From: Gonocerus acuteangulatus
Taxonomy: Eukaryota; Arthropoda; Insecta; Hemiptera; Coreidae
Assembly: GCA_946811695.1 (NCBI GenBank)
Contig: OX328123.1
Coordinates: 46,193,753 to 46,257,752, forward strand
Reading direction: 5' to 3'
Length of the DNA stretch: 64,000 nt
In this document: positions 1-64,000 of the stretch, piece after piece
Layout: each line of letters starts with the position of its first letter
Position numbering within the stretch: the stretch's first letter is position 1
Translations under genes and position numbers: made by a program
The notes under the pieces: model-generated
The model's database searches: none
The model's input: only the letters and a program-made list of their open reading frames with translations
Told to the model about the DNA's origin: nothing

Positions 1-348
1 GGTATATACCACCCGTATTAACCCAAAAGTGATTATATCAAGCTTGATAAACTTCCTCAATTAAATTAAGGAATTTAAGAGTGCTTAAATTAGGTTCTTG
101 ATCTAGTCAAAAAATTCAAGGAGAATTAGATCATGAATAGAAAATCTCGGCCAAACAGAAGGAAAATAACAATAACAAGGATAGTCAAACTTCGTTTTCA
201 AAGATTGTTAGTTGTAACACAAAAACGGTCACTCATGATTCTAATAAATTAACTGTGAAGGGTGATTACACAAATATTCCTGTTGAGGCTTTAAAGCTTC
301 AATTTAAAAAACATATTAACCCAAAGGAATTATAGATTGGCCTAAAAA
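1..348. other. AT-rich sequence, no gene seen
   Basis: No coding frame of note and no repeat boundary that I can define. It ends where the conserved terminus of a family A element begins. Confidence 0.5.
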
Positions 349-2272
<1,924 letters not shown>

Positions 2273-2289
2273 CGATATAGAGGTTATAT

Positions 2290-3838
<1,549 letters not shown>

Positions 3839-3854
3839 ATGGTGGGAGACCTTT

Positions 3855-5252
3855 TAGCGCGGTTCCTCCCTATCTCCATACCGCTTATGAGGTTGACCTC
3901 ACGGCGCGATCAGGACGTGCCGACCAGAAACTGTCTCGTTTTAGACCCATAGATCACGAAAATATAGGTGGTTTAAATTTATATATTTATATATATGCTT
4001 GTCTGTTCGCTCTCTACCAAGCTCAAAAATGGTCCGATTTTGATGAAATTTGGGACAAAAATCTGTATTCTTAATTGAAAGGTCAAGTTCGTTAGCTAGC
4101 AAAATCCGCCCAAAGGAAGGTGGCGTTTGGGGCGAAATTCGCCCAAAACAAATCGTAACGCTTACGTTTTTGAGTTCATACGTTTCCAGGTACTTCTTTT
4201 ATAGGTTTCTTAACATTGGAAAACGAATGAAACCATTTTTGAGGCGATATCTGTAACCGTTTTTGAGAAAAGTGGAATCAATTTTTTCGCATGTCATTAT
4301 TTTATTGTGGGTACTTAAAATCGCGGGATTCAATTGAAATTTTTTCTGCATCTTGGAAATTAATCCCAACTGAGATGTTCAAATTTTGGTCATATTTGGA
4401 GTTAAAGAAGTATGCGAAAAAAAATAATTTTATTAATAGACATGAAAAGTTTTCGGATGTTTCATACATTTTTCGTAAATATCTCGATAACGGTTGGGAA
4501 ATCGTAGTAAGTGGAAGGCGACCACTTCGAATGCTTGCTAAATTCTCTACAAAAAAGGTTCTGAAGCATTATTCGATGGGACAACATCAATCACAGATAC
4601 AAGCTCTAAAAACGTAAAAAGTGCTTGTTTTGTTGTTTTGAAAGGGTTTTTCTATTTGTTTATCTCACTTTTTAATAGGTTGTTTTTTGTTTTAAATTGC
4701 ATTTATCAGTAAAATAAGTATTATAGTAAAATAAGCAAAGAAACGGTAAAAGGTATAGGTAATACGTTTGGAACAGCTGTAGAAATCAAGATGGCTGTGG
4801 CTAACCATGATGGTGTATACATAGGTTAGTTTTGATTTCTCCTATCTATATAACCTTCCTCCTGCTACAACTGAAGTTATCATTATTTGTTATTTTATAG
4901 AAAGATTTAACCCACGAGAGAATGAAATTTTATTTCCCATGAAGCACATATTTACAGTTGATTATTACAGTGAAACGAATTTGCTAGTAAAACGAGGAAA
5001 TTAAAATGACTACGAATTTTCGGTTGTTTGAAATAGAGCCTGCTGAGCAGTATTCGTAGAGTGAGTAAGTTTTTAGTACATAATTGTATTGACTTATTCA
5101 GCCTTTCTCAAGAATGAGGATTAAGAATTATCCGCTTCTGTCTAAGTTGGCTACTGTCAGTTTCCTGTTATTTGTGATGACTAATCAGCTCCACTTCTTC
5201 GAGATATACGGAACCGCGCTAAGATGACGCAGTTCCTGCGAGTCGGACTTTT
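3855..5252 (-). mobile_element. Family A element, minus orientation
   Basis: Begins on the plus strand with TTTTAGCGCGGTTCCTCCC and ends with GAACCGCGCTAAGATGACGC and GCGAGTCGGACTTTTT, so both conserved termini are present. It abuts the previous copy head to head, leaving only about 17 bp between the two hairpin ends. The AT core is short here (about 3980-4000). Small open frames (for example 4291-4617) match repeat interior found in other copies and are not genes. Confidence 0.65.
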
Positions 5253-5484
5253 TGTGGGCCACACCAAATCAGAGCAAGGACGGAAAATGAAAGAAAAAAC
5301 AGAGGTTGAAAAAAGAAAAACGATCAAATGGAGTGAATAAAAATATTTAAATTCATTCCAATATAAAGGTTAAGGTATTTAAGAAAATTGTATTTCGGGC
5401 AATCAAAACAGCCAAATATTTGTTCAAACCATTCTGTCAACGTATTTTCTCATCAAATTAAATCTTCAGTCGGAACTTTTTTTT

Positions 5485-5622
5485 TTTTTAGCGCGGTTCC
5501 TCCCTCCCCATAGGGAGGAACCCCGCTTATAAGGTTGATACAATGAAACAATCCGGAAGTGCCTACAAGAAAATTTCGCGTTTCAGAACCCCTAGAGACC
5601 GAAAATAACGGTGGTTCAAATT

Positions 5623-5721
<99 letters not shown>

Positions 5722-6640
5722 CTGTTCGCTCTCTAGGTCGAAGACGAATGGTCCGATTTTGATGAAATTTGGTACAAAAATCAGTCGTCCAATATGAAAG
5801 GTCAAGTTCGTTAACCAGCAAAATCCGCCCACTGGAAGATGGAGTTTGGGGCGAAATTCGCGCAGAAAAAATCGTAACGCTTACGTTTTTGAGTTCATAA
5901 GCTTGTAAGTACTCTTTTTATAGGCTTCTTGGGCTAGGAAAACGAATGAAACCATTTTCAAGGCGATAGCTTTAACCGTTTTCGAGAAAATTGGAAAAAC
6001 AGTTTTTGAATACCGTTTTTGGTTTGGGTACTTAGAATCATGGGATTCAGTTGAAACATTTTCTGCATGTTCTACTTTCATTAAAACTAATATGTTGAAA
6101 TTTTGGTTACGTTTGGAGTTAAGGAAGGGTTAGAATAAAATATTTTATTAACAGACTTAAAAAGTTTTGGTAACTTTGTATATTTTCCTTAATATCTCGA
6201 AAAAGGTTGAGAATCTTGGTAAACAAAACAATACCATTAGAAAGCTTACTAAATGCTCTACAAAAAAGGTTCTGATGAAAGTTTTGATTAGGCGATGTCA
6301 ATCGGAGAAATAAGTGCTTAAAACATTAAAGTAATTGATTTTGCTTATTCGAACTGTTCTTTTTGTCTGTTTTTATTCCTTGTTATTTTTTAATTGCTTA
6401 TAGTTGGATAATGTATTTTACAATAAAACAGATTAGGCAAAATAAGAAAAACAATTCATTGTTAGAAATATAGCTTGCCAAGAGAAAAAGATTCGTTGAC
6501 GTCTTTTGAATATTTTCAATTGCCTTTATGCTGTTGGTTTTTTTATTTTATTTTTTAATTGATTTTATCTGTAGAATTATTAATATAGTAAAAGAACACA
6601 GGAATGAGTGAAAATATTTGATATTTTCCAATTCATTGAA
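5485..6640 (-). mobile_element. Family A element, minus orientation, truncated
   Basis: Starts with the hairpin end TTTTAGCGCGGTTCCTCCC and has an (AT)n core at 5625-5717 and the conserved interior. The GTCGGACTTTTT terminus is not found on the right, so that end is truncated and approximate. Confidence 0.6.
5625..5717. repeat. (AT)n microsatellite
   Basis: TA repeat with one TGTATATATT interruption. Confidence 0.95.
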
Positions 6641-6795
6641 ACGTATGAAATGAAGTATCGGTAGAAGAGGATTCTAGGGTCTTGCGGACCTGACCCCAGG
6701 TATAGCCATAAAACCCTTTGAACAAAGGCCGAGGAAAATATTATCTGTTTCTATTCTATGCTTTTCAAATGAGAATAGGTATTTGAACAGGAACC

Positions 6796-6953
6796 GGGGT
6801 CTCCCGTGGTCTAATGGCTAGCGCCTTGGATTCATAAGCGGGAGATGGTGGGTTCGATTCCCAACCTCCGGCAGGAATTTTATCATCCCACGGCTCGCTG
6901 GTGAAATTCCTCGCTACACCCTGGATGTCGGCGCTAATGACCTAGATGTAGAT

Positions 6954-6955
<2 letters not shown>
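6796..6955 (+). mobile_element. tRNA-derived SINE, family 1
   Basis: The head GGGGTCTCCCGTGGTCTAAT is followed by a tRNA-like anticodon-loop motif TTCATAA and a B-box GGTTCGATTCC, consistent with an internal RNA polymerase III promoter (A box TGGTCTAATGG). The body contains an inverted repeat, AGGAATTTTATCA at 6873-6885 and TGGTGAAATTCCT at 6899-6911, then CACCCTGGATGTCGGCGCTAATG. Other copies lie at 9407-11372 (split), 20351-20574 (minus) and 55540-55717. The 3' tail passes into an AT repeat. Confidence 0.85.
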
Positions 6956-6992
<37 letters not shown>

Positions 6993-7019
6993 TTGATGTT
7001 ATTTTTCGTCGCTGGGATA

Positions 7020-7027
7020 GTAAAAAA

Positions 7028-7067
<40 letters not shown>

Positions 7068-7068
7068 T
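7020..7068. repeat. poly(A) plus (AT)n tract
   Basis: An A run of about 24 followed by (AT)n. The preceding 30 bp (GATGTTATTTTTCGTCGCT) also occurs on the opposite strand near 38590-38620, so this is the tail of another dispersed repeat. Confidence 0.8.
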
Positions 7069-7080
7069 GCTCATACATTA

Positions 7081-8043
7081 GCTCGGATAGACCATCACCA
7101 GGCATTGCGTAAAATTTATGAGGGACAAAATCACATTTTATTACCAGTAATTCAAGGCCTGTCATCATAGTTGAAATAAACCGCAAAAAAAAAAAAATAA
7201 TAATATGAAATAGATACCGAACGGTAACAGCTGACCTGTTATCGTCCAAGCAACGCATGCTCTCTTTAAAACCAACTAAAAATTCAAAACCCTCAAAAAA
7301 TACTTAAAAATTTGAATAAAAAATAAAAAAAAAACCCTCTCTTAGCGAGTGTTTACATCCTAAAGGGAGTGACCATGCAAAATTTCTAGTTTTTCTGACA
7401 AGTGGTTTGGGGTTCACGAATTATCATATAAATATTTCCTGCTTGTATTCCAAATATTCTAAATGAAACTAGAGATAAAATGGATAGGCGCTAAGATGAC
7501 GTTGTTAAGGCGGAAATTTTTGAATGAAAAACCTAAGAAATTTACTTACTTGAACTCATCTCCTATATATTTGTCAAATACCACGTACTCACTCACTGAC
7601 CTCTCATCGCCCAGCCCAAACCACTCGGCAGAAAAATTTGAAATTTTGCATGGACACTCCCTTTGGGATGTAAACCCTCTTTAAGAAAGGTTGTTTTGGT
7701 GTTCATATTTTTAGGCATTTTTAGAGGGGTTTGAATTTTTAGTTTTTAAGAGAGCATCCTTATCAAGGCAGCATGCGTTGCTAGGAAGATAACAGAACAG
7801 CTGTTACCGTACTGTATATTTTTCATAGTATTATTTTTAATTGCGCTAATAAAATAAAATTAGAGCTTATCATCTTAGTTACGGAGCTCTTAAATAAATA
7901 ATTGCGGTTAGTTTAAACTATGATGGCAGTCCTTGAATTACTAGAAATAAGCTCCCCTCATAGAGTTTACGCTATGAGGGACAAAATCACCATTTTAATT
8001 TAGGTTCATTTCAACAGTTTTCCTGGTGATGGTCCATCCGAGG
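7081..8043. mobile_element. Long fold-back (inverted-repeat) DNA element
   Basis: The ends are GCTCGGATAGACCATCACCA and, inverted from the right, CCTCGGATGGACCATCACCA. The complementarity continues inward: TTTTGTCCCTCATA, GTAATTCAAGG, CGGTAACAGCTG, AGCAACGCATGC and GGGAGTG-CCATGCAAAATTTC recur in order in the right arm when reverse-complemented. The arms run about 7081-7430 and 7590-8043 around a short loop. Each end is flanked by TA, a possible 2-bp target duplication. No transposase is visible. It is a non-autonomous element that could form a near-unimolecular hairpin; superfamily not determined. Confidence 0.75.
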
Positions 8044-8045
8044 TA

Positions 8046-9406
8046 ATAATATCCCGAACCCTTGCACAGCCTCCTCACTCATCAGCATCTCCAGTCACAA
8101 CACTTCTTGGTAATGCTCGCATATATAACGGGTGTTTCGAAATGACATCTGAGAAACAAACATTTTTAAATTTTACATTTATATATTGTACATTTATTAT
8201 TGACAACGAATTTTACTTTTACTTTTATTGTACTGGTATACCTCGTAATACTGGTAACCTATAGATAACGGGTTATTTATAGGTTACCTGTTTGTTGACA
8301 CTGGTCCGGAGCGCCTCAGTGTTTAGAAACATTATACTTCGATTACTTATCAATTGATGAATAAGATATATAATGGCGGGAACCGTCCTATAATAAACTG
8401 CACAAAATTATATTGTTGCGTTAATTTTATTCATATATAATTATCGCAATAAAATGACTAATTATCTCTGCCGTGACGAAGCACGGGTATTCACTTTCTT
8501 TATAAAAACGTGATGTTCAAATCATTTTTTTTATCACTGTAAAACATCTGGACGGGGAAATCATGGTTACCACTGCAAGATTTTCAAATCGACAATACCT
8601 TTATTATAGTAGTAAACAGAAACCATAATATAATAACACAAATTACTCCAGTTAATAAATATTAAATTAGTTTACTAACTAGAGTTCTGTAGTCAGTTAA
8701 TGGAAGGAGTTAACTACGTTTGAAATGGCTTGCCCACGCTCAGTGTATATTTTACCTTCGTTGACGTCAATATTACACAGTGTGGGCTTTTGCTGAATAT
8801 TTCACTTCTATTGATTATCATACATCGGATTATTTGAAATGAAAACAAAACGAATATTTGAAATACTGGATATCCATTTCCGCAATATATTTATTATTAC
8901 GTATTTCGTTTCAACACTTATAAGCATGCTTCGATATAAAAATATGTAGGAGTATACATACTAATCCTCTCTTGTTTTTAGTAACTGCCGATAATAGAGA
9001 AAAACCTTCTACAAGCTTTTGTTCCGGCAATCGAACTGCTATTATTATAATATTTAGTGGTTTTTTTTATTGTTTTTTTCTCCTTGAGAAACTCTGAACA
9101 ACATCTACGCTAAATAACAATTACATCGTTTCGTGGAATTATGGAGCAGAATATGAGAACCTTAACAAGGGAACCGAGCTGCTGGTCGAGATGAAGTTGA
9201 AATTCACAAACTGTACCTCAGCACTTCAATCTCCAAAATCGACCCAATGGATTCCATGGCGCTGAGACTGGGAGGGCAATGAGAAAGGTGCTCGCCTAGC
9301 AATGGAAGCAGAATCATTCCTTCAATTTTAAACACTCTATATTCTTGATGAACATGGAACAATTATGATGCATGCCACAATAAAAAGATGAAATAATCTT
9401 CAGTCG
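8046..9406. other. Gene-free AT-rich stretch with one hairpin
   Basis: No coding frame recognised. A near-perfect hairpin lies at about 8253-8288 (GGTAACCTATA pairing with TATAGGTTACC). Its TATAGATAAC segment resembles the tail of SINE family 2 (25714-25920). Confidence 0.4.
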
Positions 9407-9438
9407 GGGTCTCCCGTGGTCTAGTGGCTTGCGCCTTA

Positions 9439-10156
9439 AGGTGCACCTACACTGTACTAGTTCCGATCCGATCCAATTGCCACCGACTGTCGGTAGAAAA
9501 ACAAACACATGCATCTCAATGGAGGTGCCTACATTGGTCCCGACCCGATCCAATCCGGTCCAATCCAACGGCCACCGATTCTTGGCCATTTAAACTTTTT
9601 TGTTTCTAAACCGATTTTGAACCGACAAAGAAAAATGGCGCCAACCCACATTTTGAATTTCAAAAAGGTCTAGAGGTTCTAGATCTTAACAGATTTCCCT
9701 GCATATTCTTTTATATCAAAGGAAATAACATTTAGAACAACTTTGTCGATTCACATTTTTGTTTTTTGTTTCCCTTGTTTATTAAATTGCGTGGAAAGAT
9801 GTTTATAACCATCCAACGTCTATAACCTTCCAATATTTATAACCTTCTAATGTTTATAACTTCCAATGCCTAAAACCTTCTAGTTACCTTTCTTATAAAT
9901 TATTTTAAAATATAAATACCAATACTTCTCTTACCTCCAACATTCAACCTTATCGAAGGCTTATATGCTTATTAGATGGTATTTCTTAACTTAATCACTC
10001 ATTTTCACTTCACTACGAGGTCATTACTTACGAGCTGTGACTAAATCGGATCGGATCGAGTCGAGACCAATGTAGGCACTCACGTCGGCCGCTGTTGCCC
10101 ATTGTCGATCAAAAGAATCGGATCGGGCAAAATACGGGTCCAATGAAGGTGCAGCC
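9439..10156. mobile_element. MITE with TTA target duplication (PIF/Harbinger-like)
   Basis: This 718-bp insertion interrupts a SINE. TTA occurs at 9436-9438 and 10157-10159. Its ends are imperfect terminal inverted repeats: AGGTGCACCTACACTG on the left and GGCTGCACCTTCATTG inverted from the right. Subterminal blocks rich in GGATCGGATC-type sequence also recur in inverted orientation. There is no transposase frame. A 3-bp TTA duplication is characteristic of PIF/Harbinger, so the class is inferred from that. Confidence 0.7.
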
Positions 10157-10200
10157 TTAGATTCATAAGCGGGAGATGGGGGGTTCGATCCCCACCGGCG

Positions 10201-10229
10201 CACAGTGTAACGTCCAATGGACAAAAACC
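10201..10229 (+). other. 12-RSS-like end (heptamer, 13-nt spacer, nonamer)
   Basis: Heptamer CACAGTG at 10201-10207 and nonamer ACAAAAACC at 10221-10229 are both identical to the vertebrate consensus. The spacer 10208-10220 is 13 nt, within the tolerance of a 12-RSS. Confidence 0.8.
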
Positions 10230-11223
10230 TAAATTTTTGTTTTCTTATATTTAATTTTTAATCCTCTAGCTAAGTTTAGAAACTATTCAAGGAATTAAAA
10301 TCGTATAAAACTAATAAATATTAGTTTTATTTTGATCAACAAACACATTAGCAGTATTATAAACAAGGCAAAGTCTTTAAAACGTTCTTTATAGCAACAA
10401 TTAGTTTGAGCCTTTCTCGTTGAAGATAGGACAGTGTTCTTATTAAGTCATCCGAAGGAAATTACGTCAAAACTATTCCTTTTTCATCTGATATAATTGA
10501 TTCTGGGTAATTACTCCCTTATTATTTATCCTGAATTATTCTTCATTGATCTTTGACATTTTTTTTAAGTACAAAACCTTGATAGACCATAGCAAAAAAA
10601 CTTCATCTGAACACATCTCAAGTTTTTTAGAGCTTAAAACTTACCTCAATTTTAATGTACTGAGGGCAATTTAGTTTGCCGAAATTTGCCGATTCCAAAG
10701 ATTTTTATTTTTAAATACATCATCATTTTTTCTTCCAAATTTGAATAAAAATGTGGATAAATCCAAGAAGACGGTATTAATCCTTGGGCAAATGATTCAA
10801 TTTAATCTGCAGGATGCTCCTAAAGAAATATTAAGCAATACTAAAAAAACTGCCAGTTTAGTCCTTTATTATATGAAAAAAAATGTGGGTACGTGTTAAC
10901 CGCAGAGATAAAAACTCTTATATAAATACTGGTTGAAATAATATATCAACTTAGAAAACCTTGTTATTAATTTTTATCATAGAAAATGGTAAAATATTAT
11001 TATTCTATGGCAATATTACTATAATATAATTTACTACTATACTATTACTACATACAGTTATATTATATTTTATAATATTGTTATTAATAATATTATTATT
11101 TCTATTAATATTTCAATTAATCTTACTATAGCCGTATAGTATGCATTATTATGCTATTGTTACATTGTTTTGAGTTGATTTCAGTTAATAAAAATGCTTA
11201 TTTGAAAATAACTAGTGGTTAAT

Positions 11224-11262
11224 GATTTTTGTCCATAATCTCCACTACTTCGTTACACTGTG
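11224..11262 (-). other. 23-RSS-like end (heptamer, 23-nt spacer, nonamer)
   Basis: Read on the minus strand: heptamer CACAGTG (11262-11256), exactly 23 nt of spacer (11255-11233), and nonamer ACAAAAATC (11232-11224), eight of nine bases matching consensus. Confidence 0.8.
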
Positions 11263-12094
11263 CGGCGACAGGAATTTTCTCATCTCAGGGCTCGCTGAGA
11301 AAATTCCTGGCTGCACCCTGGGTTTTGGCGCTAATGGCCGACATTTTTCGATGTGCCATTAAAAAAAAATTCATTCTCTCTATATCCCAGCTAAACTTTA
11401 CTACTAGCATTCTAGAGAGAAATAACCTTTACACGCAAGAGGCGCAATTATACACAAAGTTTAGCGTAGGGCTCTCTATGTGCGTGCTCAGAAGTTTTCC
11501 CTAGGAAAACAGCCCTGTGGTCACTTTCAAAAGTCAACTTCGCTCTTACACAAGAAAAGTCGAGAAATTTGGCCTAATCCCACAGGATTGGCTAATTAAC
11601 TTTACGGAAGCTTGGCGAATTTCGATATATCTGCTGAATTTTTACTACTGACCTAAAATATAAGAAAACTGATAGGTCATCGATTCCCTTTACGTTGTCA
11701 CTTTCAAAGTGTTTTTGACTTATGTCATTTATATATACGGATAGGTATATGAGTTGGAAATTTCTGAGAAATGATTAAACTTCCGTGAAGCACAGTTCTC
11801 CTTCTTCTCATTGCACTGATAAAATTTTGAACTTCAAATCGAATCGTCGGCAAATAATAAATTTCGTTTTCATATACAAAATGTTGTTTTATCAAGATAC
11901 CACGAGGGAACCCCGACAAATACTACCTTCATATCATATATATACATAAAACACAGTGAATGAGATGAGAGGAGAAGGCAGACATTACTGCCACTCCCGA
12001 TGAAAGTTATGGTATATCTTATTTTAATTAAAACTGGTCTCTTTTTTAAACTATATACATTATTTACACTATTTACATTATTTTATAAGACAGG

Positions 12095-14370
12095 CTAATT
12101 AACCAGTAGTAAATTGTCTCGTGACCAATGGTGGCGAAGGCGTCGAGAAGGATTATGTGGGATGACATTGGAAGAGAGGGATCTGCCAAGAGGATTGGGG
12201 TGGGCTGGGAGTTTTGAGAAAAAGGTCAGGAATCGGGATTTGGCTAAATCATAGACAAAGGGTATTTCAGTGTCTCGATGGATGGTAAGGTTTGAAACGT
12301 AGAAAGGAGCGTTGAGGATTTTACGAAGGACTTTGGATTGGAAACGTTGGATAATTTTTATATTTGATGGCTTAGCTGATCCCCAATGTTCTATGCCGTA
12401 TGTCCATATCGGTCTTATTATGGTCTTGTATATTGTCAGTTTGTTTTTTGTGTCTAGTTTTGATTTGAGTCCAATTAGTCGTCGGAGAAGTCCGAAGCGT
12501 TTGTTCAGTTCTTGTCTCTTGTGTTTTATGTGTGTTTTCCAGGTAAGTCGCTTGTCGAGGTGGAATCCTAAATATCGAACCTTGTTAGACTGGGGTATTG
12601 GGATATTGTGGATTTTTACAGGAGGGCACTCAGCTCGTCGCAGGGCGAAAGTTACATGCGTACATTTCTGTGGGTTCATTTGAATCCTCCATTTGTTGAC
12701 CCATTTCTCGACGTCATTAAGGTAGGTTTGAAGTTTTTCAGATGCCAATTTAGGGTCGGGAGAGGATATAAGGAATGCAGTGTCATCGGCAAATGTACAA
12801 GTGACGATATTTGGGGTTGTTGGGATATCTGACGTAAATATAGAATAAAGGAGAGGAGCTAGAATGCTGCCTTGGGGAACACCTGCTTTAATGGTTCGAG
12901 GAGAGGAAATTGAAGAGCCGTATTTGATATGGAATGTACGATTTTCAAGGTATGATTGTAGGATAAGATAGAAATGGAAAGGAAGGAATGTTTTGAGTTT
13001 GTAAAGGAGTCCGAGATGCCACACTCGATCAAAGGCCTGTGCCACGTCAAGAAAGACACCGGAACAAAAACCTTTTTGCTCAAGTGTGGATGAAATGGTG
13101 TCACGGAAGACTTGTTAGTGGAATGCTGGGTGCGGAAGCCAAACTGGTGATCAGGGATTTTATCGTTTGAGTTTACTATGGGTAGGAGTCTTCTGTACAG
13201 GAGTTTTTCAAATACGTTTGAAATTATTGGGAGTAGGCTAATAGGGCGAAAGGAGCTGGCAAGTATTGGAGATTTAAGAGGTTTTGGAATAAGGATTACT
13301 TCGGAATGTTTCCAGGATGAGGGAAATCGAGTAGTACGAAGGATGCTATTAAATATTAGGGTAAGGAACATCAGGGTTTTGTGTGGCGGTGTCGAAGGAT
13401 ATTAGCAGTTATTAGATCAGGACCAGGAGATTTTTTAAGAGGGAGATGGTGAATTGTATACTTGACATCTGCAGGACTGATGGATTTAGGTGGTTCCGAA
13501 AGAGGAAGAGGTTCATCAAGAGAGTTCAGGATTTCAGTAGTGAATGTGGGATTAGTTTCAGGATTTGGAGTGAATACGGATTGGAGATGGTCGGCAAATA
13601 ACGTTGCTTTTTCTTCGTCACTTCGTGCCCAGGAACCATTCTCTTGGCGAAAAGGAGATGAGGTCAGTTGGAATTTTAAGATGTGCTTTGTTGCTTGCCA
13701 TGGGGAGTTGTCACTGGTGGAGAGGGAGGAAAGGTAAGTATCGTAATTGTCAGTTCGAAATTTTTTAAGTTCTTCTTTTAGCCGTCTCGACAGGTTGTTG
13801 AATAAGGTTTTATCGGAAGGGTATCGGTATCTCTGCCATTGGGCTCGTGCTCTGCGTTTTGCTGACAAGAGTTCAAGGATTTGAGGAGGGAGTTTTGAAT
13901 GTTGAGGAGAGGGCATTGGTTTACGTTGCTTGCTTGCGACTTTCATGCTGAATTGTATGGCCTGTGTAACTATTTCTGCAGCTCTATCCACGTCCTGTTG
14001 TGTTTTCAGTGCTGCTTTCAGATCAATGAAACAGCCAACTGTTGATTGAAACAATGGCCAGTCCACAGGTCCAGGGGTAAGAGTAGGTTTAGGAGGAAGG
14101 GGGATCGGAGAGGAACTAAGGGTAAGAAGGAGAGGAGAGTGATCAGAGGAAAGATCATCAAGAAAGTGCGATGTTCTGTGCTGCTTGGGGTTGATGGGAA
14201 GATTTCTCTTGTAGAGCAGCAGTTGGTTGTCTGAGGCGGAGGTTGCGAAAGCTTTGGATGGATTTATATATTTTACACCCGTGGTAGGTGGTTCTCTTCC
14301 TGGCAGTTTGCACACTTGGCTTTTGCATCGTTTGGCAGGGTACAATTTTGGGACATGAGTTCTTCTCCAC
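12095..14370 (-). pseudogene. Jockey ORF2: endonuclease remnant plus reverse transcriptase
   Basis: ORF2 normally encodes an AP endonuclease followed by reverse transcriptase. Only the endonuclease C-terminus remains (LSSDHSPLLLTLSS near 14160), so most of that domain has been deleted. The RT follows: KSPGPDLITANIL, then a frameshift near 13380, RPISLLPIISNVFEKLLYRR and HQFGFRTQHST, a second frameshift near 13115, the catalytic FLDVAQAFDRVWH motif A, GVPQGSILAPLLY, and motif C TFADDTAFL. The C-terminal part (RPIWTYGIEHWGSA, RRLRHHWSRDNLLLVN) is typical of Jockey. Catalytic aspartates of motifs A and C are intact, but the reading frame is broken twice and the endonuclease is missing. Confidence 0.85.
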
Positions 14371-15270
14371 ACTTAACACACTTTGTTGCATGATAGCAAT
14401 AGTTGTGAGTATGTCCATATTCTAAGCATTTGAAGCACTGCGGGATCTCATTTCGGCGTTGTCGTGGCTCCTCAACTTTGATTTGAGTATAAAGGAGAAA
14501 CCATTCTTTAAATATCTCTCTGCTCTTTTCTTCTTTAGCTAGATCAACGAAAAACCGTGGAAATGGAGTTTTGGTGGCAGGGTGTTTTACATTGTGAACT
14601 TGTTTCACGTTGTAACCTTTGTCTTTTAGTTCATCGATGATGTCATCAGCAGGTGTTGAAGGGTGTAGATTCCGTATAACTACTCTGAATGTTTTATCTT
14701 CCTTCAGTTGATAGCAATGAAAATCTGTACAATTTTATTGAGATATTGAATGATTTCCCTATAAGCATTGCTATCTGTGGGATATATAGCTGTATCCTTG
14801 AATCTCGTTTTGCAGGAAAATTTATTAGCAGCGATTATTTTCAATTTATGGCAAAATCTTTTGAAATCCGTAATATTTCGAACGAATATAGGCGGTGGCT
14901 TATCATGTGGTGGATTCGTATACTGATTTGATTTTTCTTTTAGTTTATTGTCCCCATTGCTTGATTGTTTTGTCTGTGAGGTAGATGCACTTTTGTTGAA
15001 AGTATTTTTGTTTTCTTGGCTGAGGTTTGTGAGAAGTGATTTTTTCCCTCTTGGTCTGAGAAAATATTTGTCTTCCTCAATTTTGGACGATCTGTTTGGA
15101 GACTTGGTCTTCGTTAGTTTTCTTTTTCGTTTACTTCTCCCATCATCTCCGTGTTCTAGATTAGACTCAGATTCGTCTTGTGTTGTGAGTTCCAGGCTAC
15201 TCGCGAGAGAGGATTCTTCCATAGCAGGGTTTTCAGTGAGTAAGTTTTCATTTAACATTTTTTGGTCCAT
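14273..15270 (-). pseudogene. Jockey ORF1 (gag-like), frameshifted
   Basis: ORF1 proteins of Jockey elements bind RNA and form the ribonucleoprotein. The frame opens at 15270 with a Lys/Ser-rich N-terminus. A one-base shift near 14724 moves it to the frame that gives a PRE_C2HC-type segment (TFRVVIRNLHPSTPADDI) and then zinc knuckles on minus-strand residues around 14470-14290. The first knuckle is intact (CFKCLEYGHTHNYC). In the second, CVKCGEELMSQNC, Leu replaces the expected His. The third (CANCQEENH) is cut off by a stop where sequence jumps to the endonuclease C-terminus. Family identity rests on the domain order and is strong; the product cannot be functional. Confidence 0.8.
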
Positions 15271-15430
15271 ATTTTAATCCATAAAAAAAAAAAAAATATA
15301 TATAGAATTAATTGTAATTTGAGCTGACCTGGTGAAGGAGCTGAAAAGATAATACTCGTATATTTAAAAGGCAATCAACAGCTGAGTGAGACAGGAAGTA
15401 GGAGGTATGGCTCGCCCCCCACCACTAGGC

Positions 15431-16385
15431 GACGCTAGAGGCAAGGGTTAAATATCTAATAGATGAATAAAATAAACTCACACTTTGCCGGTCACTGGTT
15501 TGATGAAATTTCTCGAAACTGCACACACACCTGCTCCACTATCACTACACTAATTCTACCACTTTTTGTGCTGGAATTCGTAGTAGAACCAAGTAAATGT
15601 TGATTACAAAATAGAGCACTAAATAGAGATATGTCACCGTCAACGGCTAATCATTCATATCATATAGAAGTAATCTTATTCCACAGGAAGGTTTTGGCTA
15701 AAAAAAGTTCGCTTGTTAAATAAAAACGTCGAGGAAACAAACTTTCTGAGGAAGAAAAATGTTTACATAATTTAATTAAACAATGTTAAACCAGAATTCT
15801 ATAGGCTTAGGTCAGGACCATAGACTTTGTGGCCATCATAGTGCCGAATTGAGGTCCACAGATAGGGAGAGTACCATGTATCTGCAAAGCCCAGAGATTG
15901 GAGGAAGGAGATAAATTCTCAACGAGACGAGGAATAATTCAAGGCTAAGGGAATGCTCAAACATTCTAGGCTGGTCAGGAGTTAGTCCTCGTTAGCTGTC
16001 AATTGCGGTTAGTCCTAAGCCTTGCTAAGTTCAATTTCACTCCATTAAACTCCAAATCTAAGTAATAATTTACGGAAGAATGAAGCATTCTTCTCTAAAT
16101 GTCAGAAGAACAGGCTTTTGTCTCCACTGGTTGGCTATTTATTTTTAAAGTAATTTTTTTATTGGTTATTCCATTGTGTATATAACATCTAATAATATGA
16201 TATGATATGAAGGTTCTGAGCTCAAGTCCTGCGAACATCTACATCGATTAACGCCAGAAGGACGCTCAGATAACGTTGAAAGGGGCCCCAAGCTACGTTC
16301 TGCTCCGGTCAGGGCTCGTCGAAGAGAGATCGGTAAACCAAGGACATTGAAGTACTTACAGGAAGAGAAAGCCATTGCGAATACT
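15431..16385. other. No recognisable gene
   Basis: Unique-looking sequence with no coding frame I can support. Confidence 0.4.
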
Positions 16386-16389
16386 ACAC

Positions 16390-16710
16390 TTGATCACTGC
16401 AGCAGATCTCTGGGCCACTGTCTTCTGAGTCACCTTGCTAGAGAGAGTGAATGGATGACACTCGATAAGTGGCCTTCACGACTTTGATGAGTGGAAAGTT
16501 AGGCCTGTTTTGTTGGAATCTGGATAATATAACATCTTTAACGATTGGGATATTGATATCCTTAGGAAGGTTGAGGTTGGAATCGTAGAATTGTACATCA
16601 AAGATGGTTCTTAGGACTTTGGATTGGAATGTTTAGATACGTCTGATGTTCCTTGTTTTCGCCAGAGTTCTGATGCGTACTTAAGTGCGATATGCGGTTA
16701 TTTAACGTAA
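16390..16710 (-). pseudogene. Jockey RT C-terminal fragment
   Basis: Minus-strand translation of about 16660-16510 reads QSKVLRTIFDVQFYDSNLNL and continues LPKDINIPIVKDVI. This aligns with QSKVLRKILNAPFYVSNLTI and the following residues in the Jockey element at 12095-13045. Flanking residues (YASELW upstream) also correspond. It is a diverged, 5'-truncated copy with frameshifts. Limits are approximate. Confidence 0.65.
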
Positions 16711-16779
16711 AATAATGCATGGATCACATAGATCTTCTAGGAGTCCATGATTTTAACAAAGTTTTTATAATTTATGTGT

Positions 16780-17796
16780 ATAATGGGTGCGTGTGTGTGT
16801 GCATATATATATATATATATTATACACGAGAAGCGATAGTAAAGAAAGGGTTATATTATTACAAGGACATTATAAACATGATGAATAAATATCACATAAA
16901 CGTCAAATCGGATATGCAGAATTGGGCAGTGATATTTAAAAACATTAGGGCAGCAGTTTTAAGTCATTTTAGGGACAGCAATATTTTGGCAGCAAAGGAG
17001 TCAAGCACTACCGTAATTTACAAACACTTAAACCACGAAATTAATCAGACTAATGGATATTTCCATGATAAATATTCAACAACTAAAATAATGTGGCTGA
17101 TAAAGTTAAGAGGAGAATTGTTGAAGCTTAGTTACCACCGCTACTCTACTCCAACTAGCTATTGTCCTCTTTGCAATTGCCTGGCTCAAGAAGATATATA
17201 CCACTTCATAGGTTCATGTAGGCAGCTGAAGGAAATTAGGTTGAAGTGGTTGGGTGTGGAATATCTCTCATTTGGGGAAGTTTGTGGTTTTTTAAATGGG
17301 CGCAACTGGGAGAATATTGCAGGCTATGGTAGGGAAGCATGGAACAGGAGGAGTTTAATTGTAAATAAGTAATAGGTGTATGTGTGTGTGTGTAAATTAG
17401 GGTGAAAATATAAATTATTTGTTCCTTGTTAATTAACGTAGCTTATTGTGATGTATGTATAATTATATTAAAATGTTGTTATATTAGATAGATTACTTTT
17501 ATAATGTTTTTTAGTTTTAAGTCAGTAGCTGTAATATAAGTTTGTAAAATGAATCCTCTATCATGTTTTTTTTGCCTGTTTTGAAGTTTGTTTTTATCAT
17601 ATATTAAGGCTATTATAATGTTAAGTGTTACCTCCCTCTGATGGCAGTTAGCCAAGAGTATTAGTCTTTAGAGTCCTAAGTAGGATTATAGTAATTCCTT
17701 TTTGTATAGTATACACTTATATAGGTACTCTTGTATAATTTGTTACAGTTTCTTCTGTTGTTATTTGTTGATTAATAAAGACTATTTATCTATCTA
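16780..17796 (+). mobile_element. Non-LTR retrotransposon 3' fragment
   Basis: A C-terminal coding segment is followed by about 400 bp of 3'UTR that ends AATAAAGACTATTTATCTATC, a simple-repeat tail typical of non-LTR elements. The 5' side enters a (TG)n/(TA)n tract and is truncated. Confidence 0.6.
16841..17372 (+). pseudogene. Non-LTR ORF2 C-terminus with CCHC finger
   Basis: About 175 codons after the microsatellite are informative. They contain IMWLIKLRGELLKLSYHRYS and a cysteine-histidine motif CPLCNCLAQEDIYHFIGSC (C-x2-C-x9-H-x4-C), then RQLKEIRLKWLG. This layout is usual in the C-terminal domain downstream of RT in several non-LTR clades. The RT itself is absent, so I do not assign a clade. 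The N-terminal 40 residues predicted upstream come from simple repeat and are not part of the protein. Confidence 0.6.
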
Positions 17797-18680
17797 TATA
17801 TAATATTTAATAGTGGTGGCTTCGAAGGAAATCACATATTCTTGAACTGATTACTGCTGCCCAAGAAAGTAAGAATTTTCAACAAGGTACTGTAGATAAA
17901 AGTTATGTTGGTGTAATGAAATTCCAAGCGGCAATAGCATTGGTCCTCGTAAAATACTCTATTCAGTCTCTTGAACTCCATTCACTCCTATTGACGGAGA
18001 GTTTTCATTCACCCTCCAACAATATGTTCACTTCAATTCAAAGGGAACGGCAGACCAATACAGTTAAACGAAATATCACAAACTTCAGGCAAGAATGTTT
18101 GAATCGACTAACTCACAATAGAGTGGACATCCAGTTACCATGTCCAGGGGCTACAGTACTGGCTTAACTCAAAATTTGCCACACAAGACTAAAACACGAA
18201 TAGCTCATGACAGAAATAACGCAAACTAAGCAATCGTATTTAGATACTTCTGCTGAATAAATAAGTGGTATTGAAGTATATTACAGACATTTTTAAATTC
18301 CTATTAATGGGAATCTAGGAATCTATTAAGTTTAACTTGTAATGACAGTAGTTCATCAGATCATTGAGGTGCATTAATCCTTGAAGAACTAAGATCAACA
18401 TAAAAGCGAAACGTTTATTTAATAATAATAAACTAATCAAATTAACGATATACACAATAGTCCCGTAAAAAAGGGGGCCCAGAGGGGCCAATTCTGTCGA
18501 GGTATCTCATTCTTAAACATACTGCGGACTAGGAAGATAGTGTGGTCAACGCTCTGCTTCGGCCGCCGGAATATCTCCTTTGCAGGTATTCATCGAACTA
18601 ATTAATTGATGGTTAGGACTAGGGGTGAACAAGCGCTTTGAATCCAACCCTTCAACGATTACACAAGATAAGTTCTTTAG
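17797..18680. other. No recognisable gene
   Basis: An 83-codon open frame at 17916-18167 has no recognisable motif. Nothing else stands out. Confidence 0.35.
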
Positions 18681-18685
18681 TACGC

Positions 18686-18768
18686 GCCCGAGATCTGAAC
18701 TTAGGTCCTCCAGGATTCCGTCGAGTGCTCAATCACTAAACCCATCTTGACCCCAATATTCTCAATAA
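18686..18768 (-). mobile_element. tRNA-derived SINE or tRNA pseudogene fragment
   Basis: The minus strand reads GGTTTAGTGATTGAGCACTC (A-box-like), then AGGACCTAAGTTCAGATCTC, whose AGTTCAGATC resembles a degenerate B box GGTTCGAATC, with tRNA-like spacing. I did not find a second copy, so whether this is a SINE family is open. Confidence 0.4.
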
Positions 18769-18964
18769 TAATAGTTTTATTAATGTCAAGAGATATTTAA
18801 TTAATTATCAATAGCTCTTTTTACCCTCATTTTAAAAATATTAGTTATCTCGAAGGAGAGAGTTACATAGGTTTAATTGTTGCTTAAAACGTAAAGTCTG
18901 CTACACCTTAATCTTATGAATTCCAGAAATATTGTTCAGATCAGCATAAGAAAAACATTTATTT

Positions 18965-19083
18965 TTAGCGCGGTTCCTCCCTCCCTTTATAGGGAGGAAC
19001 CCCGCTTATAAGGTTGATCTCATGAAACAATCCGGAAGTGCCGACTAGAAAATTTTGCGTTTCAGAACCCCTAGAGTACGAAA

Positions 19084-19134
<51 letters not shown>

Positions 19135-20222
19135 TTATAGGCTTTTTGGGCTAGGAAAACTAATAAAACCATTTTCTAGGCGATAGCTTTAACCGTTTTC
19201 GAGAAAATAGGAAAAATAGTTTTTGAATACCGTTTTTGGTTTGGGTACATAGAATCATGGGACCCAGTTGAAACATTTTCTGCATGTTCTACTTTCATTA
19301 AAACTAATATGTTGAAATTTTTGTTACGTTTGGAGTTAATGAAGGGTTAGAATAAAATATTTTATTAACAGACATAAAAAGTTTTGGTAACTTTGTATAC
19401 TTTCCTTAATATCTCGAAAAAGGTTGAGAATCTTGGTAAACAAAACATTACCATTAGAAAGCTTACTAAATGCTCTACAAAAAAGGTTCTGATGAAAGTT
19501 TTGATTAGGCGATGTCAATCGGAGAAATAAGTGCTTAAAACTATAAAGTAATTGATTTCGCTTGTTCGAACTGTTATTTTCGTCTTTGATTTTGGTACTT
19601 AGAATTATGGGATTCAGTTGAAACATTTTCTGCATGTTCTACTTTCATTAAAACTAATATGTTGAAATTTTTGTTACGTTTGGAGTTAAGGAAGGGTTAG
19701 AATAAAATATTTTATTAACAGACATAAAAAGTTTTGGTAACTTTGTATACTTTCCTTAATATCTCGAAAAAGGTTGAGAATCTTGGCAAACGGCTGATTA
19801 CCATTAGAAAGCTTACTAAATGCTCTACAAAAAAGTCTATGAAGAAAGTTTTAACCAAGCGATGTCAATCGGAGAAATAAGTGCTTAAAACTTTAAAGTA
19901 ATTGATTTCGTTTATTCGAACGGCTCTTTTTGTCTGTATTTGACAATAAAACAGATTAAGTAAAATAGGAAGATCAATTTATTGTTAAAAATGTAGCGTT
20001 CAAAGAGAGACATCCCAAGGCTTTCAAATGCCTCTGAGCGGTGGCCTTTCTGGCCGACTTATGGGTTGGCCGACCCATTCAGGTAAGACCATAAATCAAG
20101 ACCTTTTAAGACTGGTGGAACCAAAATAATAACTGAATCTATTTTAATCTTTCCAAATTAGACTAGGGATAAGAACGGAGCCGCGCTAAGATGATGCAGT
20201 TCCTGCGAGTCGGACTTTTTAT
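18965..20222 (-). mobile_element. Family A element, both termini present
   Basis: Starts TTTTTAGCGCGGTTCCTCCC with the AGGGAGGAACC hairpin partner, and ends CCGCGCTAAGATGATGCAGT plus GCGAGTCGGACTTTTT. The (AT)n core lies at 19084-19129. The segment to the right of the core is duplicated in tandem: CAGTTGAAACATTTTCTGC occurs near 19265 and 19616, a period of about 351 bp. Confidence 0.75.
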
Positions 20223-20346
20223 CATACATGTGTGTTTCACAAGATTATCTTTATTTTTATATTATACAACCCATTTATATTTATATCATGTTAACCTAGA
20301 AAGCTATTCGATGCAGAGAGATTGTTATATATATATATATATATAG

Positions 20347-20350
<4 letters not shown>

Positions 20351-20412
<62 letters not shown>

Positions 20413-20572
20413 GGCGCATCTACATCTAGGTCATTAGCGCCGACATCCAGGGTGCAGCGAGGAATTTTACCAGCGAGCCGTGGGATGATAAAATTCCTGC
20501 CGGAGGTTGGGAATCGAACCCACCATCTCCCGCTTATGATTCCAAGTCGCTAGCCATTAGACCACGGGAGAC

Positions 20573-20574
<2 letters not shown>
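20351..20574 (-). mobile_element. tRNA-derived SINE, family 1, with ~60-nt poly(A)
   Basis: On the minus strand: GGGTCTCCCGTGGTCTAATG head, TCATAAGC, B-box GGTTCGATTCC, body hairpin AGGAATTTTATCA/TGGTAAAATTCCT, GGATGTCGGCGCTAATG, GCGCCGT, then 60 A residues (T run 20351-20410 on the plus strand). Both flanks are (AT)n, so the SINE inserted into a microsatellite. The long pure tail suggests a recent insertion. Confidence 0.9.
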
Positions 20575-20658
<84 letters not shown>

Positions 20659-20710
20659 AGAAAGAGAGAGAGGGAGAAAGAGACTGAGAGAGGGAGTGAG
20701 AGTGAGACAG
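20575..20710. repeat. Compound (AT)n(GA)n microsatellite
   Basis: (AT)n to about 20618, then (GA)n to about 20647, a G run, and imperfect GA-rich sequence. Adjacent Ser-Leu-rich open frames are artefacts of this repeat. Confidence 0.9.
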
Positions 20711-22958
20711 AGAGTGATCTCATTTTCTGCTCCACGTCCTGGCCAAGTAACCATTCCACTTAAGTACCAAACTTTAATGGTGGCCATGCAGGACTTTATG
20801 CACCTTACTTTTCCTCTACGGGCAGTAAAGTTTCCTCCAATTACTTTTTTGCTATTAAATTTATTATTTTTACTCTTATCTTCCATGTTGTGCAAGCTGA
20901 AAACTGTTATGATAAGTCGCCTAAAAATTAAAATACCAGTGTAAGTGCTACAACCTAATTAGGAGGTAGACCTTATCTGGCCTTTGCTTTCTGGGGTTTG
21001 CAGTTTGTTATTAACACATTCACCATTTAAAAGGATTCCTTGAATTTTAGATCTTAAGAAAATCTAGATTGTGTTACTGTTCCTTGCTTGCTGTGAGACT
21101 TTTTCCAAAAGATCCTAATCACATCTTAAAACGAGTAACAATATAAGAACATGAATCTTGTTGTTATAATGAAAATTCATAAAGAATAAATCTGGTCGAT
21201 CTACTACAAGCCAAATCGACTTAGCCTTGAGTTTTCGAATAAAATAAAAACTAAAAGTTTGAAAAATTGTTTGAACAAAATCGAAATTGTTCTCGTAGAC
21301 TTCTTCGGCCCGTGTTACTTAATGTTTTAAGGTCTGGTGGATATGACCGTGTCATTGTGATAATAACCGAAGTTTCCCTTGACATTCTACCAGCTTCCTC
21401 AGGGTTTATTTTGTAAATGAAGATCCTTTGTAGTCAGGGTCATATTTATACCTGGTCGGGGTGATTTTTTTTTTTTTAGATCAATTGCATTTTCTTACTC
21501 AATTTATTTGATTCGAACCTCTCAGTGCGTTCAATAATATATGAGAGTTCGCTTTTTGTTTTAAATGCGACAATATCGGCAAACAATATTGTTTAAATAT
21601 TTTTTTTATTAACTTGAGAAAGAGCTCCTCAACATTGCCTGAAAATAAATTTAAAATACCGAACAAATAGCATGCCAATGCCAAAAGTGATACATGCATT
21701 TTTTTTCAATAACAATCTAAAATATATACTCGTATTTTAGTATATTTTCCATGAAGTGTGCGTAATAAACTTGTTCAAAACGTCATTAATTCTTCTAGCT
21801 TTGCTGGAGTGATTCTACTGTCTCATCTGCTTTTCCCGCAAATTCTTTTGATCTATGTTGTATGAAGAGAGAACATTTTCCAAGAGATATGGGATGACTC
21901 AGAGAGAAGCTTTTCTCTTTGTACTAAAGGTAACAAGATATTTATTTCTGTAAATACATTCTTCTACATATTAATGTCACAAAGTTACCATTATTTCAAA
22001 GCCACATATTCTAAATACTTCATCATATAAACAAATAAATTCATTTTTATATTGATCTGGTTACAAGTTATATTACTTATGTTTCAGGAGGAACGATGGG
22101 TCTTTTTTTAATTTTCCACACCAGTTACTTCTTTCTAAAAGAGTGATTTATCTCATTATTAAATTAATTCTAGATAGTGGAATAAGAATGAATTTAATAA
22201 TTCATTAAAAACACTCCACGGTCACCGTTAGGATTTCAATGTTCTATAAACAATTCACAACGTTTAGTTATCAATTTATTATGTACCTGTAAGTCAGTTA
22301 ACACAAAAACGTAACCACTAATTTTTCTGTAGGTGCTGATTCACCCTAGAATACAATGTTCCAGTGGGAATATTCGCCCGGTACTTATTTTCACAAAGTA
22401 TTTATGTGAAAAATTGTAACAAAGCGGACTATTTTGTGACAATAGAGCTTCAACATACAAATATACATATAAATGATTACTAATTGGAATGGTCGATTTT
22501 TTTGTTGTCAAAATTTGCACATCAGCACTTCCCTAGAGGGAGGAAGAGTATACCATTAACCCTGGGCATTGTGTTAAAAAAAATATACAATATATAACTT
22601 GTTTTCATTTTCTTTTGTCGATAACCAATTAAATAAATATGTGAAATTACCTAAAAATAAGTTGCGAGAAATTTACTTACTTATTTGAACTTCATTTAAT
22701 AGAACAAAAAAAAAAAATTATATTCTGTTTAATGAAACATTTGGTAAACACAGCATGAAGAGTCTGTAAAGATCAATGTGTATACATTGTGACTGACCAC
22801 AAAGCACGTACCGACTCAATGTTTACAACTACGGCTTACTGTATGAACAAACTACCCGGTGATGAGAGCAATCAATAATCAAGTACCTCAGGAAGGCAAA
22901 AGTAAGCGAAACATAACGACGCGTCGTTCTGTTTTTGTTATTATTTATACGTACGTTT

Positions 22959-22992
22959 TTTTTATGCGTACGTCGCAAGGTACGCATAAAAA
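22959..22992. repeat. Perfect 13-bp inverted repeat, 8-nt loop
   Basis: TTTTTATGCGTAC pairs with GTACGCATAAAAA around the loop GTCGCAAG. Function unknown. Confidence 0.85.
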
Positions 22993-23106
22993 CCTAATTT
23001 TTACGAAAACGGTAAAACAATATACAGTGAATAGTTTTTATGCATACTAATAAAACAATTGACATTATAAAAATACTCCATTAAAATCTTACTGATATTG
23101 TAACAT

Positions 23107-23153
23107 AAATACATAAACTGTACACTAAACTTTAGAGTACAGTTTATGTATTT
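23107..23153. repeat. Perfect 17-bp inverted repeat, 13-nt loop
   Basis: AAATACATAAACTGTAC and GTACAGTTTATGTATTT are exact reverse complements. It could be a small MITE remnant or a structured RNA hairpin; nothing flanking decides. Confidence 0.85.
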
Positions 23154-23556
23154 GACGTCTATGTTTGTGTCTACGTCAGATTATGTATTAGAGTGTGTCA
23201 AACCTAAAATTATACTCATGTTTCTATTCGATATAATAATTTGAACGGATACGTTGTGTTAAAAGTTGTATCGCCTAGCCTTAACAACCTAAAAATAATG
23301 AATAAATAAATATTTTGAATTTCTTATATTTCCTGAAATTACACTAAAGAACTCCGAGGTAGTCTCCGCCTGCGGTAATGTTTCTTTAAATAATATATTG
23401 AAGATTTGTACGAAGTAAATTTAAAAGAATGGGTGGGGGGATAAACAAAGCTCTAGACCCCCCCCCCCTTAGGCAGCAGATTACGATTCTGCCGAGAGCA
23501 TCTCATTACGCGAGGATTAGCCTGACAAATCCCCATCCAAATAGGGCTATAAATAT

Positions 23557-24087
23557 TTATGTATAGCTTGTTTTATATTCTTTCAGCGTACTACGCATAG
23601 GGCAATGTTTAGTTACATTTAAATCTGACTGAAATTTTAAATACTTATTGATGTGACAATTATATATTAACAGCAACAGTATCAATACTAATGGATGGTA
23701 AATAAAAGAAGCTGCATTATAGACATAACTCATACTTTGGTATGACAGGTCCCTTGCAATAGAGGTACTCGTTACACTCAGGCCTACAACATATAACGAT
23801 CTTGAAGATTCATAGAAGTGAGTATGAGAGCTACCTTTTGTGACCAGAAGTAGCATTTCCTTAAGCACATAGTATAGCTGACTTCGTTGATAGATTGACC
23901 TCCCGATACTCCACACAATGTCGTATACGACAAAGTTTCCAAGAACTATTGCAGAAATTATCTCGTATAACGTATTTTCGACGTCAGTAACATCATATGC
24001 TCTGCATTTCGAGAGATGCAACAATCTTTTACTTACTATAAGACTTAGACAGCGGCCACAACGTCGTTGGTTCGTCCACCCGGCCAA
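23557..24087 (-). other. Unrecognised 176-codon open frame
   Basis: I do not recognise this product. The translation has a hydrophobic stretch near its C-terminus (PLVLILLLLIY) but no motif that I can tie to a family, no near partner, and no splice context I can defend. In an AT-rich repeat region a frame of this length can occur by chance. It is listed because it is one of the longest frames here not explained by a mobile element. Confidence 0.15.
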
Positions 24088-24209
24088 AGCCTGTTTGGCA
24101 ACGAAACTGTTTGTATCCTGCTAAAGGCTGGTGAAAACTGCAGGGGAATTTCGATTTTTGGAGACACACGACCAAAGTGCTCCTAAAATTACCATATATT
24201 CCATTAAAG

Positions 24210-24359
24210 AAACCTTTTAGCGCGGTTCCTCCCTCCCTCCATAGGGAGGAACCCCGCTTATAAGGTTGGTCGCATGACGCAATCCGGAAGTGCCGACTAG
24301 AAAATTTTGCGTTTCAGAACCCCTCGAGACCGAAAATGGTGGTGGTTCAAATTTAAATA

Positions 24360-24418
<59 letters not shown>

Positions 24419-24692
24419 ATATATGTCTGTTCGCGGCATACGTCAGCGAATAATGGTCCGATTTTGATGAAATTTGGTACAAAAATCTTTCGTCAAGTTC
24501 GTTAACCAGCAGAATCCGCCCACCGGAACGTGGTTTTTGGAGTGAATGTCGCGCGAAAAAAATCGTTCAAGACCTTTCAAGAAAAGTGGGACCAAAACAA
24601 TAACTGCTTCTATTTTATTCTTTCCAAATGAGACTAGGGATAAGAAAAGAACCGCGCTAAGATGATGCAGTTCCTGCGAGTCGGACTTTTTT
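24210..24692 (-). mobile_element. Family A element, short complete copy
   Basis: The most compact copy with both ends: TTTTAGCGCGGTTCCTCCC with hairpin partner AGGGAGGAACCCCGC at one end, and GAACCGCGCTAAGATGATGC then GCGAGTCGGACTTTTTT at the other. (AT)n core at 24364-24412, followed by GGTCCGATTTTGATGAAATT. About 480 bp, so most of the interior of longer copies is dispensable. Confidence 0.75.
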
Positions 24693-24697
24693 ATAGA

Positions 24698-24951
24698 TGT
24701 ACGTTGTTGCTCCAACTCAGCAGACTATATAAAGCATATCATCCAAACTTATATCTACTATCTTGGACTAGTATTTCACGTCCATAAGCTTGGAAACCAC
24801 GTATACTCCAAGAAGAGCCAAGAACTAAATTGACTGTACAAGTTTGCCTACTTCACTCACTTGACCGACGATCAAATTCGCCATTTATCAAACAACAACT
24901 CATCTTAATATACATTCTCCAATAAATATTTATTTGTTTAGTTGCGCAACA
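24698..24951 (+). mobile_element. Candidate solo LTR (Gypsy-like)
   Basis: The segment begins TGT and ends ACA. It has a TATATAAAG box near 24727 and AATAAATATT near 24921, and is followed by CTGGTGACC, which resembles the start of the primer-binding region after many arthropod Gypsy LTRs. A short frame at 24996-25214 could be a gag remnant but has no recognisable motif. No matching second LTR or target duplication was found. Confidence 0.35.
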
Positions 24952-25215
24952 CTGGTGACCAACTCTCTAATAAATATTAGCTAACGTCAGTCGGCATGTC
25001 CATGGACTCAAATATTCTTCCAAAAATAACTGATGCTTTCTCTTTCTTCAATTTGACTCTCGCCAATGAACTGAAATATCTTATCCAGTCGTATGCTGAA
25101 ACCCTCTACCGTAAATTTCATTCAAAACTATACGGTCGTCCTAACTTCATAGACTCTTTATCCAACCCCACTTCCATTACCCTAATGAATAGCAAATGGC
25201 CTAGAGACCAACTCT

Positions 25216-25713
25216 AGCATCCTTCAAGTTAGAGTAACTATATCAGCCTTGTGGTTCCTCCAGATTCCCACTCCATGTACATTCATGACAATTCAAACTT
25301 TCTGGTATTATGTATATTGTTGAATATCCCAAATAAATACATAATAATTTGACAAACACAAAACACCAAAAATTTATATTTCTCTCTCTCCTCTCTTCAA
25401 TAAAAATTTCAAGTGCATTAGCCAAATGCGATCCCCGCAGGCTGAAAATTATTCATCAAAACCAGCGAAGTAACGCATTTCAGCACTCTAAGCAAGTATA
25501 GTGGATTACAGCAGAGCTTTGATCCCCTATTAACTACAAAATGTAGCAGTTATGTAATATCTTCCTAATAATTAATTACTACTGGCATTGTAGACAATGA
25601 GTTTGACAATGGCGCTAATGCTAACAGGCTAAGGACCATAAAAAAAATAAGAAAAGAATACATTATTTTTAACAATTTTTCACATATGAATGAAAATAAC
25701 TATTTCTATAACT
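25216..25713. other. No recognisable gene
   Basis: AT-rich sequence without supported features. Confidence 0.35.
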
Positions 25714-25920
25714 ATATAACCCATTGGCCGTGAGTGTTAAGGCGTGAACACTTAACACTACGTGCCAAGGGTCGTGGGTTCGATCCCCACTGGTGTTGGC
25801 TTTTCTTTAGAAAAAATAAAAGGCTTGAGCCCTATCCTGGCTAGTAAAGGGTGACCTATAGATAACCCGTCCTAAAATGTTGAGTTAATTATAATTGACG
25901 TTAAAATTTAAATAAAAAAA
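25714..25920 (+). mobile_element. tRNA-derived SINE, family 2
   Basis: A tRNA-like head (GTGAGTGTTAAGGCGTGA) is followed by a clear B box GGGTTCGATCCCCAC. The body contains GAGCCCTATCCTGGCTAG and GGTGACCTATAGATAACC, and the element ends in an A-rich tail. A diverged second copy lies at 56908-57115 (AAGGCGTGATCACC, GGGCCCAATCCTGGCT). Confidence 0.75.
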
Positions 25921-25924
25921 AAAA

Positions 25925-26628
25925 CTATATGAACAATTAATAATACGTGCGCTTACAACCCCTTCTGTTGTACATATGAGGCCAACGCCCGGGCTTGATG
26001 ATAATCATTCTTGTAACATAAGGTGAGAACATTTAGTGTCTTCACCAAAATCAGCTCAGCACGTGAGTTTTTAGTTTCAAACTCATCCTTATGGAACAAC
26101 ATTGCATCGTCCCTGACAACATAAAATTCTCGATGATGCTTCAACAGAAGAGTTATTTGTCCCTTAGAATGTGACCAGTTACTCCACGGAAGCCTTGAAA
26201 TCGAATAATTGTATTAACTCATTGTGGAAAAAAGATTGAAACTTCTAGGCATTTTTGCGCAATCAGGATTTCTGGCCCTTTAATGAAGCCAATTTGTGAA
26301 ATGCATGTTTTATTTTTACGTCTCTAATGAGTTTGGTTCTACTGGGTAGATCCTGGAAGGCGGTCTTTCTAACCAAAAATTGTACAAATATCTATAAATG
26401 AATTATAATATTGTTCATCAATACGGATACAGGGAAAGTACTTGAAGGCACAGTAGCAGTTCCTGCAGCACAAACAGTTGCTGTACTATTTATAGAATAA
26501 AGTAGATTACTGAAACAACAAAATGCCAATACTCTACTCCTATGATCTGCATGCAAGCATAATTCTATTGGACAGTATAAGTAATATACATAATAAATCT
26601 GAGTATAAAAAAAAAAAAAACAGACAAA
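25925..26628. other. No recognisable gene
   Basis: Small open frames on both strands lack recognisable motifs. Confidence 0.35.
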
Positions 26629-26629
26629 A

Positions 26630-26714
26630 GATTTTTCTACCAAATTTAATCTAAATCGGACCTTTTTTAAGCCTGTGAATGAGCGAACAGACAAACACAC
26701 ACACACTCATATAC

Positions 26715-26750
<36 letters not shown>

Positions 26751-26822
26751 TTTTGGATTGTACCATGAGGTCAAACTCATAAGCCGGGTTTCTGCAAAGA
26801 GGGAGGAACTGCGCTAAAAGCG
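26630..26822 (+). mobile_element. Family A 3' end fragment
   Basis: Diverged CGGACC and GAGCGAACAGACAAAC segments, (CA)n then (TA)n at 26717-26750, then ATGAGGTCAAACTCATAAGC and GAGGAACTGCGCTAAAA. Confidence 0.55.
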
Positions 26823-26829
26823 AAGCGGC

Positions 26830-27424
26830 ACAAAGAAAATCGAAATAAATATCGATATACAAATAAAAGTAATGAAGAAAACTGAATTTTGATGAAATTA
26901 AAAATATATAATATTTACCGATTTTTTAAAGATTTATTATTTAAAAGTAAAAACTCAGGAAGGTTGCAAAAAACAAAACAAAAAAACTTATACTTAAATG
27001 ATATCTAAGGCTACAACTTACGAATTTTTAAACTTTCGTATAAGTTGAAAGCCTACCAAATATTCACACGAGGCTAGAACATTAAGTTTTATATGAGAAA
27101 TGAAAATGTTTTGGTAATAAGACCTTAATTGTCCTAATAAATATTTACCGAGGCAGATCTCCATATTTATATTAGCTTCTCGAGTTAGCCCCTTCTTTTT
27201 TTTAACCCTATCTGAATTTTGTTTCATATTTTTATTCAGTCAATTAAACATGGTTTTAATTTTTATTTAACACAATATAAATTGTAATTCTTGTTTTAAG
27301 ACTTTATTGATAGTATGTAATGCCTCAAAGAAACTAGATGATCAAATATCGTAAGAATTACATATATCGTAAGAAGAAAAAGCAGATTTAAAATCAGCAA
27401 CCCTAAGAAACTAAATGGTCTACA
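26830..27424. other. No recognisable gene
   Basis: AT-rich; no supported feature. Confidence 0.35.
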
Positions 27425-27538
27425 AACAATTTTTAGTTTTGTCCTTTCGAAACGGTTTTTGTCTTTGTTTACCTCACTTTTTTAATTGGCTGTTTTTTTT
27501 AAATTGCACTTAACAGTAAAATGAGTATTTTGGAAAAA
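27425..27538 (-). mobile_element. Family A interior fragment
   Basis: Matches the interior of the copy at 3855-5252 (compare GGTTTTTGTCTTTGTTTACC here with the segment near 4640). It is joined directly to the 5' end of a family B element. Confidence 0.5.
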
Positions 27539-27541
27539 AAA

Positions 27542-28545
27542 AATAAAGTCCGTCATGCAGGAGCTGCATAAGTAAGCACTTTCCTCAGAATTTTTGTAGT
27601 GTAGACTATATTACTGAATAAAGTGCTGAAAATAATCTATATAAATAAAATAAGCACGTGAATAGTTCTGCTCATTTACATTTCTTATAAGAACTGTTCA
27701 ATTATTAATTTTGTAAATAATTTGCTTCCGGAGTTATGTTAGTACATGATACTGTACTACTTAATAAATACAAAAAACTCCATTTTCCGTCTTTTGATCT
27801 GACGCAGGAACAGGAAACAGCACCTCTAGTGGGAGATAGAGCTCCTCGCGTCGGCTTTGGGAACCTACGTCTGGCGGGCTAATTCTAATGAAACAGAGTT
27901 TAAAGTAAACCCTCCTTTCCAGTAGACCGATTTACTTCATTTTTGCAACACTTCTTCCTCATAAGATACCCATGACTTATACCGCGTTTCGTTATAATAC
28001 AGCAGAAATTACGACCGATATGAATATATTAGTACTTTAGGTCCGGAGTAAACTCCCCCCCTCCAAATAACCCCATTTAGTTTCTTTTTACAACCATTTT
28101 TCTCTGTTGATTACCACCAGGAATTCCAAGTTTCGTTGAAATGTAACAAAAATTACGGCTGGTAGTGGCAAATTGGTAATGTGGGTCCGGAGTAAACCCC
28201 CCCCCCCTCCTAATGAACCGATTTATTTTATTTTTACAACGTATTTCTCACTTTAGATCAACAAAACTAATACCGAGTTTCGTTGAGATATAACAAAATA
28301 TACGGCTGGCATGGTCAAATTAGTGTTTTAGGTCCGAGGTAAACCCCCCCCCCTCCCGGTACCGATTTTGGTGGTTAACGAACTCGTTCAATCGTTTGCT
28401 AATTGAACGCTATATACCACGTTTCGTGAAGAAAAAACAAAAACTCTGGCCGCTATCGTGTTAATAGACACAAGTAATATATATATATATATATTTTAAC
28501 GGGGGTCATTTTCGGTTTCTTCTAGGTAGGATCGATAAAGATTTG
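27542..28545 (+). mobile_element. Family B element (HINE-like), 3' truncated
   Basis: 5' end AAAGTCCGTCATGCAGGAGC followed by AGCACTTTCCTC. The interior has several tandem units near 27900-28370, each with a C-run (CCGGAGTAAAC plus C7-12) and a TTTCGTTGARATRTAACA segment, then an (AT)n tract at 28480-28494. It is the inverse of the copy at 38678-39975. The hairpin end is missing. Confidence 0.65.
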
Positions 28546-28683
28546 ACTTTGAGATTTAATTTTTCAAGATAGATCAAAATCTATGAATAACTGCTTCTAT
28601 TCCTTTACTATTGTCACTGGGGATATGAGCAGAAACGGGTTAAGATGAAACAGTTTCTGCAAGTCAGACTTTTTTAATTTGTC
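28546..28683 (-). mobile_element. Family A-like 5' end fragment
   Basis: Ends GGTTAAGATGAAACAGTTTC then GCAAGTCAGACTTTTTT, a diverged form of the family A terminus. It is joined to the truncated family B element. Confidence 0.5.
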
Positions 28684-29297
28684 GTTAGTTTCTTTATTTC
28701 ATTTGACTAGTGATTTGCACTCTCCTATCGTAAAAAATTGTACAACATTGACAATTTTTAGGAAAAGAATTAAATCTTTTGAAGGTAACAGTATGTTTTA
28801 TTAATTTAGACGGACTTATTTTCCAAAACAATAGTTTATAATCTTTTCTGCATTCCAATATATTTCTATATATCTAAATGACAGCTAACTAAATGGAATA
28901 GATACTAAACATACACGGCGAACGGTACCCAATAATGTGCCTTGTGTATAATGTTGCTAGAGCTCTGGGCTGCCCAATCATGGACCTTGTCAACATGTCA
29001 CAAATCCTCTAATTTGACCTGTAATCGCAATAGGGCCTTGTTACCCCAAATCCCTATCATACACTATCCCCTATTATCACATAACCCCTATCTTCTCCTA
29101 TTATATTAGCATGCTTTGTTAGTACAATCCATTTTTATTATAGTACTTTTAAAATACCTCGGAAAAAATGTAATGAAAACTATTAGATAAATATTAGCCT
29201 TTAATGACTCTTTATAATTGTTGTACTAAAATGAATTCATACTTTCGCCTGCTCAACGTTGGCTGTATACAAATACGTTTCCCATTTTCTGGCCTTT
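28684..29297. other. No recognisable gene
   Basis: AT-rich; no supported feature. Confidence 0.35.
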
Positions 29298-29429
29298 TTT
29301 AGCAGATCCTCCCTCCCTCCAAAGGGAACCCGGTTTATAAGGTTGACCTCATGACGCAATCCGGAAGTGCCGACTAGGAACGTACGCTTCAGACCCCTAG
29401 AGAACGAAAATAACGGTGGTCCAAATTTG

Positions 29430-29479
<50 letters not shown>

Positions 29480-29504
29480 GAGCGCGAACAGACAAATTTA
29501 CACA

Positions 29505-29550
<46 letters not shown>

Positions 29551-29910
29551 GTATGTATTTATAATATACATACATTGTTTATATTTGTCAGTTCGCGCTC
29601 TCCCTGGATCGATTTTGATGAAATTTGTAATAAAAATCATTTGTCTAATTTGAAAGGCAAGTTTTAACCAGCAGAATCCGTCAACAGGAACATGGTTTTT
29701 GGAGCGAAATTCGCGCGAAAAAGAACAATCGTTACGCTTACTTTGTACGCTCGCATGTTTTATAGGTTTCTTTGCCTAGAAAAACGAATAAAACCATTTT
29801 TAAGGGGATAGCTTTAACCGTTTTTGAGAAAAATGGAAAAATAGTTGTCGAATAAAGTTTTTGGTTAGGGTACTTAGAATCATCGGATTAAGATAAAATA
29901 TTTTCTGCAT
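29298..29910 (-). mobile_element. Family A element, truncated, with two AT cores
   Basis: Begins with a degenerate hairpin end (CCTCCCTCCCTCCAAAGGGA) and TATAAGGTTGACCTCATGAC. Two (AT)n tracts (29429-29477 and 29509-29540) flank a GCGAACAGACAAAT block. The interior continues to about 29910. A further diverged interior fragment is at about 30150-30270. Confidence 0.55.
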
Positions 29911-32600
29911 GTTCAAAATTCATGTACACCATCACTTGAATTCGCATCATCTCAATGGCTAACTAAATCTAAGTTATTATTTTTATTCGCACTCTAGCTG
30001 GCTAAAATATGGACAGATCTTTTACTAAAACACTGATTTTACTGCCAAATTCAATAAAAAGAAAATTAACCAATTAAAAATTGAGGTCAAGACGGACAAA
30101 TATCATACAAAAACCGAAACCGACAGTATTGAATTTTTTTTTTTTTTTTTAGATATTTAAGAAAATATCCGAAAATCCTTAAACTTATCATGTTTCTTAC
30201 TCCAAAGGAACCCAAAATGTAAATAGATTTCTTTAAATGAATGCCAAACATCTAGAAAATTTTCCTTTATCGTTCCTCAGTTAATTAGGTAGGATAAATA
30301 AATGGTTAAAGATTATAATTACGCCACCAGACGATCTTAACCATCTTGAAGAACAACAGGATCACTAAGATGTTGCACAAAACTAGTGACTAAGGAACTT
30401 GAATAACACACAAAATATGAAATGATAGATAGAAAATGTCAATTCATGAAATTGATAAGCCGTTTGACGCGTTAAATACACCTGTAACGGCGTTGAATAA
30501 ATCTGTGAATTAATGAGCTACCATTATCAGTTTTAAGGTCTTTTGCATACTGACTTATGGACAAACCCTCCCTAGGAATGTACTAGCCCTACAAAAGCTT
30601 CATGTCCACGCATTACCCTGTTCGAGGCATATCTTCGATACAAATGAAAAGTATAGAATGTGAAAAAAAAGCATTTTTCATTTTCAATCTATACTGATTG
30701 CTAATGGACTTAAGTTCTGCAAGTTCTTGAATCTACGTTCTCTCAGTGGAAGGCAGAAGTAACTACTGTCAAAAAAACTACTGCCGACTATTTGGCTGTC
30801 CCAAAGGAAAGAAATGAATACAAGTTTTTTCACTCTGGAAAGTGGTGATTTTCACATTCGATACTTTGCATTTGTATTGGCAATATAAAAATTGAGGCAG
30901 CATGAACATATCACTAATCATGTTCTTTGCAATCCTATTAATATTTCATTTATGAGTAGATGAAGGCTAAAACATCTTAAACTTTTAAGACCTATTTAGC
31001 CATCTTACATAGCAAAAGGCCTTTGAATTTAATTGAAATAAATCATTCATGTAGAATTAAAACATTAGTAATAGCCGTAATTCTAAGTTAGATCTTCTAA
31101 TACATTATCCGAGTGCTATATCACTGATTACTCAACTCAGCATGAATAAATCCAGGATAATCTCTCAACTTCATCCGAATTCCCCTCCTCCGCTCTTTTC
31201 TATTATTTATATACCATATAAAGCCTTTATGTAGTTATGAATGTAATTTAATCTGACACAAAAAAAAACTCCATGAAAGCTATTCCTTTTTTGTAGGATT
31301 GAAAAAATTCTATGAAAAATTCGACATGTTCACAGCCACAAAACCTTAAAATATCGAATAACATTATATTCGAACAGAAGTACTAAAGACCAGATACTGC
31401 CAAGTGACAAAATGGCCTAAAAACTGTCCAGAAAAGATTTTCTCTTTTATTTGGGCTACCAACTGGTGAAAGCTCAGATGGCAGTTAGCGCCTAACTGGA
31501 GAACATACTAAAACCACTGAAGACACTGATGCATGTTGTTTTGGGAGATGAATCAACTCCTGATGGACCTTCAACATTTTTCTTCACCTTGGGCTAACCC
31601 GTGAGGTGTTCATTTTTTGACAGAAAGGAAAACAGGAAGACGAAAACGCCATGTTCTGTGTGTAGTAGGGCGATGTGCCGCGATTACCGATCACCAAAAT
31701 GTGTTAAATGTTAACGATTCTTAATTGGACAGAACATTGTATTTTCCTAATGTTCCTATTTTGTATGGCTTTTGATCATTCTAGTTTATTATTCGCAAAA
31801 AATATTTTCAGTTTATCAAAATTTTTTTCAGTATAATTATTTGGTGTATGAACAATATTGAGTTTTAGGATTTTCTAGCTATTTTGTGAATTTTAATGAA
31901 TATTTTTGCAGATTTACTACTGTTTGAATTTATTTCTTGATGTTCCTGTTCTATACATTGTTGTATAAAAAAGCTGATTCTAACTAGCGTATAACATGGT
32001 ACAATTTACTGATAAAGCGTACTTATATTTAAATAATAAATAATAAAACTTTATTCTCTTTACCTGAGAACCCTTGTTGTATTGAATCAGTTTCTATCAG
32101 GGATGAAAACTAATGACAAAAATAAAAGTCAGAAATTGAAAAAAAAAAATGGAAGAAAATAAAGAAAGGCTATAAGAAGATTTTTATAAGACCGCAACTT
32201 GATACTTCCGGAAGACGCGGCAGAAGCTGAGAGTTCTAAGACTCAGCTGTTGGTCGAAGCGAGTCACGTTTCCATCTCTGCCATTATTGGTGTGTATGTG
32301 CCGACGAGCTGGTCCAATCACTGGAGGAATTCGTTAGCTTTTCATCATATTGGCATTCAGTCGGCTTCTAGTCCTTGTTAGATTTCCAATAAATGCTTCT
32401 CTCTGGTGAAAACGGAACAAGGGAAATAAAAAATGACCAATCCGTCATTCGATCTATTTTTGTTTATTTCAAAAGCATTCAAGACACTTCAACATATTCT
32501 TTTTTTCAACAAAAAAAAGTATAACAATTGTCGACATCGTACCGTGGATATTCCAAAAGAATTTTATTGGACAAAAGATTTTTTTTTCAAGTGGCTTCGT
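29911..32600. other. Gene-poor stretch
   Basis: No recognisable coding region. It contains a diverged family A fragment (30150-30270). A segment at about 30640-30870 recurs inverted at about 58010-58205 (GTGAAAATCACCACTTT shared). Small open frames (for example 32199-32381) have no recognisable motif. Confidence 0.4.
30640..30870 (+). repeat. Dispersed repeat, partner at 58010-58205
   Basis: Shares several blocks with the reverse complement of 58010-58205, including AAAGTGGTGATTTTCAC and TTGCATTTGTAT-like sequence. Class unknown. Confidence 0.5.
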
Positions 32601-32656
32601 TCCTGGGTTGGATTCGGCCTCCCTGAACGTCCATACGCCAACCCTGCCTTTAATTA

Positions 32657-33672
32657 CACTGTTCTGCAAAAAAAAAACTTTTCTCCCCTCCCTTGAACAA
32701 TTTTGCCTGTTTCTCATGTTTTCAGGTGTGCTGAGTCCGAATCTGAACTCAGAAAAATTCTATCACCCTCTGATTTTGAGAGAGAAGAGGAGAAACTTGG
32801 AAAAAATGAAAAATTGTATTTGAAAATTATTGTCTTTATTATAACAGATTTCTTTTTCTTTTTCAACGGTAAAATATAATTAATTGAATCCTGCATGCTA
32901 TCAGGTATAATAGTAGATATGACACAACTCAAAAAATATACACACATCGTCAATGAGTATTTTTTTTTTTCTTTTGTACTCTTCCTCCTCTGTCTCCCGC
33001 TGCAGTGTCCAGCAGTAATCCGCCAGCATCTTCTCATTCCATTTGCCAGTGTATCTTTTTTCCATTCTGGATATGTCTTGGTGGAATCGTTCTCCATGTT
33101 CGTCCGAAACTGCACCCAAATTTGGGGCGAAAAAGTTTAGGTGACTATGCAGGAAATGTATTTTTAAGGACATATTGCATCCCAATGTTTTATATGAAGT
33201 AAGCAGTTCTTGGACTATTTTTCGGTAGTCTCTAGATATTTCGTTTCCCAAAAACTTAGCACATACCTCTCGAAAAGCAATCCAAGCCTTTTTCTCAGTA
33301 GTATTTAACTTTGCTTCAAAAGTGAGGTCCTTGAGTAGATGTCGAATTTGGGGTCCTACGATCAAAAACTGAAAAAACACTTTTAGCCATATTTCTTCAA
33401 CCACTTGTAATATTCCCATCATTTTTCTTTTCGTTCAAATATACTTCATTGCGCTCAAAATCATCGGGCTTTTGAATTTTTTTCACTATGTTTTGATGCC
33501 AAAAAAAATTCGTCAAATTTACAAAAAACTCACATTTTTGGATAAAAAACTAGAATTTCTCAAGAAACTGTGCGTGATAGACAGAATCTGACTTCAAATT
33601 CGTGTTCAGCACATTTGAAAACAGTAAGAAAGCATGTTTTGGTTTGAAGGAGGATTTTCGTGCAGAACAGTG
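32657..33672. mobile_element. DNA transposon with CACTG termini (CMC/CACTA-like), deleted
   Basis: A 1,016-bp element with perfect 12-bp terminal inverted repeats: CACTGTTCTGCA at 32657-32668 and TGCAGAACAGTG at 33661-33672. TTA flanks both sides (32654-32656 and 33673-33675), a candidate 3-bp target duplication. It sits inside dispersed repeat D. CACTA/CACTG ends with short duplications are typical of the CMC (En/Spm-like) superfamily, so that class is inferred. It carries part of a protein on the minus strand, so it is probably an internally deleted copy. Confidence 0.75.
32901..33422 (-). pseudogene. Transposon-associated protein C-terminal part
   Basis: The translation (173 codons) contains ISRDYRKIVQELLTSYKTLG, CNMSLKIHFLHSHLNFFAPN and GAVSDEHGERFHQDISRMEK, then YTGKWNEKMLADYCWTLQR. 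I recognise this segment from memory as a highly multicopy protein of arthropod genomes (usual form FHQDI...RYQGKW...ADYCW), but I cannot name a family with certainty. It lies wholly inside the CACTG-ended element, which supports a transposase or accessory role. The N-terminal half of such proteins is missing. The final 25 residues may be post-frame readthrough. Confidence 0.6.
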
Positions 33673-33816
33673 TTATTTTATTAATGGGTACCTGCAAAAT
33701 GGAAAATCAGGCAGCCGGAGCATAGTACTGATCCCTCTGCCTAGTGTTCCGTATGAAGAAGAATCTGATGCAGTATCTGCGCCTTGTGGCTTATTAAGGG
33801 ACTGATTACATATATG

Positions 33817-33821
<5 letters not shown>

Positions 33822-33865
<44 letters not shown>
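33822..33865. repeat. (AT)n microsatellite
   Basis: TA repeat adjoining dispersed repeat D, as also seen at 41270. Confidence 0.95.
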
Positions 33866-33867
<2 letters not shown>

Positions 33868-34009
33868 CTATTTAGTATAGAAGTAATTATAAGATTCCTA
33901 AGTGTGGAATTATTTCCTCGTCGCTCCAGCTGGACATTGCACGGTTGGCCATCTTCAAACAACTCTTTAAAGGCCCGAAATCTTTGCATTAATTAAGGAC
34001 CCTTCGTAA

Positions 34010-35935
34010 TGAGATGCTGACAGATCCTCCATGCTGATGCCCTATCGATCCTAGGCTAAGCCACTGTTGGATTATGGCTGTGCTATCTATTCATGGAACT
34101 GTCAAAGCACACTCCTAATGTACCATTTCAACACTGGTTACCCAGAAACATTAACAATTTTCCAGCTGACTAAATGACTCTCCGCCTTTTCTTCAAATGA
34201 TCGCACCTTCAATGGGGCAACTGAAGCACGATAATGCCATCATTAATATAATAAAACTCCATATAATATTCTGAAAACTGTTTACGTAAATTTGTTACAT
34301 TTATTTGAGGTACTGAATGAGAAAAAGTGTTAAATAAACATTTTTTGGATTAACAATGAGTATAGTGAAGCACCATCATCCCAAGTTCACTAAAACTACA
34401 CTACTATTTTATATAATACTAGTTATTGAATCCATAATATGGATTTATAATAACAGCTGCAATAAAAAATAAAAAATAAAAAAAATAAAAAAAAAACCTA
34501 TTCCTGTTATATTTTGATTTCTTTAATTTTAATGATACTTGCTGAAGAATAGATTCTAAATTTCAGTTTCTAAAAAGATCTCTGTACTTCCACCAATTTC
34601 TTATTAATTCCAAAAAAGTCCATAAAATGAACTCTTATGAAGAAGTATCTCTGAGGACGCAATTTTAAAACGAGCGGAATGGTCAGTAAAGAATTTCGTA
34701 AAGTAGCCTATGCTCAAAAAGCGGCATAGGCTGTATACAAAACAGGCAGCTCGTTTATACTGAACAAGGGCTGTATAATTTAATTATCATCCCCAAAATG
34801 CCCAAACGCAGCTGTGGACTTCAACTGTTTTGTTTTATTCCAAAATATATAGACGACGATTTCAAAATCATGTTCAGAGAAAGGGTAACAATCGAAAGGA
34901 TAAAACATTTTCAAGAAGACAGAGTTAGCAGAAAACGTCGAAAGGCCCAGTTCAATCTTAAAAAGTACTCCTGATGATTAAGTAAGTATTGTTTTTTTTT
35001 TCATTAAAAGATTAGTATTAGGCGGTTATATTTCAAGACTAGGTGTGCCCGCGACTTCGTCTGCGTGGATAGTGACTTAGGGGAGCATTTTTGGATGTAT
35101 CTTTTGGTTTATTTTGGATTATAAAGTCCGTCGTATGGGTATTTAAAACAAATCTACTTTACAGTAATGCTTCTCGATGACATTAGGCGTACAACGATCG
35201 GGGATCAAGCATACAGGCTGCTAGGATTGCTAAAACGTGGCAGAGCCACTACGCTGACTCCTTAGGGATCGTTAAACCCTAGTGTGAATAGAGTGTCTGA
35301 CAGACAGCAGAAATACTGACCAAAATTCTATAAAGTCATTGTTTTGGGTACTATTGCGTTGATTAAAGCCCCCAATAGTATTTTTCCCATATGTCTTTCA
35401 TGTACAGACAGTGATCCGTTGGAATTTTCTTATTTGTATATGTATAGATCTCTGCTTCATATTTAAGCTTCATTTACAAACAGATTCCTGTGACTTGGGT
35501 ATACATATTTCAGTTCCGTTATCTACTCGTATACTGTATTGACTGCTCAACACGAGCTCTTGCAGGAGCCAACGGATGCCCACAATGTAAGCCTTGTCCC
35601 GCATATTGAACCTTGTAGGCCATTATTGAAGACAATATGCCTTAGGCTTTGTGTTCATCCGCACCACCTGCCCAAGTATTCTACTTCAAAATTCCTAAAA
35701 CAACATTCTCTAACCAATAAAATCATTAAGAATACTTATTTTTTTTCTAAATTAGTTTGTCTTAAATATTCACTTTCGCAACGACAGGTGGACTGACAGA
35801 TTTTCAACTGTTAATAACTATATCGTTTTCAAGAGTCTAACGATAATTGGGAATTCAAAAAATACGAGTAGTACCAATTCTACATAAAGAAAATTTATTT
35901 TGGATAAAAATAATGTAAGGTATTAAACTGAGATC
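34010..35935. other. Gene-poor stretch
   Basis: No recognised coding region. CCCGCGACTTCGTCTGCGTG near 35048 resembles a motif common in arthropod interspersed repeats, but I could not delimit an element. Confidence 0.35.
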
Positions 35936-36201
35936 ATCATTATTCAACTATATCTTTATATAATATTTTATTCTAATCTTTCCTTAACTCCTAACGTAAC
36001 CAAAATGTAAACATCTTTGTTTATATGAATTTCAAACATGCAGAAAATATTTTAACTGAATCCCAAGATTCTAAGTACCCAAATCAAAAACTAGATTCAA
36101 CAACTATTTTTTCCACTTTTCTCAAAAACGGTTCAAGCTATCCAGGTAAATGAAAAAACGTCCAATTCCTTCACAACAGTTTATTTTTCACGCTTAGCGC
36201 T

Positions 36202-36229
36202 TTCGGTAGCTCTTGCTACCATCCTCAGA
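36202..36229 (-). ncRNA. Hammerhead-ribozyme-like core (left terminal copy)
   Basis: The minus strand carries CTGAGGA, a GGTAGC/GCTACC stem with AAGA loop, then GAAA. This fits the conserved hammerhead pattern CUGANGA - stem II - GAAA. Stems I and III were not established. Confidence 0.5.
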
Positions 36230-36254
36230 ACTGTGACAAAATGAATAGAAGAAA

Positions 36255-37004
36255 ATGAATGGAATAAAACAGTTGAAAATGCTGCCTTTTATTTATTATA
36301 TTGATCGACTCCTGTCAGTACCTATTTCTGAGGGCAATCATCACCGTGAGCTTCTCCATATAAAGCATGTTGCGAAGAAGAACGGATATGATGCCCTCAT
36401 GATTGATGGTATTTACAGGAGACGAAAAGAAAAACATGCCCTTAACGTAGCTTTTCCCAATTTTCTAAAACCCAACGTATCTGAGGTTAGATGGTTCACC
36501 TTACCATATTTAGGCCAAATCTCGGAAAAAATAGCGTCCATTTTAAGTAAAGCGAATGTTAGGGTGGCCTTTAAAAATTCTCCATCTTTGGCTAATGCTC
36601 TTTGTGACGTCAAGGATAAGATAGACACGGGAAATAAGAGTGGCGTCTATAAAATCGTATGTGGCCTCTTTTCCGGTTCGTACGTAGGGCAAACTGGTAG
36701 GAAACTTAAAATAAGAGCTAGAGAACATAAAACCAGGTCGGATTCTGAATTTCGTCAACACTGCCTCGCAGCGGGACACAGCGATGCTGACCTTTCTCTG
36801 TATCTTTTACATTGCCGGAAGAAGTATGCACAGATGAACGTCCTAGAAAGTATAGAGATACGTATCGACAAGATCCTGAGCTCGTGTAATCTAAATAAAA
36901 GGACAGATACGTATCAAATTGATATGTTAGGTCACGTCTCTGTGCAGGCTTTCTGCCTGCTTCCCTTCAGTCAGCCCTCAGCAGTGAAGCTGAACCCATT
37001 ATAG
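36255..37004 (+). pseudogene. Penelope-like ORF: RT tail plus GIY-YIG endonuclease
   Basis: 249 codons in one frame with a normal stop. The N-terminal part (LLSVPISEGNHHRELLHIKH, DALMIDGIYRRRKEK) corresponds to the region after the RT core in PLEs. The linker VRWFTLPYLGQISEKIASIL leads to the GIY-YIG nuclease: SGVYKIVCG (GIY strand), GSYVGQTGRKLKIRAREHK (YIG strand plus catalytic Arg), then an E-containing segment NVLESIEIRI with the metal-binding Glu. The nuclease makes the nick that primes reverse transcription. The endonuclease looks complete, but without the RT core this copy cannot be autonomous. The first residues overlap the inverted terminal segment, so the start codon is not the original one. 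Confidence 0.85.
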
Positions 37005-37224
37005 GTGAGTCTCTCTCCTCAATTCTCTACCCATTTCATTTTATCACGTTTGACTTGTGTTTTTGTTTATATTGTATGGTTTTTTAATGTTTGTGTTGAC
37101 GAATCAAGATTATTGTGATTATTTATTTTACGTGTAGGTTTAGTGAGTATTTTAATATTTAGAAGTTTGCTGTTATGCAACTGTTTCATTTCATTCATTT
37201 TCTTCTATTCATTTTGTCACAGTT

Positions 37225-37252
37225 CTGAGGATGGTAGCAAGAGCTACCGAAA
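37225..37252 (+). ncRNA. Hammerhead-ribozyme-like core (right terminal copy)
   Basis: CTGAGGA at 37225-37231, stem II GGTAGC (37233-37238) and GCTACC (37243-37248), then GAAA at 37249-37252. The same element lies inverted at 36202-36229. Confidence 0.5.
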
Positions 37253-37447
37253 GCGCTAAGCGTGAAAAATAAACTGTTGTGAAGGAATTGGACGTTTTTT
37301 CATTTACCTGAAGATCTTCCTTCTCTGCCAGCAACCTCAGCGTTTTTGGTTCAAGCTATCTCCTTAAGAATGGTTTCAATCGTTTTCCTAGGCCAAGAAG
37401 CCCGACTAGGTCTAGTGCCGACTAGAAATTTTTAACTTAATTATATA

Positions 37448-37456
<9 letters not shown>

Positions 37457-37494
<38 letters not shown>

Positions 37495-37506
37495 GGGGGG
37501 GGGGGA
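37457..37506. repeat. (AT)n(G)n microsatellite
   Basis: TA repeat followed by a run of G. Confidence 0.9.
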
Positions 37507-37915
37507 GGTGTTGTACCTCTGACCGTCTTGTACCTTTGACCACCGAAGCTGTCGCGGCACATAGCAACATTTCATAAATTTTGGTGTAATTAGTGTTTAG
37601 CTCATTCACTAGAGGGCTTGTGTAACCTACTTTGGATTATTCAAGTCAAAGAGGATTCTTGCAAAAAATACTTATCCATTTCTATAATAAAAATGTAAGT
37701 TATTTATTGATGACGTTTTGCCTCATAATATTTTTTGTATTGAGTCTTTTTATATGGAAATCATTTGAAAAAGTAGTTATTACAATAAGAAACATGGTGT
37801 AGCCTCTGAAATTGATTTATCTTAACCCTAAATTTTTTAGCATGCATTTTAATTTACACTACCAGGGTATTGTACCTCAGACCCCGACTAATTGTTGTAC
37901 CTTTGACCAGGTCAA
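37507..37915. repeat. Unit bounded by paired TTGTACCTYTGACC motifs
   Basis: TTGTACCTCTGACC (37511) and CTTGTACCTTTGACC (37527) open the segment. ATTGTACCTCAGACC (37869) and TTGTACCTTTGACC (37895) close it, in the same orientation. Both ends meet (AT)n tracts. Class unknown. Confidence 0.5.
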
Positions 37916-37934
37916 ATATATATATGATATATAT

Positions 37935-38008
37935 ATATATATACATGAGGTCAACCTTATAAAAGCGGGGTTCCTCCACATGGAGGGATGGAGGAACCGT
38001 GCTAAAAA
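37935..38008 (+). mobile_element. Family A hairpin end fragment
   Basis: ATGAGGTCAACCTTATAAAAGC followed by GGGGTTCCTCC...GGAGGAACCGTGCTAAAAA. Confidence 0.6.
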
Positions 38009-38369
38009 GCGAGATATAAAGATTATCTATTTTATACAAAATCACACCAGAGAAGGTGTATTAGGAAAAATGCAAAGGTGAGAGAAGAATTTATGTTTTT
38101 CAATGCATAAGTCAATAGAGAGCTAACAACCTCCTCATTCTGAGCACCCGTGTTCCATGTTTTATGACTAATTCATGAATGGACGTCAAGACCTGTTAAT
38201 TGGACTCTGAAACATTAATTTCATAGTGTTCATTGTTCACACGCTTCTGTCATTCATTGACTAGCTAAATTATGGGTGAAGCAGATGTATGTATTAAACA
38301 GAAGCCGTGTTCCATCTTCGCACTTTAGGCCAATCAAATAGAAATTAACTTCTTCTTATTTGTAATATT

Positions 38370-38401
38370 TAATGGATGTACAGAACTTCCTCTATATTAG
38401 A

Positions 38402-38455
<54 letters not shown>

Positions 38456-38650
38456 CCTTGGCTACCACCGAGGAAGAAACAATTATCTGGCTGAAGAAGA
38501 TGGAGATGAATCCATCGAAATATTCCGGGAAGAAGTGAGGAGGAGTACCACCGCTGGAGAAAAATGCCGTTCCATCTAAAAATACTATCCGAGCGACGAA
38601 AAATAACATCAAACATATATATATATATATTTATATATTGGGACATTGAC
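38370..38650. repeat. Microsatellite-bounded dispersed repeat
   Basis: Between (AT)n tracts (38404-38453 and about 38615-38640). Its right part is shared, inverted, with about 6988-7023 (TGATGTTATTTTTCGTCGCT). Predicted peptides here are not supported as genes. Confidence 0.5.
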
Positions 38651-38677
38651 GGACATGGTCACTAGCATAAACTATTT

Positions 38678-38816
38678 CTCGTTTTTAGCACTTTCCTCCG
38701 AAGGAAAGTAGCTATTGAGGTTGGACTCATGACGGAATTTTTGAAAAATTTCTTCAAATCTTTATCGATCCTACCTAGTAGACACCAAAAATGACCCCCG
38801 TTAAAATTTATATATA

Positions 38817-38896
<80 letters not shown>

Positions 38897-39975
38897 CATA
38901 TATATATATATATATATATGTCTGTTAACACGACAGCAGCCAGAGTTTTTGTTTTTTCGTCACGAAACTTGGTATATAGCATTCAATTAGCAAACGATTG
39001 AACGAGTTCGTTAACCACCAAAGTCGGTCCACCGGAAGGGGGGGGGTTTACCCCGAACCCAAAACACTTATTTGACTATGTCAGCCGTAATATTTGTTAT
39101 ATTTCAACGAAACTTGGTATTCGTAGTGGTAATATAGAGAGAAAAGTGAGATATAAAAATGAACTAAATCGGTTCATTAGAAGGGGGGGGGGGGTTTACT
39201 CCGGACCCACAATACCAATTCGCCACTACCAGCCGTGATTTTTGGTATATTTCGACGAAACTCGGTATTCGTAGTGCTAATCCACAGGTAAATATGTGTT
39301 GTAAAAATAAACGAAATCGGTTCATTAGGAGGGGGGGTTTACTCCGGACCCACAATACCAATTCGCCACTACCAGCCGTGATTTTTAGTATATTTCGACG
39401 AAACTCGGTATTCGTAGTGGTAATCTACAGGTAAATATGTTTTGTAAAAAAAAACTAAATCGGTTCATTAGAAGGGGGGGTTTACTCCGGACCCAAATTC
39501 CTAATATACTCATACCGGTCGTAGTTTCTGCTGTATTGTAACGAAACGCGGTATACGTCGTGGGTAACTCATGAGAAAGAAGTGTTGTAAAAATGAGCTG
39601 AATCGGTCAATCGGAAAGCGGGGGTTTAATTTGTAATATATTTGAATAGAAAAGCCGGCAGACGTAGGTTCACAAAGCCGCCGCAAGGAGCGCTTTCTAC
39701 CACTAGAGGGACTGTATCCTGTTCCTGCGTTAGATCAAAATACGATAATATGAGTTTTTTTGTAATTATTACGTAGTGTAGTAGGTACCATGTGTAACAT
39801 AACTCTGGAAGCAAATTAATAATTGATCAGTTACTCATTACAAAATGAGAACTATTCACGTTTTTTATTTTATTTATGTAGGATATTTTAATCAAATTGT
39901 TCTGGAAAGCAGTCTACACTACCCAAATTCTGAGGAAAGTGCTTAGTTATGCAGCTCCTGCGTGACGGACTTTTA
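38678..39975 (-). mobile_element. Family B element (HINE-like), both termini present
   Basis: The left end is TTTTTAGCACTTTCCTCC with hairpin partner AAGGAAAG. The right end is AGGAAAGTGCTTAGTTATGC then GCGTGACGGACTTTTATT. AGCACTTTCCTC is therefore a 12-bp subterminal inverted repeat. A long (AT)n core (about 38811-38920) lies near the hairpin end. The layout mirrors family A with different sequence, so the two are related families. Confidence 0.7.
39020..39620. repeat. Tandem repeat inside family B, ~130-bp units
   Basis: Four to five units, each with a G run, GTTTACTCCGGACCCA, CCACTACCAGCCGTGATTTT, CGACGAAACTCGGTATTCGT and AAATCGGTTCATTAG. The outer units are more diverged. Confidence 0.85.
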
Positions 39976-39979
39976 TTAT

Positions 39980-41085
39980 TATTACAATTTTCTTTAATTA
40001 GTACTAACTAATCGACCCGTGCAAAAAATTCGCACGCGTCCTGTATCTCGTCGTGTTTGCGGAGACACGGTTGGGGATCTGTGCTCTTCCTCTCCATGGT
40101 AGTCTGCCTCTGGGACGTTCCCTTACACTTGACATCGTGTGTAACTGAGACCAAAAACAGATTTCGAGCAAGTTTTATTAGAAAGTTACCTTGAAGCCAG
40201 ATTGCGATGGGAAATGTGATCAGTAGTTCATATCATATTAGTGGGGAGTTGAGAGCATGACGTAGGATAGTTTCATGTGTATCATTTCTTTAAAGTAAAT
40301 AACCTGATTTGATCCCAGGGTTTGTTTATTGTAGAGAGCATAGGCCAAGTAAGTTGGTCATCAGGGACTTTGTAAAAAAAGAAGATTGCAAGCGGTTTGG
40401 GGAAGTAAATATAAATTCAAGTTTTGATTAATTTAATTCAAGGACCAAAATTGTAGCTATGCTGGTTAATTCCAAATTGTTTAGATTTAACTATCAATTC
40501 CACTCTCAAAAGTCGGCGGTTCTTTTTTACCCCACATTTCTAATATATATTTTTATGGGCTACAATAAGGAAACCGGTGTATTTTCGTTTTTTGTATTGC
40601 ACAGTACATAGTTGTAGCGATGTCCTTTGCGATACCTGTAACGGTTTAAAAGATACTTAAATTGTGGCTCGTTTGTAAGAGACATTCCAATATTAACAAT
40701 AATCATTATTTTATGCTTAAATATTTTGATAATTTTCACGTACTAACAAGGAGCTAATCGTGTAGCAATAGTGGTACTAGGAGTAGGAGAGGTTTGTGAA
40801 AGCGAAGATTGGACTAGAGCAGGCATTGATGAGCAGGGAATAGAACGGTGTAATTACCTTTGGGGTGGGGACTGACAACCTCATTCATGGTCGCTCCTTA
40901 CTGGCTAATCACCCTTTCTCGCTTCTAGGCCAATTTAGTATCACCATTCACCTTTTACCGTGTTAACCCGACATATGGTGGATCACGTCGATTTTATTAT
41001 CTATAGCATTTCTTAGGCGCTTATTCAACAAGAACTAGATTTTTGTGGGTTACTTCATTTATTTAGAACCATTTTTTCTAGAGGA
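39980..41085. other. No recognisable gene
   Basis: No supported feature. CGACCCGTGC near 40013 resembles a common interspersed-repeat end, but no boundary could be set. Confidence 0.35.
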
Positions 41086-41088
41086 CCT

Positions 41089-41265
41089 AAGTTCGGCCTC
41101 CCTGACTGTCCCTAGGCCAACCCAGCCCTTAATTTAATTTAATTTATTAATGGGTACCTGTAAACGGCAAAATCAGGCGATCGGAGCATAAACCGGTCAG
41201 TACTTACACTATCTCCGTAGTCTGTCGAGTGGTCATGAATCAGATTCCTCTATAGTATCTGTCCC
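41089..41265 (+). repeat. Dispersed repeat D, uninterrupted copy
   Basis: Colinear with 32610-32656 plus 33673-33800. It provides the empty site for the CACTG-ended element and leads into (AT)n at 41270-41341. Confidence 0.7.
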
Positions 41266-41267
41266 TC

Positions 41268-41342
<75 letters not shown>

Positions 41343-41468
41343 AATATGCATACGGCCTTAAATCACCGTGACCTGGGTTGTCATTTTAAGAGTCTGATAC
41401 GTGGACATTTCCCATCTGCACCTTTGGGTAAACAATAAATCCGTACTGATCATATTCCCTCCTACGGT

Positions 41469-41733
41469 CATGGGCTTATATAAGGGGGGGGGGCTAAGGG
41501 AGCTGCCTCAATTTTGATTTCATCAGTAAAAATGTGTCATAAAACCCTTAAAAATAAATTAAATAAGATCATTTACTTCATAAAAAATATTTAATTTTGG
41601 GTGTAATAGCGTCTTAATTGGCTAAAACTCTTTCAAGTTTCGAAATTATTAGTCTTCCATACCCCAGAAATGGTCTTAGCCCCCCCAGACATTTTCCCAG
41701 CCCCTTAGAAGTTATTTTCTAGATACACCCATG
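41469..41733. mobile_element. hAT-like MITE, older copy
   Basis: Starts CATGGGCTTATAT and ends ATACACCCATG, with an interior closely matching 52504-52722 (CATAAAACCCTTAAAAATAA, GGGTGTAATAGCG, TTTTCCCAGCCCC). Flanking 8-mers (CCTACGGT and TGTACCGT) are only partly alike. Confidence 0.6.
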
Positions 41734-41734
41734 T

Positions 41735-42357
41735 GTACCGTACATTTAATTCCGTATACTAACATACCAAATTGTACGTAAGAAGTCAAGGAATGGTTCA
41801 GATTTGGCTTAAAAAAAATTTGAAATTTTCATAAAAATTTATATTTCGACACTCTTTGGCAGCCTTCGTAGAATTAAAAGCAATACCAAAATGCTTAGGC
41901 ATTCAACATGTTACCTACTGAAATTACCATATCTTCTTCTGTGCGTACAATGGTACAAGTAAAAATAAATGATGGAAGATTCGGTAATAAGAATGAAACC
42001 ATTTTCTATTCACTGAACCAAATGTAGCAACAAAACTAGAAGGTAAATTGCAAGACTTTTCTGCGCTTTTAAATTAAAAACACTTAAATCTGATAGAAAA
42101 TATTTTAAATGATTTAGTTCAATAGTTTAAAACATACTTTTTCATGTATTCTACAAATGTCCTTTCATGTCAATCAATCAGAATAAAGTTACATCTGGCA
42201 ACAAATTTCATATCGTAAACCTACTCATCTAAATCAAAAAATATGTTTTGTTTTTTTTCGTATAAAATAGTCAGTTAGCAACAAGTCATGCTAATTACTT
42301 CTTTTTGTAATAATAAAATAGTTTTTGACAATCCGAACTAAGCGCAACACGAACAGT
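41735..42357. other. No recognisable gene
   Basis: AT-rich; no supported feature. Confidence 0.35.
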
Positions 42358-42430
42358 ACAGAAAGTCCAACTCGTAGGAGCAGCGTTAGCTTCATGCGTT
42401 ACCGCTCATATTCCTAGTGTAATTTAGACT
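42358..42430 (+). mobile_element. Family A 5' end fragment
   Basis: AGAAAGTCCAACTCGTAGGAG and CTCATATTCCTAGTGTAATTT are a diverged form of the conserved terminus and adjoining sequence. Confidence 0.5.
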
Positions 42431-42661
42431 GCTTGGGATATTAACAATTAATATATTCTTTTGATATTTTTGAAGCATGTAATAAGCAACTACAATGATA
42501 TCTCGAAGAAAAGCGAGATTAAATGTGCCACAATGCAGAGGACTGACAGTATACAAATCTAAGCAGAAATTTCTCAATCCGCCTCCTCTCTCAATTATAA
42601 AGCTTTATAACAAAAAAATTTTCTCATTTACTTAATTCATTTTATTGCTTAATGCATCTTA

Positions 42662-43653
42662 TCCGCTTCCTCGAAAACACAGAAAATGCTGTAGTAATGA
42701 ACTCACCTACATACCCTAACGGACACCTCACAATCCCACCTTGGAGAGTAAACAATCTGAGAATTGACTTGACAATGACTAAATTTAAAAAAGCTGACGT
42801 GTCATCTCAAATTTATTACAGAGCGACATTTAACAACTTGACAGGAAGTAATCAAAATACACCAATAATATACACAGATGGGTCCAAAACTGAGAGCGGA
42901 GTGGGCGCAGCTGTTTTAGGAGAGAACATATTTCATATCAGCCTGCCATTAGACACAAGCATATATACAGCAGAGCTGCATGGCATACTTTTGGGCCTAT
43001 CCAACGTACGGACTACAATACCACATATAATACTATGTACAGATTCATTAAGTTGTTTACTCTCCCTATGCAACATCTACAACATCAACCCAATCATCAT
43101 CAAAATTGTACAAGAACTACTGAGACTAAAGAACCAACACACAATGGTAACAATGATATGGGTTCCTGGTCATGAGAATATCGGACAGTCTACATTAGCG
43201 GACGAACATACAAAACTTGCTACTAGAAGACAACTGAATGACCAGCACTTACTTACAATTCAAGACCTACAAATAACAATAACAGAAGCTATCCTGAATA
43301 GGTGGCATGCAACGTGGTATACCACTCAAGATAACCACCTAAGGGAAATAAAGAGCAAAAAACGACCATTCACGTCAAGCAAACAGAGCACAAGACGTGA
43401 CGAAGTTGTACTAACAAGATTGAGAATCGGACATACACGCCTCACTCACTCACACCTATTTACGAAACAAGACAAGCCAAGGTGCGAAGCATGTAACGTT
43501 CCTTTGACTATGAGACACCTATTAACAGACTGTATGAAAAGAAACAACCTACAGGTACCTCATGGCCTTAGCGAGCTGTTAGCAGATAGGAGCCTATATA
43601 TTGATACCATACTGACATACTTAAAGACCACGAATTCATACATCGAAATATAA
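42662..43653 (+). pseudogene. Non-LTR ORF2 C-terminus: RNase H plus zinc motif
   Basis: An uninterrupted frame, but its first codons (from 42652) lie in the duplicated target, so the protein is truncated and no native start exists. The RNase H domain degrades the RNA of the RNA-DNA hybrid. Counting from the Met at 42652, the acidic residues are all present: D76 (IIYTDGSKT), E108 (YTAELHGI), D131 (LCTDSLS) and D184 (LADEHTK), with H174 in WVPGHENIG. A C-x2-C-x7-H-x4-C motif follows (C278, C281, H289, C294), then IEI and stop. RNase H at this position is characteristic of the I/R1-type group; the RT is missing so the clade is not fixed. Confidence 0.8.
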
Positions 43654-44013
43654 CTGTATTACAAGTAACGCACAATTAAAATCAAAGACAAAATTTCTGA
43701 TCTCAAAATAATATTAGAGCAATTGGTCTATATTTTTGTGTTTTTGTTTTCTTTAGGTTAGATCCTACTTATTATTTTATACATTTTTATTATGATTTCA
43801 ATTATACCATTATTTTATTACTTATAATTTGCTACTTATTTTGTTTTGTATACATATATAAATGTATATATTTCTTTTTTATAAATATGAACGATCAATG
43901 ATAATTATGAATGTAAATTTGAAAGTTTTTCCTTATTATTTTTATTTTTATTATTAATTTTCTTTGAGCAGATCACCCTTGTTGCGAAGCTCTTCAAGCA
44001 AATTAAATAAAAA
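42662..44013 (+). mobile_element. Non-LTR retrotransposon, 5' truncated, with RNase H
   Basis: Flanked by the exact 13-bp target duplication TTAATGCATCTTA (42649-42661 and 44014-44026). Coding runs to 43653, then a 3'UTR ends TTGCGAAGCTCTTCAAGC and an AAATTAAATAAAAA tail. The exact duplication indicates a fairly recent insertion that was 5' truncated during reverse transcription. Confidence 0.85.
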
Positions 44014-44069
44014 TTAATGCATCTTAAAAATAACAATAACCATTTAAAAAGTGATGGAAATATAGACGA

Positions 44070-44230
44070 AAAAACTGTTCAAATGAACGAAACCTACACT
44101 TTCGACATTTAAGCACCAATTTCATCGACTGAAACAGCCCTATAAAAAACTTTTTTTGCAAGCAATGTAGTTACTTTCCTAATGGTTTCCTTCCCAACCG
44201 TCATCAAGATACCTATGAAAATATAGAAAA
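44070..44230 (+). mobile_element. Family A interior fragment, diverged
   Basis: TTTAAGCACCAATTTC and a run of segments matching the 2600-3120 interior in order. Confidence 0.4.
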
Positions 44231-45424
44231 ATATCAAACGTTAGGCCCCACGCACATTGACAGACTGGACATCATTTGTGCATTGCTGTGCTGTAATCTG
44301 TCCACAGGCCTATCTTATGCGATAGATAAGGTGCTCCACTGAGCCAATAAAGGTTGGAAGTTAATCAGCTCGAATTACCTTTAGACATGCTCAAAGTGAT
44401 GAGCTCTGCAAACCTTACTGTCAGATAATAATCACTTAAGACGATAGCTTAGAAAGAAGATCGTCCAGCAGGAGCAGATTCATTTAGTTAAGACAAATAA
44501 ACAAATACTTCATTCATCTCTGGAAGTACATATATCCGATGGTAAATACCTAAATTCATAAAAAAAAAAAAAACATTTCTTTCATATATACATATAGTGT
44601 GTAATTCTGAATCTTCTCAAAGAACATAGTTCTGCGAATCAGAATCGCAGCCACTTCTTTGAAAATTGTATATCATTTGTATTGGATGATCAGTCTTTGA
44701 TATCTACCGGAGGTAACTGAAAACTTTGTGCTACATACAAGAATAAGTACATTTTCAGGAATATGATCAATATACTTGTTTTTAATAAGTAAAAAGTAAA
44801 TTGAGACCACAATTTACAGCAGAAAAACAGTTGAATATACAATTGCTACAATGGTTGACATGTGAGCTTCAAAAAAATGTGAAAATAACGTTTTTGTTTT
44901 TTTTTTAGAACATTTTTTTTTTTAATTTAATAGATAAATTATTATTTTTTTTTTTATATAAAATAAATCCAAACGTGTATTCACTAGTTCCAACAAAAAT
45001 GTGATCATAATAAATACCTTAAAAATCCTGGTAACAGTTATCTTGCCAAAATACTCCTCTCACCTGAAACAAAATATGATTATTGTAAATATTGATGATA
45101 CAATGAGGAACAGCTGGGCTAGAAAATAGTAAAACACCAAAAAAATATTCTACTTAAATGTTATTGAAATTTCACTAGAAAAGCGATCACTAGAGCATAA
45201 TTATATCCAAGAATGGTAAGAAGACTATCTTTTGATCCATTTGAAAGAATATTTAAGAGAAATAGCAGAAAGTGACGAAACAGCCCACAAATACCGAGCC
45301 AAGAGAAGAAACAGCAACAAATACGGCATTGGTAATAGTAACTACCCATTCAATTTACTTCAGAACCATGAATTTATTTCATTACAAATATAACCTACCT
45401 AAAAATATATAAAACGTTATGCCA
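44231..45424. other. No recognisable gene
   Basis: AT-rich; no supported coding region. Confidence 0.35.
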
Positions 45425-45432
45425 TTAAATAA

Positions 45433-46227
45433 ATGAAAGCTATGGAAACGGCTTCAAGTAGCGAGAACAACACCGATACAGGAGGTTATACAAAATGTAC
45501 GGAATGCGGCAAATACTACAAAGGCCTGAAGATCCATATCAGCCGAGCTCATCCTTCTCTCTACAGGCAAAATATTGGTCCGGTCGATGAAACGGTACAA
45601 GCAAGCAAGGAATGCCCAAACATCGTAGACAAACCTGAATCCCTTTGTGAAAGAATATTAAACTAGTGGAAAGAGGTTTTTGAAGAAGACATAAAACACC
45701 AAGATGACAGTAAGTTTAACGAGAATGTTGACTGTTTCCTTAAAGCTTTAAAAGAAAATATGTCTTCTTTATGTAAAGGCCCCGTACATCCAGCAACTCG
45801 TTATTATAAACAAAGAAAAAAGAATAAAAACGGCCAATCACAACATAATTACAAAAATGGTAGTAATCCCATTGAAAAGAGAATTGCCGAATCAAGCAGA
45901 AGAAGGCAAATCTACAATTATGAGCTAGCTCAATACCATTATTACTATCAACGAAAGAAAGTCGTAAGGCAAATCATGGACAATAATAAGGGTGGCAACT
46001 GCAAAGTCAGCTTAGAATCAATAGAACAACACTTCAGAAGCATTTTCTCAACTGAAAACGAAAATGTGTTGGATTTCTACGCTAATAATACTGACTGTAT
46101 TGACGCGGACTTTAATGCAGAAATCACAACGGAAGAAGTAATTCGCGCCGTGAAGAGTATTCGGATTGACACAGCTCCTGGACCTGATGGTATTCTTCTA
46201 AAGGTAATCAGAGACCAAATGCTATAA
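45433..46227 (+). pseudogene. R2-like ORF, N-terminal finger to start of RT
   Basis: Begins MKAMETASSS. A Cys2-His2-type finger CTECGKYYKGLKIHISRAH (C-x2-C-x9-H-x4-H) lies at residues 24-42; such N-terminal fingers help R2 proteins bind target DNA. One in-frame TAG at 45664-45666 interrupts it, after which the same frame continues (WKEVFEEDIKHQDDSKFNEN) through a basic region to the RT entry motif RIDTAPGPDGILLKVI. A TAA at 46225-46227 follows. The rest of the RT fingers (GKTILIFKGG, NWRPITIF) are in another frame up to a TAA at 46364. Confidence 0.8.
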
Positions 46228-46366
46228 GATTATAAGCTTAATCGGAACCTACATGTTGAAATGGTCCTACGTCCCAGAAGCCTTCTCGACGGGTAAGACA
46301 ATATTAATATTTAAAGGTGGTGATGAAAACTGCTTGAGCAACTGGCGGCCAATAACTATTTTCTAA

Positions 46367-46915
46367 GTGATTCGTCGCATTCTAGAAAGGGCTGTGAACA
46401 ACAAACTAAAAACTATGATTTCCCTCTCACAGAATCAAAGAGGATTTGTCCCAGGTCCAGGCTGTTTCATCAACTCCTCAATATTAAATAGCTGTCTGCA
46501 GGACGCAAAAAGGAAGAAGAAGGATTGTTGTGTTTTGTTCCTCGACATTGCGAAGGCCTTCGACAATATAGGTCATTCTCACATCATGAAGTCACTAAAT
46601 GAATTTCCTATCCCCCAAAAGCTGAAAAAACTGGTTCATGGGTTGTTGATAAATAACAAAACACAAGTTTTTGTAGACGGCAATAAAAAAACAAAGCCAA
46701 TATTTTTCAGTAGAGGTGTCCCTCAAGGCTGCCCTTTGTCACCCCTAGAATTCAATGTGGGAATCAATGGCCTTCTACAAGAACTACAGGAACATGATAT
46801 CCAAAAGGAATATGGATATAGGTTGGTTGAAGATATGACTCCGTTAACATCTCTTGCCTTTGCTGACGACCTATTGTTGATGTCTAACGGAATTGAAGAG
46901 GCAAAGTCTTTATAA
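46367..46915 (+). pseudogene. R2-like reverse transcriptase core
   Basis: Contains RT motifs in order: NQRGFVPGPGC, motif A CCVLFLDIAKAFDNIGH (D60 of this segment), RGVPQGCPLSPLEFN, and motif C SLAFADDLLLMSN (D167, D168). The catalytic triad is intact. The frame is open at the left only because of an upstream TAA, and stops at 46913. The following residues (GLSLNTDKCKAIIVEKK) are in another frame until an A-run near 46990. Confidence 0.85.
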
Positions 46916-46984
46916 ACCTTGTTCTTTCCTTTCTATGTAGGATTGGTCTTTCATTAAACACCGACAAATGTAAAGCTATCATAG

Positions 46985-48257
46985 TTGAAAAAAAAAGAAA
47001 GATTAATTCAATGCATTGACGGGACAGTAATTAGAGGAATCGCAGGAGAAGAAAGCATAAAATATTTAGGGATTAATTTCAAAGAGGAAATAAAATTTGA
47101 TGAGAAGACCACATTATTATATCTCAAAACTCAAATTGAAAGTTTGGTCTCATCTCCACTCCTTAAGGCCGATCAAAAAATCAACATCATGAATCAATAT
47201 ATTTGGCCAAGCCTGATCTACCCATTACAGTGTGCTCCTGTAAAAGACATAACGCCTTCTTTTCTCGAAAATGTCGACAAACTTCTAAGAAGTGCAGTAA
47301 AGGAGATAATGGCTCTACCCATGGACTGCCCAGACGCAATGTTATATGCACCCAGAAATGTTCGCGGTCTGGGCCTTGTCAGAGCGAAATGGGAGGCATA
47401 CCTCCAACATATAAACATTGCAAATAAACTTCTAGAAGATGGCAATGAATATGTGCAGAAAACAAGAAGACTGAAAGAAGAAAAAGAAGACTGTCTTAAA
47501 AAACTTGACCAAGAAGAGGATGAGGTCAGAAGAATTCGAAGAAAATTAAGGGAAGACTCTTTTCATAAATGGTGCCAGCTTCCGTCAAAGGGTAAGGGCG
47601 TGATTCTCTTCTCTCAATATAAAAAAAGTAATTCCTGGATGTCGACGAAAATAGGAATGTCTTGCAGCGAATGGAGCACAGCCATCAAGCTGAATTGCAA
47701 CTCAATTCCAGTTCGAACGATTCCTGGCAGAAGCTCAGGATTCCGTTGCAGAGCCTGCAACGAGCCTGAAACTCTCCCCCACGTCCTGGGCGTCTGTCAG
47801 AAATCAGAACTTCTAAGAATAAATCGACATCATAAGGTGCGAACCTATGTTGCTGATTTGTTCAGGAAGAAAACTGGATTTGAGGTGTATGAAGAAGTGA
47901 GCTGCATAGCAGAAGATGGTTCGACAAGGAGGGCAGACATTGTCGTCATAGATCGCCAGGCATCTACCGGAATTATTTTGGATCCGACTGTGAGGTTTGA
48001 GATAGACGAGAATCAGCCCTTGTCAGTTGACAAAGAGAAAAAAATCCATTTATGAAAAATGTATTCCCTACTTTCGTAAAAACTACAGGATCGAAAATTG
48101 GGAGGTAATCGGCCTTCTCTTTGGCGCAAGAGGCTCCATGCCTTCATTCGTACAAAATGTTTTCAAAAGATGGAACATTAGATGTGACTTTGAAACACTG
48201 GCTCGTTCGATAATAAAGGACTCCATTAGGATTGTCAATCATCATTTGTACGGCTGA
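46985..48257 (+). pseudogene. R2-like C-terminus: CCHC finger and restriction-like endonuclease
   Basis: 356 codons to 48055. RT thumb (KYLGINF, PLLKADQKINIMNQYIWPSL), a charged coiled-coil-like region (residues 155-192), the CCHC motif CRACNEPETLPHVLGVC (C255, C258, H266, C271) with H282/H283, then the endonuclease core RRADIVVIDR (D318) and ILDPTVRFE (D333), which fit the PD-(D/E)xK-type fold that nicks the target. A frameshift near 48030-48055 moves the C-terminus to another frame (ENWEVIGLLFGARGSMPSFV, ending IVNHHLYG at 48257). These motifs are diagnostic of R2-type rather than AP-endonuclease elements. Confidence 0.85.
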
Positions 48258-48331
48258 GGAAACGACAAGAAACCCCATAAATTCTAAAAAGAAAATTCAG
48301 AAAAGAAAAGGAATACAATAAAATACAACAC

Positions 48332-48613
48332 ATGTACCCAATTGATGGCTTATATACAGGCCGGAAGCTTACTATCATTCCAAGCAGAAAAGAGTGTATA
48401 GGAAAAAAAAACACAATACAAAAGAAGATTTTCCTTGGAATGATTAGAAAGCTGCCGCCATCTATGGTCAGCTATCAGTTGGACATGACTGTTTTTCATT
48501 CACATCTACCAAAAAAATTATTAACTGAGTTGGCTAGAATAATTAATGAAACACAATTATTCAAGACGGAGACAAGGAGAACATTTAAAAATGTAATTAT
48601 TGAAATGAAGTAG
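48332..48613 (+). other. Unrecognised 93-codon frame in the 3' region of the R2-like element
   Basis: Lies after the endonuclease C-terminus and before the element's 3' end. The translation (for example KLPPSMVSYQLDMTVFHSHL) does not match a family I know. It may be 3'UTR that happens to be open. Confidence 0.25.
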
Positions 48614-48796
48614 GAAGAATCAATAATGATTTGATTGAGGACGATTTTTTTTTAAAGTAAATTTTGTAGTAATATTCATTCGGTAAATATATTTCCTAAA
48701 GGATATTTATCCAATGATCCACCAAAATCGGCATAGTTGCGGAACTCGTAAAATAAATAAATTTAAAAAAATAATTAATTGTCGTCTATTTCCGCG

Positions 48797-48828
48797 TTTC
48801 GGGTCTCCCCATGGTCCTGTGGCTTAAC
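48797..48828 (+). mobile_element. SINE family 1 head fragment
   Basis: GGGTCTCCCCATGGTCCTGT and GGCTTA match the first 30 bp of the SINE; the rest is absent. Confidence 0.5.
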
Positions 48829-49225
48829 AACTTTTAAAGAATCGATCTGTCTAGAATAGTTTCAAATTGTAATCAGGCATTACGGCTACATTTTCCAAGT
48901 CATAGACTTTCATCATCATGGACTTACGAAAGGAGGTGAGGTGTTTTCGAAAAAAAAAAAAAAAAAAAAACCCTGTCACGTAAAGAACCCGATGGCGGAA
49001 ATATTCGTTGACCACATCTTTCAAGATGTTTTGCTTTTTTTATAATGGTTTACTATCCTAGTAATGTTAATTGGGAATAGGTACCTCTTGACTTCACAAT
49101 TCCTAACCCTAAGGTGTTTGGATGCTCCAATTGTTCAGGAGCATATTTTTCTCAATTATTATTATTTTATTCTATTTTTTCACATTTGATGAGCATACAT
49201 TAGTGATAATACCCATATATTTTAA

Positions 49226-50267
49226 CCCTTTCCGTACCGTGGACTGCTCCAGCAGTCGAGAGCGGTCGGGACCAACATACCGTGGACTTGTGTAGAAGTC
49301 GAAGGAAGACGGGACCCACGTACCGTGAACTTGTACAGCAGTCGAGAGCTCGGCGTATCTCTCGCATTCTTTATCTTCTCATTCCTCGACATTAGAGCTA
49401 CCTAGCGTTATCCTATTGTACTTATAGTATTCCTGCCTATTACTAGATGGCATTTGAATGAAGTTTTTGGTCGTTTTTAGTCTAATTAGAACTCGTTGCC
49501 TTCTCCGCCCAGTTACCCTGTCAACCCTAGTCAAATTAGCGTTTGTTTTTATACTTCTGTACATTCCTAACAGCATTTATTTGCAAAATCAGTTAACTTT
49601 TAGTCCTGAAGTTAAGATGTTATAGTGGTGTTTTGTTAAATTTAGAAAAACTGTTTTTCTTTTTTTATTGCGTGTCCTCCATCTTTAAAAAAATATTTAA
49701 TATTTAATTAAAATGTTTAATATATTACATATTTAAATTAATAATTCATTAAATTAACTGTAAATATTTATAATTATGCTTTTGTTTTTGTAACTTAATT
49801 TTATACATAAAAAAAAATATTTAACTCCGCCGGTGTACAAAGTCACGGATCAGAAATGAAGATGGAAAATTTATTTGCCGTAGTTATTGAGTATGTATTT
49901 AATTCCCTTGCTTTTATTCATAAAAGAAAGGGCAAATGGTAACTGAAAATAAAAAAAAACCTTCTTTTTTTTTACTCGTATATATAATATAGCTTCTTTA
50001 TTACTTATTTTTAAAGAAAGTTATTCAATTTAAAATAATTATTTAAATGCCAAACTAATTGAACATAAATAAAAATTAATAATAATTGTAAACAAAATAA
50101 AAATCAATACGATAAATGACGAGTTTAAGTACGGTGAGGAGATCGCTGAAAGTCGAGGCGTTGTGACCGAGAGTGGGAAAAGTATCCCGTACAGGGGGAC
50201 CGAAGCCGGGTGCGAGTATACCGTACTGCAGAACACACTCCTTGCGGCTCTTTGCGTACGAAAAGGG
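49226..50267. mobile_element. piggyBac-like non-autonomous element
   Basis: 1,042 bp flanked by TTAA on both sides (49222-49225 and 50268-50271). Ends CCCTTTCCGTACCG and, inverted, CCCTTTTCGTACGC match at 12 of 14 positions. CCY-starting ends with TTAA duplication are the hallmark of piggyBac. The left subterminal region has three tandem copies of TACCGTGGACT...AGCAGTCGAGAGC-like sequence (about 49233-49350). No transposase. Confidence 0.75.
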
Positions 50268-50408
50268 TTAATATGATGTAATATTAGTAGTTTCATTTTT
50301 CTACTTTTAGGCTACAAATATATCTTTTTTTTAATATCCATTACTCACATAGACTTATTTAGGTCAATTCTTAGTAGTGAAGGGTGATTCTCGGAAGTGA
50401 ATTGATTT

Positions 50409-51147
50409 TTTTTTTTTTTTTTTAATTTAATTTAAAGAATTCCGTGACGTAGGCGAAAAACTCTATAGACGTTAACGTTAAGTAGCAAAAAATAAAGAAA
50501 GAAAGAAAAGATAGTAAGGAGAAAAATAAGAACTGTGACAGAGACAAAAAATAAAGAAACAAAATAATTGAAATGCAAATTAATAAATGACCAAATACAA
50601 CATGAAAAGGAAAATAAATGGATTTAAAAATATATATATATAATTAGATAAAATAAAACATTATTAATAAATACAAAGAGATGTAACGTGAGGAACTGTT
50701 AACAAAAAACTAAAAATAAGATAAAAATTATTAATATCAGTTAAAAAGTTGAATAAGTTAAATTTTGGTGTATAAGTGTGTGTTTTTTAAATATTTAAGT
50801 AGTGAAGTTATTTGTGGGCTACCTTCTGTCAGAAAGTCCCGTAAGTCGTAGGGAATATTTACATTATTGCGTTGTCTGCAGTTCGTAAGTATGTGTTTGA
50901 GGTCGTTACACAATCTGCAAGTTGGTCTGTCCCTTCTGTCTAGTAGGTAGGAATGGGTAAGTAAGGTATGTCCAATACGAAGCCTGGATAGGATAACTTC
51001 GGCCCGACGGGAGAAGTGTTCATTTGTCCAGGCTTTCGTTGTATTTTTAATTTCTCTTAATTTGGCTTCAGTTTTTAAACACTCACCTTCCCACGCGTAC
51101 AGTATGTTAGTTTGTAATGTTTTGTATAAGTCCCTCGAAGTCATAGT
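50409..51147 (-). mobile_element. Non-LTR retrotransposon 3' end, RNase H group
   Basis: Flanked by AATTGATTT (50400-50408 and 51148-51156). The poly(A) is the T run at 50409-50423. Coding is the C-terminal 130 residues, followed by about 350 bp of 3'UTR. Confidence 0.75.
50758..51147 (-). pseudogene. Non-LTR ORF2 C-terminal fragment
   Basis: SRRAEVILSRLRIGHTLLTH and RDRPTCRLCNDLKHILTNC then RQRNNVNIPYDLRDFL match in order the C-terminus of the RNase H element at 42662-43653 (RRDEVVLTRLRIGHTRLTHS, PRCEACN...HLLTDC, RNNLQVPHGLSELL). The zinc motif keeps C-x2-C and H-x4-C with a two-residue deletion between them. The RNase H domain itself is lost by 5' truncation. The apparent first Met falls in the duplicated target site. 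Confidence 0.75.
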
Positions 51148-51159
51148 AATTGATTTCAA

Positions 51160-52020
51160 TCGAAATTTAATACGAATTTCCTAGGTAATTGTAAGTATTC
51201 GTCAAATCGATCCATATAGTAGATTTTTTAATCATTCTGAACTCGCCGATCTTCTTTGTAGATAGATATTTTTATTTTGATTCAAAAGACAGTTCCATAT
51301 TCTAGAATCGTCCATCGCTAGTGTTAATCTATAGATAACCCAGCGTTAAAGACCTAGATGTAGAAGTGCAGTACGAAAACTTTCACCGCAGTTAAAGATT
51401 TAGGGTTTCAGAAAATGATCGTATCGTTGTGATAATGGACAGGATTCGTCAGGGTTTCTTCTGAGGAACATTGGTTATTGCTTAACATCTCAATAAATAA
51501 ATTCAATTTAACACAGCATAGAACAGCTGTTATATCTACTTGTATTCCTGGCTAGATACTGACCGATAACAAAGGCTTCCCTTAATATATAAGCCAACTT
51601 CTGAAACTTAATGGATCGTCAAAGCACACAGCTTGGTCACTTCAAGCTCTCCTTCTCTACGGGGCCAATATTGGGTCGTCACGGACAGTCCTCGCCCTTA
51701 ATTCCAGGAAGGGTGGCGTAGGTCCCGATCAATAAGCCCTTCATAACTATGGTTAGTCTTTACAAAGGGAAATATTATATTTAGGTGGGGATTGGTATAA
51801 TTGTTTATTATCTTTCATTCCGCCATTCAAACTTTTCCTAAAATCTGGTGTTCCAAAGAATGGACTTACTTTCATCTCAATGGAAATAAGCTTCAGTTCT
51901 CGCTCTACTATTTGTAACTTAAAAATCATTATCACGTCAGTACAGAAGTGACTTTGCAGGGTTAAAAATCAATAATTCTGAAAAATGAACTTTATGAAAG
52001 TAAATCTAATCGAATTTATG
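51160..52020. other. No recognisable gene
   Basis: No supported feature. TATAGATAACC near 51333 may be a trace of SINE family 2. Confidence 0.35.
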
Positions 52021-52029
52021 TATATATTT

Positions 52030-53190
52030 TTGGAGATGCTTTGAATGAAAACATAGAAGCGTACAAAAATCTTTCGTGCAATTTGAAAGTTGAAGCACGT
52101 TAACCACCAGAATCCGTCCATCGAAACATGGTTTTGGTAAATTTGCGCGAAAAACATCCTTACGCCTACTTCATATGCTTGCAAGTATTAATTTTATAGG
52201 TTTCTTGGCCTAGAAAAACGCATGAAACCATTTTTATGGCGATAGATTTAACGGTCTTCGATAAAAGGGGAAAAATAGCTGTCGAATAATGTTTTTCGTA
52301 CTTTCAATCATGGGATTCAGTTGAAATATGTTGTACTGCATGTTTGAAACTCATCGAAACTAAGTTGTTAAAAGTTTGGTTACGTTTGAAGTTAGAAAAG
52401 GTTTAGAATAAAATATTTTATTAACAGACATGAAATATTTTGGGATATTCTATATTTCCCTTAATATTTCGAAAACCGTTTAGAAATAGTGGTAAATGGA
52501 AAGCGTGGGCGTATATGAAGATATTTTGATTTGATCGGTAAAAATTTCATAAAACCCTTAAAAATAAATTAAATAAGATCATTTAGTTCATAAAACATAT
52601 TCTATTTTGGGTGTAATAGCGCTTAAGTTGACTAAAGTATTCCATATACCGGAAATGGTCTACGCCCCCCCCCCCAAAATTTTCCCAGCCCCCTCCGAAA
52701 TTATTTTCTATATACGCCCATGATGGAAAGTGATTATTCGAAAATTTAATGAATTCTCTACAAAAACGTTCTGAAGAAATTTTCCATTAGGCGATGTCAA
52801 TCGGATAAATAAGTGCTTACATCTTAAATGTGTTTGTTTTGTTCTTTTGAACAGGTTTTTGTCTTTGTTTAAATCTAATTAATTGGTTCTTTTATGCTGT
52901 TTTACAATGCATCTGTAAAATTAGTATTTTAGTAAAAGAAAATAATAAACATTAAGTAGGTAGTCTAAATCTAGAGCGAACCTTGACGAAGTCAAGGAGT
53001 CAATTTTCCTTGTCAGCTAGTAAGGTTATTCAGCAATGACTTGTCAGCAATGACCTATTTAGGGCCACAAATGTATTTCATGAAAGGTCTAACCAAAATT
53101 AGAACTGTTTCTATTTCAACCTTTCCAAATGACACTAGGTATAAGAACGGAACCGCGCTAAGATAACGCAGGTTCTGCGAGTCGGACTTT
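52030..53190 (-). mobile_element. Family A element carrying a MITE insertion
   Basis: The interior matches other copies. The right end is GGAACCGCGCTAAGATAACGC then GCGAGTCGGACTTTT. The hairpin and AT core are missing at the left. A 219-bp MITE interrupts it at 52504. Confidence 0.6.
52504..52722. mobile_element. hAT-like MITE, 219 bp
   Basis: Ends CGTGGGCGTATAT and, inverted, CATGGGCGTATAT. Flanked by the 8-bp duplication ATGGAAAG (52496-52503 and 52723-52730). An 8-bp duplication with CA-type ends indicates the hAT superfamily. Second copy at 41469-41733. Confidence 0.8.
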
Positions 53191-53194
53191 TCCC

Positions 53195-55075
53195 ATTATT
53201 TAATAGGAAGGATTATTTTGAGGCATGTCAATGAATTTCTTCATGTTTTATTGTTATTACTAAAAGCAACTAAAAAAACAAAAAGCAAAAGTGTAGAGGT
53301 CGAAGATAAATAGGAATGGTGCGTTTTTAGGTCCCTTCTAATGAAGTACCGTTCCAAATAAACTTATATCCCTCTCAGGTTACATTTATAATTTGAAACG
53401 AAATAGCTTTTCCCTCAGCTTGTTTTATACGACTTACAGAGAAATATATTTCGAAAAGGCTTTTGGAGCTTATAGTGAAGTCTTATAAGTTTTTATTCAG
53501 GGACTTTACTCGGTCGTAAAACAACATCCATACTAGAAAAAACTATTTAATTGAAATTATCTTTATAATACAAATTTCATTCAGCTAAGTTTATTCAATT
53601 TTCTTGAAAAAATTAACTTCTCCAATGTAGCCAAATTTAATTAATACAATGATGTGATAGTCATTACTCATTTAACTACATCTGTCTTAATTTTCTTCAA
53701 ACATAAAAAAAAATAATCATTTTCTTTCTGTAAAAAAGACCGAAGAAGGACTATATAGTATTCCGGATTTCCTAATATTACCAACAGGTATAATTAATTT
53801 ACATTTCTTCAGCTTAGTGTAGTCAGTCAATATATATAAAAAAAAAAAATAAATAAAAAAAAATTATAGGAAGAAAAGAGGACAATTATAAGACAATTAT
53901 AATTGCCTTAAAATTGCCCTATATATTTAATGATGTGAAGTTTCTGAAATTAAAATGAAATAATAAGGATTTGAAATAGTACAGTGGATAGTTTAGTTTG
54001 AAGTGAGCTTTGTTTAGATGCTGTTGGGTTTGTAGTGCTACTTGACCCAAAGAACACACATTTTTTTCTGATAACGTTTAATCAAATAACTCATTCAATT
54101 TAATGAAAACTGTAGTCCTTAAATATAGCGCGAAAAAAAAAGTTCCTTTCTCTTTCTCGACTAATGGCTTATGGAAAACTCTCTTGAACCTGCACTCTCT
54201 GAAACTCTCTTGTTTCTTGCACGTTATAATTATAGGTCTCAATATTCTAAAGGATTCATCGAAGCATTTTTCCTTAAAATACTACGTTTAGACGGCTCTG
54301 TGTGGGAATTTGACATCGTACAATTCGTTCAATATACAACCGACCGCTTTACATATTTGACGTGGTGTAAGTGGGGGCTTGCAATTTCGGACAAGACGTA
54401 GACAATTACCTTTTTCACAGTATTAAGCTAAATTGTTGGTTGCGAAATCTTTGTCAACCGTTGAACGCCAAGCAAATCATTTTCGTTTTTCGTTTTTTTT
54501 TTTCTTTTTAGATCCCTGTAATCAAATTTGAACTGATAACTATTCCAGATTTTTACTTATTTCAACATCCTCAGAGATAGATAGATATGGGGTCCAGAAA
54601 ATGGGTTAGCTAAGTCAATTTGTCCTTGATAAATCATGTGGCAGTCCCAGGCGGCGTGTAATTGTGTCTGCTTGGCATAAAGCTTGATTTGCTCCCATCA
54701 ATCTTCGACTGCTATTGGAAAATTAATCAATCAGAGAAGTGGATTGAGTCGAAAGTGTGCATTATTCTCTTCTATTGGCCATTCTGAATGCCCCCTATCC
54801 ACGGATTCATAATCACATCGTTCTGAATGTTTTCAGTCCCCTGTGGCTCATAGTTTAGATTAAAATTGTAATTGTTACTAAAAAATACCATCTCAATTAT
54901 CATGGATATCTTATTTGCAAGTGAAATGATAATTTATCTTGCTCACATGACGTTAAAGGGTATCCGTTATTATTAATATTGCAACTTTCATCGTACATGG
55001 AGTTTCGTAATTTGAAGTCATCAATTAAACAATTATTGCCATGTTAAAGATTTTCACACGAACTTTTTGAGGTTT
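53195..55075. other. Gene-poor stretch
   Basis: No recognised coding region. Short overlapping frames at 54103-54401 have no motif I know. Confidence 0.35.
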
Positions 55076-55172
55076 CAATTATTTAACACATTCTTAATTG
55101 CATAGGATCTTCACCTCAACCATCTTTCATTTATTTTATTTTTTTTTTTTTTTTTTTTTTACATTTTTAACG

Positions 55173-55194
55173 TTTCGCCTACAGGCCCATCCTC
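55173..55194 (-). ncRNA. Hammerhead-like core, left arm
   Basis: The minus strand reads ATGAGGATGGGCCTGTAGGC then GAAACG. The TGAGGA and GAAA boxes flank a GGCCTGTAGGC-type stem. Other stems not established. Confidence 0.4.
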
Positions 55195-55479
55195 ATGAAA
55201 CTAGAAGAAAAACACATTCCATTATCTACAATTTCAATAAAAATCCCCCCTTATTTTTTCTATGTAATTATAATAATAACTCCCCAATTCATTTTCTTAA
55301 AATTATCATTTAAAGCTAATATTACCTTCAACTTATCTGTTCACAATTCATTCACACTTTTTTTTAAAGTGCTTGTCTTCACAGTCATTTTTTCAGCTAC
55401 TACTACACGTGAATGGACATCATTAAAAAGCATTTTTTATTGAAATTGTAGATAATGGAATGTGTTTTCGTCTAGTTTC

Positions 55480-55503
55480 ATGAGGATGGACCTGAGGCCG
55501 AAA
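55480..55503 (+). ncRNA. Hammerhead-like core, right arm
   Basis: ATGAGGATGGACCTGAGGCC then GAAACG. GG-CC and CC-GG can pair as stem II with one bulged A. Confidence 0.4.
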
Positions 55504-55539
55504 CGTTAAAAATGTAAAAAAGAAAAACAATAAGCAATA

Positions 55540-55717
55540 GGGGTCTCCCGTGGTCTAGTGACTAGCGCGCTAGATTCATAAGCAGGAGATGGTGGGTTCG
55601 ATCCCCACCGGCGCCAGAAATTTTCTCATCTCAGGGCCCGCTGAGAAAATTCCTGGCTGCACCCTGGATGTCCGGCGCTAATAGCCACGATTTGTTGATG
55701 CGCCGTAAAAAAAAAAA
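55540..55717 (+). mobile_element. tRNA-derived SINE, family 1, intact
   Basis: A 178-bp copy flanked by the exact 11-bp target duplication AATAAGCAATA (55529-55539 and 55718-55728). Head GGGGTCTCCCGTGGTCTAGT, B-box GGTTCGATCC, body hairpin (TTTTCTCA/TGAGAAAA), GATGCGCCGT and an A tail of about 13. It gives the empty-site reference for the two insertions at 9439 and 10201. Confidence 0.9.
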
Positions 55718-55777
55718 AATAAGCAATAAATAAAGATGGCGAAGATCCAATGCAATTAAGAATGTGTTAAATAACTA

Positions 55778-56212
55778 TTAGTATACAAGCACATGACACT
55801 CATTTTCAAATCTCTATTTGTCGGAATTAAGGAATTCTTAAATTTTGAACTCAATGCTGGTTCATTAAATATGCAGATACTCAGGTAAAAAATTGCGAAA
55901 AACCTCGGACGGCCAGAAAGTGTCTTCTATTAATGGGTTTAGTGAATTAAATAACTTTTATTTTATTTTTTTATGGTAAAATTGGAATTTCATTGTCTTA
56001 AACGGTTTTTGTGCAATTCATTCTTATCCAATACAAAATATGTCTACGTTAAAAAAAAAAACACCAGAAAATTGGACATAACTGCTTTTCCCTTCGGAAT
56101 CGGTCCATACATAAAATGTACTTTTTTGTTTGAAATTATGTCACCTCCTAGAGTTTGGCTACTTAGACCTGAATCATCATGTAAACTATCTACACACACA
56201 CATACATATATA

Positions 56213-56215
<3 letters not shown>
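55778..56215. other. No recognisable gene
   Basis: No supported feature. Confidence 0.3.

Positions 56216-56267
<52 letters not shown>
56216..56267. repeat. (AT)n microsatellite
   Basis: Pure TA repeat preceded by a short (CA)n. Confidence 0.95.
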
Positions 56268-56272
<5 letters not shown>

Positions 56273-56907
56273 CTGCTGTTTATAATCAAATAATAATAAT
56301 AATAATTCTGTTGATTAGCCTATATAACGGTAGTCAGGGAAGAATGGCGGCTAAAACAGAAAGCTAAATTTTTCCGGATGAGCTGGGAAAAATAAAGGAG
56401 AAGATGAAAGGGAAATTAATGGAAGTCCTATCAATAGTAATGAGGCAATATTCAAGCTTCTCCACCATCTGTTCTTGCTTCTTCCTAAAGCTTGTCGTTT
56501 AATCAATCCTCTGATTCCCCTCTCTTTCTTATATCGGCTTCATTTCCTACTTCTTAAGGAAAAGGATTCCTATGGAATTTTGATGAAGAACACTATAGTC
56601 AGAGCAAAAACAGTTATAAATATCCTCCGAAAAGGACAATTTTCTGACACTGGGGAAAAATATAATCCATACAGAAATAAATGATAGATTATTGATAATT
56701 CTGGCAATTTAAAGCATCCCATAGAAACATAGAGTACATTCATAAGTTTTTCTGTGATGGAGAAATAAAACCGCACAATTTTGAGTACAGAAATGTTGAA
56801 TATTTGATTTTGATCTTAGATCATTTTAAATTTATTTTTAAACTGCTAAATCTAGAGGTCCTCTAACAACAGAAACAAGGCAATTTTAAATTAATGTTAA
56901 TGTTAAA

Positions 56908-57115
56908 TTGGAGACCCGTATGCCCAAATTGATAAGGCGTGATCACCCTGTACCTACGAATGTGGGTTTGATTACCTTACTATTGGGTAGCTATTGGGTG
57001 GGTTTCATTCATTCAATAGAAAAGTAAAGTCATGGGCCCAATCCTGGCTGATGATGATTGTAAACTGTAAATAACCTATACTAAAAATCGTTGTCACATG
57101 TATTAAATTTATATA
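56908..57115 (+). mobile_element. tRNA-derived SINE, family 2, diverged copy
   Basis: AAGGCGTGATCACC, degenerate B box GGGTTTGATTACC, GGGCCCAATCCTGGCT and an A/T-rich tail align in order with 25714-25920. Confidence 0.6.
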
Positions 57116-57159
57116 AATAATTAATGTGTATCAGAACGAAAATGTTTATTTGGTTTCAT

Positions 57160-57910
57160 TTTGAAAACACTCCGGCACGCAGGAACTGCGTCATCTTAGC
57201 GCGTTTCCCTTCTTATCCATTGTGACATTTGAAAGGAATAGATACAGTTATTAGATGTTAGATCATTCGTAGAAAAAATATCTTGAATAGAAGCAATATT
57301 TTAGGTGCACAGTAGCCAAGTTACAGAGAAGTGGTTGTATCAGTGATTATGTTTTGTAAGCCACAATAACTTGCAAAAAAATCTTGCCAAGATAAGGGTT
57401 TTTTTAAGCACTTATGTCTATAAATGTGACCACCCCATCGAAAGTTGCTAAGGAACTTTTTCTATAGCGACTTTAGTAAGCTTGCGAATGTTCACCTAAT
57501 TACAACGATTTCCCAACCGTTTTCGAGATATTAAGGAAAACATACGAAGTTCCCAAAACTTTTCATGCCTGTCAAAAAATGTTTTATTCTAATTCCTCTC
57601 TATCTCCAAACGTAACCAAAATTAGACATCTTAGTTTGGATGAATTTTAAACACGCACAAAATATTTCAACTGAATACCATAATTGTATGTACCCAAATA
57701 AAATTGTTCTTCAACAACTATTTGTCTACTTTTTACGAAAACAGTAACAGATATTGCCTTAAAAATGGTTTCATTCTTTTTCCTACGTCGAAGGACCTGC
57801 AAGCCTATACACGGAAAGCCCTAAAGGCAACGATCTTTCATTTTTGCTTAACAACTTTCAAGGAAAAAATGTTTTTTAAATTAGTTAAATCTACGTTTAC
57901 AGGTCGAAAA
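57160..57910 (+). mobile_element. Family A element, 3' truncated
   Basis: The 5' end is ACACTCCGGCACGCAGGAAC and TGCGTCATCTTAGCGCG, followed by a diverged interior (CCCAACCGTTTTCGAGATAT, CCAAACGTAACCAAAATTAG). No AT core or hairpin end. Confidence 0.6.
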
Positions 57911-58009
57911 CGTATTAATGTATAAAAACGTGATGATTGAAATTGATAAATTTAACGATATAAAATTCTAATGATATCGCCGATACAAAAGCAAACTAAC
58001 GAATATGAA

Positions 58010-58205
58010 AATCACCACTTTTCAGAGTGGAAAAGTATTTATTCATAACTTTTTTTTGGGCAGTCAAATATTCGGCAGATTTGACTTTTTGATAGTGGAA
58101 TACTTTCCCTTTAATAGAGTGAAGTCAGATTGAAGAATTTGCTGTAAATAAGTCCAGCAGAAATTATTAAAGATGGACAATGAAAGATGCATTTTTTTCA
58201 TATTC
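58010..58205 (-). repeat. Dispersed repeat, partner of 30640-30870
   Basis: Reverse-complement match including GAAAATCACCACTTT and CATTTGTATCGA-like segments. Confidence 0.45.
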
Positions 58206-60390
58206 GTTAGTTTCCATTTGTATCGACGATATATACTGCCATCAAAGGAAACGTTGTTAAGAAATGGCCTCGTGTTACGAAAATTGAAGAGATATAGTTT
58301 TCATAAGTAATCTTATCATGTGTAGGCTATTATTTGAAAAATAGTAATTTCGCTGACAATGATAATATCATATAAGATACAAAGATTAGAATTACTTAAA
58401 TTAAAATTAATTTTAATATTATATTTTAAATTTCTTAAATTAATTAATTAATATATATTATATATTAAATGGCACTAATGGTCTAGATGCGCCGTAAAAT
58501 AAAAATTAAACAAAAAATTATACATTAAAATTAATTTTAATGTAGATATTACTTGAGATTCCACGAATTGTTCATATGAAGCATTGTTGTAGGTAGTTTG
58601 TTGGGAAAATTTGTAAGGCTCATCTGAACTTTGAGTTCCCACCTGATATATCTCAACTACAAAAGGTCGTATTGTTGTAAGAGTCCCACTTGAGGACTAA
58701 TGAAACAACTTGCAGGCGGAGAAGGAACTTCTACAAACTCCATCTACCTGTCTCGCGGTACTAATGACTCCTAAACTATTTGTTACGGAGAGCATCTTCC
58801 GCATAGAAGAAACACCAGGAATACGGGACATAGTTCTGCAGGTCTATTAGGATGCTCGACTTTTCTTTGCATTTCTTTATTCATGGACTCTGCAAATTCA
58901 GTAATTAGTGACATAATTACTAGTTCATTAACTTGAAAGGAATTCGAACTAGTAGTTAATAGAGTGCGCTTAGATGTTGTTCGCATTATGGTCGGCTTTT
59001 TGGAAAGAGAGGAAACAAAAAAATCTCCAACTATACGAGAACCATCTTCTCTATTATTTCTAAATACAATGCACAAAACTTACAATCTTAAGCTAAATTT
59101 AGTTCATAATTAATTGTAGTTTTGAACTACTCTCTCAGAAAAGCAGCATAAAATGATAATTTTCAAAGCGTAAAGTAGAGTGTGCTTGAAAATAACGGTT
59201 GTAAAACATGAATTTCATCTCAACAACTTTTCTCTTGAGAAGAATAATGGCAAGAAATAAAGATCTCACTTAAAAAGTTTAAAGCGTGAATTGTCGATGA
59301 AGTTAGAAAGTCGTGAGTTATGGCACCGTCGTTTCAAGATAATCCATGAGAAAATGGTCCTTTATAATGCAATATTCTTTCCAAGTGCTAACTATTACTT
59401 TGATCATCGCATTTCTCATTGTTACATAATTGAATATATAATTTATCGACAATGTAAAATTTTTATTTTAGGAGAAATTAAGAAGTCTTGAAATACTGTG
59501 AGAGTTATTCCCATTCAGCAATGATTCGAAACAAATATTTTACAAATGGGGGTCGTAATTATGTGCGTAATGTTTAGCTGAAAATCAGGCATTGTTCGAT
59601 TTATAGATTTTATGTAGGCAAAAAACTACAAGGTTATCATTTTCCAAAATTTTAGCATAGCTCCTGCTTACCTGCTATTGACAAGATAAACAAGTCTAAT
59701 GGTGCCCTTCAGGATTTTGGTGAAATATAATTCTAGCAACAAGGACATCGCTGGCGATAGATGCAGGAATACATTGACAACAAAATCCCAAGGACGAAGA
59801 TTAAAGGAGGATTATTAATCCATTTTAACATAGTATGGACAAACAAAAATTCAAATAAATGCGAAGTTTTGGGCGCTCAAATGTTTTTAAGACCAGAAAG
59901 CGGCGGTGTCCATTTATAACAGATAAAGCCCATCACCTTATTCACACACAAACAACAAAAACAATGACATTCTTAATAAAAATGCATTGATATCTTTGCA
60001 GTCTCATTTTACTACCGAAAGCGTTTAAAGAACTCAAGAGGAAAGATAAACTTATTTCTGAAACGAAACCAATACATTTGAAAATTAAAGTAAAATTTTT
60101 TTCTAGATGTGATTGTCCTATTGAAATTCGAAATATATTAATTTTTTAAGAAATGTTATAGGCTTCCGAATGATTATCATTAGCCTGTCAGAATTATCCA
60201 ACAGTTTCAAACATGCTTAACAAAATATATTTCAAAAGTGCTCATTTTAGTTGGTAAAATACTTTATAATACTTAATACTCTAATGATATCTTCGTTTGG
60301 TGAATGATAGACGAGGGAAAACCTTTCAATTATATCCGTTATTCTGGATTGCCTTAAATTGAAGTTCTTTTCTTTTATTTATTTATTTTT
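58206..60390. other. Gene-poor stretch
   Basis: A short SINE-tail match lies at 58471-58500 (GGCACTAATGGTCTAGATGC, GCCGTAAAA). Open frames at 58783-59076 (minus) and 59291-59491 have no recognisable motif. Confidence 0.35.
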
Positions 60391-60394
60391 TACA

Positions 60395-60530
60395 GGAGTA
60401 CAGAGTTTTTCCGCCGGAATACACTCCACATTCCATTTCTATGGAATGCTCTACCTCAATCTATAATATCCGTCAGTTTAAATCCTTTGTCCACCCTCGC
60501 AATGTCCGCTCGTTTTCCTTCGCCCTCTAT
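60395..60530 (+). pseudogene. Possible non-LTR RT C-terminal remnant
   Basis: TEFFRRNTLHIPFLWNALPQ is followed, after a frameshift, by NIRQFKSFVHPRN. The F-R-LWN-LP-x-FK pattern resembles the C-terminal tail of CR1/Jockey-type reverse transcriptases (usually FFxRxxxLWNSLP...FK). Short and frameshifted, so tentative. Confidence 0.4.
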
Positions 60531-60710
60531 TCTTCTGCTCATAGAACCGTATCTTTCGACCGCTCCTTCATCTACCGAGCCACTATGTAGTCCCCATTTC
60601 TATATCCGACACTCTATACCGCTTTATCGACTTTCACCTACCCACACGGTAAGACGTCCTACGCCATATCAGACTAATTATTTTTGGATTCAGAAATTAT
60701 TATGATATTT

Positions 60711-61581
60711 TATACCCCCAAAGGAAGATATTTTTGTACCCAAAAGCAATTAAACACTCGAACATAATGTAAGAAAACACTGGAAATCATGAATAAACGT
60801 TTGTCAAGCAACACACTATCTCACATTGAACGTTTTTAAACTTACTCCCAAATCACTTGGCACTTGGATAATTTATTGAGAAGTAATTGAAACCAAACAA
60901 GTCCAACTTGTCGTTTTATTTTTTGTTTTCTCTTTAGCGCACTACTCAATATGCTTAGAAATAAGCCCTTTTCGCCCTTCTATCTATGAAGTCATATTTA
61001 CACAAAAATTATCTCTAATTAATTTTGTTTTAACGAATACAAGAACTTTCCACCGAGAGAATATACTCCAGCTTAAGCCTAGAATCTCTCTGCCTTTTTT
61101 TATTACCAGTGATAAGTAGAAAACGTCTCATTTTTTTACAACACAATTACAGCAACTATTACTAAATTAAAAATGATCTGAAAATAGATAGTATGAAATT
61201 AGAAGAGTGAAATCATTAACTTTTACAGCTAAAAATAAGGAAAGATAAGCATTAAAAACGAAATTGGAGGTGGAATAGTTGAAACGGACGCTGGTTGGAG
61301 GAGCTGAGGACTTTAATAGCTAGTTGTGGAATGCTCTAGATTATACTTGGCTTACAGACAGTACTCCAAATAGCTGGAGGTTGGATCTCCGTCTAGGACA
61401 ATTTGCATCTGATTACCATTCGGAGAAGAGGGCTTGGCTTTATTCGCACTTTTATTGGCCGGCATTTGACGTGGAAACGTGAGACTAGACTACTCTAATG
61501 AAACTGCGGTTAGAAGCCACGTTCACGGTTATCTCAATATCGCTCTAAAAATATTAAAAGTGGCTCTCCATTTTAAGCATA
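60711..61581. other. No recognisable gene
   Basis: No supported feature. Confidence 0.3.
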
Positions 61582-61881
61582 CTTGGATACCTCTTCAAGA
61601 GCCTTAAAACTAGATACAGCCAAATGGACCGAATGTGAATTCCGCTAGAATGTCCTCGTCATTACTGAAGATCATCTACCAAACGCCAGTCCTGTTTTTA
61701 GTCAGCTGTTTAGCAATCGATAGAGTCAAAACTTAAATTTCAATAACACGGTTGTACAAATTTTAAGTTTGGACTCTATGCATTTTTAAACAGCTGAATA
61801 AAAACACAGCTGAAGGCTGCTATGTAAAACGTGGCCATTCTAGCGGAAGGCTCACCTTCGTCCCATTTGGCTGTATCTCGT

Positions 61882-62431
61882 TTTTAAACGATATACAAAA
61901 AAATCATTTGACCAATATGGACATACGGACTTGATCTCTCGAAATCTGCAAAACCATCCAAGATCAACAAAATACAGGCATTCCAGTCAATATTTCTCCA
62001 TAAAATTGTAAATGACCCTTCCTACGTCTCGAATAAAACCCTTCATGATCCATTTGTCCTTGACCTTGCTAAAACCCGTTTCCAAATGTTCCACTCCAAA
62101 TTGTCCTACCATCCCAATCCCGAAGGTCTATCCTTACCTTCCCAATCCCACCCAGACAATCCTCCCAGGCGGCTTAAAAGACAGTGGCCCCCAGACAATT
62201 TACTAACCTGACCTTACCATGATCCTTAAAGTAGTTATTTAGACAGCCCCGGAAGTGCCAACAATGTTTGGCTACTTACAAATGTTGCATGGTTTTTATT
62301 TTATTTTACTTTTACTGTTTTTTTGAATTTACACATAACATACATCTGTATCAACAAACTTGTTCATTGTACATATAATAATTTGTACAGATTTCAAATA
62401 AATAAATTGATAAAAAAAAAAAAAAAAAAAA
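61882..62431 (+). mobile_element. Jockey element, 5' truncated, with poly(A)
   Basis: C-terminal RT coding, 200-bp 3'UTR with AATAAATAAATTGAT, then about 20 A at 62412-62431. A possible imperfect target duplication TCT(C/A)GTTT flanks it. Confidence 0.75.
61888..62211 (+). pseudogene. Jockey RT C-terminal fragment
   Basis: 108 codons: TIYKKII, an in-frame TGA where Arg is expected, then PIWTYGLDLSKSAKPSKINK, IQAFQSIFLHKIVND, DPFVLDLAKTRFQMFHSKL, HPNPEGLSLPS and RRLKRQWPPDNLLT before the stop. This matches the Jockey at 12095-13045 residue by residue in order (TIYKTIIRPIWTYG, VYDLAKSRFLTFFSKL, HPNPLGRSLSS, RRLRHHWSRDNLLLVN), so both belong to one family or close relatives. Confidence 0.8.
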
Positions 62432-62465
62432 ATCTAGTTTATGGGCTCTTGAAGAGGTATCCAAG

Positions 62466-63190
62466 CAAAACATGTAGAGTCAAGTTTAATAAATTTACGT
62501 TCATGCTAATTTTATTTTATTTATTGACCTTCTGCCTAGACAAGAAAAATTGTTGAAATATTGGTCACTATTTTTTTTTTAATATAAATTATTTATATTG
62601 TTTATTACATTTTCAAACATTAACGAACTGAGATTAAATATCATTAAAAAATTGGTATTTTAACTCATCAGTGGTCTCACCGGGTCTCTGAGAAAAGTAG
62701 ACTATATTGACAATCTCAGGTCTTTGTCACGAAACCTCTATTTCTGCGATTTTGAGTACCTTCTAGTAAGGGATCCTAGATTACTTAAGAGGCGTTAAAC
62801 GTAAAAGAAAACGTCATTGCTGTTCGAGTAATTGGGCATTGAAGATGATTAGTGATCTATCAGACACATTGGCACAACTGGCATTGGTTTTTTTTTATGT
62901 TCAGATTTCTTGAGGTGGCAGTGGAGACCCAAGTTTCTTTGTCCACCCCATTTCCTCGCCATGCAGTTTAATACTGAATACATGTCGCACATCACCTTGG
63001 ACTACTGTTTTTTGTGCTATGGCCTGGCTACTACTGAAGGACAGGTCGCCATGATAGGAAGAAGGAACAAAAAGAAATCCCGACGACTCTGTTAGAGAGA
63101 CGAATAAATATATGGTCCTCTCAATTTGCGTTCCAGAAAGACCGGGTAATACTATCATATATTCTAAGAAAGAAAGAAATCTATATATAT
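62466..63190. other. No recognisable gene
   Basis: Short open frames at 62323-62556 and 62901-63158 have no recognisable motif. Confidence 0.3.
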
Positions 63191-63199
63191 ATAAATCAC

Positions 63200-64000
63200 G
63201 TGTCTGTTTGTTTGTTCCTTATACAAATCCACACCGTTTGACCGATTTAGACCAAACTTGGCAGACAGGTACGTCTTGATACGGGAAATATCCTAGGCTA
63301 AGTCAAAAAAATCTACCAGCTGTCTGTCTGTATGTTTGTGCCTTATACAAATCCGCACCGTTCGTCCGATTTTGAATAAACTCGATACCGTCTCCACACC
63401 GTTCGTCCGATTTTGACTAAACTCGCTACACATGTAGATCATAATCTGGAGAGTGTCGTAGGCTAAGTCAAAAACGTCTTATAACTGTCTGTATGTATGT
63501 TTGTCCCTTATAAATATCCACACCGTTCGTTCGATTTTGACTAAACTCGGTACACATGTAGATCTTAATCTGGGGAGTGTCTTAGGCTAAGTCAAAAACG
63601 TCTTATAACTGTCTGTCTGTATGGTCGTCCTTTATACAAATCCACACCGTTCGTCCGATTTCGACTAAACTCGGTACACATGTAGATCTTAATCTGGGGA
63701 GTGTCGTAGGCTAAGTCAAAAACGTCTACCGGCTGTCTGTCAGTAAGTTTGTACCTCATACAAATCCACGCCGTTCGTCCGATTTTGACTAAACTCGGTA
63801 CACAGGTAGATCCTAATCTGGAGAGTGCCGTAAGCTAGGTCAAAAACCTCTACCAGCTGTCTGTCTGTATGTTTGTTCCCTATAAAATCAAAACCGTTCT
63901 ATATGTTTTGATCACTGGGCACACAGGTTGGTCTTGATCAGGGGATTGTCATAGGCCAAGTCAAAAACGTCTACCAGCTGCAGTCTGTATGTTTTTTTGT
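63200..64000 (+). repeat. 124-bp tandem repeat array, continues past window end
   Basis: The CACACCGTTCG landmark recurs at 63230, 63354, (63395), 63519, 63643, 63767 and about 63890, a 124-bp period with one partial extra copy. Each unit has CTGTCTGTCTGTATG, TATACAAATCCACACCGTTC, TCCGATTTTGACTAAACTCG, TACACATGTAGATC and GTCAAAAACGTCTA. A (TA)n tract precedes the array. Confidence 0.9.

Follow-up and report, generated by a model that had tools for sequence, protein, structure and literature searches.

The 1,062-bp sequence at 10201..11262 (+ strand) of the window, by which we mean the whole 64,000-nucleotide stretch of DNA analysed here, is very probably (about 0.93) a non-autonomous, MITE-like transposon of the Transib superfamily, whose transposases are related to the RAG recombinase by which antibody genes are assembled. 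Its ends resemble the recombination signal sequences (RSSs) of jawed vertebrates, with a spacer of 13 bp at one end and of 23 bp at the other. Both ends and the 13/23 layout are properties of a family and not a chance of the window copy.

Anatomy of the element and its insertion site

The RSS-like ends and the CGGCG flanks reported in the initial annotation are real, as direct reading of the sequence showed. The left terminus (10201..10229, + strand) consists of the heptamer CACAGTG, the 13-bp spacer TAACGTCCAATGG and the nonamer ACAAAAACC, and resembles a 12RSS with a spacer one base too long. The right terminus (11224..11262, - strand) is 23RSS-like, with the heptamer CACAGTG at 11256-11262, a 23-bp spacer and the nonamer ACAAAAATC. 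The consensus RSS, as given in PMC8289069, is CACAGTG followed by ACAAAAACC, with 12 or 23 bp between them. As had been annotated, the left heptamer and nonamer match this consensus exactly, and the right nonamer departs from it at position 8, where T replaces C. The element thus shares with vertebrate 12RSS/23RSS pairs the heptamer CACAGTG at both ends, ACAAAAACC at one of them, and a short and a long spacer in inverted orientation. It differs from them in the single base of the right nonamer and in the short spacer, which is 13 and not 12 bp, so that of the earlier description as "12/23" the asymmetry holds and the short length does not. Furthermore, vertebrate RSSs adjoin antigen-receptor gene segments, whereas the motifs described here are the ends of a transposon.

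The two ends have CACAGTGTAACG and ATGGACAAAAAyC in common, and their spacers differ by 10 bp, about one helical turn. An inverted repeat of 17 nt (94%) spans flank and terminus of the element. The sequence CGGCG stands on both sides as a target-site duplication, at 10196..10200 on the left (read in the sequence and supported by an uninterrupted site of the host repeat and by flank comparison) and at 11263..11267 on the right (read in the sequence and supported by flank comparison). When the window was screened for identical flanking 5-mers (at least 3 G/C) next to CAC ends that match at 9 or more of 12 positions and lie 150-5000 bp apart, the element was the only pair found.

The host repeat is a SINE-like sequence that the element splits (10154..11369, + strand; coordinates taken from the aligned flanks). 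Both flanks of the element can be aligned to three uninterrupted copies of the repeat in the window, at 6823 (+), 20546 (-) and 55571 (+). The empty site at 55603-55627, a CCACCGGCG site, has 2 mismatches to the 25-mer of the joined flanks. The SINE-like repeat contains GGTTCGATCC, which we take to be a B-box-like motif, and its head was judged tRNA-like by eye; ARAGORN and Rfam reported nothing anywhere in the window. By a crude motif check, copies of the element lie in or near the same SINE at 40 of 75 loci, and its CCACCGGCG stretch seems to be a hot spot for landing.

The left 29-mer of the element had no exact match in viral contigs, and no match was obtained in the plasmids searched. No published report of the element was found in a literature search with terms other than the name of the host. 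Retrotransposon remains are also present in the window, at 12095-15273 (-; RVT_1 and PRE_C2HC matches) and at 42601-43653 (+) and 46367-48055 (+; RNase_H and RVT_1 matches); viral contigs contained no relative of a reverse transcriptase from the window.

A multicopy family without coding capacity

To follow the element through the genome, the 1.106-Gb assembly (135 contigs) was searched with either end. A first look with the left 100 bp met 1039 candidates, and the 40 that were scored, the window's own copy included, were all 100% identical; with the right 100 bp, 1011 first-look candidates were obtained, and the 40 scored were 98-100% identical. Of the 40 rows scored with the left end, 37 loci remained as sample A once the window's own copy and two rows sharing a locus had been set aside. 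The 40 scored with the right end gave the 38 loci of sample B, after removal of the window's own copy and of one locus already in A. Because selection by one end introduces a bias at that end, the opposite end was read in each sample.

Right ends were located in 27 of the 37 loci of sample A, one of them cut by the locus edge, which left 26 readable. The spacer measured 23 bp in 24 of these, 22 bp in one (L013) and 13 bp in one decayed copy (L016); the heptamer was CACAGTG in 19 and the nonamer ACAAAAATC in 20. In sample B, where left ends were located in 33 of 38 loci, the spacer was 13 bp in 31 and the two others were decayed. CACAGTG was present in 29 of these left ends, and the nonamer was ACAAAAACC in 21 and ACAAAAATC in 3; the exceptions were L097, without a nonamer, and the decayed L108. 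Ends were not located in 10/37 (right) and 5/38 (left) cases. Some loci of sample A were too short to include the right end, and in at least one case, L038, a right end built in the same way is present (locus L048) but escaped the location method. The expectation that other copies keep ends and spacing was therefore borne out, with 13 bp in 31/33 and 23 bp in 24/26.

Among 51 distinct full copies, the median identity in the middle part was 96.5% to the consensus and 93.4% between pairs, so that the family is probably fairly young. These copies were filtered for recognisable ends, and conservation per position among them therefore says nothing about selection. The target duplications of the family are 5 bp long and GC-rich, with a bias for CGNCG. 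Identical 5-bp flanks were found at 18/26 readable loci of sample A (18/27 with the truncated locus included) and at 23/33 located ones of sample B. The most frequent flanking 5-mers were CGCCG (17/37) and CGGCG (7/37) in sample A, and CGGCG (15/38) and CGCCG (11/38) in sample B.

Two variant structures were observed. At L024 (G000:C22:20765800-20769700) three left ends stand in tandem, each after the same 60 bp and CGTTG, and a single right end comes last. Rather than separate insertions, this arrangement looks like a direct duplication that took in the flank together with the element's 5' part. A longer form of about 1.35-1.43 kb carries ~290 bp that are absent from the window copy near its position 786 (L064, L054, L053, L052, L063, L001, L002, L007 and others).

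The initial annotation had taken the element for a non-autonomous transposon, and this was supported by its many copies and by the lack of a transposase match in loci L001-L111 or the window. The latter were searched by tblastn (E 1e-4) with 123 Transib proteins, three from this genome and 120 listed relatives of the L112 transposase described below. L001-L111 represent 75 places, a number of which were retrieved two times, and a locus does not always span a whole copy. As controls, 4/4 transposase loci were matched; three of these are the sources of the three queries from this genome, and the fourth (L128) is not. A six-frame translation of a 22-copy consensus, inspected by eye, had no stop-free stretch much longer than 80 codons. 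By consensus translation and tblastn together, an internal transposase remnant was rejected for these loci.

Long copies were considered as autonomous versions and rejected. The open reading frames of L046, L057, L058 and L059 included no transposase-like frame, and L049 and L056 likewise had no Transib match by tblastn with the 123 proteins. By eye, the extra DNA in long copies resembles other inserted repeats. L057 and L058 have in common with the window (3421-4074 and 5453-5917) a recurrent repeat that contains a long TA-rich tract and the same frame. The element has the features of a MITE in that no coding capacity was found, copies are many and the ends are common to them. A length of 1.06-1.4 kb is long for a MITE.

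Transib transposases in the same genome

The link between the family and Transib is drawn from the CACAGTG termini and the CGGCG/CGCCG duplications that it has in common with the Transibs of this genome. A 56-aa query, which we take to be a Transib motif and which matches HzTransib of Helicoverpa zea (6pqn) at 2.4e-19, gave 682 first-look candidates and 150 scored matches in this genome (G000). Transposase sequences of the Transib type abound here and are diverse, with several kinds of ends. Among 14 transposase 3' flanks chosen from the 150 scored matches, 6 had a CGGCG/CGCCG junction followed by CAC, which continued as CACAGTG in 5 of the 6.

Three transposase-bearing elements were read. L112 (C31) has the target duplication TGGCG, spacers of 23/23 and the heptamers CACACTG and CACACAC. 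Its 498-aa frame comes after a separate frame. With HzTransib (6pqn) the 498-aa frame gave a match at 1.5e-100, and with amphioxus RAG1L (6b40) a weak one (E 0.0096). The organisms named among 120 listed relatives of this transposase are insects, which makes an insect or other arthropod the likely host, and PF26100 is listed on many of the 120; a Pfam library without PF26100 assigned no family to the L112 frame or to the 469-aa frame of the C5 element. The C5 element (3,665 bp) has the target duplication CGGCG, CACAGTG at both ends and spacers of 22/25 to CCAAAAATC. Its transposase is split over two frames, of which the 469-aa piece matches 6pqn at 6e-59. In the C1 element, of which the two ends only were read, CACAGTG stands at both ends, the duplication is CGCCG, the right spacer is 23 bp and the left nonamer is unclear. 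No intact transposase gene was recognised among those read.

A search for transposase-bearing relatives had been proposed earlier. It yielded Transibs with CACAGTG ends, but none with the same start: in C5 and C1 the heptamer is followed by GGAC, whereas the window family has TAACG, and among the Transib elements read no exact autonomous partner starting with CACAGTGTAACG was found. Nor did the transposase-bearing ones have a 13/23 layout (L112 23/23, C5 22/25, C1 right 23), and both results count against the Transib reading. The nearest start seen was CACAGTGTCACG, at the right ends of L125 and L126 with CGCCG/CGGCG flanks. L125/L128 was rejected as a partner, as its transposase is in fragments and no left end turned up within the 3.8 kb that were read.

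The family of the HzTransib transposase is thus represented in the genome of the element. HzTransib also has a heptamer-like terminal inverted repeat (TIR) (PMC8289069), and Transib insertions give 5-bp duplications (PMC7204232). In contrast to the element, HzTransib encodes its own transposase, and its TIRs are described in PMC8289069 as symmetric, with little or no similarity to a nonamer.

These data suggest a route by which the family may have spread. A Transib transposase encoded elsewhere in the genome would act in trans, binding the nonamer-like and heptamer motifs at both ends. Cleavage would take place at the heptamer border by the nick-hairpin route, which PMC6941560 reports for HzTransib and RAG, and the element would then insert into CGNCG-like sites, staggered by 5 bp. 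The SINE family would supply such sites in bulk.

The unequal spacers and the alternative readings

How the spacers became unequal is a question within the Transib explanation and not an alternative to it. The ends can be aligned once 10 bp of spacer, about one turn of the helix, are set aside, and the asymmetry could therefore stem from one small indel, which would leave both motifs on the same face of the DNA. From sequence comparison, it is the 13-bp end that may derive from a one-turn deletion, because in the transposase-bearing Transibs read every end with a readable nonamer has a long spacer. We slightly favour the reading that the asymmetry is an accident of the lineage, a 10-bp deletion in a founder with two long spacers that was tolerated by a Transib transposase indifferent to spacer length. 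Apart from the alignable ends, this is consistent with the spacers of 23/23 and 22/25 in transposase-bearing Transibs. It also agrees with the statements that TIRs are symmetric in most Transib families (PMC8289069) and that Transib spacers are of various lengths (PMC6941560).

Three points speak against an accident. The difference is one helical turn, and with the exception of the decayed L016 no readable end has the spacer of the opposite end, which a shared founder explains too. Moreover, asymmetric ends of 12/23 (±1) are listed for five Transibs in PMC8355894, namely Transib5 of D. melanogaster and Transib2, N1, N2 and N3 of An. gambiae; on the basis of Kapitonov and Jurka 2005, some of their motifs are given there as identical to canonical RSSs. 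These elements were compared with ours by description only, and as described they likewise have ends of a CAC-heptamer and a nonamer with one spacer of each length. Asymmetric Transib ends are thus already reported from fly and mosquito, and the family is a striking new example of them; its closeness to jawed-vertebrate RSSs, suggested earlier to be unusual for an invertebrate element, is not without precedent. Transib N1-N3 are non-autonomous by usual naming.

The 13/23 layout could instead reflect a pairing rule, by which a RAG2-less Transib transposase works efficiently only on a short together with a long end, and vertebrate RAG would pair these ends too. We regard such a rule as possible but doubtful. 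If it held, the 12/23 rule would have a foundation older than RAG2, and this could be tested on a natural multicopy element. Few Transibs are listed as 12/23-like in PMC8355894. To the question of how the 12/23 rule arose the family adds a further, replicated case, in which the heptamer equals the consensus at both ends and the nonamer at one. As the same genome also holds Transibs with two long spacers, a comparison within one genome and an assay are possible.

It is very improbable that the structure is instead a non-autonomous element of the RAGL/ProtoRAG kind, mobilised by a RAG1-like/RAG2-like pair. RAGL elements have in common with the family a CAC start and 5-bp, GC-biased target duplications (PMC7204232, PMC8289069). 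They encode RAG1L and RAG2L in convergent orientation, and the protostome RAGL TIR consensus CACTWMCAAACKTYKBB, as printed in PMC7204232, is not matched by the element's ends CACAGTGTAACG. The distal motif TR5 of ProtoRAG is unlike the RSS nonamer (PMC8289069), and amphioxus ProtoRAG has spacers of 27/31 (PMC8355894, PMC8289069). Transib transposase matches, on the other hand, are abundant in the genome, and the C5 and C1 Transibs have the same CACAGTG terminus with a CGGCG/CGCCG duplication. The RAG1 and RAG2 Pfam models (PF12940, PF03089) had no match in the genome, a result of little weight since control genomes were silent as well. Of the earlier designation "Transib- or RAG-like", the Transib part is supported, given the HzTransib-related transposases in the genome, and a RAG1 plus RAG2 nature is not.

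A chance resemblance of two unrelated sequences to RSSs, flanking DNA that is not mobile, can be dismissed: CACAGTG alone is indeed not rare in the window (4 observed, 2.72 expected), but in a first-order Markov model only ~1.3e-7 convergent pairs at most 3 kb apart are expected per window (exact heptamer, nonamer with at most 1 mismatch, spacers of 12 and 23 ±1), an empty site exists, and the other copies, many of which have both ends in common, refute it.
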